From: Pseudomarimonas salicorniae
GTDB taxonomy: Bacteria; Pseudomonadota; Gammaproteobacteria; Xanthomonadales; Xanthomonadaceae
Assembly: GCF_023156535.1 (NCBI RefSeq)
Contig: NZ_JALNMH010000010.1
Span: 62,001 to 126,000, forward strand
Direction of reading: 5' to 3'
Length of the DNA stretch: 64,000 nt
This document shows, one piece after another, positions 1 to 64,000 of the stretch (its first letter is position 1; every line of letters starts with the position of its first letter). A program made the translations under genes and the position numbers. The notes beneath the pieces are model-generated. The model was not told where the DNA came from. It searched no databases and was given only the letters and a program-made list of their open reading frames with translations.

Positions 1-95
1 GGCTCAGTGCGGCGGAGCTGTCGGCCGAGGACAAGCATGCCCGCAGCCACCGCGGCCGTGCCCTGCGCCAGCTGATCGACGCCCTGCCGGACTGA
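1..95 (+). CDS. rdgB: RdgB/HAM1 family XTP/dITP diphosphatase, C-terminal end only
   Basis: Only the last 30 codons are present, read from base 3 to the TGA at 93-95; the gene starts outside the window. The tail contains ELSAEDKHARSHRGRAL, which matches the conserved RdgB C-terminus (E. coli has a very similar ELTREEK...SHRGQAL stretch); SHRG is the family hallmark. RdgB hydrolyses dITP, XTP and related non-canonical purine nucleoside triphosphates to monophosphate and pyrophosphate, keeping deaminated bases out of DNA. About 245 bases without a convincing gene separate it from the next gene, so the two are probably not co-transcribed. The identity rests on a short but distinctive tail. Confidence 0.8.
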   Translation, partial: LSAAELSAEDKHARSHRGRALRQLIDALPD

Positions 96-340
96 GCCGG
101 CGCGCTGCATCCTCCCTGCTGCCCGCTGCGTAAGGAGGGGAAAGGGCCGGCTCGCGTCGCAAGGCGTATGCTGTCCCGGTTGGGCAGGGGCGAGCAGATG
201 GTCATCTTCTCCCAGTTCAGGCCGGTGTCGGATGCGCCATGCGTCCGGAGGTTCCGTGCCACCAGCGCGTCGCCCGCGCGGCGCCTTAGCTGCGCGCCTG
301 CTCTCCGCCACGGTTCCCTGTGCCCAAGGAGGTCCTGGCC

Positions 341-964
341 ATGCGCTCGAACGCACACCTGACTCGCGCCCTTCCCGCCTGCGGCCCCTGGCTGCGCGCG
401 GGCCTGACCGTTCTGCTGCTGGCTGGCGCGCTGCTCGCCGCCCGCCCGGCGCTTGCCTGCGAGGCGCCGATCTATGCCCAGTACCGCTCGCAGTCGCCGC
501 TCCTGGCCGAGCTGGCCGACAGCGCCCTGCTGGTCGCGGTGCATGCCGATGGCTGCGTGCTCGCGCGCTTCCCCAAGCACGACCTGCGCGCCGGCACGCG
601 CCAGATGGGCCTGTCGAAAGCCGACTGGCGATCGTTGCGCGCCGAGATCGACGCGGCCGCGGTGCAGTCGATCGACACCCGGCAGCTGAAGCAGCGCCTG
701 GCCGCCGCCGACGCGGCGCAGAGCAAGGCGCTGGATGCCGGGCAATCGGCGCGCTTCCACGCCAGCGCCGACGAGAACCTGATCGAGTTCGTCCTGCCCC
801 CGTCGGGTGCCGACAAGCGTCCGCGCGCGCTGAGCTGGACCGGACTGCATGCCGACCAGCTGCGCCTGCCGGGCGATCCTGAACTGGTCAGGATCGCCGC
901 GCTGCGCGGCCTGTTCGAGGATCTCGCCAGCCAAGCCCACGCGAAAGGGGAGGTGCAGCCATGA
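341..964 (+). CDS. Hypothetical exported protein preceding a metalloprotease gene
   Basis: A 207-residue protein of unknown function. The ATG at 341 is preferred over an upstream GTG at 320 because a strong Shine-Dalgarno sequence (AAGGAGG, 326-332) lies 8 bases before it. Residues about 18-42 form a hydrophobic signal peptide ending ARPALA, followed by a mature start CEAPIYAQ. The mature part is mixed alpha/beta-like with several charged helical stretches and no motif I recognise. Its stop overlaps the start of the next gene by 4 bases (ATGA), so it is translationally coupled to an exported zinc-protease-like protein and may be its partner, chaperone or inhibitor; that role is inference from coupling only. 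Confidence 0.6.
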   Translation: MRSNAHLTRALPACGPWLRAGLTVLLLAGALLAARPALACEAPIYAQYRSQSPLLAELADSALLVAVHADGCVLARFPKHDLRAGTRQMGLSKADWRSLRAEIDAAAVQSIDTRQLKQRLAAADAAQSKALDAGQSARFHASADENLIEFVLPPSGADKRPRALSWTGLHADQLRLPGDPELVRIAALRGLFEDLASQAHAKGEVQP

Positions 965-2757
965 GCCGCCAGTTCCCGGTCCTGATGGTGTCCTCCGGCC
1001 TCGCCCTGTTGCTCTGCAGCGGAGCCGCGCAGTCCGGCACCTTCCTGCAGTTCAACAACCGTCCGGCCAACCAGGTCGTGCACCCGCAGGGCTACAACGG
1101 CACCGGAGGCACGCTGCCGGTGCGCGTCTGCCTGGATCCCGCGGCGCGGCCGGCCTCGGGCGATCCGGCCCAGTCCTTCCGCAATGCGATGGCGACCTTC
1201 AACCGCAACCAGCCGGTGCTGGGCAACGTGGTGGTGAACCCAGGGGGCGCGGCCGACTTCGAGTCGGTCCTGCTGCACGAGGTCGGTCACTGCCTCGGCA
1301 TGGGCCACAGCGCCGTCGGGCCCAGCGAGCAGGCCGCCGCCGGCGCCACAGAGGCGGCGCGCTACTACGCCAACGTGCAGACCGGCGGAAACGGGGTGCT
1401 CAATACCGATGCCGGCGCCGATGCCCGGCGCGGCAGCCGCGACGACGTGCGCGGAGACGACGTCAACATCAGCTGGTTCCGCAAGGGCGTGAACAATCCG
1501 TTCGAGTTGCCGCCCGCCACCGTCGACCGCGTCACCCACTCGGTGAGCCTCGGCGACCTGCCGATCGGCCACGCCTTCGCCGAGATCTCGACCTCGTTCG
1601 CGCCGTGCTCGCCCTCCTCGGCGAACACCAGCTCGCTGCGCGGGCAGCCGGCCACGCAGAACATCATGTTCCCGGTGATCTGCACCAACAACCACGTTCG
1701 CAACCTGGCTCCGGCCGACGTCACCCTGCTGCGCGTTGCGCGGGCCGGGCGTGACGGCGTCCAGGGCACGGTGGATGACTACACGCCACAGCTGCAGTAC
1801 GTCGGCGAGACGACCAGCGGCTGCGACATCGTGGTCCGCTTCTCGGCCGGCGCCGGCTTCGCCTTCTGTTCGGTGGGCGGCGTTGGCATCTCCGGCAGTT
1901 CGGACATCGCCATCAGCTCCGCCGAGGTCCGCTTCGAGCGTACGGTGAACTGGCAGTTCAACCAGCAGGACACCACCGGCACGCCGACGGCGGAGTCCGA
2001 TCTCTCGCTGAGCAAGGGCAGCACCAGCACCACGGCAGTGCCCGGGGAGACGGTGACCTTCTCCATCCAGGTGCAGAACCTTGGCAGCATCGCGGTCAAT
2101 GATGTGCTGGTGACCGACCCGACGCCGGCGGGCATGAGCTTCGTCGCCAACAGCGGCGCCTGCACCACGGCCTTCCCCTGCGCGCTGGGTACGCTGGGTG
2201 CGGGCGGCAGCGCGACGATCAACGCGAGCTTCCGGGTCGATGACGGCACCGCGCCCGGCACTGTGCTGACCAACACGGCCAGCGTCAGCGGTGGGGTCAG
2301 CGACCCGAGCCCGGGAAACAACAGCGACGGCCATTCGATCACTGTGCAGGCGGCTCCCGGCGCGGACCTCGAGGTGAGCAAGGTCGCCTCGGCGCAGACC
2401 GGCTCGTTCGGTGACACCGTCACCTTCGACGTGACCATCACCAACAACGGGAGCGGCGTGGCGACCGGCGTGACGGCCGAGGACTGGGGGGCCGCCGGGT
2501 TCGCCTTCGTCTCCAACACCGGCGACTGCGTCACCGCCTATCCCTGCGATCTCGGCGTGCTGGCGCCTTCGTCTTCGGTCAGCTTCACCTCGACCTACAC
2601 GATCGACGTCGCCCCGTCGGGAAGCGACTGGACGATGCTCACGCACACCGTGTCCAGCAGCTCGTCGGTCGGCGATCCGGATCCCGGCAACAACAGCGCG
2701 GTGAACTCGGTGCAGGTGGTCGACCCGGATCACCTATTCGGGAGCAGCTTCGAATAG
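961..2757 (+). CDS. Exported zinc metalloprotease-like protein with two DUF11 repeats and a C-terminal FE tail
   Basis: 598 residues. An N-terminal signal peptide (residues about 1-24) is followed by a metalloprotease-like region with the zinc site HEVGHCLGMGH (H106, E107, H110, H116), the extended HExxHxxGxxH pattern of metzincin/matrixin-like enzymes. Residues about 340-590 hold two DUF11-type beta-sandwich repeats, recognisable by DLSLSKG...PGETVTFSI and DLEVSKV...GDTVTFDVTITNNG. The protein ends VDPDHLFGSSFE, a tail shared in form with the genes ending at 4577 and 4658. The start is supported by GGGGAGG at 947-953. It is coupled to the preceding exported protein. Proteolysis of an extracellular substrate is likely from the intact zinc motif; the substrate is unknown. 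Confidence 0.75.
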   Translation: MSRQFPVLMVSSGLALLLCSGAAQSGTFLQFNNRPANQVVHPQGYNGTGGTLPVRVCLDPAARPASGDPAQSFRNAMATFNRNQPVLGNVVVNPGGAADFESVLLHEVGHCLGMGHSAVGPSEQAAAGATEAARYYANVQTGGNGVLNTDAGADARRGSRDDVRGDDVNISWFRKGVNNPFELPPATVDRVTHSVSLGDLPIGHAFAEISTSFAPCSPSSANTSSLRGQPATQNIMFPVICTNNHVRNLAPADVTLLRVARAGRDGVQGTVDDYTPQLQYVGETTSGCDIVVRFSAGAGFAFCSVGGVGISGSSDIAISSAEVRFERTVNWQFNQQDTTGTPTAESDLSLSKGSTSTTAVPGETVTFSIQVQNLGSIAVNDVLVTDPTPAGMSFVANSGACTTAFPCALGTLGAGGSATINASFRVDDGTAPGTVLTNTASVSGGVSDPSPGNNSDGHSITVQAAPGADLEVSKVASAQTGSFGDTVTFDVTITNNGSGVATGVTAEDWGAAGFAFVSNTGDCVTAYPCDLGVLAPSSSVSFTSTYTIDVAPSGSDWTMLTHTVSSSSSVGDPDPGNNSAVNSVQVVDPDHLFGSSFE

Positions 2758-2865
2758 GGCCGATGGGCGAAACCGTGACCCGGTCCACGTCCTGGGGGGC
2801 GCGCATCCCGCGGTTTGTGAACCGCTGCGCGTCCCCGAGGGCTGCCCCTCGATAGATTCATCGAA

Positions 2866-2894
2866 CCGGCGGCGAACGGCTTCGTTCCCGCCGG
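2866..2894. other. GC-rich hairpin upstream of the second metalloprotease gene
   Basis: CCGGCGG-(c)-GAACG at 2866-2878 pairs with CGTTC-CCGCCGG at 2883-2894 around the 4-base loop GCTT, giving a 12-bp stem with one bulged base. No T-run follows on the + strand, so it is not a textbook intrinsic terminator. It lies between the stop at 2757 and the start at 2919 and could separate the two transcripts or shape the leader of the downstream gene. Confidence 0.4.
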
Positions 2895-2918
2895 CTTCGA
2901 TGCGTTTCGAGGTGGCAG

Positions 2919-4577
2919 ATGGTGCGGATGTGGAGTGCGGTGTGGCTGTTGGCGGTGGCGTTGGCGTTGGCGTTGGCGTGGTTCTCCGGGCCGGCGGCGG
3001 CCTTGAGCTACGTGATGATGGCCGACGAGGACCTGTTCGACGAGGCCGAGGGCGTGGCCCGGGTCACCGTGGTCTCGCGGCTGCCGCTGGCCGGCGGCGA
3101 TCGTGAGACCCGCTACCTGCTGACCGTCAACCAGGTGCTGTCCGGGCCGAAGACGGCCGCGACCGAGATCCTCGCCCTGCCCGGCACCCGGCTGGAGGAG
3201 GGCGGTGGCTACTACGTGCCGGGAGTCCCCGGCCTGCGCGAAGGCACCACCCTGCTGCTGTTCTACAGCCGCGCCGAGGACGGTTCGCTGCGCGCCCAGC
3301 AGCTGAGCATGGGGCTGTTCGGCCGGGAGCAGACAGCCAAGGGGCAGTTCTACGTGCGCTACCTGGAGATGTCCTCCGACCTGTCGAAGGACGCGGTGCT
3401 CCGTCGCTACCACGCGCCGCGCGACCCGGAGGCCTTCGAGCGCTGGATCGCTGACCGCGCCCGCGGCGCCCGGCGGGCTCCCGACTACCTGCGTGGCGAA
3501 CTGCAGGCGCTGCAGTCATCCAAGTTCAACTTCACTGTCTTCGATTTCGGCGGCAGCGGCAGCGGCCCCGCCCGCTGGTTCCAGTTCGACAGCGGCCAGT
3601 CGCTGGCCTGGACCGCCGGCTCGGGCGGGCAGGCAAACACCAGCTTCGACGAGTTCGCGTCCCTGCAGCAGGCGCTGGCGGCCTGGCAGAACGATGCCGG
3701 CAGCCGGATCCAGATGCACTACGTCGGCGCCCAGGCCTCGGCGCCGAGCTGCGTCGCCGGTGGCCAGAACAATTGCCTTGCCGGGCACGTGTACTGGAAC
3801 GATCCCAACAACCAGATTTCCGGCAGCTTCAACTGCAGCGGAGGCGGCGTGCTCGCCATCGGTGGCTCCTTCGCCTACACCCCGGCAACCAGCTTCAATG
3901 GCCAGAGCTGGTTCCGGCGTTCGGCGGCGGACGTGATCGTCCAGGACAACGCCGGTTGCTTCCTCGACGGCAATTCGGGTGCCAACGGGGCCAACCTGCT
4001 GGCCCACGAGGTGGGCCACGCGATCGGCTTCGATCATTCCTGCGGCGATGCGGACAGCGGCTCCTGCAGCGGGCGTCCGGAGCAGAACGAGGCCACGATG
4101 CGCTCCCAGGCCCACAACGATGGCCGTGGCGCCGTGCTGGGCAGCGACGACCGGGCGGGTGCACTGGTGATCTATCCCGCGCCGCCCGCGACGCCAGTCG
4201 GGCCGACCCTGTCGCCGGTCTCGCCGCTCAACAACAGCACCACGGCGCTGGCCGGTGGTTCGTCGGGCACGACGGTGTCGGCCAATATCAGCTTCCAGGC
4301 CAGCGGCGGAGCGGCCGCCGGCACCACCCAGCTGGTCTGCAGCGGCAGCGGCGGCGTCAGCATCGGCTCCGGTTCGCCGCAGACCGTGGCGGTAGGCGGC
4401 ACGGTGGCGCCGGTGGTGGCGCGCATGGTGCTGGGAGGCTCCGCCCAGTCGGGCTCGGTCGCCTGCACGATGACGCCGCAGAACGGCACGCCGGTGAACT
4501 ACAGCTTCAACTTCACCGCGCCGGCGGCCAGCGCGGCCTGCACCGGAACCTGCCTGCTGCGCACGGGTTTCGAGTAG
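2919..4577 (+). CDS. Exported zinc metalloprotease-like protein with a C-terminal FE tail
   Basis: 552 residues. The N-terminus is a hydrophobic signal segment (residues about 5-29, rich in LALALA). Residues about 30-180 form a domain without recognised motifs. The zinc site HEVGHAIGFDH (H363, E364, H367, H373) is a complete HExxHxxGxxH motif, followed by a Cys-containing loop. Residues after about 420 are a Gly/Ser/Thr-rich beta-like domain with a Cys pair, ending CLLRTGFE. The ATG at 2919 has a GAGGTGG-like Shine-Dalgarno upstream. It follows another metalloprotease gene but shares little obvious sequence with it beyond the zinc motif and the tail. A secreted or surface protease is the best reading; the substrate is unknown. 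Confidence 0.75.
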   Translation: MVRMWSAVWLLAVALALALAWFSGPAAALSYVMMADEDLFDEAEGVARVTVVSRLPLAGGDRETRYLLTVNQVLSGPKTAATEILALPGTRLEEGGGYYVPGVPGLREGTTLLLFYSRAEDGSLRAQQLSMGLFGREQTAKGQFYVRYLEMSSDLSKDAVLRRYHAPRDPEAFERWIADRARGARRAPDYLRGELQALQSSKFNFTVFDFGGSGSGPARWFQFDSGQSLAWTAGSGGQANTSFDEFASLQQALAAWQNDAGSRIQMHYVGAQASAPSCVAGGQNNCLAGHVYWNDPNNQISGSFNCSGGGVLAIGGSFAYTPATSFNGQSWFRRSAADVIVQDNAGCFLDGNSGANGANLLAHEVGHAIGFDHSCGDADSGSCSGRPEQNEATMRSQAHNDGRGAVLGSDDRAGALVIYPAPPATPVGPTLSPVSPLNNSTTALAGGSSGTTVSANISFQASGGAAAGTTQLVCSGSGGVSIGSGSPQTVAVGGTVAPVVARMVLGGSAQSGSVACTMTPQNGTPVNYSFNFTAPAASAACTGTCLLRTGFE

Positions 4578-4657
4578 CGAGGAGCCCGTCGCGCCCGCTG
4601 GAGGGCAAGCGGTGGGCAGTCCCTGCGAGGGTGATCGAGGCTGCCCTGGCCCGCGGT

Positions 4658-7600
4658 CTACTCGAAATCGTGGGCGAACAGCGTGTCCGGATCCACCAGT
4701 GTCTCGCGGACGAAGATATTGCTTTGCCCGCCCGCCGCGGAAGCGGACAGGTTGCTGGCCGAGGACTCGTAGGCCAGCCGCTTGCCCATGTAGTCCAGCG
4801 CCGGACGCGTGCCTGCGCCGTTCGCGATGTCGCCGGTCCCGCCACGGTCGAGGCGACGAAGGCTTCCCTCGCGCAGCGAGAACACATGGACGTCGGACAG
4901 GCCATTGTTGTCCGCCTCGGTCGCGACCAGATTGCGCGCCTGCGAACTGAAGCTCACTGTGCGCCCGTCGCCCGAGATGCGGGGCTCCAGAGCCGCGCCG
5001 TTGCCGTCGGCCTGGCCTCTGCCCTCACTGACACGAATCAGCGCTCCGCTGGACAGATCGAGGTGATAGATGTCGGGAAGGCCGTTCTTGTCCGAACCCG
5101 AAAGCGGCAGCGAGCTCTCGAACGCGATCCGCGTTCCCGAATAGTCGACCTGCGGGCGGCTGCTTCCGGCGCCGGCCGCGCCGCATTGCTGGGCGTTGCC
5201 GGGCGCCGCGATGGTCTGGCTGCTGCCGGTGAGCATGTTGCGCATGACCAGCGCGGTGCCTGGGTTCGCGCACGGGCTGGACTGGCCGCCGAGGTTACTG
5301 GCCTCGGTCTCGAACACCACGATATTGCCGTTCGCGGACACCACCGGATTGCGGCTCGGTCCGTTGGCCATCAGACCGCTGCCGGCATCGGCGCAGGACA
5401 GGCATTGCGGATTGTCGGGAGCGACCGGAATGAACTCGCCCCCGCTTTCCTGCAGGGGCACCCGGAACACATTGATCTGGCCCGGCACGCCCTGCATCGG
5501 GTTGGATACCGCGCCCGAAAACACGACCGCCTTGCCGCCCGGAGCCAGCACCGGCTTGGCCCCGGTTTCGGGAGCGGTGGCCACGCGGCGGGTGCTGCCG
5601 GTCAGCATGTTGCGCATGAAGACGCCACTGCTGCTGCCCTTGCGCCGGGCGTCCGCGGACTTCTTCGACTCGCCCCTCAGCTTGCGCACCGCGGCATCGG
5701 GGGCGACGAAGACCACCAGTTGGCCATCTGCCGATACGGACGGCTCGCCGGAAGCTCCGCTGATCTGCTGGCCCGCATCATCCACGCTGACACGCTGGAC
5801 AGCACCGGTGACCAGGTCGCGGCGGAAGATGTCCGGAGAGAGGTTGTTGTCGCCCGCCACCAGCGAATCCGAATCCGAGCGGAACACGACGTAGCGGCCC
5901 TGGGCATCGCTCACCGGCTCAGCGGAGTCGTCGTCGGCGCCGTCACTCGCGAGCGCGATCTCGCGGCTCGCCGAGTCCTCGATCACCGTGTCCGGCAGGA
6001 AGCGGCCGCCGGAGCTGCCATCGCCAAGGCGGCCGTAGTCGGAGAGTCCCCAGCAGCTGGCTGCGCCCGTGTCATCGATCGCGCAGCTGTGCGAGGTGCC
6101 GGCATCCACCCGCGCGTAGCGGATCGTCAGGTTGCCGACGCGAACGGGTGTGGACCGGTTGATCGTGCTGCCATCGCCAAGCTGGCCGTCGCCGTTGAAG
6201 CCCCAGCACCAGAGACTGCCGGACAGGGTTACGGCGCAGGTGTGCAGGTCTCCGGCACCCACCTGCGTGACCGGCGCATCGAAGCCCGACACCAGCTGCG
6301 GGGTGGCCGAGGCAAACGTGCCTGACACACCCAGCTGGCCACGGCTATTCGAACCCCAGCAGTACAGCGCGCCAGCCTGGTCGAACGCGCAGGCATGGTT
6401 GTTTCCCACCGCCAGCCCCTCTGCCGCGGGCAGGCCCTGCACCTCGACCGGGGTTCCGCTGGAGCCGCCCGGGACGCCGAGCTGCCCGGAGAAATTGACG
6501 CCCCAACACATCACCTTGCCGTCACCCTGGCGCGCGCAGCTGTGCTGGTCGCCGGCGCCGATCTGTTCCGCACTGCCTGAAATGCTCACTGCAACCGGAC
6601 GGTTGCTCGCCACCGTTCCGCCGTCGCCAAGCTGGCCGCCGGTGTTGTCGCCCCAGCAGCGGGCCGCGCCGGACTGCAGCGCGGCGCAGGTGTGGAAGCG
6701 TCCGGTGGCGATATCGACGGCCGGGCTATCGAGGTCGACGACCGCGGTCGGTCGCTCGATGTTGAAATCGGTCACTCCGGCGCCCAGCTGGCCCTGCACG
6801 TTGATGCCCCAGCAGTCCACGCCGCCCACAGAGTCGATGGCGCAGCTGAACTCCAGCCCCGTATCGACCTCCTGGTAGCTTCCCGGCGGGCCGACCTGTG
6901 TCGGTAGCAGGCGGGTCAGGAAGCTGTCGTCGCCGATCTGGCCGAACCAGTTGTTCCCCCAACAGGCGAGCTCGCCTGAAGTGCCCACGGCGCAGGTGGT
7001 TGAGAAGCCGGTGGCGATGCGGCTGAGGCCGAAGGGCTGGCTTGCCACCGGGGTGGCGACCACCCGGTCTTCCGAGTCACCGGTGCCCAGCTGGCCGAAG
7101 CCGTTGTTGCCCCAGCACTGGAGCCGCTTGTCGCTGCTGATGGCGCAGGTGTGGGCCAGGCCACCGGCCAGCCGCGTGATGGTCCCTTCCAGACCCTGCA
7201 CCGCCACCGGTGAAGTGCGGGTCTCGGTGGTCCCGTCACCCAGCTGGCCGAAGCTGTTGTCTCCGATGCAGGCCACCGCTCCGCCGGAAACCAGTGCACA
7301 GCGCTGCACGCCACCGATGGCGATGTCCAGCACGGTGCCGCCGAGGCCCCCGACCAGGGTGGGCGTGGCTTCGATGGTCTGGAAAGCGTCGCTGATCACC
7401 CGCATGCCCCAGCAGCGCATCTCGCCATTGTCCATGCGCGCGCAGCTCTGGGTGCCGCGGCGGTCGTTCTCGCTGGCCAGGATCTGGGCCACGCCGCTGG
7501 CAAGGCCGGACACCGCGACCGGTGCGTCGCGCTGGGTGAAGGTCCCGTCGCCGATGGCGCCATCCGAATTGCCACCCCAGCACTGCGCGCCGCCGTTGAT

Positions 7601-8215
7601 GATGGCACAGCTGTGACGACCACCTGCCGTGATGTCGCTGACGCCGCTGACCAGTCCGCTGACCTGGGTCGGTACGGAGCGGAACGTAGTGCTGCCATCG
7701 CCTAGCTGACCGACGAAATTGTTTCCCCAGCACAGCGCAGCACCGGACACGGTGGCGGCGCAGGTATGCGTCGTGCCGGCGGAGAGTCGCTGCAGCGGCC
7801 CGGGCAGGCCGGACACCGCCGTGGGCGAGGACTTGATCTGCGTCGTGCCGTCGCCCAACTGCCCTGAGGAATTCGACCCCCAGCACATGGCCGATCCGTC
7901 GACCAGGCGCGCACAGGTGTGTGAGCCGCCGGCGCTGAGCTCGGCGACGGCAGCGCTGAAGCCGGTGACCTCTACCGGTGACTTCTGCTCGGTGAAGTGC
8001 CCCAGACCCAGCTGGCCGAACTGGTTGCGGCCCCAACAGAAGACGCGCCCATCCTCGAGCAGGGCGCAGGTATGGCCGTCACCTGAACTGGCCGCGATGA
8101 CGCCGTCGAGGACAGGGGCAGCGTGGGCGGCAGAGGCGAGGAGGAAGAGCAGCAGGCCCGGGCCTACCACGGCCTTGAGCCAGCGGGTCCTGGTCAGGGT
8201 GGGCATCTTCGACAC
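4658..8215 (-). CDS. Large exported protein with RCC1 repeats, a PD40/TolB-like propeller and a C-terminal FE tail
   Basis: 1185 residues from the GTG at 8215; an in-frame ATG at 8206 would remove three residues, and neither has a clear Shine-Dalgarno. A signal peptide (residues about 10-33, ending AAHA) is followed by about 14 RCC1-type units, each with a C-W-G-x-N-x-x-G-Q-L-G core, enough for two seven-bladed propellers (roughly residues 35-760). The remainder, from about 785, carries repeated DGR.VVF.S...L...D blades like the PD40/WD40-like blades of TolB. It ends [15 protein letters not shown]1 repeats were first known from eukaryotic chromatin regulators but are widespread in bacterial secreted proteins, where they usually serve binding. 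A surface adhesion or binding role is inference. The gene faces away from the palindrome-rich tract at 8361-8648. Confidence 0.75.
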
Positions 8216-8360
8216 GCCGTTTGCGCCAATGCCGGAGACCGCACGCTACGCCGCCGTCGGCTCGCTGGCAAATTCACTTTTGCTGCGGACTCTCCTTGGA
8301 CGCCGGCTTGTACCCGACGCACACCGGAAGGCGGCTGTTCCGTGCAATGCGGTAAGGCTT

Positions 8361-8648
8361 TCGGCCGCTTCGCGGCTACGGCGAGCTTTACTCGCTCGGC
8401 CGCTTCGCGTCTGCGGCGAGCTTCCCTCGCACGCCGGATCGCTGCTACGCAGCTCGAAATCCCGGCTCGTTCCGGCCAGAGCGCCTGCATGCGCTCTGGC
8501 GTTCGACCGCTTCGCATCTACGGCGAGCTTTCCTCGCACACCGGCTCGCTGCTACGCAGCTCGAAACCCCGGCTCGTTCCGGCCAGAGCGCCTGCATGCG
8601 CTCTGGCGTTCGCCGGCTCGCTGCTACGCAGCTCGAAATCCCGGCTCA
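8361..8648. repeat. Tandem array of two interleaved palindrome-containing repeats
   Basis: The 430-base gap 8216-8645 holds no convincing gene but is strongly repetitive. Unit beta (about 68 bases, starting CGCTGCTACGCAGCTCGAAA) occurs at 8438-8505 and 8545-8612, with a partial third copy at 8617-8646. It contains the perfect stem CCAGAGCGC/GCGCTCTGG around CTGCAT and the small stem GCTGC-TAC-GCAGC. Unit alpha (core CGGCGAGCTT, flanked by CGCTTCGC and CTCGC) occurs at about 8362-8396, 8397-8437 and 8506-8544. Copies are nearly identical, suggesting recent duplication. Unit lengths and order (alpha-alpha-beta-alpha-beta-beta') do not fit a CRISPR array. It lies between two genes transcribed leftward, and its last bases overlap the stop codon of the gene to its right. 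Confidence 0.8.
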
Positions 8649-9575
8649 CCCATTCCGGTTGATGGCTTCGATCAGCTCGTTGAGCACCGCGTCGGCGCGG
8701 TCGTTTTCGACCTGGCAGGTGCCGGCGTTCTGATGGCCACCGCCGCCGTACTTCAGCATCAGCTCGCCGATGTTGGTTTTCGAGGTGCGATTGACGATCG
8801 ACTTGCCGGTGGCGAAGACGGTGTTCTGCTGCTTGAGGCCCCACATGACGTGGATCGATATGTTGGTCTCGGGGAACAGCGCGTAGATGGTGAAACGGTT
8901 GGTGGCGTAGATGGTGTCCTCGCCACGCAGGTCGAGCACGGCGAGGTTCCCGTGCACGGTGGTGCAGCGGGTGATCTGCTCCTTGGCCCGCTCGGCGTGC
9001 TCGAAGTACAGCTCGACCCGCTCCTTGACGTCGGGCAACTGCAGGATGTCCTCGATGCCGTGGTCACGGCAGTAGCTGATCAGGTCCATCATCAGCTGGT
9101 AGTTGGAGACGCGGAACTCGCGGAAGCGGCCGAGGCCGGTGCGCGCGTCCATCAGGAAGTTGAGCAGCACCCAGCCGCGGGGCTCAAGGATCTCGGCGAT
9201 GCTGAACTGCGCCGAGTCGCCCTTGTCGACGGCTTCCATCATCTCGGTGCTGATGGTGGGGAAGCGCTCGGCCCCGCCGAAGTGGTCGTAGACCACGCGT
9301 GCGGCCGAGGGGGCGCTGGCGTCGATGACGTGGTTGTCGCGCTCGCCGGGGTTGCGCACCGTCTCCGAGTGGTGGTGGTCGAAGGCCATGCCGATGCCGG
9401 GGACATAGGGCAGGTTGCAGCTGATGTCGCGCGGGCCGACCTCGATCTTGCCGTCCTGCATGTCCTTGGGGTGGACGAACTTGATGTCGTCGACCATGTC
9501 CAGCTCGTTCAGCAGCACGGCGCAGACCAGGCCGTCGAAGTCGCTGCGCGTGATCAGGCGGTACTTCTCGTCCAT
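8646..9575 (-). CDS. DHH/DHHA1 family phosphoesterase
   Basis: 309 residues from the ATG at 9575, which has AGAGGGGG upstream; the open frame extends further 5' but that part overlaps the AlkB gene and is unlikely to be coding. Motif I is SDFDG (D12, D14) and the DHH motif is FDHHHSE (D66-H67-H68); the C-terminal DHHA1-type glycine motif is GGGGHQNAG near residue 275. DHH proteins use two metal ions to hydrolyse phosphodiester or phosphoanhydride bonds (RecJ, NrnA and exopolyphosphatase/c-di-AMP phosphodiesterase relatives). The length and the VDKGDSAQF region fit the stand-alone exopolyphosphatase-like group. The substrate cannot be fixed from sequence. Transcribed in the same direction as, and after, the AlkB gene, 83 bases downstream of its stop. 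Confidence 0.75.
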   Translation of the reverse strand: MDEKYRLITRSDFDGLVCAVLLNELDMVDDIKFVHPKDMQDGKIEVGPRDISCNLPYVPGIGMAFDHHHSETVRNPGERDNHVIDASAPSAARVVYDHFGGAERFPTISTEMMEAVDKGDSAQFSIAEILEPRGWVLLNFLMDARTGLGRFREFRVSNYQLMMDLISYCRDHGIEDILQLPDVKERVELYFEHAERAKEQITRCTTVHGNLAVLDLRGEDTIYATNRFTIYALFPETNISIHVMWGLKQQNTVFATGKSIVNRTSKTNIGELMLKYGGGGHQNAGTCQVENDRADAVLNELIEAINRNG

Positions 9576-9658
9576 GCCTTGCCCCCTCTGCGCCGCATGC
9601 AGTACGGCTCCCTTCCCGCATTTCACTGCAGGCGGGCGGGCCGATGCAAGGTCGCGGA

Positions 9659-10780
9659 TCAGCCCCGGTTGCAGCGGCTGCGATCGCCGCCGTAGAAGGC
9701 GATCACCCGGCGGTCCATCAATGCGAACCACAGCGGCGGAATCCAGGCCGCGGGGACCAGGGCCGCATAGCCGGCCGGCAGCTGCGGGCTGTCCTCGAAG
9801 TGACGCAGCAGCTGGTAGGGGCGCAGCGGGTGGGCGTGGTGGTCGGCGTGGCGTTCCAGCTGGTAGAGCAGCCAGTTGGACAGTCGCCGGCTGCTGTTCC
9901 ATGAGTGCTGAGCCTGGCAGCGCTCGTAGCGTCCGCTGGCATCACGCTGGCGCAGCAGGCCGTAGTGCTCGATGTAGTTGACGGCCTCCAGCGTGCTGGC
10001 GCCATAGAAGGCCTGGGCCAGGAACAGGGGCAGGGCGATCCAGCCGAAAGCGGCGACCAGGGCTGCCGCGAGCAGCAGGCTGAGCAACCATCCCTGCAGG
10101 TTCTGGTTCTGCCAGTGCAGCACCGGTTTGCCCTCGCGGGTCAGGCGCTCGCGCTCCAGCGTCCACGCCGAGCGCAGGCTGCCGAGCAGGGTGCGCGGCA
10201 GGAAGCGCCAGAACGATTCGCCGAGCCGCGCGCTGGCCGGATCCTCGGGCGTGGCGACGCGCACGTGATGGCCGCGGTTGTGTTCGACCACGAAGTGCCC
10301 GTAGCAGGCCGGGGCCAGCGCAAGCCTTGCCAGCCAGGCATTGAGCGCGCCGCGCTTGTGGCCCAGTTCATGGCCGACGTTGATGCCGCCGCCGGCGACC
10401 AGGCCGAGGCTGGCGATCATGCCGAGCCAGCCGATCCAGCCCGGCGTCTCGTTGGCCACCACCCAGGCGGCGAGGACGAGGGCGGCGTAGTGCAGCGGGA
10501 GCCAGGCGATCAGCACGCCGCGATACCAGCCATCCGCAGCCAGTCCGTGGGACTGGGCCTCATCGGGATTGCGTGGATCCTCGCCAAGCAGCTGGTCGAG
10601 GAGGGGCACCAGTCCGTAGAGCACGCAGGGCGCGAGCCACCAGGCGAACTCGCCCATCGGTCCCCGGCTCGCCCACCAGGACAGCACCGGCAGCAGGGGG
10701 ACGCTGAGTGCGATCAGCCAGACCGCGCGAGCGGGACGGGCGGGCAGGTCGCGCGGCGTGGAGGCCATTGTCTGCTGCAT
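9659..10780 (-). CDS. alkB: AlkB-type membrane di-iron alkane 1-monooxygenase
   Basis: 373 residues from the ATG at 10780. It has all the histidine boxes of integral-membrane alkane hydroxylases: HELGH (137-141), EHNRGHH (166-172) and LERHADHH (308-315), plus the AlkB signature NYIEHYGL (268-275). Hydrophobic stretches at about 18-38, 44-62, 88-110, 115-135, 233-250 and 252-262 fit the multi-helix membrane fold. The enzyme inserts oxygen at the terminal carbon of medium- to long-chain alkanes at the inner membrane, using electrons from rubredoxin, which is not encoded here. It is divergent from an AraC-family regulator across an 84-base gap, the usual arrangement for inducible alkane hydroxylase genes. 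A fatty-acid or other alkyl-group hydroxylase of the same superfamily is the alternative, but the HYG-type motif favours AlkB. Confidence 0.9.
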   Translation of the reverse strand: MQQTMASTPRDLPARPARAVWLIALSVPLLPVLSWWASRGPMGEFAWWLAPCVLYGLVPLLDQLLGEDPRNPDEAQSHGLAADGWYRGVLIAWLPLHYAALVLAAWVVANETPGWIGWLGMIASLGLVAGGGINVGHELGHKRGALNAWLARLALAPACYGHFVVEHNRGHHVRVATPEDPASARLGESFWRFLPRTLLGSLRSAWTLERERLTREGKPVLHWQNQNLQGWLLSLLLAAALVAAFGWIALPLFLAQAFYGASTLEAVNYIEHYGLLRQRDASGRYERCQAQHSWNSSRRLSNWLLYQLERHADHHAHPLRPYQLLRHFEDSPQLPAGYAALVPAAWIPPLWFALMDRRVIAFYGGDRSRCNRG

Positions 10781-10863
10781 GGGTGTCGCCTCTGTCGGAT
10801 GGAACAAGACTGGCTCCGGCGCTAAGCTCGATACTTGTCATTTTCTGCCAGGTGTCCTGGGCG

Positions 10864-11979
10864 ATGGGTGGACCCAGACCCGATACGGCGAATCTGCCCG
10901 CGCGCTACTACCTGCGGCTCGGACTGTTGCTCGCCGAACAGGGCGTTCCAGCGGAGGACCTGCTGGCGCGGGCGAGGATTCCCGCGCGACGCCTGCTCGA
11001 GCCCGATGGCTCGCTGCGCATCCAGGAGGTCGAGCGTCTGTCGCTGGCGGCGCTGGCGCTGTTCCGGGGCAGCGACCTGGGCTGGCGGCTGGGGGCCGCG
11101 ATCCCGCCTGCCGAGCACGCCACCCTGGGCCATGCCCTGCTCGACGCGCCGACCCTCGACGCGGCACTGCGCCTGGCCGCGCGCTATTTCTCCCTGCTTT
11201 CGCCCGGATTCCTGCTGCGCTACCGGATGCAGGACGGTGCGGGCGAAGTGGAGGTCATGCCGCGGCTGGCATTCGGCGCCGCCACGCTTCGGCTGCATCT
11301 CGACACCATCCTGACGGGCCTGCTCGCCGAACTCGGCTACCTTCATGGCCGGCCGCTTCCCTTGCTTGAGGTCGAGTGCGCACTGCCCGCGCCGGCGCCG
11401 GTCCGCAGCCAGCCCCTGCTCAGGCCGCATCGCTGCCGGTTCGGCATCGGGGGGCTGCCGCGCTTCGTGGTCCGGCTCCCCGAGGCCCTGCTGCTGGGCC
11501 GGCGCCAGCGAGAAGCCGGCGGCCTGCGCGAGGAGGCGCGCGGGCGGCTGGAGGCCGAGCGCGAACGCCTGCGCCACCGGGGCGGCCTGTCCGAATGGGC
11601 CGGCATGATGCTGCGAGAGGCCGAGGGCGGTCTTCCCACCCAGGCCGAGCTGGCCGGCCTGCTCGGCCTCTCTACACGCAGTTTCGCCAGGGAGCTGGAG
11701 CGCGAAGGCGTTGGATACCGCGCGCTTGCATCCGATATGCGCATGGCCAGGGCGCGGGCGGCGCTCGCTGCGGGCAGCCAGCCGATCACCGCGCTGGCCC
11801 TTTCACTCGGCTATGGCGACGTCGCCAACTTCAGCCGCGCGTTTCGCCGCGCCCACGGCGTCTCGCCGCGTGCCTGGCGCGCGGCCCGGCACCCGGGACA
11901 CGGAAGCCTTCGGCAAGACGAGGGCGAGCCGCGGCCGTCCGTGACCCGGGCGCTTTGCCCGGCCCGGTGTGGACGCTAG
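10864..11979 (+). CDS. AraC-family transcriptional regulator, divergent from alkB
   Basis: 371 residues from the ATG at 10864 (MGGPRPDTANLPARYYL); the frame is open further upstream but would run into the divergent promoter region. Residues about 15-200 match the arabinose-binding-like N-terminal domain of OruR/VirS-type regulators (YYLRLGLLLAEQGVP...). The C-terminal part holds the two helix-turn-helix motifs of AraC/XylS proteins: LAGLLGLSTRSFARELEREG and the conserved GYGDVANFSRAFRRAHGVSP with P/R following. Its position head-to-head with alkB suggests it controls that gene in response to an alkane-derived or fatty ligand; AraC-type AlkR plays this part in Acinetobacter. The link here is inferred from position. 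The last roughly 35 residues beyond the second HTH are arginine-rich and not obviously conserved. Confidence 0.8.
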   Translation: MGGPRPDTANLPARYYLRLGLLLAEQGVPAEDLLARARIPARRLLEPDGSLRIQEVERLSLAALALFRGSDLGWRLGAAIPPAEHATLGHALLDAPTLDAALRLAARYFSLLSPGFLLRYRMQDGAGEVEVMPRLAFGAATLRLHLDTILTGLLAELGYLHGRPLPLLEVECALPAPAPVRSQPLLRPHRCRFGIGGLPRFVVRLPEALLLGRRQREAGGLREEARGRLEAERERLRHRGGLSEWAGMMLREAEGGLPTQAELAGLLGLSTRSFARELEREGVGYRALASDMRMARARAALAAGSQPITALALSLGYGDVANFSRAFRRAHGVSPRAWRAARHPGHGSLRQDEGEPRPSVTRALCPARCGR

Positions 11980-12009
11980 GATGCCGGGTCCAGCCATCCG
12001 GAGCCCGCC

Positions 12010-14067
12010 ATGCGCGTTCTCGCCACTGCCGTCCTGCTTGCCCTTGCTGTCCCGGTCGCCGCCGACGAGGGCATGTGGACCCTCGACAACCTGCCGCGCG
12101 AGTCGCTCAAGCAGCAGTACGACTTCGATCCCGGTGCCGAATGGCTGCAGCGCTCGATGAAGAGCGCCGTGCGCCTGGCCGGCGGCTGCTCGGGGTCCTT
12201 CATCTCGCCCACCGGCCTCGTGCTTACCAACCATCACTGCGTGCTGGGCTGCGTGCAGCAGCTGAGCTCGGCCGAGAACGACTACGTCAACGACGGATTC
12301 CTGGCCGCCTCACGTGGCGAGGAGCAGCAGTGCCCGGGGATGGAAATCAACCAGCTGGAGAAGACCGCGGACGTCACCGAGCGCATCCGCACGGCGACGC
12401 TCGGCCTCTCCGGCAAGGCCTACAACGATGCCAAGAAGGCCGAGCAGTCGAAGATCGAGTCCGAGTGCGTGGGCGATGACAGCAAGACCAGCCGCTGCGA
12501 CATCGTCGAGCTCTACCAGGGCGGCGTGCAGCACCTCTACCAGTACCGCCGCTACCAGGACGTCCGTCTTGTGTTCACGCCGGAGTACGCATCGGGGTTC
12601 TTCGGCGGCGATCCGGACAACTTCAACTTCCCGCGTTACAACCTCGACATGGCCCTGCTGCGCGTCTACCAGGACGACAAGCCGCTGCAGCCCGAGGAAC
12701 ACTTCGCGGTCCGCGCCGAGGGCGCCAAGGAAGGCGAGCTGGTGATGACGCTCGGCCATCCGGGCAGCACCCAGCGCCTGTTGACCGTCTCGCAGCTGGA
12801 AACCCAGCGCGATACCGTGCTGCCCTTCCGGCTGATGTTCGCCGCCGAGATGCGCGGCATCCTGCGCCAGTTCGGCAGCCAGAGCGAAGAGAACGCGCGC
12901 ATCGCGCAGAGCGACCTGGTCAGCGTCGAGAACGGCTTCAAGGCGCGCTCGGGCATGTTCCGCGCGCTGCTGGCGCCTGCGGTGATGGCCGAGAAGGCCG
13001 AAGCCGAGAAGGCCCTGCGCGACTGGGTGATGGCCGATGCCGGACGGCGCGAGCAGTACGGCGATCCCTGGCAGGAGATCGCCGGCGTGCAGCAGGCCTG
13101 GCGCGACCTCTACGTCGACTATTCGCTGGTCGAGGGCGGGCTGGGCTTCATCAGCCAGCACGTCGGCTGGGCCGAGACCCTGGTCCGCGGCGCCGAGGAG
13201 CGCGGCAAGCCCGATGGCCAGCGCCTGCGCGAGTTCGCCGAGGCCGGCCTGCCGGCGGTGCGCGCACGGCTGCTGGCCAAGTCGCCGATGTACCCCGAGT
13301 ACGAGAAGGTCAAGCTGGGCTGGTCGCTGTCCAAGCTGCGCGAACTACTCGGCGCCGACCATCCGTTTGTGCGCGAGGTGCTGGGCAAGCGCTCGCCGGA
13401 GGCGCTGGCCGCGCACATCGTCGACAACTCGAAGCTCGCCGACCCCGCCCTGCGCGAGCAGCTCTGGGAGGGCGGCGCCGAGGCCGTCGCGGCCAGCGAG
13501 GATCCGGCCATCGTGCTGGCGCGCAGCGTCGACCGTTTCGGACGCGAGCTGCGCCAGCGCTATGAGGGCGAGATCCAGTCGGTGGAACGTCGTGCGGCCG
13601 AGCAGCTGGCCGCTGCGCGATTCGCCCTGAAGGGCACCAGCGTGTATCCGGACGCGACTTTCTCCCTGCGCCTGTCCTTCGGCACCATCAAGGGCTGGGA
13701 AGAAAAGGGTGAGCCGGTGGCACCGTTCACCACCATCGACGGGCTCTACGCCCGGGCCAGCGACTACGATCCCTACAAGCTGGCGCCGAGCTGGGTCGAG
13801 GCCAGGCCGAAGCTGGACATGGACGCGCGCTTCAACCAGGTCTCGACCAACGACATCATCGGCGGCAATTCCGGCAGCCCGCTGATCAACGCCCAGGGCG
13901 AGGTCGTCGGGCTGATCTTCGATGGCAATATCCACTCGCTGGGTGGCGCCTTCTTCATGGACGGCAGCGTCAACCGTGCGGTGTCGGTGCACCCGCAGGC
14001 CATGCTTCAGGCCCTCGAGAAGGTCTATCCCGCGGGCCATCTGCTGAAGGAAATCAGCGTCCGCTGA
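12010..14067 (+). CDS. S46-family dipeptidyl-peptidase (DPP7/DPP11 type), exported
   Basis: 685 residues with a signal peptide (residues 1-18, cleaved after PVAA). The chymotrypsin-like catalytic elements of family S46 are present: the LTNHHCV histidine motif (H75-H76) and the serine motif GGNSGSPL with S621. The residue that in characterised S46 enzymes separates DPP7 (Gly, hydrophobic P1) from DPP11 (Arg, acidic P1) is Gly639 here (FDGN), so DPP7-like specificity for bulky hydrophobic residues is expected. These enzymes release N-terminal dipeptides from peptides in the periplasm, feeding peptide catabolism. Length is normal for the family (about 700). The gene stands alone between the AraC regulator (30-base gap) and a histidine kinase. 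Confidence 0.9.
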   Translation: MRVLATAVLLALAVPVAADEGMWTLDNLPRESLKQQYDFDPGAEWLQRSMKSAVRLAGGCSGSFISPTGLVLTNHHCVLGCVQQLSSAENDYVNDGFLAASRGEEQQCPGMEINQLEKTADVTERIRTATLGLSGKAYNDAKKAEQSKIESECVGDDSKTSRCDIVELYQGGVQHLYQYRRYQDVRLVFTPEYASGFFGGDPDNFNFPRYNLDMALLRVYQDDKPLQPEEHFAVRAEGAKEGELVMTLGHPGSTQRLLTVSQLETQRDTVLPFRLMFAAEMRGILRQFGSQSEENARIAQSDLVSVENGFKARSGMFRALLAPAVMAEKAEAEKALRDWVMADAGRREQYGDPWQEIAGVQQAWRDLYVDYSLVEGGLGFISQHVGWAETLVRGAEERGKPDGQRLREFAEAGLPAVRARLLAKSPMYPEYEKVKLGWSLSKLRELLGADHPFVREVLGKRSPEALAAHIVDNSKLADPALREQLWEGGAEAVAASEDPAIVLARSVDRFGRELRQRYEGEIQSVERRAAEQLAAARFALKGTSVYPDATFSLRLSFGTIKGWEEKGEPVAPFTTIDGLYARASDYDPYKLAPSWVEARPKLDMDARFNQVSTNDIIGGNSGSPLINAQGEVVGLIFDGNIHSLGGAFFMDGSVNRAVSVHPQAMLQALEKVYPAGHLLKEISVR

Positions 14068-14126
14068 TCCGCTCGCCGCGGCAGGGGCGCGCTCCCCTGC
14101 CGCGTTCGGGCTAAGCTCGGCGCAGG

Positions 14127-16694
14127 ATGCCTTCCTCGCCCACGGTCCGCGATTCCAGCACCCACCCCGACCGCGACCCCGCAGCGGCGCTGGTCGCGCT
14201 CGCGGTGGCTGCCTGTGCCGCGCTGGTGATGCTCGCCTGGAAGCTGCGCCTGGATGCCGTGATCCAGGTGCTGCCGGGCCTGACGCCCATGCAGTTCAAC
14301 ACCGCGCTTGGCTTGCTCCTGTCCGGCAGCGCGATCGGCGCGCTGGCCATGGCCCGACCGCGGACCGCCGTGGCCCTGGCCCTGGTTGCCGGATCGATCG
14401 GCCTTGCCTCCTCCCTGCAGTACGCCACGGGGAACGATCTCGGCATTGACCAGCTGCTGCACCGCTCACACCTGGCCCAGGCCACGTCCCATCCCGGGCG
14501 CATGTCCCCGCCCACGGGGGTGGCCCTGTTCCTGCTCGGCTGCGTGGTAGTCCTGCTCGTGTCCGGGCGCGGCGAGCAGCGAGCGGTGCTGGCAAGCCTG
14601 CTTGTCTCGCTGGTGCTTGCCCTGGCCGGCTCGGCCCTGCTCGGCTACGCCCTGATCGGGACGCCCCTGCTGGGCGGGCCCGGGGTCACGCTGATGGCCG
14701 TCAATACGGCGCTTTTGCTCGCCCTGCTGGCGGTCGCCGTGCGCCGTCTTCTGCGCCCGCGGCTGAGCGCCGCGGAATCGCCGCCGCCACTCGCGATCGA
14801 ACTGCTGGTGGTGAGCCTTCTGATCGGCAGCCTGCTGCTCTGGCGCGAGCTGGGCGAGGAGGAGCGACAGTCCGCCGAAGCACTTCAGCGCGCGGAGCTG
14901 GAGTGGCTGTCGGCGCGCCTGCGCAGCAATTTCAATGCCTTCGATCGGCCGCTGCGGCGCATGGTCGAGCGCGCACCTGACACGGGACCGTGGCCGGAGC
15001 CTGCCTGGCGGCTCGACGCGCGGCTGCTCCTGCGTGATGTCGCCGGCCTGGTCTCGCTGCAGTTCCTCGATCGGGAGGGTCGGGTGCGCTGGGTGGAGCC
15101 CGAGGATGGCACCCGGGCCCTGATCGGCACGCGTCCGAACGTCGATCCGCAGCGCCGGGCACTGCTCGAGCGTGCGGCAGACAGCGGTGAGGTCGTGCTC
15201 TCCCCACCCATCGAGCTGCTCCAGGGTGGGCTCGGCCTGCTGCTGTTCGCGCCGGTGCCCGGCGATGATCCGGGCTTCCTGGTGGGCGTGTTGCGTCTGG
15301 CCGACCGGCTGGAGACGGTGATCGAGGCAAGCCTCAGGCATACCGGAGTCGCCGTCCTGTATGGCGATCAGGTGATCTTCGAGGGAGAGGATCACCGCCG
15401 GGTCTCCAGCCGGCCCGGGGCGCTGCTGCGCGTGCCCATCGGCGGTGATCTCGAGGGCTGGAGCCTGGTCGCCCATCCGGCCGGCGTGCCGGCGATTTCG
15501 CTCAGGTTGGCCGACCTGACGCTTGCCATTGCCGTCGGCGCCTCGCTGCTCGTGCAGCTGGCCCTGTTCTGGTGGTGGGCGGGCCTGCGCCGGGCCCGCG
15601 ATCTGCGCGCGGTCGGTGAAGCCCTTGCCGAAGCCAACCGGCGCACGGCCATGGCGACCCAGGTCGCGCGCATCGGCATCTGGGAGTGGCGGCGTGAGCG
15701 CAACGAGCTGATCTGGGATGCGCAGTGTCGCGAACTGTTCGGCGCGACGGAGGACGGACGCGCACCCATCGAGGTCCTGCGCGCCTGCCTCGACGGTGAC
15801 GCGCAGCGGGAGATCGCCCGAGGCCTGCGCCGTGCGGTGGCGGGCGACGGGGTCGTACAGCTCGATCTCGCGATCCGTCGCCTTGACGGAACGCAGGCCG
15901 ACCTGCATCTCACCGGTCGGGTCATTGGCGAGCGCTCGCGGCGTCAGCTGCGCGTGCTCGGCGTGGTGATGGACGTCACCGAGCGCCAGCGGCTCGAGCG
16001 GCTGAAGAGCGCCTTCGTCTCGACGGTAAGCCATGAGCTGCGTACGCCGTTGACGGCGATCAGCGGCTCGCTGGCCCTGATCGACTCGGGTCGCCTGGCC
16101 GAGGTGCCGGAGCCCCTGCGCCCGCTGCTCAGGGTCTCGCGCGAGAACAGCGACCGCCTGACCCTGCTGATCAACGATCTGCTCGACATGGAGCAGCTCA
16201 CCCAGGGCGGGATCCAGCTTTCCCCGCGCGAACTTGATCTCAGCGCCGAACTGGACCGGGCACTGGCGCTCAACCGCAGCTACGCCGAAGCGCTGGACGT
16301 GCGGTTCTCGGCAGCCCGGGGGGCGGCGGCGATGGCGGTCATCGCCGACCCGGACCGCCTGCAGCAGGTCCTGTCGAACCTGCTGTCCAATGCATGCAAG
16401 TTCTCCTCGCCCGGGCAGACGGTCGAAATCTCCGCCGGCGCCGAAGGGGCATTCGCCCGCATCGAGGTGCTCGATCGCGGCAGCGGGGTACCCGAGGCCT
16501 TCCGCAACCGGCTGTTCTCGCGCTTCAGTCAGGCCGACGCCTCGGACAGCAGGCGGCACAGCGGCACGGGCCTCGGACTGTCGATCTGCCGCGAGCTGGT
16601 CGAGCGGATGGGCGGAACGATCGGCTATGCGCCGAGGGGCGGCGGGGGCAGCGTGTTCTGGTTCACCGTGCCCCTGGTGCCCGGATCACGCTGA
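14127..16694 (+). CDS. Membrane sensor histidine kinase with multi-TM input, extracytoplasmic sensor and PAS
   Basis: 855 residues. The first about 230 residues contain six or more hydrophobic helices, a membrane-embedded input domain. A loop of roughly 220 residues (about 240-455) resembles a CHASE-like sensor and is followed by another membrane helix (about 460-485). A PAS fold (about 505-625, beginning VARIGIWEWRRE) leads into the HisKA domain with SHELRTPL, phosphoacceptor His636. The ATPase domain has the N box (QVLSNLLSNACKFS), G1 (DRGSGVP) and G2 (GTGLGLSICRELVERMGG), all intact. There is no receiver domain and no adjacent response regulator, so it is an orphan kinase. It converges on the MmyB-type regulator gene with a 9-base tail-to-tail overlap. 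The signal is unknown. Confidence 0.88.
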   Translation: MPSSPTVRDSSTHPDRDPAAALVALAVAACAALVMLAWKLRLDAVIQVLPGLTPMQFNTALGLLLSGSAIGALAMARPRTAVALALVAGSIGLASSLQYATGNDLGIDQLLHRSHLAQATSHPGRMSPPTGVALFLLGCVVVLLVSGRGEQRAVLASLLVSLVLALAGSALLGYALIGTPLLGGPGVTLMAVNTALLLALLAVAVRRLLRPRLSAAESPPPLAIELLVVSLLIGSLLLWRELGEEERQSAEALQRAELEWLSARLRSNFNAFDRPLRRMVERAPDTGPWPEPAWRLDARLLLRDVAGLVSLQFLDREGRVRWVEPEDGTRALIGTRPNVDPQRRALLERAADSGEVVLSPPIELLQGGLGLLLFAPVPGDDPGFLVGVLRLADRLETVIEASLRHTGVAVLYGDQVIFEGEDHRRVSSRPGALLRVPIGGDLEGWSLVAHPAGVPAISLRLADLTLAIAVGASLLVQLALFWWWAGLRRARDLRAVGEALAEANRRTAMATQVARIGIWEWRRERNELIWDAQCRELFGATEDGRAPIEVLRACLDGDAQREIARGLRRAVAGDGVVQLDLAIRRLDGTQADLHLTGRVIGERSRRQLRVLGVVMDVTERQRLERLKSAFVSTVSHELRTPLTAISGSLALIDSGRLAEVPEPLRPLLRVSRENSDRLTLLINDLLDMEQLTQGGIQLSPRELDLSAELDRALALNRSYAEALDVRFSAARGAAAMAVIADPDRLQQVLSNLLSNACKFSSPGQTVEISAGAEGAFARIEVLDRGSGVPEAFRNRLFSRFSQADASDSRRHSGTGLGLSICRELVERMGGTIGYAPRGGGGSVFWFTVPLVPGSR

Positions 16695-17480
16695 GGCGAG
16701 CCTCGTCAGGCGCTCCGCGGTCTCGGCGTCGGCCGGAAACAGGGCTTCCAGGGCCAGTTCCGACAGGGTGACGTCGGCCGGTGCCCCGAACACGGTCAGG
16801 GTGCTGAGCAGGGCCAGCTCGCCGACCGGGCTGCGCAAGCGCAGCAGTACCGCGAAGTCGTTGCCGGTGGACTGGCCTGCCGCACCCTCGCCCGGCAGCG
16901 GAGCGTATCCGGCGAGTTCGTCGCGAAGCTCGGCCAGCACCGGGTCGCCGCTGTCACTGGCCAGCTGGCCGACCCGGCGCATGAAATAGGCGCGCATCTC
17001 GGCCAGGTTGATGATGGCGGGCGCCAGGCCACGCGGATGCAGGCTGACCCTCAACACATTGATCCGACCCTGCAGCAGGCTCGGGTCGACCATGCCCAGC
17101 AGGGCGCGGGCAGGACGGTTCGCCAGCTGCAGGTTCCAATGCCGGTCGACCACCAGCGCGGGGTAGGGCTCGTGGGCAGCCAACAGGCGCTGCAGGGCTT
17201 CGCGGGCGGCATCGAGGGCCGCGGAGTCGAGCGCGCGTTCCGCATAGGCCGGCGCGAAGCCCCCGGCCAGAAGCAGCCTGTTGCGCTCGCGCAGCGGAAT
17301 CCCAAGCGCCAGGCACAGCTGCAGGATCAGCTCACGGCTGGGCCGGGCCCGGCCGGTCTCCACAAAGCTGAGGTGTCGCGCCGAGACGCCGGCGTCCAGG
17401 GCGAGTTGCTGCTGGCTGCGCTGCCGGCGCTGCCGCCAGTCGCGCAGCAGGCGGCCGGCTGGGGAAACAGGGTTGTCCAT
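16686..17480 (-). CDS. XRE-family regulator with MmyB-like ligand-binding domain
   Basis: 264 residues. An N-terminal XRE helix-turn-helix (residues about 8-62: LLRDWRQRRQRSQQQLALDAGVSARHLSFVETGRARPS, split here as a motif region rather than a recognition sequence) is followed by a PAS-like MmyB ligand-binding domain (about 85-260) with the typical PYPALVVDRHWNLQLANRPA and GRINVLRVSLHPRGLAP stretches. MmyB-domain regulators are described as binding a hydrophobic ligand, possibly fatty-acid-like. A 17-bp perfect inverted repeat at 17516-17532, between this gene and the divergent gene at 17588, is the obvious operator, so autoregulation and control of the two small membrane proteins is likely. 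Start ATG at 17480. Confidence 0.85.
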   Translation of the reverse strand: MDNPVSPAGRLLRDWRQRRQRSQQQLALDAGVSARHLSFVETGRARPSRELILQLCLALGIPLRERNRLLLAGGFAPAYAERALDSAALDAAREALQRLLAAHEPYPALVVDRHWNLQLANRPARALLGMVDPSLLQGRINVLRVSLHPRGLAPAIINLAEMRAYFMRRVGQLASDSGDPVLAELRDELAGYAPLPGEGAAGQSTGNDFAVLLRLRSPVGELALLSTLTVFGAPADVTLSELALEALFPADAETAERLTRLASA

Positions 17481-17515
17481 GCACCGAGTGTAGGCCGGGC
17501 GGGGTCATCGGCGGC

Positions 17516-17532
17516 ATTACCCGGCAGGTAAT
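17516..17532. promoter_or_regulatory. Palindromic operator ATTACC-N5-GGTAAT
   Basis: ATTACC (17516-17521) and GGTAAT (17527-17532) are perfect inverted repeats around CGGCA. They sit 36 bases before the MmyB-type regulator start and 56 bases before the divergent membrane-protein gene. The A/T-rich half-sites stand out in very GC-rich DNA. The position makes this the likely binding site of the regulator encoded at 16686-17480. Confidence 0.7.
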
Positions 17533-17587
17533 CGCCGCGACGCGATAGCGCGCCCAGGATTGCTCCATTCCAGACGAGGAGACCGCC

Positions 17588-17992
17588 ATGCTGTTCGATA
17601 TCCGACGCCCCCTGATCCAGCGCGCCCTGTGGCTGGATGGCCTGGTCAGCCTGGCCGCGGGCCTGCTTTGCCTGCCGTGTGCCGCATGGTTGGCCGGCGA
17701 GCTGGGCGTCCCGTACGCCGCTGTGCTCGGCCTTGGCGCTTTCATGGCCGCCTATGGCGCCGGCCTGCTCGCCTGGGCCCCTCGCGTGCGGCAGCCCGGG
17801 CCCGGGCTTGCCTGGCTGGTTGCCGGCAATGGGATGTGGGTGCTGGCGAGCGTGGCCCTGGCCTTTTCGGACTGGATCGCGCCGAGCGCGATCGGCCTGG
17901 GTCTCCTGCTCGGCCAGGCCGCGATCGTCCTCGGCATCACCGAGCTGCAGTGGCTCGGCCTGCGCCGAGGCCTGCGCGCACGGGTGGCCTGA
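17588..17992 (+). CDS. Small four-helix membrane protein, probable MmyB-regulator target
   Basis: 134 residues, ATG at 17588 preceded by GAGGAGA. Four hydrophobic segments are visible (about 17-36, 42-62, 74-94, 101-121) with short charged loops; the C-terminus is Arg-rich (RRGLRARVA) and probably cytoplasmic. There are no catalytic motifs. It is divergent from the MmyB-type regulator and its promoter region contains that regulator's likely operator. Its TGA overlaps the ATG of the next small membrane gene (TGATG), so both are one operon. I do not recognise the family; a membrane-lipid or redox-linked role would be guesswork. Confidence 0.7.
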
Positions 17993-18372
17993 TGTCCGCC
18001 CGTCACGCCGTCGCCGGCTGTCTCCTGGCCCTCACCCTGATCCACGTCCTGCCGCTGGCCGGCCTTGCCGGCGAGGCGGCCCTGCGCGCCGGCTACGGGC
18101 TGGCTGCGCTGGATGCCGGCAGCCTGATCCTGCTGCGACATCGCGCCCTGCTGTTCGGTGTGCTCGCAGGCCTGCTGCTGGCCTCGCTCTGGCGGCCCGC
18201 TTTGCGGGCCCCGGTGATCCTGGCCACCCTGGTCGCCGATGGCGGGTTCCTGCTGCTGGCCTGGCCGTGGACAGCGCTCCCCCCCGGCCTGCTGCCGATT
18301 CTCTGGGGAGATCTGCTGGCGGTGCCGCTGGCGCTGGCCGCCCTGCTTCTCGGGCGGCCCGCTTCGCGCTGA
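17992..18372 (+). CDS. Small multi-helix membrane protein, second gene of the MmyB-linked operon
   Basis: 126 residues ([14 protein letters not shown]...). The ATG at 17992 shares a base with the previous stop codon, giving translational coupling; no independent Shine-Dalgarno is needed. Four hydrophobic segments (about 7-25, 50-68, 74-92, 97-120) separated by very short loops indicate an integral inner-membrane protein, probably acting with its neighbour. It has no recognised motif. The sequence is extremely Leu/Ala-rich, so remote similarity would be hard to judge. A 158-base gap with no feature that I can support follows before the chemoreceptor gene. Confidence 0.65.
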
Positions 18373-18530
18373 CCGGGCGCGGCCCCGGGGCTCCATGGCC
18401 CCGGCGCCGTCCGGTCTCGGGCAAACCCTTGGCGCATGTGCGGCGCGGCGCGGGTATGCTCTTCGAACGCGGTCCCGGCCGGGACCTCCTTCCACCTCGC
18501 AAGGCAGGTCCTGCCAAGGGAGCTACGAAG

Positions 18531-21248
18531 ATGGGATTGCGTTCGATCGCCGCGCGGACCGCGCTGATCCTGGCCCTGGTCGCCGCCCTGTGCTTCGCGG
18601 GTGCCGCCTGGCTGATCCTTCAGAAGGCCTCCGCCGAGCAGCAGGAAACCGCCCTGCGCGAGCTGGAGCAGCTGGCCCGCGCCGAGGCCGCGAAAGTGCG
18701 CGGGATGGCGACCGAGCCCCTGGTGATGGTCCGCGGACTGGCCGAGGCCACCCTGCAGATGATTGAGCAGGAGGTTCCCAGCCGCGATCAGGCTTCCGGC
18801 CTGGTGCGGCGCTACGCGGTGTCCGATCCCGGCACGCTCGGCTACTGGCTCGAGTTCGAGCGCAATGGCTTCGACGGTCGCGACGACGAACTGGCGCGGG
18901 ACTGGAACGCGCCCCCTGACGATTCCGAGGCACCTGCGGACGATGCTGGAATGCCTGCGTTTCCGGCCGGCGAACCCAGCGGGGACGAGATGGATGCCTA
19001 CGTAGCGGGGCTCTCCCCGGGCGAGCAGGTCACCACCGACTCGGGACGCCTGTCGATCTACTGGGTGCTCGACGACAACGGCGAGCCCTCGCTCGAACAC
19101 TCGGTCGGCAGCGAGGGCGACAAGGACCTCGAAGGCGAGGACTACTACGTCGCCGCCCGCGACCGTGGCGCCGAGATGATGTTCGAGCCCTACGTCTACC
19201 CGGTGGACGGGGAGGACGTGCTGATGACCAGCCTGATGATGCCGCTGCTGCGCAACGGCCAGCACATCGGCGTGGCCGGGGCCGACATCACGCTGGACAG
19301 GATCCAGTCCGAGCTGGCGGCGGTCAGTCCCTACGGCAATGGCGTGGTTCGGCTGCTCTCGCCCAGCGGCATGGTGCTGGCCGCCCCGGAAAGCCAGCTG
19401 CTCGGCCAGGCCTGGCCCCAGGACCTGGCCGCGGTGCAGGCGGAGCTTGCCCGCGGCGGCGTGGTGCGCACGCGCGAGGACGATGCCGCGGTGGGTCAGG
19501 AGGTGTTCCGCGTCTACGTGCCGGTCAAGGTCGGTCGCGGCAGCGATGTGTTCATGCTGGCGGTCTCCGCTCCGGTCGATGCGGTGATGGCCGGCGTCGC
19601 CGAAGTGCGCAACCGGGTCGCCCTGGTCGCCGTGGCCAGCGTCATCGTGCTGGCCGTGGTGCTGGCGGTCCTGCTGAACCGCCTGGTCGGCCGCCCGCTG
19701 CAGGGCGTGGTGACCGCGGTGAACGCGGTGGCCCAAGGCAAGCTCGACTACCCGATCGCCGCCCGTGGTCAGGACGAGGTGGGTCAGGTCGGCGATGCCC
19801 TGCGCGGCATGCAGCGCGACCTGCGTGAGCGGATCGAGTCCGAGCGCGCGATCGCCGCACAGAACCTGCGGGTGAGGATCGCACTCGACAACGCCGGCAC
19901 CGCGATGCTGATCGCCGATGCCTCGGGGAGGATCGCCTATGCCAATCCCGCCTTCCGCGGCCTGCTGCGTGAGCACGGCGCGGCCCTGGCCGAGGCGCTG
20001 CCCTCGCTGGATCCTTCGGCCATCGAGGGCGCTGCCCTGGAGGTGCTGCAGCGCCCGGGCGAGCGCAGTCTGATCGACATCGCCGAGGTCGTCCGCAGCC
20101 AGCGCGAGTTCGGTGCCAGCGTGTTCGAGCAGACCGCAGCGCCGGTGCGCTCCGCGGAGGGCGAGAAGCTGGGCGTGGTGCTGGAATGGCGCGACCGCAG
20201 CCAGGAGATCGCGGTCGAGGCCGAGGTGGCCGGGGTCATCGAGGCGGCGGCGGCGGGCGACCTGTCGCGGCGCATCGGGGTGGCCGGAAAACAGGGTTTC
20301 TTCCGCCGCCTCGCCGAGGGCGTGGACGGCATGCTCGATGCCAACGAGCAGTCGATCTCCGAGGTGCAGCGCGTGCTCGCCGCGCTGGCCGAGGGCGACC
20401 TGACCCAGCGGATCACCGCTGATTTCGGCGGCGTGTTCGGCCAGATGCGCGACGACACCAATCTGACCGCCGAGCGCCTCACCGACATCATGGCCAAGGT
20501 GCGTGAGGCGGTGGACGCCATCAACACCGCGGCGCGCGAGATCTCCGCCGGCAACCAGGATCTGTCCGCGCGCTCCGAGCAGCAGGCGGCGAGCCTCGAG
20601 GAAACCGCGGCCGCGATGGAGCAGCTGACCTCGACGGTGAAGAACAACGCCGAATCCTCGCGCCAGGCGCGCCAGCTGGCGGTTGGCGCTGCCGACGTCG
20701 CCAGCCGCGGCGGTGCGGTGGTCCATCAGGTGGTCGAGCAGATGGACGGCATCACCCGCGCCTCCAAGCAGATCGGCGACATCATCGGGGTGATCGACGG
20801 GATCGCCTTCCAGACCAATATCCTGGCCCTCAACGCGGCGGTCGAGGCCGCCCGTGCCGGTGAGCAGGGTCGCGGGTTCGCCGTCGTCGCCAGCGAGGTG
20901 CGCTCGCTGGCCCAGCGCTCGGCCGAGGCGGCCAAGCAGATCAAGGGACTGATCAGCCAGTCCGGGCAGCGTGTCGACCAGGGCGCGGCCCTGGTTTCCG
21001 AGGCCGGCGCCACCATGACCGAGATCGTCGAGGCCGTGCGCCGGGTCAACGACCTGATGGGCGAGATCGCCTCGGCCTCGGACGAGCAGGCCACCGGTAT
21101 CGAGCAGGTCAACCACACCATCACCCACATGGACGGCGTCACCCAGCAGAACGTGGCCCTGGTCGAGGAGGCCACTGCCGCCGCCGGCTCACTGGAGGAA
21201 CAGGCCGGCAAGCTGGCCGATGCGGTCGCGGTGTTCCGGCTCCGCTGA
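18531..21248 (+). CDS. Methyl-accepting chemotaxis protein with Cache, HAMP and PAS domains
   Basis: 905 residues. The ATG at 18531 is set by the Shine-Dalgarno AAGGGAG (18516-18522); the frame is open far upstream but that is over other genes. TM1 is at about 10-30, a large periplasmic Cache-type sensor at about 35-355 (with [12 protein letters not shown]...FEPYVYP), TM2 at about 358-383, then HAMP. A PAS-like module (about 445-560) and a second HAMP-like segment precede the signalling hairpin, whose tip [20 protein letters not shown] is canonical. Such receptors bind small ligands in the periplasm and control CheA autophosphorylation; no che genes are adjacent, so it signals to a distant array. 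The periplasmic domain carries an unusual acidic/Pro-rich insertion (about residues 125-160). There is no C-terminal CheR-binding pentapeptide; the protein ends AVFRLR. Confidence 0.92.
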
Positions 21249-21306
21249 CCCGAAGCTCGCGGCGCGGCCGTCTTCGGCGGGCCCCTGATCCCGCGCCAGG
21301 CGGTTC

Positions 21307-22149
21307 TCAGGCGCCGACGCCCTCGCCACGCAGCAGGGCGCGCTTGCGCGCCTCGCCCCAGCGGTAGCCGCCCAGACTCCCGTCGCCGCGCAGCACGCGG
21401 TGGCAGGGCACCAGTACCGCGACCCGGTTGGCGGCGCAGGCCGCGGCCGCGGCGCGGGCTGCCCGCGGCCGACCGAGCGCCGCGGCGAGTTCGCCGTAAC
21501 TCCTCGTTTCACCCTCATGCAGGCCGACGAGAAACTCCCAGACCTGGATCTGGAAGGCGGTGCCGCGCAGGTCGAGCGGTAGCTGTGGCCGCGGGGCGCG
21601 CCCGGCGAGATGCCGCTCGAGCGCCTCGATCCAGGCGTCCAGGGCATCCCCCGCGCTGGACGCCGTCAGCCGGGCGCGGGGGAACTCCCGCTGCAGATCC
21701 GCGAGCAGGGCATGGCGCCCTGATCCGAACTGGGCGAAGCAGACGCCGCGCGCCGTGGCCGCCATCAGCAGCCAGCCGAGCCCTGTCCTGCGCGCCGCCC
21801 AGCTGATCTCCTCGCCGGCGGCGCCCTTGCGATAGGCGGACAGGGTCATGCCGAGATCACGTTGCGCGGGTTCGTAGACCCGGCTGGTCGAGCCGAAGCC
21901 CGCCTCATGGATGGCCTCGGTGACGCCGCGCCCGGCGCGCAGGGCCTGTTTGAGCTGCCCCATGCGCGCCGCATCGCGCAGCTGCCTCGGTGAAACCCCG
22001 AACAGGGCGACGAAGCGTCGCTGGAAGGCGGCGGCCGACAGTCCGTGGCGGGCGGCCAGCTCGGAAAGGGGCCAGCTCTCGCCGGGACGCTCGATGATCT
22101 GGCGGGCGAGGCGACAGAGGGCGCTGTCGGTGGCACGTTCGACGGGCAT
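21307..22149 (-). CDS. Ada-like fusion: AraC HTH plus O6-methylguanine-DNA methyltransferase
   Basis: 280 residues from the ATG at 22149 (MPVERATDSALCRL); an in-frame GTG at 22251 would add 34 residues of low-complexity sequence. Residues about 10-105 form an AraC-type DNA-binding domain (SELAARHGLSAAAFQRRFVALFGVSPRQ). Residues about 120-280 are the Ada/MGMT methyltransferase with the active site VPCHRV (Cys about 249) and preceding GTAFQIQVWEFL and ANRVA motifs. It irreversibly accepts alkyl groups from O6-alkylguanine and O4-alkylthymine in DNA. Unlike E. coli Ada it lacks the N-terminal zinc/Cys methylphosphotriester sensor, so classical Ada activation by phosphotriester methylation is not expected. 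Start choice is uncertain because neither option has a clear Shine-Dalgarno. Confidence 0.85.
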   Translation of the reverse strand: MPVERATDSALCRLARQIIERPGESWPLSELAARHGLSAAAFQRRFVALFGVSPRQLRDAARMGQLKQALRAGRGVTEAIHEAGFGSTSRVYEPAQRDLGMTLSAYRKGAAGEEISWAARRTGLGWLLMAATARGVCFAQFGSGRHALLADLQREFPRARLTASSAGDALDAWIEALERHLAGRAPRPQLPLDLRGTAFQIQVWEFLVGLHEGETRSYGELAAALGRPRAARAAAAACAANRVAVLVPCHRVLRGDGSLGGYRWGEARKRALLRGEGVGA

Positions 22150-22292
22150 GGCTGTGGGCGGGGGTGGGGCGACGGGCACAGTGTCGCAGCCGGGCAGGGA
22201 GCACACACTCCGATCCTTGCGCGCAAGAAGCGGAGTGACGGCGGTGGGCACGGCGCACAGGCTGGTATGACCCCGAACGGAACCCCTGCACC

Positions 22293-22760
22293 ATGTCCCT
22301 GCGCTTTCTCGGTATCGACCCGAAACCCTTTCGCCACCTGTTCGGCCTCAAGGATGCCGCCCTGGCCCGGCTCGGCATCGAACGCCACCGGGTCACCGCA
22401 TCGCCCGGCACGCCGGACCGGATCAGCCTGCGCGACCTGCAGCCGGGCCAGACCGCGTTGCTGATGCACTACGTCCACCAGCCCGCCGATACGCCCTATC
22501 GTGCGAGCCATGCGATCTTCGTCGGCGAGGCCGATGGTGAAGCGGCCTGCTATGTGGACACGCTGCCCCCGGCGTTGGCCCTGCGACCGCTCTCCCTGCG
22601 CGCGTTCAGCCGCGGACACCGCATGCTCGACGCCGACCTGGTCACCGCAGACGCCGCCCTGGACTCCGCCGCCCGCCTGCTGGCCCGGCCGGATGTCGCC
22701 TACCTGCACGCGCATTACGCGCGACCCGGCTGCTTTGCCGCGCGGGTGGAGCGGGCCTGA
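22293..22760 (+). CDS. DUF1203 family protein
   Basis: 155 residues, divergent from the Ada-like gene. The sequence follows the DUF1203 pattern closely: an N-terminal F.G.DP.PFR.LF.L.D..LA..G, then RISLRDLQPGQTALLMHYVH, QPADTPYRASHAIFV, and a C-terminal LARPDVAYLHAHYARPGCFAA. The family is widespread in proteobacteria and has no established function that I can name; the conserved His, Tyr and Cys residues in the last third could form an active or metal site. Cytoplasmic, no signal peptide. Adjacent genes do not suggest a pathway. Confidence 0.8.
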   Translation: MSLRFLGIDPKPFRHLFGLKDAALARLGIERHRVTASPGTPDRISLRDLQPGQTALLMHYVHQPADTPYRASHAIFVGEADGEAACYVDTLPPALALRPLSLRAFSRGHRMLDADLVTADAALDSAARLLARPDVAYLHAHYARPGCFAARVERA

Positions 22761-22790
22761 GCGGCGTGCCTTGCCGCGCGGTCGGGTCGG

Positions 22791-24020
22791 TCAGGGCGGG
22801 GCGGGGCGGCGGACGTGCGCCGCCACGGCCGTCAGCAGGGCCTGCAGGGCGGTGGCGGAAAGTGGCCGTTCGAGCAGGGGCAGGCCCTGCTCCCCGGCCC
22901 GCGCGCGCATCGCCGCGGACGGGTCCCTGGCCAGCAGGGCCGCGGGCAGCTGGCCGCCGGCCTCGCGCCCGAGAATGCTGGTCAGCGCGAAGCCGTCCAA
23001 GCCGTCTTCCTGCCCTAGCTCGATCAGCAGCAGGTCCGGCCGATTCTCCCGAACGGACAGCAAGGCCGCCTCCGCGTCTGCGGCCGCGTCCACTGCGTGC
23101 CCCCACGCCTGCAGCAGGGCCTGGCAGTCGTCAGATCCGGCCTGCCCGGCGCCCACGTAAAGCACTCGAAGCCGACCGGCAGGCGCGGCCCCGGCGTCCG
23201 GCGTGGCCGGACTCCCGGGCGGGTCGCAGAGCGGCACCTCGATCTCGTGCAGGCTGCCACGGCCTAGCCGCGAACGGCGGCGCAGCGGGTGGCCGAGGAG
23301 GCGCGCGCTGCTGGCGCTGATCATCAGGCGCAGGGCGTCGCCGCGGGTGGCGCCCGAACCGTCGTCAAGGCGCCAGCGCTCGGCCGGCACCGGCTCGGCC
23401 TCGCCCGGCCGTCCCGGGCCGGTATCCCAGACCTGCAGCAGCGCGTGGCTGCCGCGTCGGCGTAGGCCCAGCAGCACCCCTCCGTAGCCGGTCTGGGCCA
23501 GGGCCGTGGCCAGCAGGTTCTCCAGCACGCGCTGAAGCAGTACGCGATCGGATCGGATCCAGCAGGGCGGACAGCGCAGGGCCAGTCGCAGGCCGGCTCG
23601 CTCGGCGGTGTCGGCGAACTCGGCGACCAGGGTGTGGAGCAGGGCGGGCGCATCAAGCGGTTCGATCCTGGGCTCGATGGCCGGCGGTCGGGGGCCTTCG
23701 CGTTGAACCGTGGCCTGGTCGGGGGCGTCCGCGATCGCCTCGACCGCCTCGACCGCTCCGGCGGGGGCTGCCGCGGCCAGCGGCAGCAGGGCGGCCGGAA
23801 GCAGCACGGCCGCAAGCAGCGCCCAGGGTCCCAGCAGCAGGTGCAGGACGGCCCCGAACACGGCCCAGGCCGAGCTGACGGCGATCAGCATCAGGCCGCG
23901 GCGGAGAGGGGCGGCGCCTCCGGGGCGACCGGGGGCCCTGAGCAGGGCGTAGAGCAGGCCGAGGGCCAGTGCGCCCAGGCAGGGCAGGGCCAGCCAGAGC
24001 AGGCCGGGTCCGGCGATCAT
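22791..24020 (-). CDS. Degenerate hybrid histidine kinase (pseudokinase plus pseudo-receiver)
   Basis: 409 residues, start ATG 24020 with CAGGAG upstream. Two to three hydrophobic helices lie at about 5-26, 41-62 and 64-85. There is no HisKA phosphoacceptor histidine motif. The ATPase-like region keeps an N-box-like QRVLENLLATAL and a DTGPGRP (G1-like) but no recognisable G2 box. The C-terminal CheY-like domain has the fold pattern but lost its chemistry: the acidic pair is replaced (VLYVGAGQ where VDD is usual), the phosphoacceptor Asp is Glu (LLLIELGQ) and the conserved Lys is Arg (LLERPLS). It is intact with good coding potential, so it is probably a functional scaffold or phosphorylation-independent regulator rather than a decaying gene. 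Divergent from the phosphopantetheinyl transferase gene. Confidence 0.75.
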   Translation of the reverse strand: MIAGPGLLWLALPCLGALALGLLYALLRAPGRPGGAAPLRRGLMLIAVSSAWAVFGAVLHLLLGPWALLAAVLLPAALLPLAAAAPAGAVEAVEAIADAPDQATVQREGPRPPAIEPRIEPLDAPALLHTLVAEFADTAERAGLRLALRCPPCWIRSDRVLLQRVLENLLATALAQTGYGGVLLGLRRRGSHALLQVWDTGPGRPGEAEPVPAERWRLDDGSGATRGDALRLMISASSARLLGHPLRRRSRLGRGSLHEIEVPLCDPPGSPATPDAGAAPAGRLRVLYVGAGQAGSDDCQALLQAWGHAVDAAADAEAALLSVRENRPDLLLIELGQEDGLDGFALTSILGREAGGQLPAALLARDPSAAMRARAGEQGLPLLERPLSATALQALLTAVAAHVRRPAPP

Positions 24021-24110
24021 CGGCGGGGGCTCCTGGCCAGGGGAGGACGGATGATCGACGATCAGGCCCGGCTTGGCGAGGCGGCGCCGGGATCAGGCAC
24101 ACTGGCCGCC

Positions 24111-24779
24111 ATGAGCCTGCCGCCGCCGACCGAACTTGCCTGGCCGCCCCCGGCCCTGCAGCGCCCCCGGGACGAAGAGACCGATCTGTGGTGGATCGAT
24201 CCGGTGATTGCAGCGGAGTTGCCTACCCGGGCCCGCGCGCGGCACCTGCTGCATAGCGTGCTGGCCGTCTACCTCGATGGCGAGCCGCTGGCACTCGACC
24301 GCGAACCCAAGGGACGGCCCTTTCTGCGCAATCCTTCGCCGCCCGATTTCAATCTGAGCGATACCCGCGGCGGCACCGTGCTGGCGGTGGCCGGCCGCGG
24401 CCGGATCGGTATCGACCTCGAGCGTCTCGATCGGGACCCGCCGGTGGCCCGGCTGGCTTCGCGCTGGTTCTCAGCGGAAGAGGCCGAGGCGATTGCCGGG
24501 CTGGACGGGGAGGCCGCGCGAAGCGCCTTCCTGCGCCTGTGGACCGCCAAGGAGGCCGCCTGCAAGGCCACCGGAACCGGCATCTTCGGCTGGCTGCCGC
24601 AATGGCGCTTCGAAGTCGGGCCGGAGGCGCCCTGCGCGCGGTCCGCCCCCGGCCACGCGGGGTCGCTCTCGGACTGGCATTTCCTGCGCGTCGCGCCCTC
24701 GGACCAGCACACCTGCGTCCTGGCGGTCTGGGGCTTCCAGCCGCGCTGGCGTCACTTCTTCCGCGTGATGCCGGGCTGA
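24111..24779 (+). CDS. 4'-phosphopantetheinyl transferase (Sfp type)
   Basis: 222 residues. Transfers phosphopantetheine from CoA to a serine of carrier proteins. Signature motifs are present: IGIDLERLDR (Asp102, Glu104) and LWTAKEAACKATG (Trp144, Lys147, Glu148, Lys152). The upstream motif reads FNLSDT, where many Sfp-type enzymes have FNLSHS, so the CoA-contacting His is Asp; this may be a subfamily trait. No polyketide, non-ribosomal peptide or fatty-acid genes are nearby, so its carrier-protein partner is elsewhere. Start ATG 24111 follows no strong Shine-Dalgarno. The last 28 bases overlap tail-to-tail with the small DUF2256 gene. Confidence 0.85.
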   Translation: MSLPPPTELAWPPPALQRPRDEETDLWWIDPVIAAELPTRARARHLLHSVLAVYLDGEPLALDREPKGRPFLRNPSPPDFNLSDTRGGTVLAVAGRGRIGIDLERLDRDPPVARLASRWFSAEEAEAIAGLDGEAARSAFLRLWTAKEAACKATGTGIFGWLPQWRFEVGPEAPCARSAPGHAGSLSDWHFLRVAPSDQHTCVLAVWGFQPRWRHFFRVMPG

Positions 24780-24943
24780 GCGGCCGCGCCGCGCGGCGTG
24801 CCGCGCCGGCAGGCATCGCTGCAATAGACCACCTGATCCCAGTCCTTCGCCCACTTGCGACGCCAGCTGAACATGCGCTGGCAGACCGGGCAGCGCTTCT
24901 CTGGCAGCCCCGGGGCCCGCGATTCGCGCCGGGAACCCGGCAT
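24752..24943 (-). CDS. DUF2256 zinc-ribbon-like small protein
   Basis: 63 residues. It has the DUF2256 pattern: KRCPVCQRMFSWRRKW, then WDQVVYCSDACRR, i.e. CxxC...CxxxC ligands for one zinc ion with a Trp-rich centre. Function is unknown. Its ATG (24943-24941) shares a base with the stop of the diguanylate cyclase gene, so it is translated as the second gene of that transcript. Its own tail overlaps the end of the convergent phosphopantetheinyl transferase gene by 28 bases. The start is well fixed by the overlap and by the family's short N-terminus. Confidence 0.8.
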   Translation of the reverse strand: MPGSRRESRAPGLPEKRCPVCQRMFSWRRKWAKDWDQVVYCSDACRRGTPRGAAAQPGITRKK

Positions 24944-27798
24944 CAGCGGGAGGTCGCGACCACGCGATTGCGACCCTGGCGCTTGGCGGCGTAGAGCGCG
25001 GTGTCGGCGTCGCGCAGCAGATCCGTCGGGGTGCGCCCGGCGGCCGGCACCTCGCTGGCCACGCCCACGCTGACCGTGGTCGGGAATCCGGGATGGTCGA
25101 AGCTCGCGCGCATCGCCTCGGCGCGCTGTATGGCCTCCTCGAGGTGGGTGCCGGGCAGGACCACGGCAAACTCCTCGCCGCCGAAGCGGGCCAGCAGCTC
25201 GCGCACCGGGCGCACCATTTCATCGAGCTTCTCCGCGACCCGTACCAGCTGCTGGTCACCCTCCAGGTGGCCATGCTGGTCGTTGAACTGCTTGAAGTGG
25301 TCGACGTCGATCATCACCAGGGACAGCGGCTGGCGCAGCTCGGCGCAGCGCTCCCACTCGCGGGCCATGGCCTGCTCCAGCGCGCGGCGATTCGCGACTC
25401 CGGTCAGGCTGTCCTCGGTGGCCAGCTCGGCGAGCTTGGCGTTGGCCTGCTTCAGCTCGAGGGTGCGCTCGGCGATCTTCGCCTCCAGCCGGCGGTTCGC
25501 CGCCCGGAACTGCCGGTAGCGCAGACGCGCCAGCAGCTGAGCGCCAAGCAGCAGCAGGAGCAGGACGGCGCAGCCCAGGCCGATTCGCGCCCAGGGCGTC
25601 TGCCACCAGGCCGGACGCACCGCAAAGGCAAAGGCCAGCGGCTCGCCCAGGCGACCATTCCGCGTGCGCCCCTCAACGCGCAGCAGGTACTCGCCCGGGC
25701 CGGGTGCGCGCAGGGTGAGGGCCGGTCGTCGGGCGGGGCTCCATTCGCTCCAGCTGCCGTCCAGCCCGTCGATGCGCTGGCGGAACTCCACCCCGGGTTC
25801 CATCGTCGGCATCCGGAAGTCGAACAGCAGTGCATCCCCGTCGGCCAGCGCCAGGTCGGGTGCGCCACGAAGCGGCAGGCGGTGGCTTCTGCCGTCGGCG
25901 CGACGCAGCTCCCAGCCGGCGAGCTGCACCGACAGGGGCATCAGCGGCGACTCGTCCACCTCTGGATCGAACTGCAGCAATCCGCCCCAGGTCTTGATCC
26001 GCAGCTTGCCGTCGGCGTCGGTCTTCATGCCGAAGAAGCCGCGCGCAAGCCCCGAGCCCAGCGGCGCGAGCTGCCAGTCCCCGGTGCCCGGAAGGCGCCG
26101 GAAGAGCTGCCGCTCCGCATAGGCGAAATCGCCATGCTCGGTCTCGGTCAGCCCCATGCTGAAGGGGCGCTCGAAGAGCGAGAACGGCGGGCCCTCGTAG
26201 GGCTCGAATCGTTCGCCGACGAACCGGTAGACGCGCTGCCCGCAGACCGCGTAGAGCCCCCCGTCGAGGCGGTAGAGGATGCTGCCCATCGCCGGATCCC
26301 AGTGCAGGCCCTGCTCCGGCCCGAACAACTCGCGAGCCTCGATGCGCAGGCCACTCTCGTCCAGCGTCCAGCGCTGCGGGGCCCCGCGCAGGTCGTCGAC
26401 CCACAGGCGGCCGGCGTCGGCCTCGAAGATCTCGGTCAGGCTGATGCCCTCGAGCGGCCAGCGGGCCAGTGTCTTCCAGTGGACGCCCTGCTGCGCCAGC
26501 ACGGCGATCTCGTCATTGCCCAGGGCGTAGACGCGCCCCGGAAACCGCTCCGACGCCTGCAGCAGGAAGGTTGAGTCCTGCTCCAGCACGCGAAGCGTCG
26601 ACCCGTCCCGGTCGGAGTGCCAGAGCACCCCGTCACGGTCGCCCACCAGCAGGCCGCCTGCGGCGGCGAGCAGGGTGCCTGCTTCGAGGCTGGTGTCGAT
26701 GGCCGGCCGGAAGGCGATCTGCCCGTTGCGACGCGCGCTGCGGAAGACGCCGACCGAGGTGCCGACCCAGAGCGAGCCGTTGTGGAATGCGGTGTCGAGC
26801 ACCGACCCCGAGAGACCTTCGCGCGGGCTGAACGTGCTCCACGGGGAGGGCAGGCGAAGGCGGACGAGATCGCCCTCGGTCGACACCCAGACGCCGCCTT
26901 CCCGGTCATGGTCGAGCCGGAGGATGGAATAGGGGCCGAGGGCGTGGATGCCGACCACGCCGAACCCGGCGTCGAGATGGATCACCTCGCCGCCGTCGGT
27001 TCCGATCAGATAGCCGCCGTCGGCCAGCCGCAGTCCTGGCGCCGGGTCGCGGGCCGCCAGCACCGGGTCGGCCGGCCCGCTGAGCCGCGAGAGGCCCTTG
27101 GAATGGGACAGGTAGATGCCCTCCCGGCTGACCAGCACCAGGTCATCGGGGCGGGCGAAGATCTCGGACAGCGGTCGCTCGGCAAATGCTTCGCCGCCCG
27201 GCGCCAGCCGGAATCCGCCGGCGTCGATGCGGCCGAAGCCGTGCCCGTGGAGGCGCGTGTAGAGGGTGTCACCGATAGCAAACACCCGCCGGTAGTCCAG
27301 ACCCAGCGGCCAGCGCTCGCGCTCGCCCGCGTAGCCGAGGAAAAACAGCGCTTCGTTGCTGCGGAAGAACAGTCCGCGCGGCGTCGCAAGCACGTCCCAG
27401 ATGATGCCGAAGGTGGCCTGCTCGCCGTCGACGCCGAACTCGCCGCGCAGGTCGACGTAGCGAAAGGCGCCCGTGGCGTCGATGTCCAGCCGGCCGAACT
27501 GGTCGACGCCGCCGACGTGGATCCGTCCGTCGCGGTCCAGGGCAAGCGCACGGGCCGGCGAGAAGCCGGGGAGTTCGATCAGGTCCCAGTGGCTGCCGTC
27601 GTAATGCAGGACGCCGGCGCCGTTGGCCACCAGCAGACTGCCATCGGGCAGCGAGAGCACGTCATGGCTGGAGGGGTTGGCGTCGTGGTCCTCGGCCCCG
27701 AAGCGCTGCTGCAGCGGCTGCCCCTGCAGCGACAGGTCCGGAGCTGCCGCGGCGGCCAGGAAACTGCACAGCAGCAGCGGGAGCGCGGCTTTCACCAT
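24943..27798 (-). CDS. Diguanylate cyclase with periplasmic two-component-propeller sensor
   Basis: 951 residues. The ATG at 27798 is preferred because it begins directly with a signal peptide (MVKAALPLLLCSFLAAAAA); the frame is open to 27888. Residues about 30-640 form repeated propeller blades of the Reg_prop type, residues about 640-730 a Y_Y_Y-like beta domain, a membrane helix follows at about 737-758 and a short coiled coil leads to the GGDEF domain (about 795-950) with an active-site GGEEF near residue 875. It should make cyclic di-GMP in the cytoplasm in response to a periplasmic ligand. The position of the inhibitory RxxD I-site reads RPVR, so product inhibition may be lost. It is divergent from the ECF sigma gene and co-transcribed with the DUF2256 gene. 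Confidence 0.9.
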   Translation of the reverse strand: MVKAALPLLLCSFLAAAAAPDLSLQGQPLQQRFGAEDHDANPSSHDVLSLPDGSLLVANGAGVLHYDGSHWDLIELPGFSPARALALDRDGRIHVGGVDQFGRLDIDATGAFRYVDLRGEFGVDGEQATFGIIWDVLATPRGLFFRSNEALFFLGYAGERERWPLGLDYRRVFAIGDTLYTRLHGHGFGRIDAGGFRLAPGGEAFAERPLSEIFARPDDLVLVSREGIYLSHSKGLSRLSGPADPVLAARDPAPGLRLADGGYLIGTDGGEVIHLDAGFGVVGIHALGPYSILRLDHDREGGVWVSTEGDLVRLRLPSPWSTFSPREGLSGSVLDTAFHNGSLWVGTSVGVFRSARRNGQIAFRPAIDTSLEAGTLLAAAGGLLVGDRDGVLWHSDRDGSTLRVLEQDSTFLLQASERFPGRVYALGNDEIAVLAQQGVHWKTLARWPLEGISLTEIFEADAGRLWVDDLRGAPQRWTLDESGLRIEARELFGPEQGLHWDPAMGSILYRLDGGLYAVCGQRVYRFVGERFEPYEGPPFSLFERPFSMGLTETEHGDFAYAERQLFRRLPGTGDWQLAPLGSGLARGFFGMKTDADGKLRIKTWGGLLQFDPEVDESPLMPLSVQLAGWELRRADGRSHRLPLRGAPDLALADGDALLFDFRMPTMEPGVEFRQRIDGLDGSWSEWSPARRPALTLRAPGPGEYLLRVEGRTRNGRLGEPLAFAFAVRPAWWQTPWARIGLGCAVLLLLLLGAQLLARLRYRQFRAANRRLEAKIAERTLELKQANAKLAELATEDSLTGVANRRALEQAMAREWERCAELRQPLSLVMIDVDHFKQFNDQHGHLEGDQQLVRVAEKLDEMVRPVRELLARFGGEEFAVVLPGTHLEEAIQRAEAMRASFDHPGFPTTVSVGVASEVPAAGRTPTDLLRDADTALYAAKRQGRNRVVATSR

Positions 27799-27905
27799 GT
27801 GCACAGTGTCGCGCAAGCGGGGTCCCGCGCCTATCGTCCGATCGGTTTTTCGAGACGCAGGGCGCAGACTGCGACGGATCGCCTCCACCAGCCGTCCTGA
27901 TCAGC

Positions 27906-28460
27906 ATGGATGTCGCCCAACGGGAAACTGCCAGTGGATTTGCCCTTGCCCTCGACGCCAGCGTGCTCGCCCGCGCCCAGCGCGGCGACGCCTCGGCCTT
28001 CGAAGTCGTCTACCGCAGCTATTCGCGGCCGGCTTTCGGCCTGGCGCTGCGCGTGCTCGGCCGGCCCGCGGTGGCCGAGGACGTCGTCCACGATGCCTTC
28101 CTTCGAGCGTTCGAGCGGATGGACGGCTATCGCGGTGATGCCCCGTTCGGCGCCTGGATCAAGCGCCTGGTGCTCAATGCCGCCATCGACCGGCTGCGCG
28201 CCGAGCGGCGCTGGGCTGGCGACGCCGAGCCGGTGGACGCGCTGCGCGAGGTGCGCGAGGACCCGTCCCCGCTGCTCGACGCCCAGGGCCTCCTGGCCAG
28301 GCTTGCCCCGCGCGCCAGGGCGGTGGTCTGGCTGCACGAGATGGAGGGCTGGTCGCACCCGGAGATCGCCGAGCGCTTCCGGCAGAGCGAGAGCTGGTCG
28401 AAGTCGGTGCTGGCGCGCAGCCTCGAGCGGCTGCGTGCGCAGCAGGAGGACGCAGGATGA
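27906..28460 (+). CDS. ECF RNA polymerase sigma factor, cassette 1
   Basis: 184 residues. Region 2 (about 20-90) contains DVVHDAFLRAFERMDGYRGD and GAWIKRLVLNAAIDRLRAE; region 4 (about 125-180) contains HEMEGWSHPEIAERFRQSES with the recognition helix after it. It has the layout of a two-domain ECF sigma with no extra domain. The next gene overlaps by 4 bases (ATGA) and encodes a single-pass membrane protein that is the likely anti-sigma factor. A close paralogue is encoded at 48480-49082: both share YRGDAPFGAW and the EIA...WSK pattern. Target promoters are unknown. Confidence 0.9.
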   Translation: MDVAQRETASGFALALDASVLARAQRGDASAFEVVYRSYSRPAFGLALRVLGRPAVAEDVVHDAFLRAFERMDGYRGDAPFGAWIKRLVLNAAIDRLRAERRWAGDAEPVDALREVREDPSPLLDAQGLLARLAPRARAVVWLHEMEGWSHPEIAERFRQSESWSKSVLARSLERLRAQQEDAG

Positions 28461-28918
28461 ACTGGACTGAACAAGAGGACCGCGACGAAGCGCAGGGCTG
28501 GCTGGTCGAGCGGCTGTCTGCCCTGCCGGACGCGGATCCGCCGGCGGCCCTGTTCGGGCGCATTCTCGCCACGCGGCGCCGACGGCGCTGGCAACGGCGG
28601 GTGGCGGCATCGCTTGCGGTGGCCGCCGGGCTGGTTGTGCTGATCGGTCCGCTGTACGTCGACCTCGGCCGGCCGGCGCCGGAGTCAGAGCCGATCCCGG
28701 TCTCCGCGACCGAGGAGCCGCTGCCCGACGGCCCGGCAGCGGCTGGCCGGGACTGGCAGCTCGCCGTGCTCGACCGTCGCCTGCAGGCCGCCTACGACCG
28801 CGGCGCGGATCCCGAACACATCACTGCGCTGTGGAAGGCGCGGGAACAGCTGGTCCGCCCTCAGGCAGGCCGCGACACCGACGAGGAGTCCGATGATGAA
28901 CGCATCCTTTCGCTCTGA
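28457..28918 (+). CDS. Probable membrane anti-sigma factor, cassette 1
   Basis: 153 residues. A cytoplasmic N-terminus (about 1-50, ending in a very basic RRRRRWQRR) is followed by one membrane helix (about 51-68) and a periplasmic tail. There is no HxxxCxxC zinc anti-sigma motif. The N-terminal LPDADPPAALFGRILA corresponds to LPGAMPPADLGERILA in the protein at 49079-49468, and the periplasmic motif LDRRLQAAYDRGA...LWKAREQLV corresponds to VDRRLQAAYLAGA...LWNAREQAV there. Coupling to the sigma gene and this architecture make anti-sigma function likely, though not proven by homology to a known family. It overlaps the next gene by 26 bases. Confidence 0.7.
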   Translation: MNWTEQEDRDEAQGWLVERLSALPDADPPAALFGRILATRRRRRWQRRVAASLAVAAGLVVLIGPLYVDLGRPAPESEPIPVSATEEPLPDGPAAAGRDWQLAVLDRRLQAAYDRGADPEHITALWKAREQLVRPQAGRDTDEESDDERILSL

Positions 28919-29783
28919 ACGCAGCTTGCCCGCCCGGCCGCCGCGTCGGCCCCTGGCGCTGCTGCTGGCGCTGTTCGCGCCGGCGGCCTTCGCCCAGGCG
29001 CCGGTCAGCGCGCCCGAACTGGTCGACGAGGCGGTCATCGCCATCCACCACGCGCGGGGCGCGGAAGACCGGCCGCTGACCATCGAACAGCCGGCGCGGG
29101 TGCGCTACGAGCTGGGCGCGGTGATCGACAGCCAGCCCGAGGACGGTGGGCTGCCCCGGGTGATGGCGGTCACGCCGCGCCGCGCCGCGGACCGCATGGG
29201 ACTGATGGAAGGTGACCGGCTGCTGTCATTGGGCGATACGCGATTCGACAGCGTGGCGGATCCGGGGGCGTTGCTGCGCGAGGCGGTCGCCGGTGGGCAC
29301 GGCATGCTGCGCTTCGAAGTGCTCCGCGATGGCAGGACCCGGCAGGTCTCCGGCCACCTGGATCGCATCGACATTCCCGGCTATCGGCTGCAGATCGACG
29401 CCCCGGCCGCCGTCGAAGGCTGCGGGCGGGTCAGCACCTTCCTTACACCGCCGATCAGCGAGGATCTTTTCCCGGCCCTGCTCCATGAGATCGACGGTCG
29501 CCTGTATGGCTCCCTGGACAGCGAAGTGTTCCGCCTGCCCGCCGGCCGCCACGTGCTCAAGGTGACCGAGATGATCCGCGGCGATCGATTCCTTGGCCAG
29601 CAGAACCGCCAGCGCCAGCGGCTGATGCGCAACGAGCGCTTCAAGTACCTCGAGATCGACGTCAAACCGAACACCAAGTACCACCTCGGCGTGCGTTTCT
29701 TTCCAGATCGGCGCAATCCCATCCGCGACCAGAAGTACTGGGAGCCGGTGATCTGGAAGGAAACCGAGGAACCCTGCCGATAG
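28893..29783 (+). CDS. Exported PDZ-domain protein with a C-terminal repeat domain, cassette 1
   Basis: 296 residues. The N-terminus has a basic stretch and a hydrophobic signal peptide (about 20-36, ending AFAQA). Residues about 65-160 form a PDZ-like domain (VRYELGAV...MAVTPRRAADRMGLMEGDRLLSLGD), with no protease domain. Residues about 173-296 are a second domain that starts CGRVSTF and ends RRNP...KYWEPVIWKE, followed by EPC; the same domain makes up the whole mature protein encoded next (29867-30301). The two terminal Cys could pair. Overlapping translation with the anti-sigma gene suggests it acts on, or reports to, the membrane anti-sigma factor in the periplasm; that is inference. The paralogue at 49465 lacks the second domain. 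Confidence 0.75.
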   Translation: MMNASFRSERSLPARPPRRPLALLLALFAPAAFAQAPVSAPELVDEAVIAIHHARGAEDRPLTIEQPARVRYELGAVIDSQPEDGGLPRVMAVTPRRAADRMGLMEGDRLLSLGDTRFDSVADPGALLREAVAGGHGMLRFEVLRDGRTRQVSGHLDRIDIPGYRLQIDAPAAVEGCGRVSTFLTPPISEDLFPALLHEIDGRLYGSLDSEVFRLPAGRHVLKVTEMIRGDRFLGQQNRQRQRLMRNERFKYLEIDVKPNTKYHLGVRFFPDRRNPIRDQKYWEPVIWKETEEPCR

Positions 29784-29866
29784 ACGGCCGCGCCCGGGGC
29801 GCGACCCCATTCCTTCGGCGAGTGACCGTCCACCGGTCCTCGTCGGAACCCAGCTGGAGACCCACC

Positions 29867-30301
29867 ATGACCAGATCATCCTGCATCCTCGCCCTCTTCG
29901 TCGCCTCGTTCGCCGCCGCCGCGCCGGCCCTGGCCGACAGCTGCGCCCGGATCAGCACCTTCGACTCGGCCCCGCGCGCCCAGCAGCTCTTCCCCGCGGT
30001 GCTGATCGCGGTGGACGGGGACCTGCCCGGACCCACCGGCGCGCCGAGCTGGCGGATCACGCCGGGCCGTCACGTGCTGAAGGTGGCCGAGGCGATCGAG
30101 CCGAACCGGTTCACCACCACGCAGAACCGCGAGCGCGACGGCCGCCGCGCCGATCGCTACAAGACACTCGAGATCGATGCGAAGCCGGGCATCACCTACC
30201 GGCTTGCCGTCCGCTTCTACCCGGATCGGCGGAACCCGATGCGCGAGGGGCGCTACTGGGAGCCGGTGATCTGGAAGGAGTCGCCGGAACCGTGTGGCTA
30301 G
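29867..30301 (+). CDS. Exported single-domain protein, duplicate of the preceding C-terminal domain
   Basis: 144 residues, start ATG 29867 with GGAGA at 29856-29860. A signal peptide (1-23, ending APALA) precedes a domain homologous to residues about 173-296 of the protein before it: both have C.R.STF, LFPA.L, GRHVLKV.E.I, QNR.R, LEID.KP and RFxPDRRNPxRxxxYWEPVIWKE..EPC. The first and last Cys are conserved. The two proteins probably arose by domain duplication. It is 83 bases downstream of the PDZ gene and likely part of the same regulon. I do not recognise the domain family; its shared periplasmic location suggests ligand or lipid binding, but nothing in the sequence proves it. Confidence 0.7.
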   Translation: MTRSSCILALFVASFAAAAPALADSCARISTFDSAPRAQQLFPAVLIAVDGDLPGPTGAPSWRITPGRHVLKVAEAIEPNRFTTTQNRERDGRRADRYKTLEIDAKPGITYRLAVRFYPDRRNPMREGRYWEPVIWKESPEPCG

Positions 30302-30351
30302 CGGGACGGCCCGGCCGCCACGCATGCCGGGGCGCGGCGATGGTCCGTTGC

Positions 30352-30724
30352 GGGCGCAGAGCAGACATTCATAGGGTGCGGCTGGCCGCACCGGGCGTAC
30401 CGTCCGAACGCCCGTATCGGTGCGCCAAGGCGCAGCCTATGGGGCTTCGCCGATGCCCAACGAGACCCGAATGTGGGAGTGCCCTTGGGCGCGACCGCGG
30501 AGATCCGCTCCGGCCGCGGTCTGTGGTGAATCCGTAGCGCTGCGGTCGCGCCCAAGGGCACTCCCACAATTTGACCGCGGCAAGGCCTGCTTTGCGGCGC
30601 AAACCGGACCTGGCAGCGCCGTTGCACGTAGGAGCCAGCTTGCTGGCGATCGTCCCGTCCGGGGGCCCATCGCCAGCAAGCTGGCTCCTACATCCGGGTT
30701 CTGCGCAAGGTCTGCTTCGCGCCC
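30352..30724. repeat. Composite palindromic element, long copy 1
   Basis: Occupies most of the 517-base gene-free interval 30302-30818. Ends are inverted: GGGCGCAGAGCAGAC at 30352 and GTCTGCTTCGCGCCC ending at 30724. Inside are three palindromic modules. C (30370-30441) begins CATAGGGTGCGGCTGGCCGC and ends CCTATG. B has perfect 26-bp arms at 30473-30498 and 30542-30567, headed GTGGGAGTGCCC. A has perfect 23-bp arms at 30627-30649 and 30669-30691, headed GTAGGAGCCAGC, each arm itself containing GCCAGC-TT-GCTGGC. A further end-like sequence (GCCTGCTTTGCGGCGC, about 30585-30600) lies between B and A, suggesting two units fused. No open frame within is likely real. Confidence 0.85.
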
Positions 30725-30818
30725 GCATTTCGCATTCGCACGGCAGTCATCGCGCGCCCTTTCCCCGCCCGCGGGCCGCCGCTACCGTACGCTTGTCATC
30801 CGTGACGGGAAGGATCCC

Positions 30819-31574
30819 ATGGCCGCCACCGCCCTCAGCGTCAACGTCAACAAGGTCGCCGTCCTGCGCAATTCGCGCGGCGGGGCGCTGCCGGACCCGC
30901 TGCGCGCCGCCGATGCCTGTCTCCGCGTGGGCGCCCAAGGCATCACCGTGCACCCGCGGCCGGACCGACGCCACATCACCGCCGAGGACGTGGTCGCCCT
31001 GCGCCCGCTGTGTGCGGGACGCGGCGAGCTGAATATCGAAGGCAACCCCTTCGCGGCGGCCCGTCCCGGCTATCCCGGCCTGCTCGAGCTCGCCCGCGAG
31101 GCGCGCCCGGAGCAGGTGACCCTGGTCCCCGATGGCGACGGCCAGATCACCTCCGACCACGGCTTCGACCTCGAACGTGATGCCGAGCGGCTGGCGCCCC
31201 TCGTTGCCGAGTTCCGCGCCCTCGGTGCCCGGGTCAGCCTGTTCGTCGATGCCGGCAGCAAGGGCCTGTCGCGGGTTCGCGAGATCGGCGCCCAACGCAT
31301 CGAGATCTACACCGGCCCGTTCGCCGAGGCCCACGCCGCGGGTCGTGCCGGCGATGCGCTGGCGCGCTGTGCCGCCACCGCCCGCTCCGCCAGGGCGCTG
31401 GGCCTTGGCGTCAATGCCGGCCACGATCTTTCGCAGGACAACCTCGGCGACTTTCTCCGCGCCGTGCCGGCGGTGCAGGAGGTCTCGATCGGCCATGCGT
31501 TGTTCGGCGAAGCGCTCTACGCCGGACTCGAGCGCACGGTGAAGTTCTATCTGGCGTTGATCGCCACCGCCTGA
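30819..31574 (+). CDS. pdxJ: Pyridoxine 5'-phosphate synthase
   Basis: 251 residues, start ATG 30819 with GGGAAGGA just upstream. PdxJ condenses 1-deoxy-xylulose 5-phosphate with 3-amino-2-oxopropyl phosphate to make pyridoxine 5'-phosphate, the last ring-forming step of the DXP-dependent vitamin B6 pathway. The TIM-barrel protein shows [16 protein letters not shown] at the start, [13 protein letters not shown] with the catalytic-region His/Arg, [28 protein letters not shown] and [12 protein letters not shown], all in family order. Length is normal. No other pdx gene is nearby; the adjacent SNF2 gene begins 83 bases later. Confidence 0.95.
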
Positions 31575-31657
31575 GGCAAGGGAAAATGGCGGCGGCGTGG
31601 CTGCGCGTTTTGCGCGGCCGCTGCTAGACTCGGGTGTTGGCCCGCCGAATCGCCTGA

Positions 31658-34600
31658 ATGTCGATTTTTCCGCCGCACGAACCGCTCGATCCGCGTCAGC
31701 AGATCCGCCACGCGCACACCGAGCTGCTGCTGGAGCGCTTCGCCGCGCTGGGCGAGAGCGACCGCACGGTGATCGAGCTGGTCGCCCTGGCCGAGCTGCC
31801 GATCCGTATCGACTCGCTGGCCGCCCTGCTGCGGCTGACCGGCCTTGATCCTGCGTGGCGGGAGCATGGCGTAGGCGACCTGGTGAAGCTGCTGCTCCGC
31901 CTGCACGAGTTCCTGATCGATGCCCGCGCCGCCGACCTGCGCTCACAGGGTGGCCTGCCCCTGCAGCGCGCCGCCCAGCTCAGCCTGTTGCGCAGCGGCC
32001 GGGCGGCGCAGATTGCCGAGTCCCTCAAGGGGTCGCAGGCCGGCGCCCTGGAGCGCCTCGAGCCCGAGTACCGGAGCGGCGTCCGCCTGCGCCTGCGGAT
32101 CGCCGGCATTCTCGCCGGCCTGTCTCCGGATGCCCTGCTGCTGGGCGCCTACCGCAGCGCCCATAACGACCCGATCGGCGAAGCGCTGGCCCGGGTCCAC
32201 GCCCATCTGGGGGCCGCCGACGGCGAGGTGATCGACGGGCTCGACCAACGCTTCCAGATCCCGGTGCTGGAATCCCTGCTCTGGCGCCAGCTTCGCCGGC
32301 CCGAGGCGGGTCACCAGGCCCTGGTCGACCGCGCCCGCGGACTGCTCGCGGAACACCCTGAAGCAGCGGGCGGGCTGCTGCCGCCCCTGGCCGACCTGTC
32401 CGCCCTGCGCGGCGAGCCGCTGCCTGCGCTGCCGGCACAGGAAGGTCTGATCGGACTGGCCCAGTGTGATGCCGTGCTCGCCCGGCTGCGTGCGGGCGAG
32501 TCGCCCGAGCAGGCCGCCGGCGATTTCGATGCGGCCCTGCGCAGCTACCGCAGCGAGCACGGCAAGCGATCCCTGCCCCCGGGCCTGATCGGCAAGCTGC
32601 TGCTGGCCTGCCTGACGCTTGGACAGCAACCCACGGTGGTCAAGCGCCGGGAGCAGCTGGCGCGGCTGCGCGAGCCGCCCGGCGAGCTCCAGGGCGGGGT
32701 CGGCGTCGGTCATTGGCAGGCCTTCATGGCCGCGCGCCAGGGAGGCGAGCGCTTCGACTACCCGGGGGCGGTCGAGGCCGGCCGGCCAGACGATGTCTGG
32801 TGGCTGGCCCTGCTGCTGCACTGGTCGGGCACCCTTTGCCCGAGCGAGCTGCGCGAGCGGCTGCAGCTGGTCGAAACGCAGGCCGCCGAGGTCGGCTGGC
32901 GCTGGCTGGCGATGCAGTGCGCCAGCCTGCTGCGCCCCGATGAGTATCCGGGCGAGGCGCTGGAGCCACCGGTGCGCGACTGGCTGGAGCCGGCCAGCGA
33001 GTGGCAGATCAAGCTCGACGCCCTCGCCGAGGCGCTCTCGCTGGACGGCGCCGAACGCAGCAGCACCGGCAGCAGCGGCCATTCCCAGCTTCGCGTACAG
33101 GTACGTCCGCCGCGCGGCGTCACCGACCACCTGGCCATCGAGGTGCTTGAGCAGCGCGCCAAGGGCGGCGGCTTCACCAGTGGCCGGGCCATCACCACCG
33201 CTGCCGCTGTACGCGCGGCGCTGGAGCGCATCCCGCCGGGCGACGGCGCCGACCGGCGCCTGCTCCAGGCCATGCTCGGCGAGCCCAATCAGAGCCTGCG
33301 CCACGGTCTGCCGGTCGGCTCGCGGATCATCGGCGCCCTGGTCGGCCACCCGCGCGTGTTCCTGCGCGATCGCGACACGCCGCTGGCCGTATCCGAGGGC
33401 GAGATCGCCTTGCTGACCGAGCGCCGCAGCGACGGCAGCATCGGACTCAAGCTCTCGCCGCGCGAGGCGCTCGACGGCGAAGCGGTGGCGAGACTGGACG
33501 AGGCCGGGCTGCACCTGTTCCGTCCCGACCCCGGCCTGCTGCGCATCGGTGAGATCATCGGTGAAGGTGTCGAACTGCCGGAAGAGGCGGCCGATACGCT
33601 GCGTGCGCTGCTCCCGGGCCTGGCCCGCAAGCTCAGCCTGAACGCCGATCTCAGCCAGCTCGGCGTTCACGATGTGGTGGCCGAGGAACAGCTGGTCGCC
33701 CAGCTCGAACCCTGGCGGGGCGGGCTCGCCTTGCGCATCGTCGTGCGTCCGCTGGGCAGCCGGGGCGGCGTGTTCACCCCCGGTCGCGGCCCGGTCGCGG
33801 TACTGACCCATGGCGCGGGGCAGGTCCGCCGCGCGCGCCGTGATCTGGCCGCCGAGCGGGAGGCAGTGGAGCGCCTGCAGCGCGACTGCGAGGCCCTGCA
33901 GGCCCTGGATGATGATGGCGGTCTGCAGGTCGAGGATCCGGAAGCGGCGCTGGAGCTGCTCGAGGCGCTGCAGAGCCTCGGCGAGGCCCTGCAGCTGGAG
34001 TGGCGCGAAGGCAAGCCGATGCGGGTGTCCCGGGCGCAGGGCGAGGGCGCGCTACAGCTGCAGGTCGAGGCGCAGCGCGACTGGTTCAGCGCCAAGGGCG
34101 GGCTCAAGCTGGATGACGGCAGCGTGGTCGCCCTGTCCGAGCTGCTTCGGGCCCTGCCCTCCGCGCAGGGTCGCTACCTGCGCCTCGACGACGAGCGGGT
34201 GGTCGCGCTTGGCAACGAGCTGCGCCGTCGCCTGCAGGTGCTGAACAGCTTCGCCGACGATCGCGGTCAGGTGCAGGTCGGCGGCGTGGCCGCGTTCGCG
34301 CTGGAGGCGGCGCTGGACGAGGACAGCGAGCGCAGCGCCGCCTTTGTCGAGCAGGTCGAGCGCATGCGCGCGGCCGAGTCGCTGCAGCCGGCGCTGCCGG
34401 CCGGTCTGGAGGCCGAACTGCGCGACTACCAGATCGACGGTTACCGTTTTCTGATGCGCCTGGCCGCTGCCGGCTTCGGTGCCTGCCTGGCCGATGACAT
34501 GGGCCTTGGCAAGACCGTCCAGGCCCTGGCCGTGCTGCTGGCGCGCTCGGCGGAGGGCCCGGCGCTGGTCGTCGCGCCGACCAGCGTGATCGGCAACTGG

Positions 34601-35788
34601 CGGCGCGAATCGCAGCGCTTTGCCCCGCGCCTGTCGGTGCGCGTCTACGGCGAGGGTGATCGCGAGGAGACCCTGCGCGACATCGGACCCGGCGACCTGC
34701 TGCTGGTCAGCTACGGGCTGCTGGCGAGCAACGCCGAGGCCTTTGCCGCGCCGGCCTTCGCCACCCTGGTGCTGGACGAGGCGCAGGCGATCAAGAATCC
34801 TTCGACCCAGCGCGCCCAGGCCGTGCGCGCCCTGAACGCGCAGTTCCGCCTGGCCTGCACCGGCACGCCCCTGGAGAACCACCTCGGCGAGCTGTGGAGC
34901 CTGTTCCGGGTGCTCAACCCCGGCCTGCTCGGCAGCGAGGACCAGTTCCGCCGGCGTTTCCTCGCCCCGCTGGAGCGCGACCCGCGCGCGCCGCAGCGCG
35001 AGGTGCTGCGGCGCCTGATCGCGCCCTTCCTGCTGCGCCGGACCAAGGCCGAGGTGCTCAGCGAGCTGCCGCCGCGCACCGAGATCGTGCTGCAGGTCGA
35101 CCCCAGCGCCGACGAGGCGCGTCTGCTGGCGGCGCTGCGGCGGCAGGCCATGGAGCGCCTGCGCGGCGAAGGCGGACCCATCGAGCAGCGCCGCATGCAC
35201 ATCCTCGCCGAACTGACCCGGCTGCGCCGCGCCGCCTGCCACCCGCAGCTCGTCGCCCCCGAGCTTGGCCTTGCCAGCAGCAAGCTCGAGCAGCTCATCG
35301 AGCTGCTCCAGGAGCTGGTCGACAATCGTCACCGGACCCTGGTCTTCAGCCAGTTCACCGACTATCTGGCGATCGTCCGCAAGCGCCTCGAGCAGGAGGG
35401 CATCAGCTACCAGTACCTCGACGGCAGCACGCCGCAGAAGTCGCGCGACGCCGCGGTGGCAGCCTTCCAGGACGGCATCGGCGAGGTCTTCCTGCTCAGC
35501 CTGAAGGCAGGCGGTGTCGGCCTCAACCTGACCGCGGCCGACTATGTGATCCACCTCGATCCGTGGTGGAACCCGGCTGTCGAGCAGCAGGCCTCGGACC
35601 GCGCCCACCGGATCGGCCAGACCCGCCCGGTGACGGTCTACAAGCTGGTCCTGGCCGGCAGCATCGAGGAGCAGATCATCGACCTGCACGGCAGCAAGCG
35701 CGAACTGGTCGACCAGGTGATCGGCGAGACCACCGGGGCCGCGCCGGTCAGTGCCGAGGAGCTGCTGGGGCTGCTTTCCGGTGACTGA
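31658..35788 (+). CDS. SNF2/SWI2-family DEAD-like ATPase with large N-terminal extension
   Basis: 1376 residues. The last about 480 residues are a SNF2 motor: Walker A DDMGLGKT (Lys952), Walker B DEAQ (1040-1043), CTGTPLEN (motif III), then the helicase C-terminal lobe with VFSQFTDYL, SLKAGGVGLNLT and ASDRAHRIGQTRPV (motif VI). Such proteins translocate on double-stranded DNA; in bacteria the HepA/RapA and Rad54-like branches act on transcription or repair complexes. The first about 870 residues have no motif I recognise and are alpha-helix rich with internal Leu-rich stretches. Its GTGACTGA stop overlaps the start of the DUF1289 gene, heading a tightly packed four-gene operon with DUF349 and tRNA-binding genes. 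Confidence 0.9.
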   Translation: MSIFPPHEPLDPRQQIRHAHTELLLERFAALGESDRTVIELVALAELPIRIDSLAALLRLTGLDPAWREHGVGDLVKLLLRLHEFLIDARAADLRSQGGLPLQRAAQLSLLRSGRAAQIAESLKGSQAGALERLEPEYRSGVRLRLRIAGILAGLSPDALLLGAYRSAHNDPIGEALARVHAHLGAADGEVIDGLDQRFQIPVLESLLWRQLRRPEAGHQALVDRARGLLAEHPEAAGGLLPPLADLSALRGEPLPALPAQEGLIGLAQCDAVLARLRAGESPEQAAGDFDAALRSYRSEHGKRSLPPGLIGKLLLACLTLGQQPTVVKRREQLARLREPPGELQGGVGVGHWQAFMAARQGGERFDYPGAVEAGRPDDVWWLALLLHWSGTLCPSELRERLQLVETQAAEVGWRWLAMQCASLLRPDEYPGEALEPPVRDWLEPASEWQIKLDALAEALSLDGAERSSTGSSGHSQLRVQVRPPRGVTDHLAIEVLEQRAKGGGFTSGRAITTAAAVRAALERIPPGDGADRRLLQAMLGEPNQSLRHGLPVGSRIIGALVGHPRVFLRDRDTPLAVSEGEIALLTERRSDGSIGLKLSPREALDGEAVARLDEAGLHLFRPDPGLLRIGEIIGEGVELPEEAADTLRALLPGLARKLSLNADLSQLGVHDVVAEEQLVAQLEPWRGGLALRIVVRPLGSRGGVFTPGRGPVAVLTHGAGQVRRARRDLAAEREAVERLQRDCEALQALDDDGGLQVEDPEAALELLEALQSLGEALQLEWREGKPMRVSRAQGEGALQLQVEAQRDWFSAKGGLKLDDGSVVALSELLRALPSAQGRYLRLDDERVVALGNELRRRLQVLNSFADDRGQVQVGGVAAFALEAALDEDSERSAAFVEQVERMRAAESLQPALPAGLEAELRDYQIDGYRFLMRLAAAGFGACLADDMGLGKTVQALAVLLARSAEGPALVVAPTSVIGNWRRESQRFAPRLSVRVYGEGDREETLRDIGPGDLLLVSYGLLASNAEAFAAPAFATLVLDEAQAIKNPSTQRAQAVRALNAQFRLACTGTPLENHLGELWSLFRVLNPGLLGSEDQFRRRFLAPLERDPRAPQREVLRRLIAPFLLRRTKAEVLSELPPRTEIVLQVDPSADEARLLAALRRQAMERLRGEGGPIEQRRMHILAELTRLRRAACHPQLVAPELGLASSKLEQLIELLQELVDNRHRTLVFSQFTDYLAIVRKRLEQEGISYQYLDGSTPQKSRDAAVAAFQDGIGEVFLLSLKAGGVGLNLTAADYVIHLDPWWNPAVEQQASDRAHRIGQTRPVTVYKLVLAGSIEEQIIDLHGSKRELVDQVIGETTGAAPVSAEELLGLLSGD

Positions 35789-36080
35789 ACCCGTCGATTC
35801 ACCGCCGTCGCCCTGCGTGCGCCAGTGCTGCCTCGACTCACCGCCGTCGCCCTGCGTGCGCCAGTGCTGCCTCGACGAGGCCGACGTCTGCCTCGGGTGC
35901 GGCCGGCATGTGGATGAGATCCTCGCCTGGCATGCCGCCGATGCGATCGCCCGGAGGGCCATCCTCGAGCGCGCCGCCCAGCGGCGCCGGGCGCGCGCGC
36001 AGCGCCGACACGATTCCAACCCCGCGCCGACCGATGGGTCGGCGCGCCCGTTCCAGGCATCCCAGGATCCACCCGCATGA
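35781..36080 (+). CDS. DUF1289 Cys-rich protein with an in-frame tandem duplication
   Basis: 99 residues from the GTG at 35781, which overlaps the SNF2 stop codon by 8 bases. The DUF1289 core is SPCVRQCCLDEADVCLGCGR followed by HVDEILAWHAAD; four or more Cys may bind metal. The N-terminal stretch DSPPSPCVRQCCL is present twice in a row, encoded by a 39-base tandem duplication (about 35796-35834 and 35835-35873) that differs at one base. The frame is kept, so the protein has an extra copy of the first Cys cluster. The C-terminal tail (about 60-99) is Arg/Ala-rich and not conserved. The next gene overlaps by 4 bases. Function is unknown. Confidence 0.8.
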   Translation: MTEPVDSPPSPCVRQCCLDSPPSPCVRQCCLDEADVCLGCGRHVDEILAWHAADAIARRAILERAAQRRRARAQRRHDSNPAPTDGSARPFQASQDPPA

Positions 36081-38725
36081 AGCTGTTCGGCCTGCTGCGC
36101 AAACCCGAGTGGGAACACGCCAACCCCGAGCGGCGCGCCCGCGCCGTCGCCCGCTCCGACGAGCCGGCCCTGACCGCGAAGCTCCCCGAACTGGCCCAGG
36201 CCGATCCGGCACCGGCCGTGCGCATTGCAGCGCTGGCCCGGGTCGATGACCTCAGCCTGCTCGAGCGCCGGTTGCGTGGCGAGCGTGAGCCGGACGTGGC
36301 CGCCGCGGCCCGAAGCCGCCTCAATGAGCTGCTCGGCGGCAAGCAGCCCGCCGAGGGTGCCGAGGCCCTGGTCGGCCAGCTGCTCGATGATCCGCTGCTG
36401 CAGACCCTGGCTGGTTCGGCCGCGACAGCGGGCATCCGCCGTGCCGCGCTTGAGCGCATCGACAAGCCGGGGCTGTGGCTGGAGCGCTGCCAGGTCGACC
36501 CGGATCCGGCCCTGCGGCGCTGGGCCCTGGAGCGCATCGACGACCCCGATGCGCTGGCGCGGATCGCCGAATCGGTGCGCAAGCGCGACAAGCGCCTGGC
36601 CCGGGCCGCGCGCGAGAAGTTCGAGGCGCTGGGCGTTGCCGCCGGCGATCCCGCCGCGCTGCGCCGCCGCGCCCTGGAGCTGGGCGAACAGTTCGGCCAG
36701 CTGTCCCGCCAGCTTCCCGATGACCGTGACGCCCGCCAGCAGGCCCTGCTCGCCGACTGGGCCGCGCTGCGTCCGCGGGTCGATGCCGACCTGCAGCGGC
36801 GGATCGACGGTGCCGCGGCGATGGCCGAGGCCGCGCTGGCCGGCGCCCGGGGCGACCTCGTCCGGACTGCGCCGCCGCAACCGGACAACGCCGACGAGCC
36901 CGAGTCCCCGGCGACCACGGCGAACACGGCACCCGATCCCGCCGCCCAGCTGCGTGCACTGGCCGAGCGCCTGCCGCCCGCCGAACAGGGCGACGCGCTG
37001 GCCGTGCTCGATCGGCTGGAGGCCGAACTCGCCGCGCTCTCGCCGACGCCGCCGGCGGGCGAGGTGCGCGCCGTGCTCGAGCAGATCCATGCCCGTCGCC
37101 GCGACATCCGCCAGCGCGAGGCCGCGGTCCAGCGTGCCGAGCAGGCCGAGGCCTGGAAGGAGGCATCGCGGGCTTTCGAGGCCGCGCTGGATGCCGGCCA
37201 TCCGGGCCCTGCCCGCGAAGCCCGGGAGCGCTGCGCCCCGCTGGCCACCACGCCGGCGCAGCACCGCGAGCTGACCGGGCTGGACGCCCGCCTCGCCGAA
37301 CTGGAGCGCTGGCAGCGCTGGTCCGGGAGCAAGGCGCGCCAGCGACTCTGCGACGAAGCCGCGGAGCTGGCCGGCAGCGGCCTGCATCCCGACGCGCTGG
37401 CGACCCGGCTGCGCGAACTGCAGGAGGAGTGGGCGCGTCTGGACACCATCGACGGCGATGCCGCGCCCGGTCCCGAACACGGCCTTACCCGGCGTTTCCG
37501 CGCGCTCTGTGGGCGCGCCATCGCCCCGGCCCGGGCCTACTTCGCCAAGCGCGAGTCGCTGCGCCGCGAGCGCGCCGAAAGCGTCGACGAGCTGCTCGCG
37601 CGCAGCGAGGCGCTGCCCGAGGGCGAGGCCCTGCGCGCCCTGCGCCAGGACATCGCCGGGGCGCTGCGCGATCTCGACAGCGTGCCGCCCGCCCAGCGTG
37701 GCGAGTACGGCCGTCGCCTGCGCGAGCGCCTGCAGGCCATCGACGCCGCGCAGGCCACGGCCCGCGAAGCCGCCGTGCTCGACAAGCGTCGCCTGCTGGC
37801 CCGCCTGCGCCGCGATCTCGGTGCGGCGGAGCCCGCCGCGCGGATCGGTCTGGCCAAGTCGGCGCAGTCGGAGTGGAAGCGCCTGCCGCGCGGCACCCGG
37901 GAGCAGGAAAACGCGCTCTGGAGCGAGCTGCGCGAGCTGGTCGATCCGCTGTTCGCAGGCGAGCGCGAGCGCAGCGCCGAGCGCGAGGCCCAGCAGGCCG
38001 CCCAGCGCCAGGCAGCCCAGGCCATCCTCGACGAGCTGGCGGCGCTGGTCGACGCCGAGCCGGAGCGACTGCTGCATGCGCCGGCCCACCTCGAGCAGCT
38101 GCAGGCCCGCTGGCGCGCGCTGCCGCTGGAGGCGGAGGCGCCCGCACGTCCCGCACGGGGCGGCCGCCCGATGCCGCGCCGGGCGGCCCAGCACCCGATG
38201 CAGGCCCGCTTCGATCGGCTCCAGGCCCAGCTGGAGGCGGCCATGGCGGCCGCCGAGCGGCAGCGCGAGGCGGTCACCATCGAGGCCCTGTGCGAGGCCG
38301 GCGCCCTGCTCGACGCCCGAGACGCCGCCAGCAGCGGCGCGGAGCGCGAAGGCCTGCAGGCGCAGCTCGAGGCCCTGCCGCTTGCCGGCGAGGACCGCAG
38401 CGCCCTGTGCGCCCGCCTGGAAGGCGACTCTCTCGATGCGCTGGACGGGCAGGAGGTGGAACGGCTGGTGGTGGGCGCCGAGCTGTATGCGAGCGCCGAC
38501 TCCCCGGCAGAGAGCGCAACCCTGCGCCGGGAGGCGCAGATGCAGCGTCTGGCGGCCAAGCTCGAGGGCGGCACCGAAGCCCCTGCCGAGCAACAGCTGC
38601 GCCAGCTGCTGCGCGAGCTTCAGGGCCGCCCACTGCAGCGCCCGGACACGCGCGCCGAGGCCATCCGGCGCTGGCGCCGCGCCTGGGACGCGCTGACGAC
38701 CGGCGGGGCAGGGCGGGCGCCATGA
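36077..38725 (+). CDS. DUF349 coiled-coil protein
   Basis: 882 residues. The N-terminal about 200 residues look like helical HEAT-type repeats (PAPAVRIAALARVDDLSLLERRL... and DPDPALRRWALERIDDPDALARI). The rest is rich in Glu, Arg, Ala and Leu with several DUF349 units, each with a conserved aromatic spaced W...FR pattern (for example LQARWRALP, QEEWARLDTI...RRFRALC, SEWKRLPRG). DUF349 proteins are long helical-bundle proteins of unclear function, often encoded beside DNA or RNA factors. Here it is translationally coupled to the DUF1289 gene on one side and to a tRNA-binding protein on the other, and shares an operon with the SNF2 ATPase. Codon use is extremely GC-rich but otherwise ordinary. 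Confidence 0.8.
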   Translation: MKLFGLLRKPEWEHANPERRARAVARSDEPALTAKLPELAQADPAPAVRIAALARVDDLSLLERRLRGEREPDVAAAARSRLNELLGGKQPAEGAEALVGQLLDDPLLQTLAGSAATAGIRRAALERIDKPGLWLERCQVDPDPALRRWALERIDDPDALARIAESVRKRDKRLARAAREKFEALGVAAGDPAALRRRALELGEQFGQLSRQLPDDRDARQQALLADWAALRPRVDADLQRRIDGAAAMAEAALAGARGDLVRTAPPQPDNADEPESPATTANTAPDPAAQLRALAERLPPAEQGDALAVLDRLEAELAALSPTPPAGEVRAVLEQIHARRRDIRQREAAVQRAEQAEAWKEASRAFEAALDAGHPGPAREARERCAPLATTPAQHRELTGLDARLAELERWQRWSGSKARQRLCDEAAELAGSGLHPDALATRLRELQEEWARLDTIDGDAAPGPEHGLTRRFRALCGRAIAPARAYFAKRESLRRERAESVDELLARSEALPEGEALRALRQDIAGALRDLDSVPPAQRGEYGRRLRERLQAIDAAQATAREAAVLDKRRLLARLRRDLGAAEPAARIGLAKSAQSEWKRLPRGTREQENALWSELRELVDPLFAGERERSAEREAQQAAQRQAAQAILDELAALVDAEPERLLHAPAHLEQLQARWRALPLEAEAPARPARGGRPMPRRAAQHPMQARFDRLQAQLEAAMAAAERQREAVTIEALCEAGALLDARDAASSGAEREGLQAQLEALPLAGEDRSALCARLEGDSLDALDGQEVERLVVGAELYASADSPAESATLRREAQMQRLAAKLEGGTEAPAEQQLRQLLRELQGRPLQRPDTRAEAIRRWRRAWDALTTGGAGRAP

Positions 38726-39084
38726 GCGGGCAGCCCGACGCCGTCCCCGGCCTGATCGGTTTTGATGACTTCCTGCGCGTCGAGCTGCGGGTCGGTCGCA
38801 TCGTCGAGGCGCGACCGTTCCCGGAGGCGCGCAAGCCGGCCTATGTGCTGATCGTCGACTTTGGCGAGGCCATCGGCCGGCGCAAGTCCAGCGCCCAGAT
38901 CACCACCCATTACACCCCCGATGCGCTGGTGGGTCGGCTGGTGGTGGCGGTGGTGAACTTCCCGGCCAAGCAGATCGGCCCGCTGCGCTCGGAGTGCCTG
39001 GTCACCGGCTTCCACGACGCCGACGGCGCGGTGCGCCTGTGCGTGCCCGACGGCGAGGTTCCACTGGGGACGCGGCTCCTGTAG
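38722..39084 (+). CDS. CsaA/EMAP-like tRNA-binding protein
   Basis: 120 residues, start ATG 38722 overlapping the previous stop by 4 bases. The sequence follows the tRNA-binding OB-fold of CsaA and the MetRS C-terminal/Trbp111 family: DFLRVELRVGRIVEARPFPE, KPAYVLIVDFGEAIGRRKSSAQIT, and VVAVVNFPAKQIGPLRSECLV. Length matches stand-alone CsaA-type proteins (about 110). CsaA has been described as an export-related chaperone and as a dimeric tRNA-binding protein; which applies here is not visible. It is the last gene of the SNF2-DUF1289-DUF349 operon. The next gene converges after a 73-base gap. Confidence 0.88.
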   Translation: MSGQPDAVPGLIGFDDFLRVELRVGRIVEARPFPEARKPAYVLIVDFGEAIGRRKSSAQITTHYTPDALVGRLVVAVVNFPAKQIGPLRSECLVTGFHDADGAVRLCVPDGEVPLGTRLL

Positions 39085-39157
39085 CGCCCTGCCGGGTAGG
39101 GCAGCAAGCTGCGCGCCAAGGGCGCGCCGCGGATCTCCCGCGGCGGCCGGGTCCGGC

Positions 39158-40462
39158 TCAGCGCTCGGCGTACTTGCGCTGGTACTTCTCGTAGAGCCGC
39201 TGGTGACGATTGTCGAGGTCGATCTCTCGGCCGCCGATGAAGGCGCGCTCGACCCGTGTGGTGACCTCGAGGGGATCGCCGTCGGTCACGATCAGGGTGG
39301 CGTCCTTGCCGACTTCCAGTGAGCCGAGCCGGTCGGCCACGCCGAGGATCTGCGCGGCGTAGAGGGTGACCGACTTCAATCCCTCGTCGGCCGGCAGCCC
39401 GTGGGCCACCGCGCTGGCTGCCTGGTAGGGCAGGTTGCGCTCGTTGCTGGTGGAAAAGCTGTCGCCCGGGCTGGCGATGGCAAAGCGCACACCGGCTTCG
39501 TGCAGCCGGGCCGGGTTGGCATAGACCGCGTCCACCGGGTCGTGCCGGCGCAGCGGCAGGACCTGGGTGCCGCCGACGATCACCGGCACGTCGTCCTGCC
39601 TGAGCAGGGCGGCCAGCCGCCAGGCCTCCAGCCCGCCGACGATCACGATCCGCAGCGACTCCTTGCGGGCGAAGGCCAGGGCGTCCTCGATCGAGGCGGC
39701 ATCATCGGCGTGGACGAACAGCGGCAGCTCGCCGCGCAGTACCGGGCGCATCGCCTCCCAGCGCAGGTCGGGCGCACCGGCATGGTCCGCCGCTGCGTAG
39801 GTGCGTGCGTCGCGAAGCGCCTCGCGCAGCGTCGCGCGCTTTTCCTCCAGCGTTTTCTTCCAGGTCTCCAGCGCTTCCGGCAGCAGCCCTTCCGGCGGCA
39901 ACGGCGTGGGCCAGACCAGGTGCATGGCGACCGGCGCCTTCAGCGTCATCGTCTCCCAGGTCCAGCCATCCATCGAGAGCAGGGCCGACTGGCCGAGCAG
40001 AAGGCTGTGGTCGCCGGGCTGCGGGCGGCTGAGCGCGCTGAGCACGCCGTTCGCCCGGGTGACGGGGATGATTTCGCTGTCCGGGTTCACCGCGATCTCG
40101 GCGCGGACCTCGGGAGCGATGGCGGCAACCTCGGTCTCGTCGACCGTGGCGCGTACCGATTCCACCTCGACCAGGCCCATGACCGAGTTGGCGGCGATCA
40201 GCCCGGGGTAGACGCGGCGTCCCGCGAGGTCGACAAGTTCAGCGCCCGTGGTATCGACCTCATCGCCGCCGACGGCGGTGATGCGCCCGTCCTCGAAGCG
40301 CAGGCGCCCGTGGCGGATCGGCGCCGAGGACACCGGGTGGATCTCGGCGTTGACCAGCACCAGCGGACGGGTCTGGTCGGGCGCCGGTGCGGTGACCACG
40401 TTCTGCGCCAGGGCAGGGGTGGCGGCGAGCAGGGTGAGGCCGAGGAGTCGATGGAGGTTCAT
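39158..40462 (-). CDS. Amidohydrolase-fold exported protein lacking the first metal motif
   Basis: 434 residues, ATG at 40462 with GGGAAG upstream. A signal peptide (1-19, ending ALAQ) precedes an amidohydrolase fold recognised by VLVNAEIHPVS...GRLRFEDGRITAVG at the start and the C-terminal LGSLEVGKDATLIVTDGDPLE beta-sandwich. In active members the sequence after PGLI reads D-x-H-x-H; here it is PGLIAANSVMG, so the two first-metal histidines are absent. A later His (VHADDA) remains. It probably does not hydrolyse like a classical amidohydrolase unless the partner protein supplies residues. It lies 16 bases downstream of the larger amidohydrolase gene and should be co-transcribed with it. Confidence 0.8.
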   Translation of the reverse strand: MNLHRLLGLTLLAATPALAQNVVTAPAPDQTRPLVLVNAEIHPVSSAPIRHGRLRFEDGRITAVGGDEVDTTGAELVDLAGRRVYPGLIAANSVMGLVEVESVRATVDETEVAAIAPEVRAEIAVNPDSEIIPVTRANGVLSALSRPQPGDHSLLLGQSALLSMDGWTWETMTLKAPVAMHLVWPTPLPPEGLLPEALETWKKTLEEKRATLREALRDARTYAAADHAGAPDLRWEAMRPVLRGELPLFVHADDAASIEDALAFARKESLRIVIVGGLEAWRLAALLRQDDVPVIVGGTQVLPLRRHDPVDAVYANPARLHEAGVRFAIASPGDSFSTSNERNLPYQAASAVAHGLPADEGLKSVTLYAAQILGVADRLGSLEVGKDATLIVTDGDPLEVTTRVERAFIGGREIDLDNRHQRLYEKYQRKYAER

Positions 40463-40478
40463 GGGCGGCTTCCCGGTA

Positions 40479-43400
40479 TCAGTGCAGGTGGTCAGCGACG
40501 CGGCAGCCGGCGATGTCGCTGCCGTCGTGATAGAGGCCCCGATGGGCCGGATGCTGCAGGTGCAGCCAGGGCTCGTCGGCGGCCTTCGGCGCCGAGTCCT
40601 TGGACTTCTTCTCCGGCCGGTCGGCCGAGAGCAGCTTTCCGAGCAGGCGCTGCCGCTCGGCCTCGTCGCGCTGGCGCAGGGCGGCGTCCTCGCTGCGGCT
40701 GAAGTAGCGGCGACCCTCGATCCAGGTCTGTTCGACGCGGGCGAAGCTCGACAGGGGCGGGGCGTTCCAGAGCACCAGATCGGCGTCCTTGCCCGGCTCG
40801 ATGGAGCCGATCCGCTCACCGACCCCCATCTGTCGCGCCGGGTTGAGGGTCACCATGGACAGCGCTTCGGCCGGCGCGACGCCGCCGTACTTCACCGCCT
40901 TGGCTGCTTCGGTGTTGAGCCGTCGTGCCATCTCGTCGGAATCCGAGTTCAGCGAGGTGAGCACGCCCTGCCGGTGCAGGATGGCCGCGTTGTAGGGGAT
41001 GCCGTCGTAGACCTCCATCTTGTAGGCCCACCAGTCGGAGAAGGTCGAGGCCCCGGCGCCGATCTCGGCCAGCACATCGGCGACCTTGTAGCCCTCGAGG
41101 ATGTGGGTGAAGCTGCCGACGCGGAAGCTGTACTCCTGCGAAAGCCTGGCGAACATCAGGATCTCGTCCTGGCGGTAGGAGTGGATGTGCACCAGACGGC
41201 TGCCGTCCAGCACCTCTGCCAGCGCCTCCAGCCGCAGGTCGCGGCGCGGTGCCGGCCCGCGCGGGCGCTTCGCGTAAGCGGCCTGTTCAGCGGCATAAGC
41301 GCGCGCTGCGTTGAGCCGGTCGCGCATGAGGGTGGCCACGCCCATCCGGGTCTGCGGGTAACGCGTGGTGAAGCGCTCGCCCCAGTTCGACTGTTTGACG
41401 TTCTCGCCGAGGGCGAACTTCACCCCGCCCGGCGCGCCGGCGAACCTCAGCCCCTCGGCGTCGCTGCCCCAGCGCCACTTCAGGGTCGCGCTCTGTCCGC
41501 CCATGGGATTGGCCGAGCCGTGCAGGGCCAGCACCGTGGTCACCCCCGAGGCCAGCTGGCGGTAGATCGAGATGTCGCTCGGGTCGAGCACGTCGCCGAC
41601 GCGCACCTCGGTGGTCACCGCATGCGAGGGCTCGTTGAGGTTGTGGGCGATGGCGCTGTGCGAGTGGGCGTCGACCAGGCCCGGCGTCAGGTGCAGGCCA
41701 TGCGCGTCGATCTCCTCGGCACCGGCGGGTGCCGCAAGGCCGCTGCCGACGCGGGCGATGCGGCCCTCGCTGACCAGAACGTCGGCGTTCTCCAGCACGC
41801 CGTCCGGCCCCTGGGTCCACACCGTGGCGCCGCGGATGAGCAGGTGGCGCGGCCGGGCAGGCGGCTCGGCCAGACCGAAGGCCCCGGCCGGATAGGCCTG
41901 CCAGACGGCGATGGCCGGCGTTTCTTCCTCTGTCTCGGTTTCGGTCTCGGCCACCTCGCCGATGCGCTGCGCCTCGACCGGCAGCGCCTGGCCGCCGGGG
42001 CCGCTGCGCAGCCCGCGGAGCATCCCCCTCTCGAGGCGCAGGCTGAGCGGCTGGGGCACCTTGCTGCCCAGCCAGCCGGCCGGCGCGACAAAGCGCAGCT
42101 GCGGTGGCTGCCAGTCGGCCTTGAGCGTCTGTCCATCGAGCTCGACCGTGATCTCATCAGCGCCGCTGACCTCGAACTCCGCCGCAGCCTGCCCCGTGCC
42201 GCTGAGCTGCCAGCGGCCCAGCGGCGGCGCATCGGCCAGCGGCCGCAGTAGGTGCAGTCGTCCGCCGATGTAGAGCTGGTAGCGCTGCGCGTCGTCCTCG
42301 CGGAACAGAGATTCGTCGGCGACCAGCAGATGCGCCGAGTGGCCCGGGGCGATGCGGCCGAGCCGCTGCGACTGGCCGAGCAGTTCGGCGGGCACCGTGG
42401 TCAGCGCGGCCAGGGCCTGGGTCTCGGACAGTCCGGCGCGCACCGCCCGGCGCAGTGCCGGCCAGAAGTCGGCGGGCGAGTCCAGTCCGGCCGCGGTCAA
42501 GGCCAGCGGCAGGCCGGCCGCGGCGATCCGCCCCGGGTTGGCCGGGGCCTGCTCCCAGTGCTGCAGGGTGGCGAGGCTGACGGCGAGCAGGGCGCTGGCG
42601 CTTCCCGCCTCCGGTGCCTCCGGAAAGCGCAGCGGCGCGATCACCGGCAGGCCGGCCGCCTTCAGGGTTGGCAGGACGCGGTATTCACTGCCGCTGCCGA
42701 CCAGCACCGAGCGCAGGCCGAACTCGCGGCTCAGCATGGCGACCCGGCCGCCGTCCAGCTCGTCCCCGGCGCGCCACCACACCGCGCTGCGCCCGGCGAG
42801 CACCTCGCCCAGCGCCGGCCATGAAAGATTGGCCTCGGGCGGGGCCCCGGATTCCGAGACGTCCGCAAACCATCGGGCGTCCAGCAGGCTCTGCCGGACA
42901 AGCGCAATCGCGCCCATCTTCGAGCCCGGATACTCGCCGCCGAACGGGTCCCCGGTCTCGAACGCGGCCTGCTGGGCGGTCTGCGTCAGCAGCACGCGCT
43001 CGGCCAGCGTATCGGTGTCACCCAGGTGCAGCAGGGCGCCGCGGCCGCGCCAGATGCCACGCGCCGGTACCGCATGGGCCAGGGCAAAGCCCTGCTCCCG
43101 CAGCGCCCGGGCCTCCTCCGGATCAACCTGCAGCAGGCCGGCCAGCTCACGCTCGGGTCGCACCCGCGCGTTCCAGTGCCGCGGCCCGGCCTCGGGCTGC
43201 TCCTCCTCCGGCTCGCCGGACTCGGCGCGCAGCGACTTCGGCACGCCGACCGAGGCCAGCGGCTCGATCAGCCCGTAGAACACGCTGCGCCCGCCTAGGT
43301 CCTCGCCATGCAGGCCCTCGACCGCGCCGCCGCCGGCCTCGACCCGCTCGATCACACCGTCGCGGATCACGATCCGTCCACGTTCGATGACCTCGCCCGG

Positions 43401-43544
43401 GGCCACGACGATGCGCGCGTTGTAGAGCACCCGCGAGATCGGCGTGCGGTCGGCGATGCCCTCGTCGGGCTGCGTGGGCGGCGCGGCCTCGGCGGTGCCG
43501 GCCAGCACCAGCAGGCCTAGGGCGAGGGCGATCGGTCTGTACAT
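40479..43544 (-). CDS. Exported double amidohydrolase with degenerate N-half and intact C-half
   Basis: 1021 residues, ATG at 43544 with GGAGG upstream. A signal peptide (1-20) is followed by two amidohydrolase folds in tandem. In the first (about 35-450) the metal motif is replaced ([14 protein letters not shown] where PGLID.H.H is expected), although its C-terminal [17 protein letters not shown] is typical. The second (about 575-960) has [14 protein letters not shown] with both histidines, later VHIHSYR and the usual [16 protein letters not shown]. The C-terminal domain is therefore the likely catalyst, probably cleaving a cyclic amide, peptide or ester in the periplasm. With the downstream gene the operon carries three amidohydrolase folds, only one with complete metal ligands. 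Confidence 0.82.
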
Positions 43545-43742
43545 TCAGGGGCCTCCGTGGGAGGTCGGCACGCTAGCAGCCGAATGGCGGCTTGTCTCCA
43601 CGCCCCGCCGCGCGAGAATGCGCCTCGCCGCACAGGCCGCCCGACGGGCGCGGCCTCCGCGCGGCCCGCCCGCGCCTTGCGGCTTCCTCCGTCACCCGGC
43701 AGCGGGTATCGTGGTGCGCCGCACCAAGCCCTGCCCGCCGCC

Positions 43743-44336
43743 ATGCTGTTGATGATCGACAACTACGACAGCTTCACCTGGAACCTCGTGCAGTACCTGC
43801 AGGAGCTGGGTGAGGAGGTAAAGGTTATCCGCAACGACGAGCTGGACGTCGCCGGGATCGCAGCGCTGCGGCCGGAGCGGATTGTGATCTCTCCCGGCCC
43901 CTGCACGCCGAACGAGGCGGGCGTGTCGCTGCTGCTGCTGAGCGAGCTGGGCGGACGGATCCCGATCTTCGGCGTCTGCCTTGGCCACCAGAGCATCGGC
44001 CAGGCCTTCGGTGGCAAGGTGGTCCGCGCCAAGCGGATCATGCATGGCAAGACCTCGATGATCCGCCATCGCGGAAACGGCGTGTTCGGCGGCCTGCCGG
44101 ACCCCTTCGAGGCGACCCGCTACCATTCGCTGGTGGTCGAGCAGGACTCGCTCCCCGACTGCCTTGAAGTCACCGCCTGGACCGAGAATCCGGACGGTAC
44201 GATGGAAGAGATCATGGGCCTGCGCCACCGTTCCCTGCCGATCGAGGGCGTGCAGTTCCACCCCGAGTCCATCCTTACCCAGCACGGCCATGCACTGCTG
44301 AAGAATTTCCTCCAGCCGCAGCGGATGGCTGCCTAG
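43743..44336 (+). CDS. trpG: Anthranilate synthase component II (glutamine amidotransferase)
   Basis: 197 residues, ATG 43743 ([15 protein letters not shown]). The class I glutamine amidotransferase triad is visible: Cys79 in GVCLGHQ, and His172/Glu174 in FHPES; the oxyanion loop SPGPCTP is also present. TrpG supplies ammonia from glutamine to component I (TrpE) for anthranilate synthesis; many bacteria use the same protein for 4-amino-4-deoxychorismate (PabA). Adjacency to trpD and trpC favours the tryptophan role, while dual use is possible. trpE is not in the window. A single REP half-element sits between this gene and trpD. Confidence 0.93.
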
Positions 44337-44344
44337 TTCGCTCC

Positions 44345-44367
44345 ATCGCCAGCAAGCTGGCTCCTAC
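44345..44367. repeat. Single REP half-element between trpG and trpD
   Basis: The 23 bases 44345-44367 match, in inverted orientation, the GTAG-headed arm of module A seen at 30627-30691 and 56815-56879 (ATCGCCAGCAAGCTGGCTCC then TAC). It contains the small palindrome GCCAGC-AA-GCTGGC. Only one arm is present. It lies in the 55-base gap between the trpG stop and trpD start and may affect mRNA stability or translation of trpD. Confidence 0.85.
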
Positions 44368-44391
44368 AGAGAAGCGCGAGTCCCGAAAACG

Positions 44392-45420
44392 ATGCCGATC
44401 ACGCCCCAAGAAGCCCTGCAGCGCACCATCGAGCACCGCGAGATCTTCCACGACGAGATGGTCGAGCTGATGCGCCAGATCATGCGCGGCGAGGTCAGCC
44501 CGGTGATGAGCGCGGCGATCCTCACCGGTCTGCGGGTCAAGAAGGAGACCATCGGCGAGATCGCCGGCGCGGCCTCGGTGATGCGCGAGTTCTCCTCCAA
44601 GGTCGAGGTCGACGGCGGCCCGCATTTCGTCGACATCGTCGGCACCGGCGGCGACGGCTCGCACACCTTCAACATCTCCACCGCCTCGATGTTCGTGGTC
44701 GCCGCGGCCGGGGCCAAGGTGGCCAAGCACGGCAACCGCAGCGTCAGCTCGAAGTCGGGCAGCGCCGACGTGCTCGAGCAGCTCGGGGCAAAGATCGACC
44801 TGCAGCCGGATCAGGTGGCGCGCTGCATCGACGAGATCGGCCTCGGCTTCATGTTTGCCCCGGTTCACCATCCGGCGATGAAGAACGTCGCTCCGGTGCG
44901 TCGCGAGATGGGCGTGCGGACGATCTTCAACATCCTCGGTCCGCTGACCAATCCGGCCAATGCGCCGAACATCCTGATGGGCGTGTTCCACCCTGACCTC
45001 GTCGGTATCCAGGTCCGTGTGCTGCAGCGCCTCGGTGCGCAGCGTGCCCTGGTGGTCTGGGGTCGCGACGGCATGGACGAGATCTCGCTGGGCGCCGGCA
45101 CCCTGGTTGGCGAGCTGCGCGACGGCAGGATCCGCGAGTACGAGGTCCACCCCGAGGACTTCGGCATCGCCATGGCCGCCTCGCGCAACCTGCAGGTGGC
45201 CGACGCCGGCGAGAGTGAGGGCATGTTGCGCGAGGCGCTCGACGACGCCGACGGGCTGCCGCGCGAGATCGTTGCGCTGAACAGCGGCGCTGCCCTCTAT
45301 GCGGCGGGCGTGGCCGACAGCATCGCCGACGGCATTGCCCGCGCTCGTGACGTCCTGGCGCGTGGACTGGCCCGTGACAAGCTGCAGCAGTTCATCGACT
45401 ACACCTGTCGTTTCGCCTGA
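44392..45420 (+). CDS. trpD: Anthranilate phosphoribosyltransferase
   Basis: 342 residues. TrpD joins anthranilate to phosphoribosyl pyrophosphate. Conserved motifs in order: [15 protein letters not shown], the PRPP-binding [10 protein letters not shown] followed by [40 protein letters not shown], and [14 protein letters not shown]. The ATG at 44392 follows the REP half-element. Length is normal. The downstream ABM-fold gene begins 4 bases after the stop, so translation is probably coupled. Confidence 0.96.
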
Positions 45421-45424
45421 GCCC

Positions 45425-45784
45425 ATGTCTGCCGAGCGATTCGCCGACACGCCGGCGCCGCCGTACTACGCGGTGATCTTCACCGCCCAGCGCAGCGAGG
45501 TCGAGGCCGGCTACGAGGCCACCGCCGAGCGCATGGTCGAGCTGGCAGCCGGGCAGCCGGGCTATCTGGGCATCGAGTCGACCCGCGACGCGCAGGGCTT
45601 CGGCATCACGGTCAGCTACTGGGCCTCGGAGCAGGCCATCCTGGCCTGGAAGCATGACCTCGAGCATCGCGCCGCCCGCCAGCAGGGGCGCGAAGCCTGG
45701 TACACCCGCTACGAGCTGCGCGTAGCGCGCATCGAGCGCGCCTACGGCTGGCAGCGCAAGGACCCGAGCAAGGACGCGACATGA
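45425..45784 (+). CDS. ABM-fold (antibiotic biosynthesis monooxygenase-like) protein inside the trp cluster
   Basis: 119 residues, ATG 45425. A dimeric alpha-beta ABM fold is indicated by [20 protein letters not shown], the [16 protein letters not shown] strand and [17 protein letters not shown] with [13 protein letters not shown]. Such proteins include small cofactor-free monooxygenases, and many members have no known substrate. It sits between trpD (4-base gap) and trpC (4-base overlap), a placement I associate with Lysobacterales trp operons. A role in protecting or modifying an indole/anthranilate intermediate is conceivable but unproven. Confidence 0.8.
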
Positions 45785-46569
45785 GCGACATCCTCAACAC
45801 CATCATCGCCCGCAAGCACGACGAGGTCACCGCGCGGCGCAGCGTCTGGTCGATGGCCGAGCTCAGGGCCCGCGCCGCCGCAGCGCCGCCCTGCCGAGGC
45901 TTCGCCCGCGCCCTGCGCCAGCGGGTCGATGCCGGAACCGCCGGAGTGATCGCCGAGATCAAGAAGGCCAGCCCGAGCAAGGGGGTTATCCGGGCCGACT
46001 TCCATCCCGACGAGATCGCGCGCAGCTACGAGCGGGGCGGGGCGACCTGCCTGTCGGTGCTGACCGACATCGACTTCTTCCAGGGCAGCGATGACTACCT
46101 GAAAGAGGCCCGCGCCGCCTGTGCCCTGCCGGCCCTGCGCAAGGACTTCCTGGTCGATGCCTGGCAGGTCTACGAGTCGCGGACCCTGGGCGCCGACTGC
46201 GTGCTGCTGATCGTTGCCGCGCTGGGCGACGGGCAACTCGAGGAGTACGCAGGGCTAGCGGCCGAGCTGGGCATGGACGTGCTGGTCGAGGTGCACGATG
46301 AGCACGAGCTGCAGCGGGCCCTGCGCGTGCCGGCGCCCCTGCTCGGCATCAACAACCGCTCGCTGCGCACCTTCGAGGTGTCTCTCGACACCACCCTTCG
46401 CCTGCGCGAGGCGGTGCCCGGCGATCGCCTGCTGGTGACCGAAAGCGGCATCCACACGCCGGACGACGTGCGCCGCATGCGCGGCAATGGCGTGCACGCC
46501 TTCCTGGTCGGCGAGGCCTTCATGCGCGCCCCCGACCCGGGTACCGAGCTGGCCCGGCTGTTTGGCTGA
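45781..46569 (+). CDS. trpC: Indole-3-glycerol phosphate synthase
   Basis: 262 residues. TIM-barrel enzyme that closes the indole ring from 1-(2-carboxyphenylamino)-1-deoxyribulose 5-phosphate. Motifs present: [28 protein letters not shown] with the catalytic Lys, [51 protein letters not shown] and [11 protein letters not shown]. Length is normal and it is a single-domain TrpC (not fused to TrpF). It overlaps the ABM gene by 4 bases and its stop overlaps the probable TTG start of the HAD phosphatase gene. Confidence 0.96.
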
Positions 46570-47245
46570 GGCGGCGCCCCAGACAGGAGCGGTGCTGTTC
46601 GACTTCGACGGCACCCTGGTGCGCGGCGACTGCGTTGCAGGGTTCCTGCATGCCCAGTTCGCCCGGCATCCGTGGCGGCGTCTTGCGGCCTGTCTGCTGC
46701 TGCCGTTGCTGCCGCTGCTTGGCCACTGGCGCAGCGCCTGGATCCCCGCCTCGGCGTTCAGTTGGCTGCTGACCATCGGCCGGGACGATGCCTCGCTGAC
46801 CGCCGAACGCGCGGCCTATGTCGCCCGGCTGGGCGCCGAGCCCGGGCGCTGGCTGATTGCCCCCGCCGTGCAACGACTGCGCGAACACATCGCCTGCGGC
46901 GATCGGGTCGTCATCGTCACCGGCGCCGAGCAGGGCATGGCCGAACTGCTCTGGACCGCCCTGGTGCCCGACCTTGCCCGGTTGCCGATCGTCGGCAGCG
47001 CCATGCACCGGCGGCTGGGCGGCTATGTCGGCCGCTGGCACAACGTCGGCCGGCGCAAGCTCGCCAGCCTCGCCAAGGCCGGCTTGCATCCGCCCTTCGC
47101 CGCTGCCTACAGCGACAGCAGCAGCGATCTGGCCATGCTCGCCAGCGCCCGCCGCGTGGTCCTGGTCGCCCCCGACGCGACCCAGCAGCGCAAGATCCAG
47201 CGCGCCCTGCGCGTCGACGAGATCCTCGCGCCGCGCGAGGACTGA
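46562..47245 (+). CDS. HAD-family phosphatase (HAD-IB/SerB-like)
   Basis: 227 residues from a TTG at 46562 that overlaps the trpC stop; the only alternative, a GTG at 46592, would put CAGGAG almost on the start codon and remove residues just before motif I. Motif I is FDFDGTLV, motif II TGAEQ (Thr following VIV), the Lys is in RRKL and motif IV is [11 protein letters not shown], the full set for an aspartate-nucleophile phosphatase. A cap insertion (about 30-90) contains a hydrophobic stretch. The HAD-IB subgroup includes SerB and membrane-associated phospholipid or PSP-like phosphatases; the substrate is not visible. Coupling to trpC suggests co-expression with tryptophan synthesis genes, not necessarily a pathway role. 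Confidence 0.8.
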
Positions 47246-47254
47246 ACGCCGATC

Positions 47255-47519
47255 TGGCGCGAAGAAGACGTGCATAGGGTGCGGCTGGCCGCACCGGGCT
47301 TACCGTCCGAATGCCCTTATCGATGCGCCCAAGGCGCACCCTATGGGGCATCGCCGACGCCCAACGAAGCCCGACCGTAGGAGCGCACGTGGGCGCGACC
47401 GCGGCGTGACGTGTTCTCCACAGACCGCGGCCAGAGCGAACCTCCGCGGTCGCGGCCATGTCCGCTCCTGCGAAGAGCCCGCCCGATCGGGGTCGGCGGC
47501 GAATGTCCGATTTGCGCCC
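47255..47519. repeat. Composite palindromic element, short copy 1
   Basis: 265 bases starting 9 bases after the HAD gene stop. Ends are inverted: TGGCGCGAAGAAGAC at 47255 and GTCCGATTTGCGCCC ending at 47519. Module C (47273 onward, CATAGGGTGCGGCTGGCCGC to CCTATG at about 47344) is followed by a variant B module with arms headed GTAGGAGCGCACGTGGGCGC and ending GCTCCTGC, around a core CACAGACCGCGGCCAGAG. Module A is missing. The layout matches the copy at 52719-52981 almost base for base, including the linker CGCCCAACGA between C and B. The rest of the gap (47520-47689) holds only the promoter-like site listed next. Confidence 0.85.
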
Positions 47520-47614
47520 ATCCTTCGCCATGGCGCGCCGATCCGGGGCTTGGGATGTTACGGCGCCGTGCGCCAGGGGCTACCCCATGGCTCGTCGTGG
47601 CCGCCCCGGTCGGC

Positions 47615-47641
47615 TGTAACCTTTTTCCCCTGGGGGCCGTC
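47615..47641 (+). promoter_or_regulatory. Possible ECF-type promoter upstream of the Sel1-like lipoprotein gene
   Basis: TGTAACC at 47615-47621 and CGTC at 47638-47641 are separated by 16 bases, the AAC...CGTC pattern typical of many ECF sigma promoters. Transcription would start near 47648, about 40 bases before the lipoprotein ATG at 47690. An ECF sigma gene lies downstream (48480). I did not find the same pair in front of either sigma gene, so regulation by those factors is only a possibility. Confidence 0.35.
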
Positions 47642-47689
47642 ATTCAAGGCAGGCGCCGGGGGGCCGGCGCGTTGCCGGGGAGTCCTTGC

Positions 47690-48403
47690 ATGAAGCGTTT
47701 GCTGCCGTGTCTGTTCATCCTGCTGTCCGCCGCCGCTTGTTCCGAGCCGCCTGGAGCGCTGACCGGGCTGCAGCGCGAGCTGTTCAACTCGGATGGGTTT
47801 CTTGCCCGGCATCCCGATGTCGGCGAACGCAAGCGGGCGATCTGGCTTCTTGATCAGGGGCGCCACGAGGAGGCGCTGGCCGCGTTCCGCTCGGCCGCCC
47901 ACTACGGCGACAAGCCCTCGCAGGCGATGCTTGCCGAGATGTACTGGCAGGGCAGCCGCGTGACCCAGGACAGGGCAACGGCCTACGCCTGGATGGATCT
48001 CGCCGCCGAGCGCGGTTACGCGCTGTTCGTCGCCAAGCGCGAGCGCTACTGGCGCGCACTCAACCCTGCAGAGCGCCAGCGCGCGCTCGAAGTGGGAGCG
48101 AGGATCTACGAGGGGTTCGGGGACGAGGTCGCCATGCGGCGCCTGCAGACCGTGCTCGACCGCGGTCGTTTCGGCGTCACCGGCAGCCGGGTCGGCTTCG
48201 TCGGTGCGCTGACCGTGCTCGACCCGAGGCACGGGCTGCGTTTCACGTTCGATGGCGAGGACTATTACGACCGCCGCTTCTGGGAGATCGACCGCTACCG
48301 CGAGTTCACCGATGCCATCTGGTCGGGTTGGCCCCGGGGCGAGGTCGAGGTTGGGGGGGCGACCGTGGAGCGCTGCGTGTCGGGCGGCGACTGTGGGCAG
48401 TAG
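47690..48403 (+). CDS. Probable lipoprotein with Sel1-like repeats
   Basis: 237 residues, ATG 47690 with GGGGAG 7 bases upstream. The N-terminus MKRLLPCLFILLSAAAC is a lipoprotein signal with a lipobox ending at Cys17, so the mature protein is likely lipid-anchored. The central part (about 45-105) has helical Sel1/TPR-like units: GRHEEALAAFRSAAHYGDKPSQAM and the typical DRATAYAWMDLAAERGY. The C-terminal third is beta-like with no motif I know and ends in two Cys. Sel1-like lipoproteins often scaffold envelope complexes. The gene ends 76 bases before the second sigma cassette and may belong to its regulon. Confidence 0.72.
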   Translation: MKRLLPCLFILLSAAACSEPPGALTGLQRELFNSDGFLARHPDVGERKRAIWLLDQGRHEEALAAFRSAAHYGDKPSQAMLAEMYWQGSRVTQDRATAYAWMDLAAERGYALFVAKRERYWRALNPAERQRALEVGARIYEGFGDEVAMRRLQTVLDRGRFGVTGSRVGFVGALTVLDPRHGLRFTFDGEDYYDRRFWEIDRYREFTDAIWSGWPRGEVEVGGATVERCVSGGDCGQ

Positions 48404-48479
48404 GGGGGGCGCAGAGGGACGCGTCCGGCGGTCGGGGTCGGGCGGACCAGGCTCCCGGGCTCGCGGCTAAGATGCGGCC

Positions 48480-49082
48480 GTGAGCGCTTCGACCTCCACC
48501 CCCGCTTCCTGGCCTACGCGCGCCCTGCACGCGATGTGGCGCTTCGGTCGCGCCCATGCGCAGGATTCCGAGGCGCAGCTCATTGCCGCGGCTCGACGCG
48601 GGAATCGCGAGGCCCTCAGCGCGCTGTACCGGCGCCATGCCGGCGCGGCCTTTTCGCTGGCGCTGCGACTGTGTGGTGATCCCGATCAGGGCCAGGACCT
48701 GGTCCAGGACGCCTTCCTGCGCGCGTTCGACCGGCTCGACCGTTACCGCGGCGATGCCCCGTTCGGGGCATGGCTGCGCCGCATCCTCACCAACCTCGCG
48801 GCCGACCGTGCACGGAGCGATTGGCGTTGGGTACACGACGGTGAGGTCATCGATGCGCTGTCCGCCGGCGAGGGTGCAGGGCCGGGCGGGCAGATCGATG
48901 CTCTGGGTCTGCTTTCGCGACTGGCGCCGGCGGCGCGCATGGTCATGGTGATGTACGAGTATGAGGGCTACTCGCACGCCGAGATCGCCGGGTTGCTGGG
49001 ACGCACCGAGGTCTGGTCGAAGACCACCCTCTCGCGCGCCCGGGCGCGGCTCGCCGGCTGGCTGGAGGGTGAGGGGGCATGA
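48480..49082 (+). CDS. ECF RNA polymerase sigma factor, cassette 2
   Basis: 200 residues from a GTG at 48480 (an ATG 7 bases upstream is out of frame). Region 2: ALSALYRRHAGAAFSLALRL, DLVQDAFLRAFDRLDRYRGD, GAWLRRILTNLAADRARS. Region 4: MYEYEGYSHAEIAGLLGRTE with the recognition helix WSKTTLSRARARL. It is a paralogue of the protein at 27906-28460 (shared RYRGDAPFGAW, EIA...VWSK). The next gene overlaps by 4 bases. The N-terminal about 30 residues precede region 2 and may be shorter in reality, since start choice is uncertain. Confidence 0.9.
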   Translation: MSASTSTPASWPTRALHAMWRFGRAHAQDSEAQLIAAARRGNREALSALYRRHAGAAFSLALRLCGDPDQGQDLVQDAFLRAFDRLDRYRGDAPFGAWLRRILTNLAADRARSDWRWVHDGEVIDALSAGEGAGPGGQIDALGLLSRLAPAARMVMVMYEYEGYSHAEIAGLLGRTEVWSKTTLSRARARLAGWLEGEGA

Positions 49083-49468
49083 GCAGCGATTCCCGCGACC
49101 GGCGCGTGGACGATTACCTGCGCGGCCTGCCTGGGGCCATGCCGCCGGCGGACCTGGGTGAGCGGATTCTCGCCCGGCACGCCTCACGAAGGCGGCTGCG
49201 GCGGCTGCTCCCGCTGGCGGCCGCTGCCACCCTGCTGGCCGGATTCCTTGCCTGGCGCGCGCAGACGCCGGCCGCTCCGCCGGTGCTCGTGGTCGATCCT
49301 CCGGCGGCCCTGCTCGACCTGCGCAGCGTCGACCGTCGGTTGCAGGCCGCCTATCTGGCCGGCGCGGGTGAAACCGAGCTGGACCGCCTGTGGAATGCGC
49401 GCGAGCAGGCCGTGGCCGAACTCCGCGGCGGGGGTCACGGCTCCGGTCGGCGGCAGGTTCGTCTGTGA
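49079..49468 (+). CDS. Probable membrane anti-sigma factor, cassette 2
   Basis: 129 residues. A short cytoplasmic N-terminus (LPGAMPPADLGERILARHAS), a basic RRRLRR patch, one membrane helix (about 44-60) and a periplasmic tail with VDRRLQAAYLAGA...LWNAREQAV. The same three elements occur in the same order in the protein at 28457-28918. No zinc anti-sigma motif is present. It overlaps the sigma gene by 4 bases and the PDZ gene by 4 bases (GTGA), so all three are translated together. The function is inferred from coupling and topology. Confidence 0.7.
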   Translation: MSSDSRDRRVDDYLRGLPGAMPPADLGERILARHASRRRLRRLLPLAAAATLLAGFLAWRAQTPAAPPVLVVDPPAALLDLRSVDRRLQAAYLAGAGETELDRLWNAREQAVAELRGGGHGSGRRQVRL

Positions 49469-49983
49469 GCCGGCTGAGCTGGCTGTGCCTGGCTGCCCTC
49501 GTCGCTGTCGGTCCCTCGATGGCGGCCGAAAGCGAGGTCGAACGGCAGGTGGCGGACGAGGTCGAAGCGGCCCTGTTGCGCCTTGCCGAATCCGGCGCGC
49601 TGGCCGAGACAGGGCGCAGCCTGAGCATCGAGCGTGAGCCCAGGGTGCGCTACGAGCTCGGGGCCGTGGTGGAGATCGATACCGCCTCGGGTGAGGCGCC
49701 GATCGTCGCCATCACCCCGGGTGGCAGCGCAGAGCGGATGGGACTACGGGTCGGCGACCGCATCCTGGCGATCAATGACCTCGACCTGACCCGCAGCGAG
49801 GACCCAGGCGCGGATTTCGCCCGCTCCACGGCCCGTGCCCAGGGCCGGCTTCGGCTCGTCGTGCGGCGCGGTGAGCGTCGCCTGGAGTTGGCCGGCAGTG
49901 CCGAACGGGTACTGGTACCCGGATTCAGGCTGCGCATCGAGCAGCCGGACCTCAACTCGACCGGCGTTGAGCCCTTGCGTTGA
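49465..49983 (+). CDS. Exported PDZ-domain protein, cassette 2
   Basis: 172 residues from a GTG at 49465 that overlaps the previous stop. A signal peptide (1-19, ending PSMAA) is followed by a helical linker and a PDZ-like domain (about 60-150): VRYELGAV, IVAITPGGSAERMGLRVGDRILAIND. It aligns with residues about 60-160 of the cassette-1 protein (28893-29783) but stops where that protein's second domain begins, so it is the shorter form. There is no protease domain. It probably senses or relays an envelope signal to the neighbouring anti-sigma factor; this is inference. Confidence 0.72.
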   Translation: MSRLSWLCLAALVAVGPSMAAESEVERQVADEVEAALLRLAESGALAETGRSLSIEREPRVRYELGAVVEIDTASGEAPIVAITPGGSAERMGLRVGDRILAINDLDLTRSEDPGADFARSTARAQGRLRLVVRRGERRLELAGSAERVLVPGFRLRIEQPDLNSTGVEPLR

Positions 49984-50023
49984 AGCGAAGCGGAAGGCCC
50001 TTGCGTCGGGGGTCACAAGAAAA

Positions 50024-50045
50024 TACGTTAGTGCTTACGTAAGTG
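50024..50045. promoter_or_regulatory. Likely operator of the MarR-GNAT gene
   Basis: TACGTTAGTG (50024-50033) and TACGTAAGTG (50036-50045) are near-identical direct repeats 2 bases apart, and CTTACGTAAG (50034-50043) is a perfect 10-bp palindrome. The A/T-rich site abuts the start codon of the MarR-type regulator and contrasts with the surrounding GC-rich sequence. Binding by the encoded protein would block its own expression. Confidence 0.6.
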
Positions 50046-51026
50046 ATGAATGCAGCCATGAAAGCAAATTGCTACGGCGAACTGGCATTGGGCTCTCGTC
50101 TGCGGGCATTAAGCGACCGCCTGTTCGATGCGGTCGACGAGGTCTATCACCAGCAGGGGGCCGGCATCCAGTCGCGCTGGTTCCTGCTGCTGCGCGTGCT
50201 GCTTGACGAGGGCCCGATGCCGGTCAGCGAGCTGGCCGCCGCCTTGGGCCAGAGCCATGCCGCGGTCAGCCAGCTGTCGCGCAAGTTGCAGGCCGAGGGG
50301 CTGCTGGAGCGGCGCAGCGACCCGGAAGATGCGCGGCGCAGCGTGCTGGCCCTGAGCGCCGAGGGCGAACGCCGGCTGCAGGCCCTGCAGCCCCTCTGGG
50401 CGAGCATCCGGGAAGCGGTTGGCGAATGCATCGCCCGCAGCGGCCATCCCCTGCTCGACGCGGTATCGGCGCTCGAAGCTGAACTCGATCGCACGCCCCT
50501 GGCGGATGCCATCAACCGCGAGCAGGCCCGGCGACGCGCCGCGGAGGTGCGCATCGTGCCCTTCGAGGCAGCGTATCGCGGCGATTTCTACCGGCTCAAT
50601 GCCGAGTGGCTGACCCGCTACTTCTGCATCGAGGAAATCGACCACCGGGTGTTGTCGCAGCCGGAGACCGAGATCCTCCAGCCTGGCGGCTCGATCCTGT
50701 TCGCGCTGCTGGGCCACGAGGTGATCGGCACCTGTGCCCTGCTGCCGGACGGCGAAGGCCGCTTCGAGCTGACCAAGATGGCGGTAACCGCCTCGGCGCA
50801 GGGGCTGGGCATCGGCAGGAAACTGCTGGTGGCGGCCATCGAGGAGTTCAAGCGCCTGGGCGGGACGGAACTGTTCCTGGAATCGCACAGCAGCCTCGGA
50901 CCGGCGCTGGCGCTTTACCAGTCTCTGGGCTTCGAGCGCATGCCGACGCGCAGGCCCGGCTCGCACTACCAGCGCTCGGACGTCTACATGATCTGGCCCA
51001 GCGCGCAGGCATCGCGCGCCGCCTGA
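50046..51026 (+). CDS. MarR-family regulator fused to a GNAT acetyltransferase
   Basis: 326 residues from the ATG at 50046; GTG 50043 and ATG 50058 are possible alternatives. Residues about 10-150 are a MarR winged helix (VSELAALGQSHAAVSQLS-like segment, then RRSDPEDARRSVLALSAEG for the wing). Residues about 165-320 are a GNAT acetyltransferase with the acetyl-CoA loop region AQGLGIGRKLLVAA and the terminal YQSLGFER. Fusions of this kind are common in proteobacteria; the DNA-binding half probably autoregulates through the palindrome at 50024-50045, and the acetyltransferase substrate is unknown. Convergent with clp, 15 bases apart. Confidence 0.85.
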   Translation: MNAAMKANCYGELALGSRLRALSDRLFDAVDEVYHQQGAGIQSRWFLLLRVLLDEGPMPVSELAAALGQSHAAVSQLSRKLQAEGLLERRSDPEDARRSVLALSAEGERRLQALQPLWASIREAVGECIARSGHPLLDAVSALEAELDRTPLADAINREQARRRAAEVRIVPFEAAYRGDFYRLNAEWLTRYFCIEEIDHRVLSQPETEILQPGGSILFALLGHEVIGTCALLPDGEGRFELTKMAVTASAQGLGIGRKLLVAAIEEFKRLGGTELFLESHSSLGPALALYQSLGFERMPTRRPGSHYQRSDVYMIWPSAQASRAA

Positions 51027-51041
51027 ATCACAAGGGCGTCG

Positions 51042-51728
51042 TCAGCCCCGCGGGTGGTAGACCACGATGGTCTTGCCGTGTGCTTCCAGCGCGCCGTTCT
51101 CCTCCAGCTGCTTGAGGACCCTGCCGGCCATCTCGCGCGAGCAGCCGACGATGCGGGCCAGCTCCTGGCGGCTGACCCGGATCTGGGTGCCCTTGGGGTG
51201 GCTCATCGCGTCGGGCTCCTGGCAGAGGTCGTTCAGCGTATTGGTGATCCGGCTGGTGACGTCCATGAAGGCCAGGCGGCTGGCCTTGCGCGAGGTGTGG
51301 AGCAGGCGCTTGGTCAGCTGCTGGCCGATGGCGAAGAGCAGCTTCGGGCAGTCGTCCTGCAGCGGGCCCGAGAACAGCGCGTGCAGCCGCTCGACGCCGA
51401 TCTCGGCCAGCTCGGTCACCGTGCGGGTGCGCATCACCACCTCGCGGGACGGGGTGCTGACGAAGATCCCGGTCTCGCCGACGAAGTCCCCTGCGTTGAA
51501 ATAGCCCAGGACCAGCTCCCGGCCGTCTTCTTCCTCGACCACCGCCGACAGCGAGCCGCTGATGATGTAGTACATGGTCCCTGCCGGGTCGCCCGGGCGG
51601 AACACGTCGGAGCGGCTGGGGTAGCGCCGGCGGTGGCAGTGCGCCAGGAACCGGTCGATGGTGGCCCGGTCGGGTGCAAGGGACGGCGGCGCGTGGGGAC
51701 GCCGGAGGGTGGAAACGAGCATCGACAT
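51042..51728 (-). CDS. clp: CRP/FNR-type global regulator Clp
   Basis: 228 residues, ATG 51728 with GGGAG 9 bases upstream. An N-terminal cyclic-nucleotide-binding-fold domain (VFRPGDPAGTMYYIISGSLSA, then FNAGDFVGETGIF) and a C-terminal winged helix with SRQELARIVGCSREMAGRVLKQLE are intact. In Xanthomonas the orthologue Clp activates extracellular enzyme and virulence genes and is inhibited by cyclic di-GMP, unlike cAMP-activated CRP; a cyclic di-GMP-producing enzyme is encoded at 24943. Its promoter region contains the palindrome TGTGCG-N4-CGCACA (51773-51788), a CRP-like site suggesting autoregulation. Divergent from speD, as in related genomes I know. Confidence 0.93.
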   Translation of the reverse strand: MSMLVSTLRRPHAPPSLAPDRATIDRFLAHCHRRRYPSRSDVFRPGDPAGTMYYIISGSLSAVVEEEDGRELVLGYFNAGDFVGETGIFVSTPSREVVMRTRTVTELAEIGVERLHALFSGPLQDDCPKLLFAIGQQLTKRLLHTSRKASRLAFMDVTSRITNTLNDLCQEPDAMSHPKGTQIRVSRQELARIVGCSREMAGRVLKQLEENGALEAHGKTIVVYHPRG

Positions 51729-51772
51729 GGCCTGCGCTCCCGGCGCGGGTCAACAGAATGCGCCAAGCGTAC

Positions 51773-51788
51773 TGTGCGTTGGCGCACA
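51773..51788. promoter_or_regulatory. CRP/Clp-like binding site
   Basis: TGTGCG (51773-51778) and CGCACA (51783-51788) form a perfect 12-base inverted repeat around TTGG. It resembles the CRP consensus TGTGA-N6-TCACA. The centre is about 52 bases upstream of the clp ATG, and about 106 bases upstream of the speD start. Confidence 0.6.
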
Positions 51789-51809
51789 GATTCAACGCGG
51801 AATGAACCC

Positions 51810-51829
51810 ACGGTGGTAGTGGCCACCGT
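51810..51829. promoter_or_regulatory. Hairpin or operator upstream of speD
   Basis: ACGGTGG (51810-51816) pairs perfectly with CCACCGT (51823-51829) around TAGTGG, followed by TTTTAG on the + strand. It lies 57 bases before the speD start. It could be a leader hairpin, a weak terminator-like attenuator, or a second operator. Confidence 0.4.
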
Positions 51830-51886
51830 TTTAGCCGATACTTGAAGGTTCTGTCCCCCTCGCCGGTCCCAAAGGGAATGCACGCC

Positions 51887-52705
51887 GTGGTCAAGCCGCT
51901 CCCGCGTCTGAAGCTGCAAGGCTTCAACAATCTCACCAAGGCCCTGTCGTTCAACATCTACGACATGTGCTACGCGGTCACCGACGAACATCAGGCCCGC
52001 TACATCGAGTACATCGACGAGGTGTACAACGCCGACCGGCTGACCCAGATCCTGACCGAGGTCGCCGACATCATCGGCGCCAACGTGCTGAACGTCGCCA
52101 GGCAGGACTACGACCCGCAGGGCGCCTCGGTGACCATCCTGATCTCCGAGGAGCCGGTGGTCGACAAGAAGGCCGCCGGCAAGGAGGTCGTCGCCGGCGC
52201 CGTGCGCGAGCATGCCGACGAGGCATCGGTGGTGGCGCATCTGGACAAGAGCCACATCACCGTCCACACCTATCCGGAAACCCACCCGCACAACGGCATC
52301 GCCACCTTCCGGGCCGACATCGACGTCGCCACCTGCGGGGTGATCTCGCCGCTGAAGGCGTTGAACTTCCTGATCGAGAGCTTCGATTCGGACATCGTGG
52401 TGATGGACTACCGCGTGCGCGGTTTCACCCGCGACGTGCGCGGCCGCAAGCACTACATCGATCACCGCATCAACTCGATCCAGGATTACCTGGCCAAGAA
52501 CATCAAGAACCGCTACGAGATGTTCGACGTCAACGTGTACCAGGAGAACATCTTCCACACCAAGATGCATGTGAAGGAGTTCGACCTGGACAGCTACCTG
52601 TTCGAGGAAAAGGCCAAGAACCTCAGCTTCAAGGAGCGCCTGCGCATCGAGTCCGCGCTCAAGCGCGAGATCGAGGAGCTCTTCCACGGCCGCAACCTCG
52701 ACTGA
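51887..52705 (+). CDS. speD: S-adenosylmethionine decarboxylase proenzyme
   Basis: 272 residues from GTG 51887, chosen because AAAGGGA (51871-51877) is at proper distance; an in-frame ATG at 51878 would sit almost on that site. SpeD decarboxylates S-adenosylmethionine to supply aminopropyl groups for spermidine. The proenzyme self-cleaves at [12 protein letters not shown], with Ser122 becoming the pyruvoyl cofactor. The N-terminal [17 protein letters not shown], the Cys-containing [17 protein letters not shown] and the C-terminal [14 protein letters not shown] fit the class 1A (E. coli-type) enzyme. speE is not in the window. Confidence 0.95.
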
Positions 52706-52718
52706 GGACGGCCGCGTC

Positions 52719-52981
52719 GGGCGGAGAGAAGACATTCATAGGGTGCGGCTGGCCGCACCGGACGTACCGTCCGAACGCCCGAATGGGTGCGCCCAAGGCA
52801 CACCCTATGAGGCTTCGCTGAGGCCCAACGAGGCCCGACTGTAGGAGCGCACATGGGCGGACCGCGGCGTGACGTGTTCTCCACAGACCGCGGCCAGAGT
52901 GAGCCTCCGCGGTCGCGGCCATGTTCGCTCCTACGAAAAGCTCGCCCATCCGAAGCCGCGGCGAACGTCTGCTTCGCGCCC
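52719..52981. repeat. Composite palindromic element, short copy 2
   Basis: 263 bases filling most of the gap between speD and coq7 (52706-52996). Inverted ends: GGGCGGAGAGAAGAC at 52719 and GTCTGCTTCGCGCCC ending at 52981. Module C (CATAGGGTGCGGCTGGCCGC to CCTATG) and a variant B module (arms headed GTAGGAGCGCACATGGGC, ending GCTCCTAC, core CACAGACCGCGGCCAGAG) are arranged exactly as in the copy at 47255-47519; module A is absent. Short open frames inside are consequences of the palindromes. Confidence 0.85.
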
Positions 52982-52996
52982 TCCTGGTCCCTTCGC

Positions 52997-53644
52997 TTAC
53001 AGCCGATAGGCCAGCGTCTTCATGATCCGACTGGTCCACTGCATCAGCCGCGGAATCGGCTCGGGCAGCAGCTTGGCGCCGGCGGCGCGTGCATGTTCCC
53101 CGTGCTCGGCCTCGTCCGCCTGCATCTGGCTGAGGATGGCCCGGCTCCGCGCGTCCTCCGCCGGCAGACGCTCGAGGTGTTCGCCAAGATGTGCTTCGAC
53201 CTGCCGCTCCGTCTCGACCACGAAGCCGAGGTTGTAGCCGTCGCCGTACAGCCCGGCGGCAACGCCCAGGGCGTAGCTCCCTGCGTACCAGACCGGATTC
53301 AGCCGGCTTGGCCGGCTGTCCAGTTCGCGCAGGCGAGCGGCGCACCAGGCGAGGTGGTCGCCTTCTTCAGCCGCTGCCTGCAGAAGGGTTTCGCGGGTGG
53401 CCGCGTCCCGCGCCACGGCGGCCTGCCCGCGATACAGCGCCTGGGCGCAGACCTCACCGGCGTGGTTGATCCGCATCAGCCCGGCGACGTGGCGGCGGGC
53501 CGGGCGGTCGAGGTCTGCCGGCGGGTGCGCATCGCCGGGGCTGGGGCGCGCGGCCTCCGGGGCTTCTGCCAGGCTGGTGACCAGGCCCGACTCGATTGCC
53601 GACAGCGCGCGGTCGAGCGGGGAAAGGGTGCGTCGGAGAGTCAT
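52997..53644 (-). CDS. coq7: Ubiquinone hydroxylase Coq7 (3-demethoxyubiquinol 3-hydroxylase)
   Basis: 215 residues. A ferritin-like di-iron enzyme that carries out the last hydroxylation of ubiquinone synthesis. Di-iron ligand motifs are visible: [19 protein letters not shown] (with the E..H after), EEGDHLAWC (E..H), [11 protein letters not shown] (E) and DEAEHGEHA (E..H). Many gammaproteobacteria use UbiF instead; Coq7 is usual in Lysobacterales. The ATG (53644) overlaps the Fe-S protein stop by 4 bases, so it is the second gene of that operon. A composite repeat element begins 15 bases beyond its stop. Confidence 0.93.
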
Positions 53645-54798
53645 TCCAGATGTCCAACCAGAAACTCGAGGGGATGCTGGACCTCAAGCGTGCCGGATCC
53701 GCTGCCAAGTCCGCGTGCAAGCTGCAGCCGGCAGCCGAGATTTCCTGCCAGCAGCAGGTCGGGCGCGGCGTCACGATACCAGTCGGAGATCGGCTTCATC
53801 CGCTGTGACGACTGCCCCGGGAACTGCAGGGACTGCACCCCCGCAGCGCCGCAGCATCGGGCGGGCGCGGGCGGGCAGAGCCGTAGGCCCGGAATCCGCA
53901 GCAGCAGGTCCTGATCGGCATCCGCGCGACGGACCACGTTGCGCTGGGTACAGGCGACATGCAGGGCGACCCGCAGGCTGGAGCTGCGCAGTCGAAGGCC
54001 GGGAAGCCGGCTGTCCCCGGCAATGAAGGCGCTCAGCTCGTGGGTGGGCAGTTGGCCCGCGGCCTCGCCGATGGCTTCGTGGCAGCCCCCTCCGGCATGC
54101 AGTACCGCCTCGCACCTGCGTGACGCGATGGCGGTCGCCAGGCGCTCCCGGAGCCTTGCGGCGTCGCCTGCATTCCCGGCGTGGCGGTGCAGGGCGCCAC
54201 AGCAGCCCGGTTCCAGAACATCGACCTCCCAGCCGAGCCGCGAGAGCAGCTGTAGCGCAGCGGCGTGGGCCGGTCGTTCCCAGTGGGCGGCGACACAGCC
54301 CTGGACCAGCAGGAGTCGGCCACGAGGCGTGCCTGTCGCCGCTCGTGGCCGCAGAGGTCGCACCCGGGGAATCGAAGGAAGCCGGTTGCGCAGCCAGGGC
54401 AGCGGGCGCAACCATCGCGCCAGCCGGAATCCCGCATCCAGCACGCGCGGCCGGCCGACGCCCCATTCCAGCAGCCGCTGCCAGCGGCGCGGAGGCTGCT
54501 CGGCGCGCAGGGCGCTGCGGGTCAGGTGCAGGATGCGTCCATAGTCGACCTTGGCCGGGCAGACCGCCTCGCAGGCGCGACAGCCAAGGCAATGGCCCAG
54601 CGCGTCATCGCGGTCGGCTTCTGCCGCAGCGATGCGGCCCTCGGCGATGGCCCGTCCAAGCAGGATTCGCCCGCGCGGCGACTCCGGCTCACTGCGCGCG
54701 TCCTGATAGGTCGGGCAGTGCGGCAGGCACAGTCCGCACTGGACGCAGGCGTCCGCCAGGCGGGCGAGGGCGCTGCGGTCGGAGGCGGTCGGGGGCAC
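53641..54798 (-). CDS. GlcF-like (Fe-S)-binding oxidoreductase subunit
   Basis: 385 residues from a GTG at 54798. Two 4Fe-4S motifs at the N-terminus ([14 protein letters not shown] and [14 protein letters not shown]) are followed by two CCG-type domains ([12 protein letters not shown] and RCCGAAGVQ), the architecture of glycolate oxidase subunit GlcF and related heterodisulfide-reductase-like proteins. GlcF passes electrons from the flavin subunits to the quinone pool; glcD and glcE are not adjacent, so another flavoprotein partner is possible. The coupled coq7 gene suggests a link to quinone supply. No clear Shine-Dalgarno precedes the start, so the first few residues are uncertain. Confidence 0.83.
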
Positions 54799-54829
54799 CG
54801 GCGAAGGCTAGCATGGGCGGCGAGGGGTC

Positions 54830-54858
54830 TTGCGCAAAATCGAGACTGTGACTACAAT
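54830..54858 (+). promoter_or_regulatory. Sigma-70-type promoter of rplM-rpsI
   Basis: TTGCGC (54830-54835) and TACAAT (54853-54858) are separated by exactly 17 bases. Transcription would begin near 54865, giving a leader of about 34 bases with GGGAG before the rplM ATG. The -10 element is nearly consensus and stands out in the GC-rich context. Confidence 0.7.
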
Positions 54859-54898
54859 TCCGCTCCTTTCTTTTCCGTTTGCCCTCTTGGGAGCTGCA

Positions 54899-55330
54899 AT
54901 GAAGACCATCAGCGCCAAGCCGGAGACCGTGAAGCGCGACTGGTTTGTGGTCGACGCTACGGGTAAGACGCTGGGACGTCTTTGCTCCGAGCTCGCACGC
55001 CGCCTGCGCGGCAAGCACAAGCCGATCTACACCCCGCACGTCGATACCGGCGACTACCTCGTCGTGATCAACGCGGAGAAGATCGCCGCCACCGGCAACA
55101 AGATGCAGGACAAGATGTACTACCGGTTCACCGGCCACATCGGCAACCTGAAGAGCCAGAGCCTGGGCGACATGCTCGGCGGCGCCCACCCTGAGCGCGC
55201 GATCGAGATCGGCGTCAAGGGCATGCTGCCGAAGAACCCGCTGGGCCGCGCGATGTTCCGCAAGCTCAAGGTCTACGCTGGCCCCAACCATCCGCACACT
55301 GCCCAGCAGCCGCAGGCGCTGGACATCTAA
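54899..55330 (+). CDS. rplM: 50S ribosomal protein L13
   Basis: 143 residues, ATG 54899 with GGGAG (54888-54892) 6 bases upstream; the longer frame would include the promoter. The protein shows the L13 landmarks [54 protein letters not shown] and [22 protein letters not shown]. It binds 23S rRNA early in large-subunit assembly and is paired with rpsI, 15 bases downstream, the usual bacterial operon. Confidence 0.97.
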
Positions 55331-55345
55331 GGCAAGGCGAAGCTC

Positions 55346-55738
55346 ATGGCAACCGCTCAGAATTACGGCACCGGCCGTCGCAAGTCGTCCACCGCCCGCG
55401 TTTTCCTGCGCAAGGGCAGCGGCAACATCACCGTGAATGACCGTCCGCTGGACGAGTACTTCGGCCGCGAAACCGCGCGCATGATCGTTCGCCAGCCGCT
55501 CGAGCTGACCGACAACGCCGACAAGTTCGACATCCTGGTCACCGCAGACGGCGGCGGCACCACCGGTCAGGCCGGTGCGATCCGCCTCGGTATCGCGCGT
55601 GCCCTGGTCGAGTACGACGAGACCCTGAAGGGCGCCCTGCGCAGCGCGGGCTTCATGACCCGTGACGCGCGCGAAGTCGAGCGCAAGAAGGTCGGCCTGC
55701 ACAAGGCACGTCGCGCTACCCAGTTCTCGAAGCGTTAA
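55346..55738 (+). CDS. rpsI: 30S ribosomal protein S9
   Basis: 130 residues. Landmarks: [35 protein letters not shown], and the conserved C-terminus [17 protein letters not shown], whose last Lys/Arg contacts P-site tRNA on the ribosome. Transcribed with rplM. The next feature, a tRNA gene, starts 36 bases after its stop, and the only terminator seen is beyond that tRNA, so read-through into the tRNA is possible. Confidence 0.97.
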
Positions 55739-55774
55739 TCGCGAACCTGCGCACTGCGTTAATATTGGAGTTAT

Positions 55775-55849
55775 AGCCCCGTCGCCAAGTGGTAAGGCAC
55801 CTGACTCTGACTCAGGCATTCGGTGGTTCGAATCCATCCGGGGCTGCCA
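55775..55849 (+). tRNA. tRNA-Gln (anticodon CTG)
   Basis: A 75-base cloverleaf: acceptor arms AGCCCCG/CGGGGCT, anticodon stem CCTGA/TCAGG with loop CTCTGAC (anticodon CTG), T-loop GTTCGAATC. The 3' CCA is encoded (55847-55849). A terminator follows at 55863. Confidence 0.93.
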
Positions 55850-55862
55850 AATCCAGCAAAAG

Positions 55863-55886
55863 ACCCGCCGCAAGGCGGGTTTTTTG
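55863..55886 (+). terminator. Intrinsic terminator after tRNA-Gln
   Basis: ACCCGCC (55863-55869) pairs with GGCGGGT (55874-55880) around the tetraloop GCAA and is followed by TTTTTT. It ends the rplM-rpsI-tRNA transcript or the tRNA alone. Confidence 0.88.
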
Positions 55887-56152
55887 TTTCAGGCGACAAC
55901 CCGCGCGGCAATCGTCACAAGGTTGTCGGAGTTGGCTGAAGGCGGGCGCTGACCCTCAGATTGCGTGCTCCGCACTGGCCCGGCGCGGGACGCAAGGACC
56001 GCTCCGGCGTTTGCCACCAAGTACCGCTTTCTCTTCGATCACTGGAAAGGCGACAGCCGTCTTCAGGGCAGGCTGTGGCGCTGATGGGGCCGATCCGGCA
56101 GAATCGCCGCGGATCGACAAGCGGGCGCCGCGGCTCGATCCGTCGCCTCCAC
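55887..56152. other. Intergenic region between two tRNA genes
   Basis: No gene is supported here. The one structured element seen is a perfect 8-bp inverted repeat, CGACAACC (55894-55901) and GGTTGTCG (55921-55928), separated by 19 bases. No integrase or attachment-site duplication of the tRNA 3' ends was noticed. Confidence 0.5.
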
Positions 56153-56225
56153 GGGCCTGTAGCTCAATGGTTAGAGCAGAGGACTCATAATCCTTTGGTT
56201 CAGGGTTCGAGTCCCTGCGGGCCCA
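56153..56225 (+). tRNA. tRNA with CAT anticodon, probably tRNA-Ile2, possibly elongator tRNA-Met
   Basis: A 73-base cloverleaf: acceptor GGGCCTG/CGGGCCC (one T-G pair), D-arm GCTC...GAGC, anticodon stem GAGGA/TCCTT with loop CTCATAA (CAT), T-arm CAGGG-TTCGAGT-CCCTG, discriminator A. No CCA is encoded; the next bases are TTT. CAT-anticodon tRNAs can be initiator, elongator Met or lysidine-modified Ile2; the G1-C72 pair rules out a typical initiator. Confidence 0.85.
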
Positions 56226-56246
56226 TTTGCCGAAGACTCCGGCTGT

Positions 56247-56681
56247 TCAGGCCGACTGCGATTCCAGATTGAACGCCGCAGGCAGGAGGTCGCGTATCGA
56301 CCAGCGCTGTGCCTTGCCGTCATGCCCGAGAAAGCCGATCACGGCGTCCGAGCTAAACTCCAGGATAAGTTGGCGGCAGGCGCCGCACGGTGCCGCGGAG
56401 CGGAGCGTGCCGGAGTCGTCACGGGCCACCACGTGCAGCTCCGTGATGCGCAACGACGGCCCCTCGGCGAGCACAGCGGCGGCGATGGCGGCGCGTTCGG
56501 CGCAGCCGCCGAGGGGATAGGAGGCGCATTCCACGTTGCATCCGGAATAGACATGACCCGCCTGGCTCCTCAGTGCCGCGCCGACACGAAAGCGGGAATA
56601 GGGGGCGTGGCTGTTGCGCAGCGCGGCTTCAGCCAGTTCGATCAGTTCGGTCAAGGCGGCGGTACCGGTCGGCCCAGGCAC
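56247..56681 (-). CDS. cdd: Cytidine deaminase
   Basis: 144 residues from a GTG at 56681; the frame is open upstream into repeat DNA, and no strong Shine-Dalgarno is seen, so the first about 10 residues are uncertain. Homotetrameric-type cytidine deaminase with NVECASYPLGGCAERAA (zinc Cys and catalytic Glu) and PCGACRQ (two zinc Cys). It converts cytidine and deoxycytidine to uridine forms in pyrimidine salvage. The small size fits the tetrameric class rather than the E. coli dimer class. Its stop is 21 bases from the end of the tRNA gene, in convergent orientation. Confidence 0.92.
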   Translation of the reverse strand: MPGPTGTAALTELIELAEAALRNSHAPYSRFRVGAALRSQAGHVYSGCNVECASYPLGGCAERAAIAAAVLAEGPSLRITELHVVARDDSGTLRSAAPCGACRQLILEFSSDAVIGFLGHDGKAQRWSIRDLLPAAFNLESQSA

Positions 56682-56781
56682 TGCAGTGTGCGAGTTCAAG
56701 GAGGGGCGCGCCAGCTCGGGCGCCTGCCGGGAGCGCGGCGGTGAGCGGCTGGCCGTGTGCCTCGTTTCCGTCGGCGTGTTC

Positions 56782-57155
56782 GGGCGCAAAGCAGACCTTC
56801 CACAACACCCGAATGTAGGAGCCAGCTTGCTGGCGATCGTCCCTTCCGGGGCGCCTATCGCTAGCAAGCTGGCTCCTACGTGCAACGGCGTTGCCAGGCC
56901 CGGTTTGCGCCGCAAAGCAGACCTTGCCGCAGTCAAATTGTGGGAGTGCCCTTGGGCGCGCCCGCAGCGCTGCGCATTCAACGAGGACCGCGGCCAGAGC
57001 GGATTTCCGCGGTCGCGCCCAAGGGCACTCCCACAGTCGGGCTTCGTTGGGCGACAGCGAGCCCCATAGGGTGTGCATTGGGCGCACCGATACGGGCGTT
57101 CCGACGGTACGCCCGGTGCGGCCAGCCGCACCCTATGGATGTCCGCTTCGCGCCC
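56782..57155. repeat. Composite palindromic element, long copy 2 (inverted)
   Basis: 374 bases between cdd and the CoA-transferase gene, within a gene-free stretch (56682-57191). It is the reverse orientation of the copy at 30352-30724: modules run A (arms 56815-56837 and 56857-56879, one mismatch), B (GTGGGAGTGCCCTTGGGCGC arms, about 56940-57035) and C (CATAGGGTG...CCTATG, about 57064-57137). Ends: GGGCGCAAAGCAGACC at 56782 and GTCCGCTTCGCGCCC ending 57155. An internal GCGCCGCAAAGCAGACC (about 56910-56926) between A and B again looks like an internal end. No real gene inside. Confidence 0.85.
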
Positions 57156-57191
57156 GAATATGCCCTTCGGCGGCATCCCGCGCCGAATGCT

Positions 57192-58409
57192 TCAGGCAGC
57201 GTGGATCACGCCCTGCTCTTGGAGTCGCTCGAGGGTGCCGTCATCGAGCGCGAGCCGCAGCTGCAGCACCTCGCGCGTGTCCGCGCCGAGCAGAGGCGGT
57301 GCATGTGTGAACTCGACCGGAGAGGCGCTGAGGCGCAGCGGATTGGCCACCAGGGGCAGGGCGGGATGAAGCGGGTGGGGAATCTCGCGACGCAGTTCGC
57401 GGGCTTCGGCCTGCGGGCCTGCGAAGACCGAGTCCAGTCCGTTGACCGGGGCACAGGGGATGCCGGCGGCCGAGAGCGTCGTCACCCAATGCTCCACAGG
57501 CTGTACCAGGAATGCGGCCTCCAGCGCCGGCACTAGGGACTGGCGATGCGCCACCCGGCCGCTGTTGGTCGCAAAGCGTGGATCGTCGGCGAGGGCGCTT
57601 CGGTCGACCAGAGCGCACAGGCGCGCGAACTGGGCATCGTTACCCACCGCCAGCATGAAGTGACCGTTGCGCGCCGGCATGACCTGGTAGGGCACGATGT
57701 TGGGGTGGGCCGTGCCGAGCCGCGCAGGCACTTGGCCGCCGACCAGGTAGTTCATTGCCTGGTTGGCGAGCATGGCCACCTGGGTGTCGTACAGGGCGAG
57801 GTCGATGTGCTGGCCCTCGCCGGTCGCCTCGGCGTGACGCAGCGCCGCCAGCATGCCGGTGGCGGCGTACATGCCGGTCATCAGGTCGACCACCGCAACG
57901 CCTACCTTCTGTGGCCCGCCCTCGGCGTCGCCGGTGAGGCTCATCAGGCCGCCCTCGGCCTGGATCGCGGCGTCGTAGCCTGCGCGCTGCGCGTTCGGGC
58001 CGTGCTGCCCGTAGCCCGTGATCGAGCAGTACACCAGCCTGGGGTTCAGCGACTGGAGCGAGGGCCAGTCCAGTCTGTGTCGGGCCAGCCCGCCGGGTCG
58101 GAAATTCTCCACCAGCAGGTCGCAGTGGCGCGCCAGTTCGCGGACCAGGTCGGCCCCTTCCGTCTTCGAGAAGTCGATGGCGACCGAGCGCTTGCCGCGG
58201 TTGGCGGCCAGGTAGTAGGCGGATTCGGCGCTTGGATTGCCGGCGCCGTCATGCAGGAAGGGTGGCCCCCAGCGACGGGTGTCGTCGCCGCCTCGCGGAT
58301 GCTCGATCTTGATGACTTCGGCACCGAGATCGGCCAGCAGCTGGGTGGCCCAGGGGCCGGCGAGGATCCTCGACAGGTCCAGCACCCGCAGCCCGGCGAG
58401 CGGCCCCAT
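57192..58409 (-). CDS. CaiB/BaiF-type (class III) CoA-transferase
   Basis: 405 residues from the ATG at 58409 (MGPLAGLRVLDLSRILAGPW); an ATG at 58427 would add six residues. Conserved blocks: DLGAEVIKIEHPRGGDDTR, the Asn/Gly-rich ANRGKRSVAIDF, VENFRPGGLAR, and YCSITGYGQHGP followed by GYDAAIQAEGGLMS, which carries the catalytic Asp. These enzymes swap CoA between carboxylic acids. The acid substrates (for example succinate with a medium- or branched-chain acid) cannot be read from sequence. It lies 98 bases downstream of an SDR gene in the same direction, suggesting a small catabolic operon. Confidence 0.88.
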   Translation of the reverse strand: MGPLAGLRVLDLSRILAGPWATQLLADLGAEVIKIEHPRGGDDTRRWGPPFLHDGAGNPSAESAYYLAANRGKRSVAIDFSKTEGADLVRELARHCDLLVENFRPGGLARHRLDWPSLQSLNPRLVYCSITGYGQHGPNAQRAGYDAAIQAEGGLMSLTGDAEGGPQKVGVAVVDLMTGMYAATGMLAALRHAEATGEGQHIDLALYDTQVAMLANQAMNYLVGGQVPARLGTAHPNIVPYQVMPARNGHFMLAVGNDAQFARLCALVDRSALADDPRFATNSGRVAHRQSLVPALEAAFLVQPVEHWVTTLSAAGIPCAPVNGLDSVFAGPQAEARELRREIPHPLHPALPLVANPLRLSASPVEFTHAPPLLGADTREVLQLRLALDDGTLERLQEQGVIHAA

Positions 58410-58507
58410 CAGCGCCTCACCCCGCATCGCAAAGTGATTGCCACCGGGCTGGTGTCGGACAAGGAGGTCATGCGGGTGGGGCTGAGGCCGGGCGCTCCGG
58501 CGGGCGC

Positions 58508-59260
58508 TCAGCGTACGTAGCTGGCGCCATTGATGTCGAGGCAGCTGCCGCTGGCGCTGGGGCAGGCGCCACTGGCAAGGAAGGCGCATGCCGCGGCGAT
58601 CTCCTCGGCGGCAGCCATTCGACCGAGCGGGATCTCGCTCGCGGCGAGGTCGCGGGTCGCCGGGTCCTGCGGCGCCATCCGGGTGTCGACCCAGCCCGGT
58701 GCGATTGCAAAGGCCAGCACCCCCTGTCCGGAATAGGCCCGGGCCAGGGTCTTGGTCAGCGCCAGCACGCCGCCCTTGCTGGCCGCGTAGGCGCTGTGGT
58801 CGGCATCGTCGCCGCGATGGCCGGCGCGGCTGGCGATGGCGATCAGCGATCCGCCGCCGCGATCGCGAAAGGCCAGCACCGCGGCGCGGCTGATGTCCGC
58901 CACCGCTATCAGATTCACCTGAAGTGTTCGCTGCCAGGCGGCCTGCCAGCCCGCATCGTCTGCAGCCAAGGGGCTGTCGACGAAGATTCCTGCATTGTTG
59001 ATCACCACATTGAGCCGACCATCCGACAACGCGTCGGCTTCGGCGAACAGGTCGGTTCCCGCGCCGGGAACTGCCAGGTCCGCCTGCAGGGCGCCCACCG
59101 CGCCTGAGCCCAGCGATGTGGCGAGCTCCCGTGCGCGTTCGATGTCGCGGCCCGCATGCAGGACAACCCGGGCGCCAGCGCGCACGAAGTGCGCCGCCAC
59201 GGCTGCGCCGACGCCGTGGCTGGCGCCGGTCACCAGGGCGCAGACCGATGACAGGTCCAT
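58508..59260 (-). CDS. Short-chain dehydrogenase/reductase
   Basis: 250 residues, ATG 59260. Classical SDR: nucleotide-binding TGASHGVG at residues about 11-18, NNAG, an Ser in IASRAGH and the catalytic YAASK. The Asp/Arg pattern after the second strand (HAGRDIERA) leans to NADP(H). It has no signal peptide. The reaction is an alcohol/ketone oxidoreduction of unknown substrate. The start is 7 bases after the stop of the MBL hydrolase gene, so the two are co-transcribed, followed by the CoA-transferase gene. Confidence 0.88.
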   Translation of the reverse strand: MDLSSVCALVTGASHGVGAAVAAHFVRAGARVVLHAGRDIERARELATSLGSGAVGALQADLAVPGAGTDLFAEADALSDGRLNVVINNAGIFVDSPLAADDAGWQAAWQRTLQVNLIAVADISRAAVLAFRDRGGGSLIAIASRAGHRGDDADHSAYAASKGGVLALTKTLARAYSGQGVLAFAIAPGWVDTRMAPQDPATRDLAASEIPLGRMAAAEEIAAACAFLASGACPSASGSCLDINGASYVR

Positions 59261-59267
59261 GGGTGGG

Positions 59268-60230
59268 TCAGTGGCTGTGGCTGGATTCGCCGTCGTGGCG
59301 ATGGGGGGGCTTTTCGCCAGACGCGTTCGCCTGGCGCCGTTTGATGCCCTGATAGACCATCTCCACCCAGGGCTCGATCTTGAGGAAGCCGTTGCCCCAG
59401 CGCGCGTCGAACTTCGCGGTGGGCTTCGCGGCCTTGACCTCCTCGAGCGACTTGCCCTCGGCGACCAGCGCATTCATGGACGCGGCGACCTCGGCGAGCA
59501 TGTCGCGATAGGTGCGCAGTTCGGCCTTGTTGGACAGCGGGCCATGGCCGGGAATCACCCGGGTCTGGTCGTCGATCAGCGCCAGCAGGCGGTCGACCGC
59601 CGCGATCATGCCGTCGATATGGCCGCCGCTGCCCCAGTCGATCACTGGGTAGAAGCCATTGAAATACAGGTCGCCGGCATGCAGCACGTTGGCCTCGGGC
59701 CACCAGACGAAGGCGTCGCCGTCGGTGTGTGCGGCGCTGACGTGGTGCGCTTCCAGGCGCAGCCCGTTGAGGTGCAGTTGAAGGTCCTCGCCGAAGGTAA
59801 CCACCGGCAAGGCGTCCGGCGTGGCCGGAGGTACTTCGCGACCGAAGGCTTCCATCAGGCCGCCCGCTGCCATGCGCCGGCGCACTTCGTGATGGGCGAC
59901 GATGACCGATCCGGATTTGCCGAGGTTCTCGTTGCCGCCGGTGTGGTCATAGTGCCAGTGCGTATTCAGCACGAAACGGATCGGCTCGGCGGAGACCTCG
60001 CGGATGGCCGCCTCGATCTTCGGCGTCAGCGGTGCGAACTGGTCATCGATGAGGATGACCCCGTCGGCCCCGACCGACACGCCGATATTGCCGCCTTGTC
60101 CTTCGAGCATGTGGAGCCCCCGGCCGAGATCGGTGCGCTTGATCACGACATCCGGATCCTGGGCATGCCCGGGCGCAGCGAGGGCGAGGGCGAGCGCAGG
60201 GCACAGCAGCAGTGCGAGCGAACGATTCAT
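59268..60230 (-). CDS. Exported metallo-beta-lactamase-fold hydrolase
   Basis: 320 residues with a signal peptide (1-23, ending HAQ). The metal motif is THWHYDHTGG (H91, H93, D95, H96), followed by HVSAAHTDGD (His), GDLYFNG (Asp) and VIPGHGP (His), a full di-metal MBL set. Relatives include periplasmic MBL-fold hydrolases and subclass-B lactamase-like proteins; the substrate is unknown. The C-terminus is a charged tail ending RHDGESSHSH, His-rich and perhaps metal-buffering. It heads the run MBL-SDR-CoA-transferase. Confidence 0.87.
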   Translation of the reverse strand: MNRSLALLLCPALALALAAPGHAQDPDVVIKRTDLGRGLHMLEGQGGNIGVSVGADGVILIDDQFAPLTPKIEAAIREVSAEPIRFVLNTHWHYDHTGGNENLGKSGSVIVAHHEVRRRMAAGGLMEAFGREVPPATPDALPVVTFGEDLQLHLNGLRLEAHHVSAAHTDGDAFVWWPEANVLHAGDLYFNGFYPVIDWGSGGHIDGMIAAVDRLLALIDDQTRVIPGHGPLSNKAELRTYRDMLAEVAASMNALVAEGKSLEEVKAAKPTAKFDARWGNGFLKIEPWVEMVYQGIKRRQANASGEKPPHRHDGESSHSH

Positions 60231-60344
60231 GGACGGGCTCCGATTTGCGGAAGGCGCAGGCGCGCCGGGGCCCCGAGCATGGCTTCCCGGCGGAAGGAAC
60301 AGCGTGAAGCCGGACCGGCCGCGCGGGGCGGCCGGCCGGAAGAC

Positions 60345-60710
60345 TCAGCCGACGCCTTTCGGGTTCGGGCCGTACTCGTTGCTGCCGGGCTGGCTGTCGA
60401 GCACGAAGAACACGATCAGGACGATGGCGCCGATAAGCGGGATGAAGGCAATCAGCAGCCACCAGCCGGTGCGGCCGGTGTCGTGCAGCCGGCGGACGCC
60501 AACCGCGATGCTGGGCAGCAGGACGGCCAGCGAATACAGGCCGCCGAGGATGCCCATGCCGCCTTCCGTGGTCAGCCCCAGCACGCCGTCGATGATTCCC
60601 AGCACGAAGGCGATGATGATGTTGAACAGCACGAACATCCAGTATTCCTTGCGCCGGGCGCGGCCACTGAATACGGCGTACTTCTTGAGGACTTCCAGGT
60701 ACCAGTTCAT
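60345..60710 (-). CDS. DUF805 membrane protein
   Basis: 121 residues from the ATG at 60710 (MNWYLEVLKKYAVFSGRARR), preceded by GGGAGA. DUF805 members show an N-terminal Y.....F.GRA.R.EYW motif and three to four helices; here hydrophobic segments lie at about 25-48, 58-78 and 88-110, with the conserved RRLHDTGRTGWW between. Integral inner-membrane protein of unknown function. Stand-alone gene, 114 bases before the MBL gene in the same direction. Confidence 0.88.
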   Translation of the reverse strand: MNWYLEVLKKYAVFSGRARRKEYWMFVLFNIIIAFVLGIIDGVLGLTTEGGMGILGGLYSLAVLLPSIAVGVRRLHDTGRTGWWLLIAFIPLIGAIVLIVFFVLDSQPGSNEYGPNPKGVG

Positions 60711-60794
60711 AACGTCTCCCCTCGTTGAACCCCGCGCCATTCAGCCACGAGGGGGGCTGCGGGGCAAGTGCGGGTGCAGCAAGACGCCGGGGAA

Positions 60795-61166
60795 TCAGTC
60801 GCCAAGGTAGCTGTCGGGCACCGCTATGCCCTGCTGGCGGAAGAAGCTCAGCTGGTCGAAGTAGCCGCGCTGGAAAACGATCAGCCCGTCGACGACGCGG
60901 AAGAAACCACAGCCGCGCAGGCCCAGCGGATCGCGCCATTCGAGGATCGCCCACTCGCCGTCCTCGAACAGGTTCTCCTTCAGGCAGTGCATTCGCGCCC
61001 GGCCGAATTCGCGCCTGAACATGTCACGGATCGCCTCCCGGCCGACCAGTGGCTCCATTACTACCTGGTGGTTCACCGCGTCCGGGGCATACAGCGCTGC
61101 GAGCGACTCTGCGTCCGAGCGGTTGAAGCGCTCGATCCACTCGATGACCGTGGCCTTGGGGCTCAT
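60795..61166 (-). CDS. NTF2/SnoaL-like fold protein
   Basis: 123 residues, ATG 61166 with a strong AGAGGAGG upstream. The cone-shaped NTF2-like fold is suggested by the pattern VIEWIERFNRSDAESLAALYAPDAVNHQV, then GREAIRDMFRREF and the C-terminal strand GFFRVVDGLIVFQRGYFDQLSFF. Such proteins may be small cyclases, isomerases or ligand binders; no catalytic residue set can be assigned here. Cytoplasmic. It lies 84 bases upstream of the DUF805 gene, same direction. Confidence 0.75.
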   Translation of the reverse strand: MSPKATVIEWIERFNRSDAESLAALYAPDAVNHQVVMEPLVGREAIRDMFRREFGRARMHCLKENLFEDGEWAILEWRDPLGLRGCGFFRVVDGLIVFQRGYFDQLSFFRQQGIAVPDSYLGD

Positions 61167-61398
61167 GGGGCCTCCTCTGGAATGGGGGCGCCAGCCACTC
61201 CCGCGCCGACCGGCCCACCGAATCTTTGCGGGTTCAAGAGGGGGCGGTCACGGATCTGGCGCCGCGAACGGGAGGAGAGTATCTTCTCGCGGCCCGTTCA
61301 GCTGGCGTTTTGCCCGGCGGTCCTGCGGCCATCTCCCAGCGCGCGAAGGGCTCCGGCCCGACGCGCAGGCTGGGTCCAATCGATCTGGGGAGAACATC

Positions 61399-61806
61399 AT
61401 GAAGACGTTGCAGTGCGGCGCCATTTGCGTGGCGCTGGCCTTGGTCGCGCCGCTTGCCGGCGCCGCCGAGTCCGGGAAGGGGGGCGCGGACGCGCCGGCG
61501 ATGCGGGCTGCGGTGGATCCCGCAACCGGGCGTTTCCGGCCGTTGAGCGAGGCCGAGCAGCAGGCGCTCGAGGCGCAGGGGCTGGATCGCAGCAGCGCGC
61601 TGAGCCAGCTGCGGGCGCAGCAGGCCAAGCGCGGACAGCCGGCGAAGTCGGCGGTGGTCAGCACGCCCTATGGCGAGTCGATGGATGTGCCGGACGAATA
61701 CCTGGTGCAGCTGCGCGCCACCCGCGATGCGGACGGCGTTCTGAAGCACGGCCACGGGGATCCGCGGCTGGATGGTCACGCTGGCGAGGAACTGCCCAAT
61801 GAATAA
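61399..61806 (+). CDS. Small exported protein coupled to a PA-domain metalloprotease
   Basis: 135 residues, ATG 61399 with GGGGAGA upstream. A signal peptide (1-22, ending AGAA) is followed by MRAAVDPATGRFRPLSEAE and a C-terminal SMDVPDEYLVQLRATRDADG; this layout resembles small exported proteins sometimes described with a post-PEP-CTERM-type domain, but I am not certain of the family. The stop overlaps the start of the metalloprotease gene by 8 bases, so the two are coupled. By position it parallels the hypothetical protein coupled to the metalloprotease at 961. A partner, inhibitor or processing role is inference. Confidence 0.65.
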   Translation: MKTLQCGAICVALALVAPLAGAAESGKGGADAPAMRAAVDPATGRFRPLSEAEQQALEAQGLDRSSALSQLRAQQAKRGQPAKSAVVSTPYGESMDVPDEYLVQLRATRDADGVLKHGHGDPRLDGHAGEELPNE

Positions 61807-63424
61807 GCTTCGCCTGTCCCTGGCCGCCGCGCTGGCGGTCCTCCTGCACGCCACGCCCGCTTCGTCCGTCGAGGTGGAACTGACTAACTTCGATGCCGGA
61901 ACCGGCGCCGGTCTCGACGACCCCAGCCCGCGGGCTCCGGTCGGCGGGAACCCGGGAACCACCCTCGGGCAGCAGCGCCAGATTGCCTACCAGTTTGCTG
62001 CCGACCTCTGGAGCACGGTGCTCGACGGCGAGACGCCGGTTCGGGTGACCGCCTCGACCCAGCCGTTGAGCTGCACGCCGACCAGCGGCACCCTCGCCCA
62101 GGCGGGCGCGCTGAGCGTCTACCGCAACTTCCCCGGCTCGATTCCCAACACCTGGTACCACGTTGCCCTGGCCAAGGGGATTACCGGCATCGACCTGCCG
62201 ACCAGCTCCGGGTTCGACATCCTCACCCAGTTCAACGGGGCGATCGGCGTTGATCCGAACTGCCTGACCGGTTCGGACTGGTACTACGGCCTCGATGGCA
62301 ATACGCCCGCCGGAAAGATCAACTTCCTCAACGTGGTCATGCACGAGATCGGGCATGGTCTCGGCTTCTCGGGCTTCGAGAACGTGAGCAGCGGTCAGCC
62401 GCTGGCGGGCACGCCGAGCATCTACGCCACCTATGCCTTTGACAACACGCAGGGTCAGCTGGTCCGCAACATGACCGCCGCCCAGCGCGTCGCCGCCTTC
62501 GTCAACGACGGCAACCTGGTCTGGACCGGCCCGAACGTGACCGCCCAGGCGCCGCTGGTGCTCGACTACGCGGTCGTCCTCCGGGCCTCGGCGCCTGCTG
62601 CGATCGCCGGCAACGAGTACGACGCGGTAGCCGCCGCCTTCGGCCCCGCAGCCACGCCGGGCAGTTTCGCGGGAGCCGTGGCCGTCGCCAACGACGGCAC
62701 CGGTCCGACCGCCACCCTGGCCTGCCAGCCGCTGCAGAACGCTGCAGAGGTGGCCGGCAAGCTGGCCCTGGTCGATCGCGGTGTCTGCGCCTTTGCGGTC
62801 AAGGCCGCCAATGCCCAGGCTGCCGGCGCCACCGGTGTGATCATCGCCAACAGCGCTGGCGGGGCGTTCGCACCCGGCGGCACCGCGGCCGATGTCACCA
62901 TTCCGGTGATCGGGGTGGCGCAGGCCACCGGCGCTGCCTTCAAGGCGAACTCCGCGGGACTGGCGGCGGCTCTGGTGCAGAGCGGCACGCGTCTGGCCGG
63001 TGCGGATGCGGCGGGCCGGGTGCAGATGTACGCGCCGACGGCGCGGGCGCCTGGATCCACCTACTCGCACTTCGATACGCGGGTCAGCCCGAATGCGCTG
63101 ATGGAGCCGTTCAACACGGCCAGCATCCAGGCCAACTACAGCATCGACCTGACCCCGGCCCTGTTCGCCGACGAGGGTTGGCCGCTGGATACCGGCTCGG
63201 CACGCATCGGCGACTGTGATACCGGCGTGGCCGTGCAGCAGGAGGGCGGGCTGATCATCGGCGCCAACCTGGTCGCCCAGAGCAATGTCTGCAAGATCGG
63301 CGCGCGCAACCACGGCCAGTACGTCAGCTGCATGTCCGGGCATACCAATGCCCTGCGCGCCGCCGGCCTGCTTCCGGCCGGTTCGCACGGGGCAATCCAG
63401 CGCTGCGTGGCGAAGAACAAGTAG
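61799..63424 (+). CDS. Exported zinc metalloprotease-like protein with an inserted PA domain
   Basis: 541 residues, ATG 61799 ([18 protein letters not shown]), with signal peptide 1-22. The zinc motif is [11 protein letters not shown] (H182, E183, H186); the position of the usual third ligand is Gly192, so the third zinc ligand must lie elsewhere or the site is altered. Residues about 285-385 form a PA (protease-associated) domain, recognisable by [30 protein letters not shown]. After it, [16 protein letters not shown] resembles the segment following the active site in other HEIGH proteases. The C-terminus ends CVAKNK and lacks the FE tail of the other two. Secreted; substrate unknown. Confidence 0.8.
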
Positions 63425-63440
63425 GAAAAGGGTGGGCGGG

Positions 63441-63473
63441 CCCGGCTCCGGTCTGCGCCGGAGCCGGGTTCTT
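63441..63473 (+). terminator. Intrinsic terminator after the PA-domain metalloprotease
   Basis: CCCGGCTCCGG (63441-63451) pairs with CCGGAGCCGGG (63458-63468) around TCTGCG, an 11-bp GC stem followed by TTCTT. The T-run is weak, but the stem is strong and well placed 17 bases after the stop. Confidence 0.75.
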
Positions 63474-63585
63474 CGCATCGGGCGCCCTCCCTTCGGGGGG
63501 GCGCCTATTGCCCGCAGCCCGGCCAGGCCCTATTCTTGGCTGTTCTTTTTTCGAGGAGCGCCCAGCCGGGCGCGTTGAGGATCCT

Positions 63586-63879
63586 ATGGCGCGTGTAACC
63601 GTCGAAGACTGCCTGAAGGTGGTCGACAACCGTTTCGAACTGGTGGTGATGGCCTCAAAGCGGGCCCGCCAGCTCGCCAAGGGAGCGCAGTCGGCCCTGG
63701 CCGGCGAGGAAGGCGAGGACAAGCCGACCGTGCTGGCGCTGCGCGAGATCGCAGCGCGCAAGGTCGACCAGGCGATGATTGATGAAGTCGAGAAGGTCGA
63801 GCGCGAGCGGGCCGAGCGCGAGGCCCTGGAGTGGGCCGCCGCCGAAGTCGACGACGATCTTTCGAAGGGCGACGACTGA
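63586..63879 (+). CDS. rpoZ: RNA polymerase omega subunit
   Basis: 97 residues, ATG 63586 with GAGG 5 bases upstream. Omega landmarks: [32 protein letters not shown], and [15 protein letters not shown], with an acidic C-terminal tail. It helps fold the beta' subunit and stabilise the core enzyme. In gammaproteobacteria spoT commonly follows rpoZ; the window ends before this can be tested. Confidence 0.96.
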
Positions 63880-64000
63880 CCCGAGCGGGCGACGCCGCGC
63901 GCCCTTTCATACCCGCCGCCTGTCCGCGGCGCGGCGGGGAGGGATCTCCGGCGTTGCCGCCGCACCGGGGGCTTTGTAGTCTCCCCGGATGAATGCGAAT
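63880..64000 (+). other. Spacer after rpoZ with a possible next start codon
   Basis: 110 bases without a supported gene, then ATGAATGCGAAT at 63989-64000, which could begin the next gene (spoT would be expected after rpoZ). Only four codons are visible, so this is a guess from known gene order. Confidence 0.2.

Follow-up and report, generated by a model that had tools for sequence, protein, structure and literature searches.

An ECF sigma factor, a single-pass membrane protein and an exported PDZ protein form a cassette that, as judged from sequence comparison, is conserved as a three-gene unit in many gammaproteobacteria; it occurs twice in the window, i.e. the whole 64-kb stretch of DNA analysed here (cassette A at 27906-29783, cassette B at 48480-49983). 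Our reading, to which we give a probability of roughly 0.6, is that of an autoregulated ECF system for envelope signalling: the PDZ protein would bind the C-terminal tail of a putative membrane anti-sigma factor and set its stability. The best reading is that the system is additional to RpoE-RseA-RseB.

Two cassettes of different lineage

The six ORFs of the cassettes, all on the forward strand, were found at or close to the positions given by a first-pass annotation of this DNA, and all the motifs quoted there are present in the sequences. Sigma A (27906..28460, 184 aa) matches Pfam Sigma70_r2 (1.6e-15) and Sigma70_r4_2 (6.6e-10), and sigma B (48480..49082, 200 aa, GTG start uncertain) likewise carries sigma-70 regions 2 and 4 by Pfam; with both regions present and a length under ~210 aa, each has the make-up of an ECF factor. 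In cassette A the gene for the putative membrane anti-sigma factor (28457..28918, 153 aa) overlaps that of the sigma factor by 4 nt (28457-28460) and that of the exported PDZ protein (28893..29783, 296 aa) by 26 nt (28893-28918). In cassette B the putative membrane anti-sigma factor (49079..49468, 129 aa, tail QVRL-COOH), recognized by its likeness to membrane protein A, again overlaps the sigma gene by 4 nt (49079-49082). The listed ORF for PDZ B starts at 49390; the GTG at 49465 overlaps the anti-sigma stop (GTGA), and a start there, giving a gene at 49465..49983, puts the signal peptide first in the protein. Cassette A had been drawn to 30301: its three genes do end at 29783, and the longer interval takes in a fourth gene (29822..30301, forward strand), a stand-alone paralogue of the PDZ A C-terminal domain (53% over 121 aa) with a signal peptide, by eye, from ~29867.

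Paralogy of A and B at all three gene positions is confirmed by pairwise matches between the sigma factors (48% over 169 aa, E 5e-51), between the PDZ proteins (42% over 112 aa, 4e-24) and, along 32 aa in the periplasmic segment, between the membrane proteins (56%, 3e-07). The accompanying claim of duplication within the window fails: in the sigma tree A groups with a cassette of the same genus and B with a cassette of another genus, i.e. they belong to different lineages, and this placement rules out local duplication.

PDZ A comprises a signal peptide (by eye), a PDZ domain at residues ~68-162 and a beta-rich C-terminal domain at ~177-295, in which C177 and C295 are invariant in the alignment. 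Its Pfam PDZ matches fall below cut-off; the domain is otherwise indicated by the alignment, a DegP profile match (7e-12), the AlphaFold model (pLDDT 81) and a structure search, in which residues 68-162 matched HtrA-type PDZ domains of HtrA2, HtrA3, DegP, DegS and AlgW at Z 11-13, including peptide-bound DegS, AlgW and HtrA3. Within the presumed carboxylate loop, L74-G75 is invariant in 13 rows of the alignment. PDZ B matches Pfam PDZ_6 (1.5e-09) and lacks the C-terminal domain found in PDZ A. The list from the structure search with PDZ A was filled by the PDZ domain (68-162), and hence says nothing on the fold of the C-terminal domain.

The absence of a protease domain from the PDZ proteins, noted in the first-pass annotation, is borne out: Pfam finds no trypsin-like protease domain in them, and matches to protease families fall within the PDZ part. 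Nor does Pfam find a MucB_RseB domain in the third gene or an RseA_N domain in the two membrane proteins. An HtrA-type PDZ, an ECF sigma and a membrane anti-sigma are what one would also see in an ordinary RpoE-RseA-DegS system that had shed its protease domain; we consider this origin very improbable, since the genome has separate genes for RseP, RseA_N (C4:12453) and MucB_RseB (C4:11485), neither membrane protein matches the RseA model, no protease remnant was matched, and PDZ A has a C-terminal domain of its own. By these domain searches and the genes found elsewhere, membership of the cassette in the RseA/RseB/DegS system was rejected, in agreement with the earlier statement that it is unlike DegS/RseP. 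RpoE-RseA-RseB-DegS-RseP of E. coli and AlgU-MucA-MucB-AlgW of Pseudomonas share with the cassette an ECF sigma factor, a single-pass anti-sigma factor, a periplasmic regulator and a PDZ domain that reads C-termini (PMC8103513, PMC8545111). In those two systems the PDZ domain is part of a protease and recognises the tails of OMPs or of MucE; for the cassette, neither a protease nor an RseB domain was matched, and it is the anti-sigma factor that bears the conserved tail.

Conservation and promoter

Co-occurrence outside this genome had been set as a check, and sigma, anti-sigma and PDZ genes do form a conserved unit, in this order, at 57 distinct fetched loci, counted over three overlapping locus sets. 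Their hosts are mostly Lysobacterales (Xanthomonadales), plus Aliikangiella and Ningiella. Among the 30 loci with the best matches in relatives, the anti-sigma gene was present in all 30 and the sigma gene in 29, the remaining locus being ended by a contig end; the order search recovered sigma-anti-PDZ in 30/30 best loci; and a scan of named genomes (14 loci) found the anti-sigma gene in 12 and the sigma gene in 11, the 12th again ended by a contig end. Sibling gammaproteobacterial cassettes (L028, L052, L053, L054, L056, L059, L065, L074) have the same ECF sigma/anti-sigma/PDZ order, and three of them (L052, L053, L059) a promoter-like site with spacing identical to that of the cassette motif described below; they differ in occupying a separate part of the sigma tree, in having mixed tails and in a PDZ match that mostly lacks the C-terminal domain. 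A literature search gave no description of the cassette or of an ECF group for its sigma factor; a large ECF reclassification paper lay outside its coverage, and the sigma may already hold an ECF group number.

A motif, TGCGACG-N16-CGTC, lies upstream of 45 of the 52 cassettes with usable upstream DNA and of none (0/52) on the opposite strand, counted in the same loci from which it was derived. The window's only exact match is the predicted ECF promoter of cassette A (27870..27896, forward strand), which ends 9 nt upstream of the sigma A ATG; the motif is absent upstream of sigma B. That the operon carries its own predicted promoter, i.e. is autoregulated, is the best reading of these sites. 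A regulon defined by the motif alone was dropped for lack of genome-wide enrichment: this genome has 9 exact sites, while the reversed pattern occurs 26 times, and in 20/20 other genomes the motif was likewise the rarer of the two.

The membrane protein and its C-terminal tail

Searches with profile HMMs had been proposed earlier; with Pfam and NCBIfam, they gave the two membrane proteins no family match above cut-off. In Pfam, membrane protein A had no match and B one chance-level match; NCBIfam anti-sigma matches were weak and under cut-off, with PRK13920 'putative anti-sigmaE' at 2e-04 for B far under it; and among solved structures there was no credible relative, the best rows being WD-repeat proteins with no stretch passing alone. 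In the AlphaFold model of membrane protein A, a helix at 3-22 is followed by one long helix that includes the TM segment; beyond it come a helical hairpin in the periplasm and a low-confidence tail. The periplasmic motif is conserved in the alignment of homologues. Because no relevant Pfam family matched, the label 'anti-sigma' is taken from position and topology, and gene order together with topology likewise suggests sigma binding. As modelled, membrane protein A may resemble class I anti-sigma factors (ASDI), with only a small part, helical, in the cytoplasm and a single TM helix; the window pair differs from them in a very short N-terminal part and in the lack of a family match above cut-off.

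The window pair indeed lacks the Hx3Cx2C zinc motif, as had been noted, and so does the rest of the relatives' set (0/31, window pair included). As a mark of distinction this absence does not hold, because the motif is present in three of the 14 relatives in set A6 (L042, L043, L045), as it is in ASDI that carry it, and ~44% of class I domains lack it according to PMC7406223; zinc loss as the defining novelty was therefore ruled out. The sibling cassette L056 also has the motif.

Anti-sigma A ends in ILSL (codons 28904..28915, forward strand), a predicted PDZ ligand supported by tail statistics from 54 homologues. The final residue is I, L, M or V in 49 of the 54 non-redundant anti-sigmas, against a background of 24% for I/L/V/M/F in the same proteins; R stands at -1 in 33 and T, V, L or I at -2 in 46, and the linker before this conserved end varies in length. 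The count omits anti-sigmas that fail the profile, e.g. L051, and the binomial value of 5e-25 is not a true probability, since the sequences are related and the counts not independent. RseA proteins from the same taxonomic order, taken as a control, have a hydrophobic tail of the I/L/M/V type in 0/28. The last ten residues of anti-sigma A are modelled at pLDDT <50 and are thus probably flexible. At sequence level, then, the free C-terminus has the hydrophobic end and the hydrophobic or S/T residue at -2 of a PDZ ligand, and looks made to be gripped. This form is missing in L021, L023 and L026, which end in Ser and belong to a subclade that has lost the tail (L029 ends in NDI) and retained the PDZ gene; it is mixed in the siblings (SQRR, RAAF, ANSI, VYQP). 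The conserved tail gives indirect support to action of the PDZ protein on the anti-sigma factor. Pairing between tail position -2 and PDZ residues puts column 80 1st and column 76 4th; this pattern follows phylogeny and was set aside as evidence.

Target genes can sit in sigma operons. The PDZ protein might accordingly be an output of the sigma factor that shares its operon and acts in the envelope as a chaperone, or as a scaffold for other C-termini, with the tail serving membrane insertion or dimerisation; retention of the PDZ gene in the tail-less subclade fits this, but it is difficult to see why a short end should be conserved after a linker of varying length unless some partner reads free carboxyl ends, and the gene order is stable across the examined loci, so that we think this account unlikely. 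We are similarly doubtful that a PDZ-bearing protease, be it RseP or the tail-specific Prc/CtpA, uses the tail as a degron, with the co-encoded PDZ as competitor or decoy: an RseP gene does exist in the genome, and proteolysis of the anti-sigma FoxR in P. aeruginosa is shaped by Prc and CtpA and countered by a partner that protects it (PMC11637429), yet the PDZ gene adjoins that of the tailed anti-sigma in the examined loci, and canonical RseA of the same taxonomic order has no such tail.

Proposed mechanism and candidate targets

Sequence-level evidence covers the genes, their order and conservation, the tail, the promoter motif and the motif before part of the Sel1-like genes; for sigma/anti-sigma binding, tail/PDZ binding, the direction of control, the signal and proteolysis, we infer the following. 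The small membrane protein would retain the sigma factor in the cytoplasm via its N-terminal helices, while exposing to the periplasm its helical hairpin and flexible tail with the hydrophobic end and T/V/L/I at -2. By binding this free C-terminus, the exported PDZ protein encoded alongside would decide whether the anti-sigma factor stays stable or goes to proteolysis; most likely it would shield it in unstressed cells, as RseB or FoxA do for their anti-sigmas. The guarding role has a likeness in cell-surface signalling of the FecIRA type, where an extracytoplasmic partner, FoxA, guards the anti-sigma FoxR against proteolysis (PMC11637429); the cassette differs in having no transducer gene and, by Pfam, no FecR match in the window's two membrane proteins. 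The tail would come free when a competitor appears, be it another protein's exposed C-terminus or a ligand of the C-terminal domain. Cleavage of the anti-sigma would follow, with the genome's RseP as candidate site-2 protease, and the released sigma would then switch on its own operon together with a few other genes, some of them encoding secreted Sel1-like proteins.

This proposed mechanism is concrete and, needing only one peptide and one domain, can be put to a quick test, for an ECF system of which our literature search found no description. It would be a natural case of envelope signalling with PDZ recognition separate from proteolysis, and the promoter motif is a handle for finding the regulon. 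The fuller picture is of a widespread, undescribed class of envelope-stress switch: a PDZ receptor without a protease would read the anti-sigma's own C-terminus, any hydrophobic C-terminus exposed in the periplasm could compete it off and turn the sigma on, and the outputs would be the operon and secreted Sel1-like proteins. This picture is tentative, and we lean somewhat against it.

The link to Sel1-like genes is the sole regulon result retained, and was compared against other genomes. The motif precedes 16 of 40 such genes in genomes judged to carry the cassette and 3 of 40 in the others (one-sided Fisher 0.0006), all 80 being hand-picked from the listed matches, some of them tandem copies, with G031, G067 and G110 placed in the cassette group by PDZ match alone and the other group, defined as genomes without such a match, including G088, which has C-domain matches. 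It is missing before 24 of the 40 in the cassette group, and in a preceding survey of 30 Sel1 loci it stood before 8/39 genes. Cassette B lies directly downstream of a gene for a Sel1-like lipoprotein (47690..48403, forward strand; Sel1 E 1.7e-06, just under the Pfam cut-off; lipobox by eye), which is likely the first gene of the B operon; 48 nt upstream of it sits a candidate promoter, TGTAACC-N16-CGTC (47615..47641, forward strand), a single site that is a variant of the cassette motif.

Gene content and distribution of the cassette

Cassettes A (27906-29783) and B (48480-49983) each encode an ECF sigma factor with Pfam sigma regions 2 and 4 (27906-28460 and 48480-49082), a single-pass membrane protein that is the putative anti-sigma (28457-28918, 153 residues, and 49079-49468) and an exported PDZ protein (28893-29783, 296 residues, and about 49465-49983); signal peptides and lipoboxes were called by eye. 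PDZ protein A carries a second, beta-rich C-terminal domain that PDZ protein B does without, and a fourth gene at cassette A (29822-30301) is a stand-alone copy of this domain (53% identical). As the first-pass annotation had it, the parts are paralogous (48% identity for the sigmas, 42% over 112 aa for the PDZ proteins, and 56% for the membrane proteins, limited to one 32-aa periplasmic stretch), and the Pfam search found no protease domain in the cassette proteins. That search matched PDZ, for PDZ protein A below cut-off, and gave no useful family for either membrane protein; for that protein a 13-row profile matches the DegP PDZ (7e-12).

Searched with PDZ protein B at 1e-3, 69 of 149 related genomes gave a match, and other PDZ proteins are among the weaker ones. 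Among 30 matched loci examined (one per genome, counting cassette B and L028, a cassette of a sibling type), the anti-sigma gene lies upstream of the PDZ gene in all and the sigma gene in 29, the 30th ending at a contig edge. A 16-row profile matched 146 of the order's 397 genomes at 1e-8, many via the PDZ part only; at least 51 of the 397, among the matches listed, span profile position 80 or lower to 230 or higher, and sigma and anti-sigma are present in all of the best 30 loci. In a class-wide sample 22/369 genomes matched, with long matches only in the host order and elsewhere PDZ-part or C-domain-part matches only. Named genomes were also scanned and yielded 14 loci. Anti-sigma and PDZ genes are present in 12 of them, and 11 of the 12 have the sigma too (L035 ends at a contig edge); cassettes of Aquimonas, Rehaibacterium, Lysobacter tolerans, Dokdonella and Pseudomarimonas are among the 12. 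The other two are stand-alone C-domain lipoproteins of Shewanella and Ferrimonas (L046, 3917-4369; L047, 3929-4339), within whose loci no sigma cassette was matched and which hit no Pfam family above cut-off. Outside the host order, the same scan found cassettes in Aliikangiella (Oceanospirillales), Ningiella (Alteromonadales) and an unplaced gammaproteobacterial MAG.

These locus sets overlap: seven of the 12 named cassettes recur in another search, as do nine of the order's 30 loci, counting the window's own. The same-genus locus L013 has its sequence in common with L044, a named locus of Pseudomarimonas arenosa (order Lysobacterales), and this gives the window's genus its placement. Counting each place once leaves 57 distinct cassette loci, including both window cassettes and L028, with a sigma or sigma end visible in 56. 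The three genes do co-occur outside this genome, and the cassette is a real, conserved three-part ECF module; our literature search found no description of a sigma / anti-sigma / PDZ module. Sibling cassettes come from the host's family (L028, L074) and from other families of the class (L052, L053, L054, L056, L059, L065); they mostly lack the C-terminal domain and have mixed anti-sigma tails (RAAF, TASF, ANSI, VYQP).

The anti-sigma tail and its PDZ partner

In its periplasmic part the anti-sigma has a helical hairpin that is conserved, with D, Y, LW and R invariant in 14 rows; behind it come a linker of variable length and a conserved C-terminal end. Among 54 tails (duplicates and rows more than 85% alike removed; 52 full-length by profile span, two shorter; L028 and L057 counted, although the sigma tree groups both with siblings), 49 end in I, L, M or V, 33 have R at position -1, and 46 carry T, V, L or I at -2; the five without such a last residue end in Ser (L021, L023, L026), Asp (L028) or Tyr (L057). 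None of 28 RseA proteins, the canonical anti-sigma, from the same order has such a hydrophobic end (best 30 of 97 matches listed, not thinned for similarity, leaving out L191 and L195 at contig edges). The AlphaFold model of the anti-sigma (mean pLDDT 78) shows a short helix, a long TM-bearing helix, the hairpin and a tail of low confidence; that of PDZ protein A (pLDDT 81) shows a confident HtrA-type PDZ plus the beta-rich domain. Structural matches of this PDZ include peptide-bound DegS, AlgW and HtrA3; the PDZ domains of DegS and AlgW have room for large side chains at positions 0 and -2, according to an excerpt of PMC8545111.

The chief rival explanation of this conserved end is that it is read by a tail-specific protease. 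The PDZ protein has as its neighbour a protein whose conserved end is of PDZ-ligand type, and this suggests, from sequence, that the PDZ protein itself binds the tail. By such binding the PDZ protein would set anti-sigma stability, probably as a shield, and release of the tail would lead to anti-sigma proteolysis and sigma activity; the direction of control, the signal and the protease are what we infer here. The analogies are RseB (PMC8103513, in extract) and FoxA shielding FoxR (passages of PMC11637429). Since RseA, RseB and RseP genes were found elsewhere in this genome, the cassette is an additional pathway. The C-terminal domain of PDZ protein A, with two cysteines invariant in 13 rows, may be the ligand-binding part.

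Absence of a zinc motif, put forward earlier as a distinctive mark, does not serve as one: Hx3Cx2C is in none of the 31 anti-sigmas of the first set of relatives and is present in three of the 14 in a further set (L042, L043, L045), and its absence is unremarkable because about 44% of class I anti-sigma domains lack it, mixed within groups (PMC7406223, in the portion consulted). The motif may have been lost in cassette anti-sigmas.

Residues 76 and 80 of PDZ protein A vary with the tail -2 class (T/S or hydrophobic) across 49 pairs, a pattern confounded by phylogeny. One sigma-tree group (L021, L023, L026, L029) has lost or changed the anti-sigma tail, and its PDZ proteins seemingly lack some of the sequence flanking the PDZ domain; additional C-domain genes are present in L021 and L029.

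Promoter and candidate regulon

A predicted promoter, TGCGACG-N16-CGTC, lies upstream of sigma A (27870-27896) and is the sole exact match in the 64 kb. Among 84 three-part loci, 200 bases of upstream DNA were present for 77, of which 60 were distinct; removing three siblings and five cut loci left 52. The motif [CT]GC[GA]ACG-N16-CGT[CA] occurs within 180 bp upstream in 45/52, against 0/52 on the opposite strand; it was derived from the same pool, so its weight comes from the constant spacing and from the control on the other strand. The seven misses are cassette B (L003), L032, L033 and four loci with looser variants (L010, L042, L043, L045). Many cassette sigma mRNAs may be leaderless, because the first in-frame sigma start lies 8-12 nt past the -10 element in 23 of the 45 (at cassette A the interval from promoter end to sigma start is 27896-27906). 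Siblings L052, L053 and L059 have a promoter-like TGCGACC-N16-[CT]ATC. The upstream region of cassette A is shared with a divergent minus-strand GGDEF protein gene (24943-27888) having a weak regulator-propeller match.

Directly before cassette B is a Sel1-like lipoprotein gene (47690-48403), itself preceded by the candidate site TGTAACC-N16-CGTC (47615-47641). Among 80 stretches upstream of Sel1-like genes, 40 from genomes judged cassette-bearing and 40 from others, the relaxed motif was found on the coding strand in 16 versus 3 (one-sided Fisher 0.0006) and on the opposite strand in 1 versus 0, and the strict motif in 13 versus 1 (0.0003); these p-values are guides, the genes being hand-picked, all related and some of them tandem copies. 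Of the genome's nine exact promoter sites, one lies upstream of a secreted-protein gene whose product is 33% identical to the Sel1-like lipoprotein before cassette B. As most Sel1-like genes examined lack a site and genome-wide enrichment of the site was not found, the regulon is probably small, and partly known.

Origin of cassettes A and B

The proposal that the cassette was duplicated within the window does not hold. In a FastTree phylogeny of 58 sigmas, sigma A pairs with the same-genus cassette L015 (support 0.973) and sigma B with L005 from another genus (0.95); the two sigmas fall in different clades (0.913 and 0.848), which rules out local duplication. On our reading of this tree, A is the copy that belongs to the genus, and B is either a paralogue of greater age or was acquired by transfer. 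With PDZ protein A as query, the whole genome yields three matches at E 0.01 or better: A itself, the stand-alone domain and B.

Dispersed repeats of families D2, D3, D5, D6 and D8, with copies 64-93% alike, lie near both cassettes (30351-30664, 47253-47484, 52717-52947, 56783-57047). Farther off, a 92-nt repeat occurs six times at 6011-7779 (spacings 153, 450, 306, 153 and 615 nt), and a 107-nt unit is present as a tandem pair at 8393-8606.
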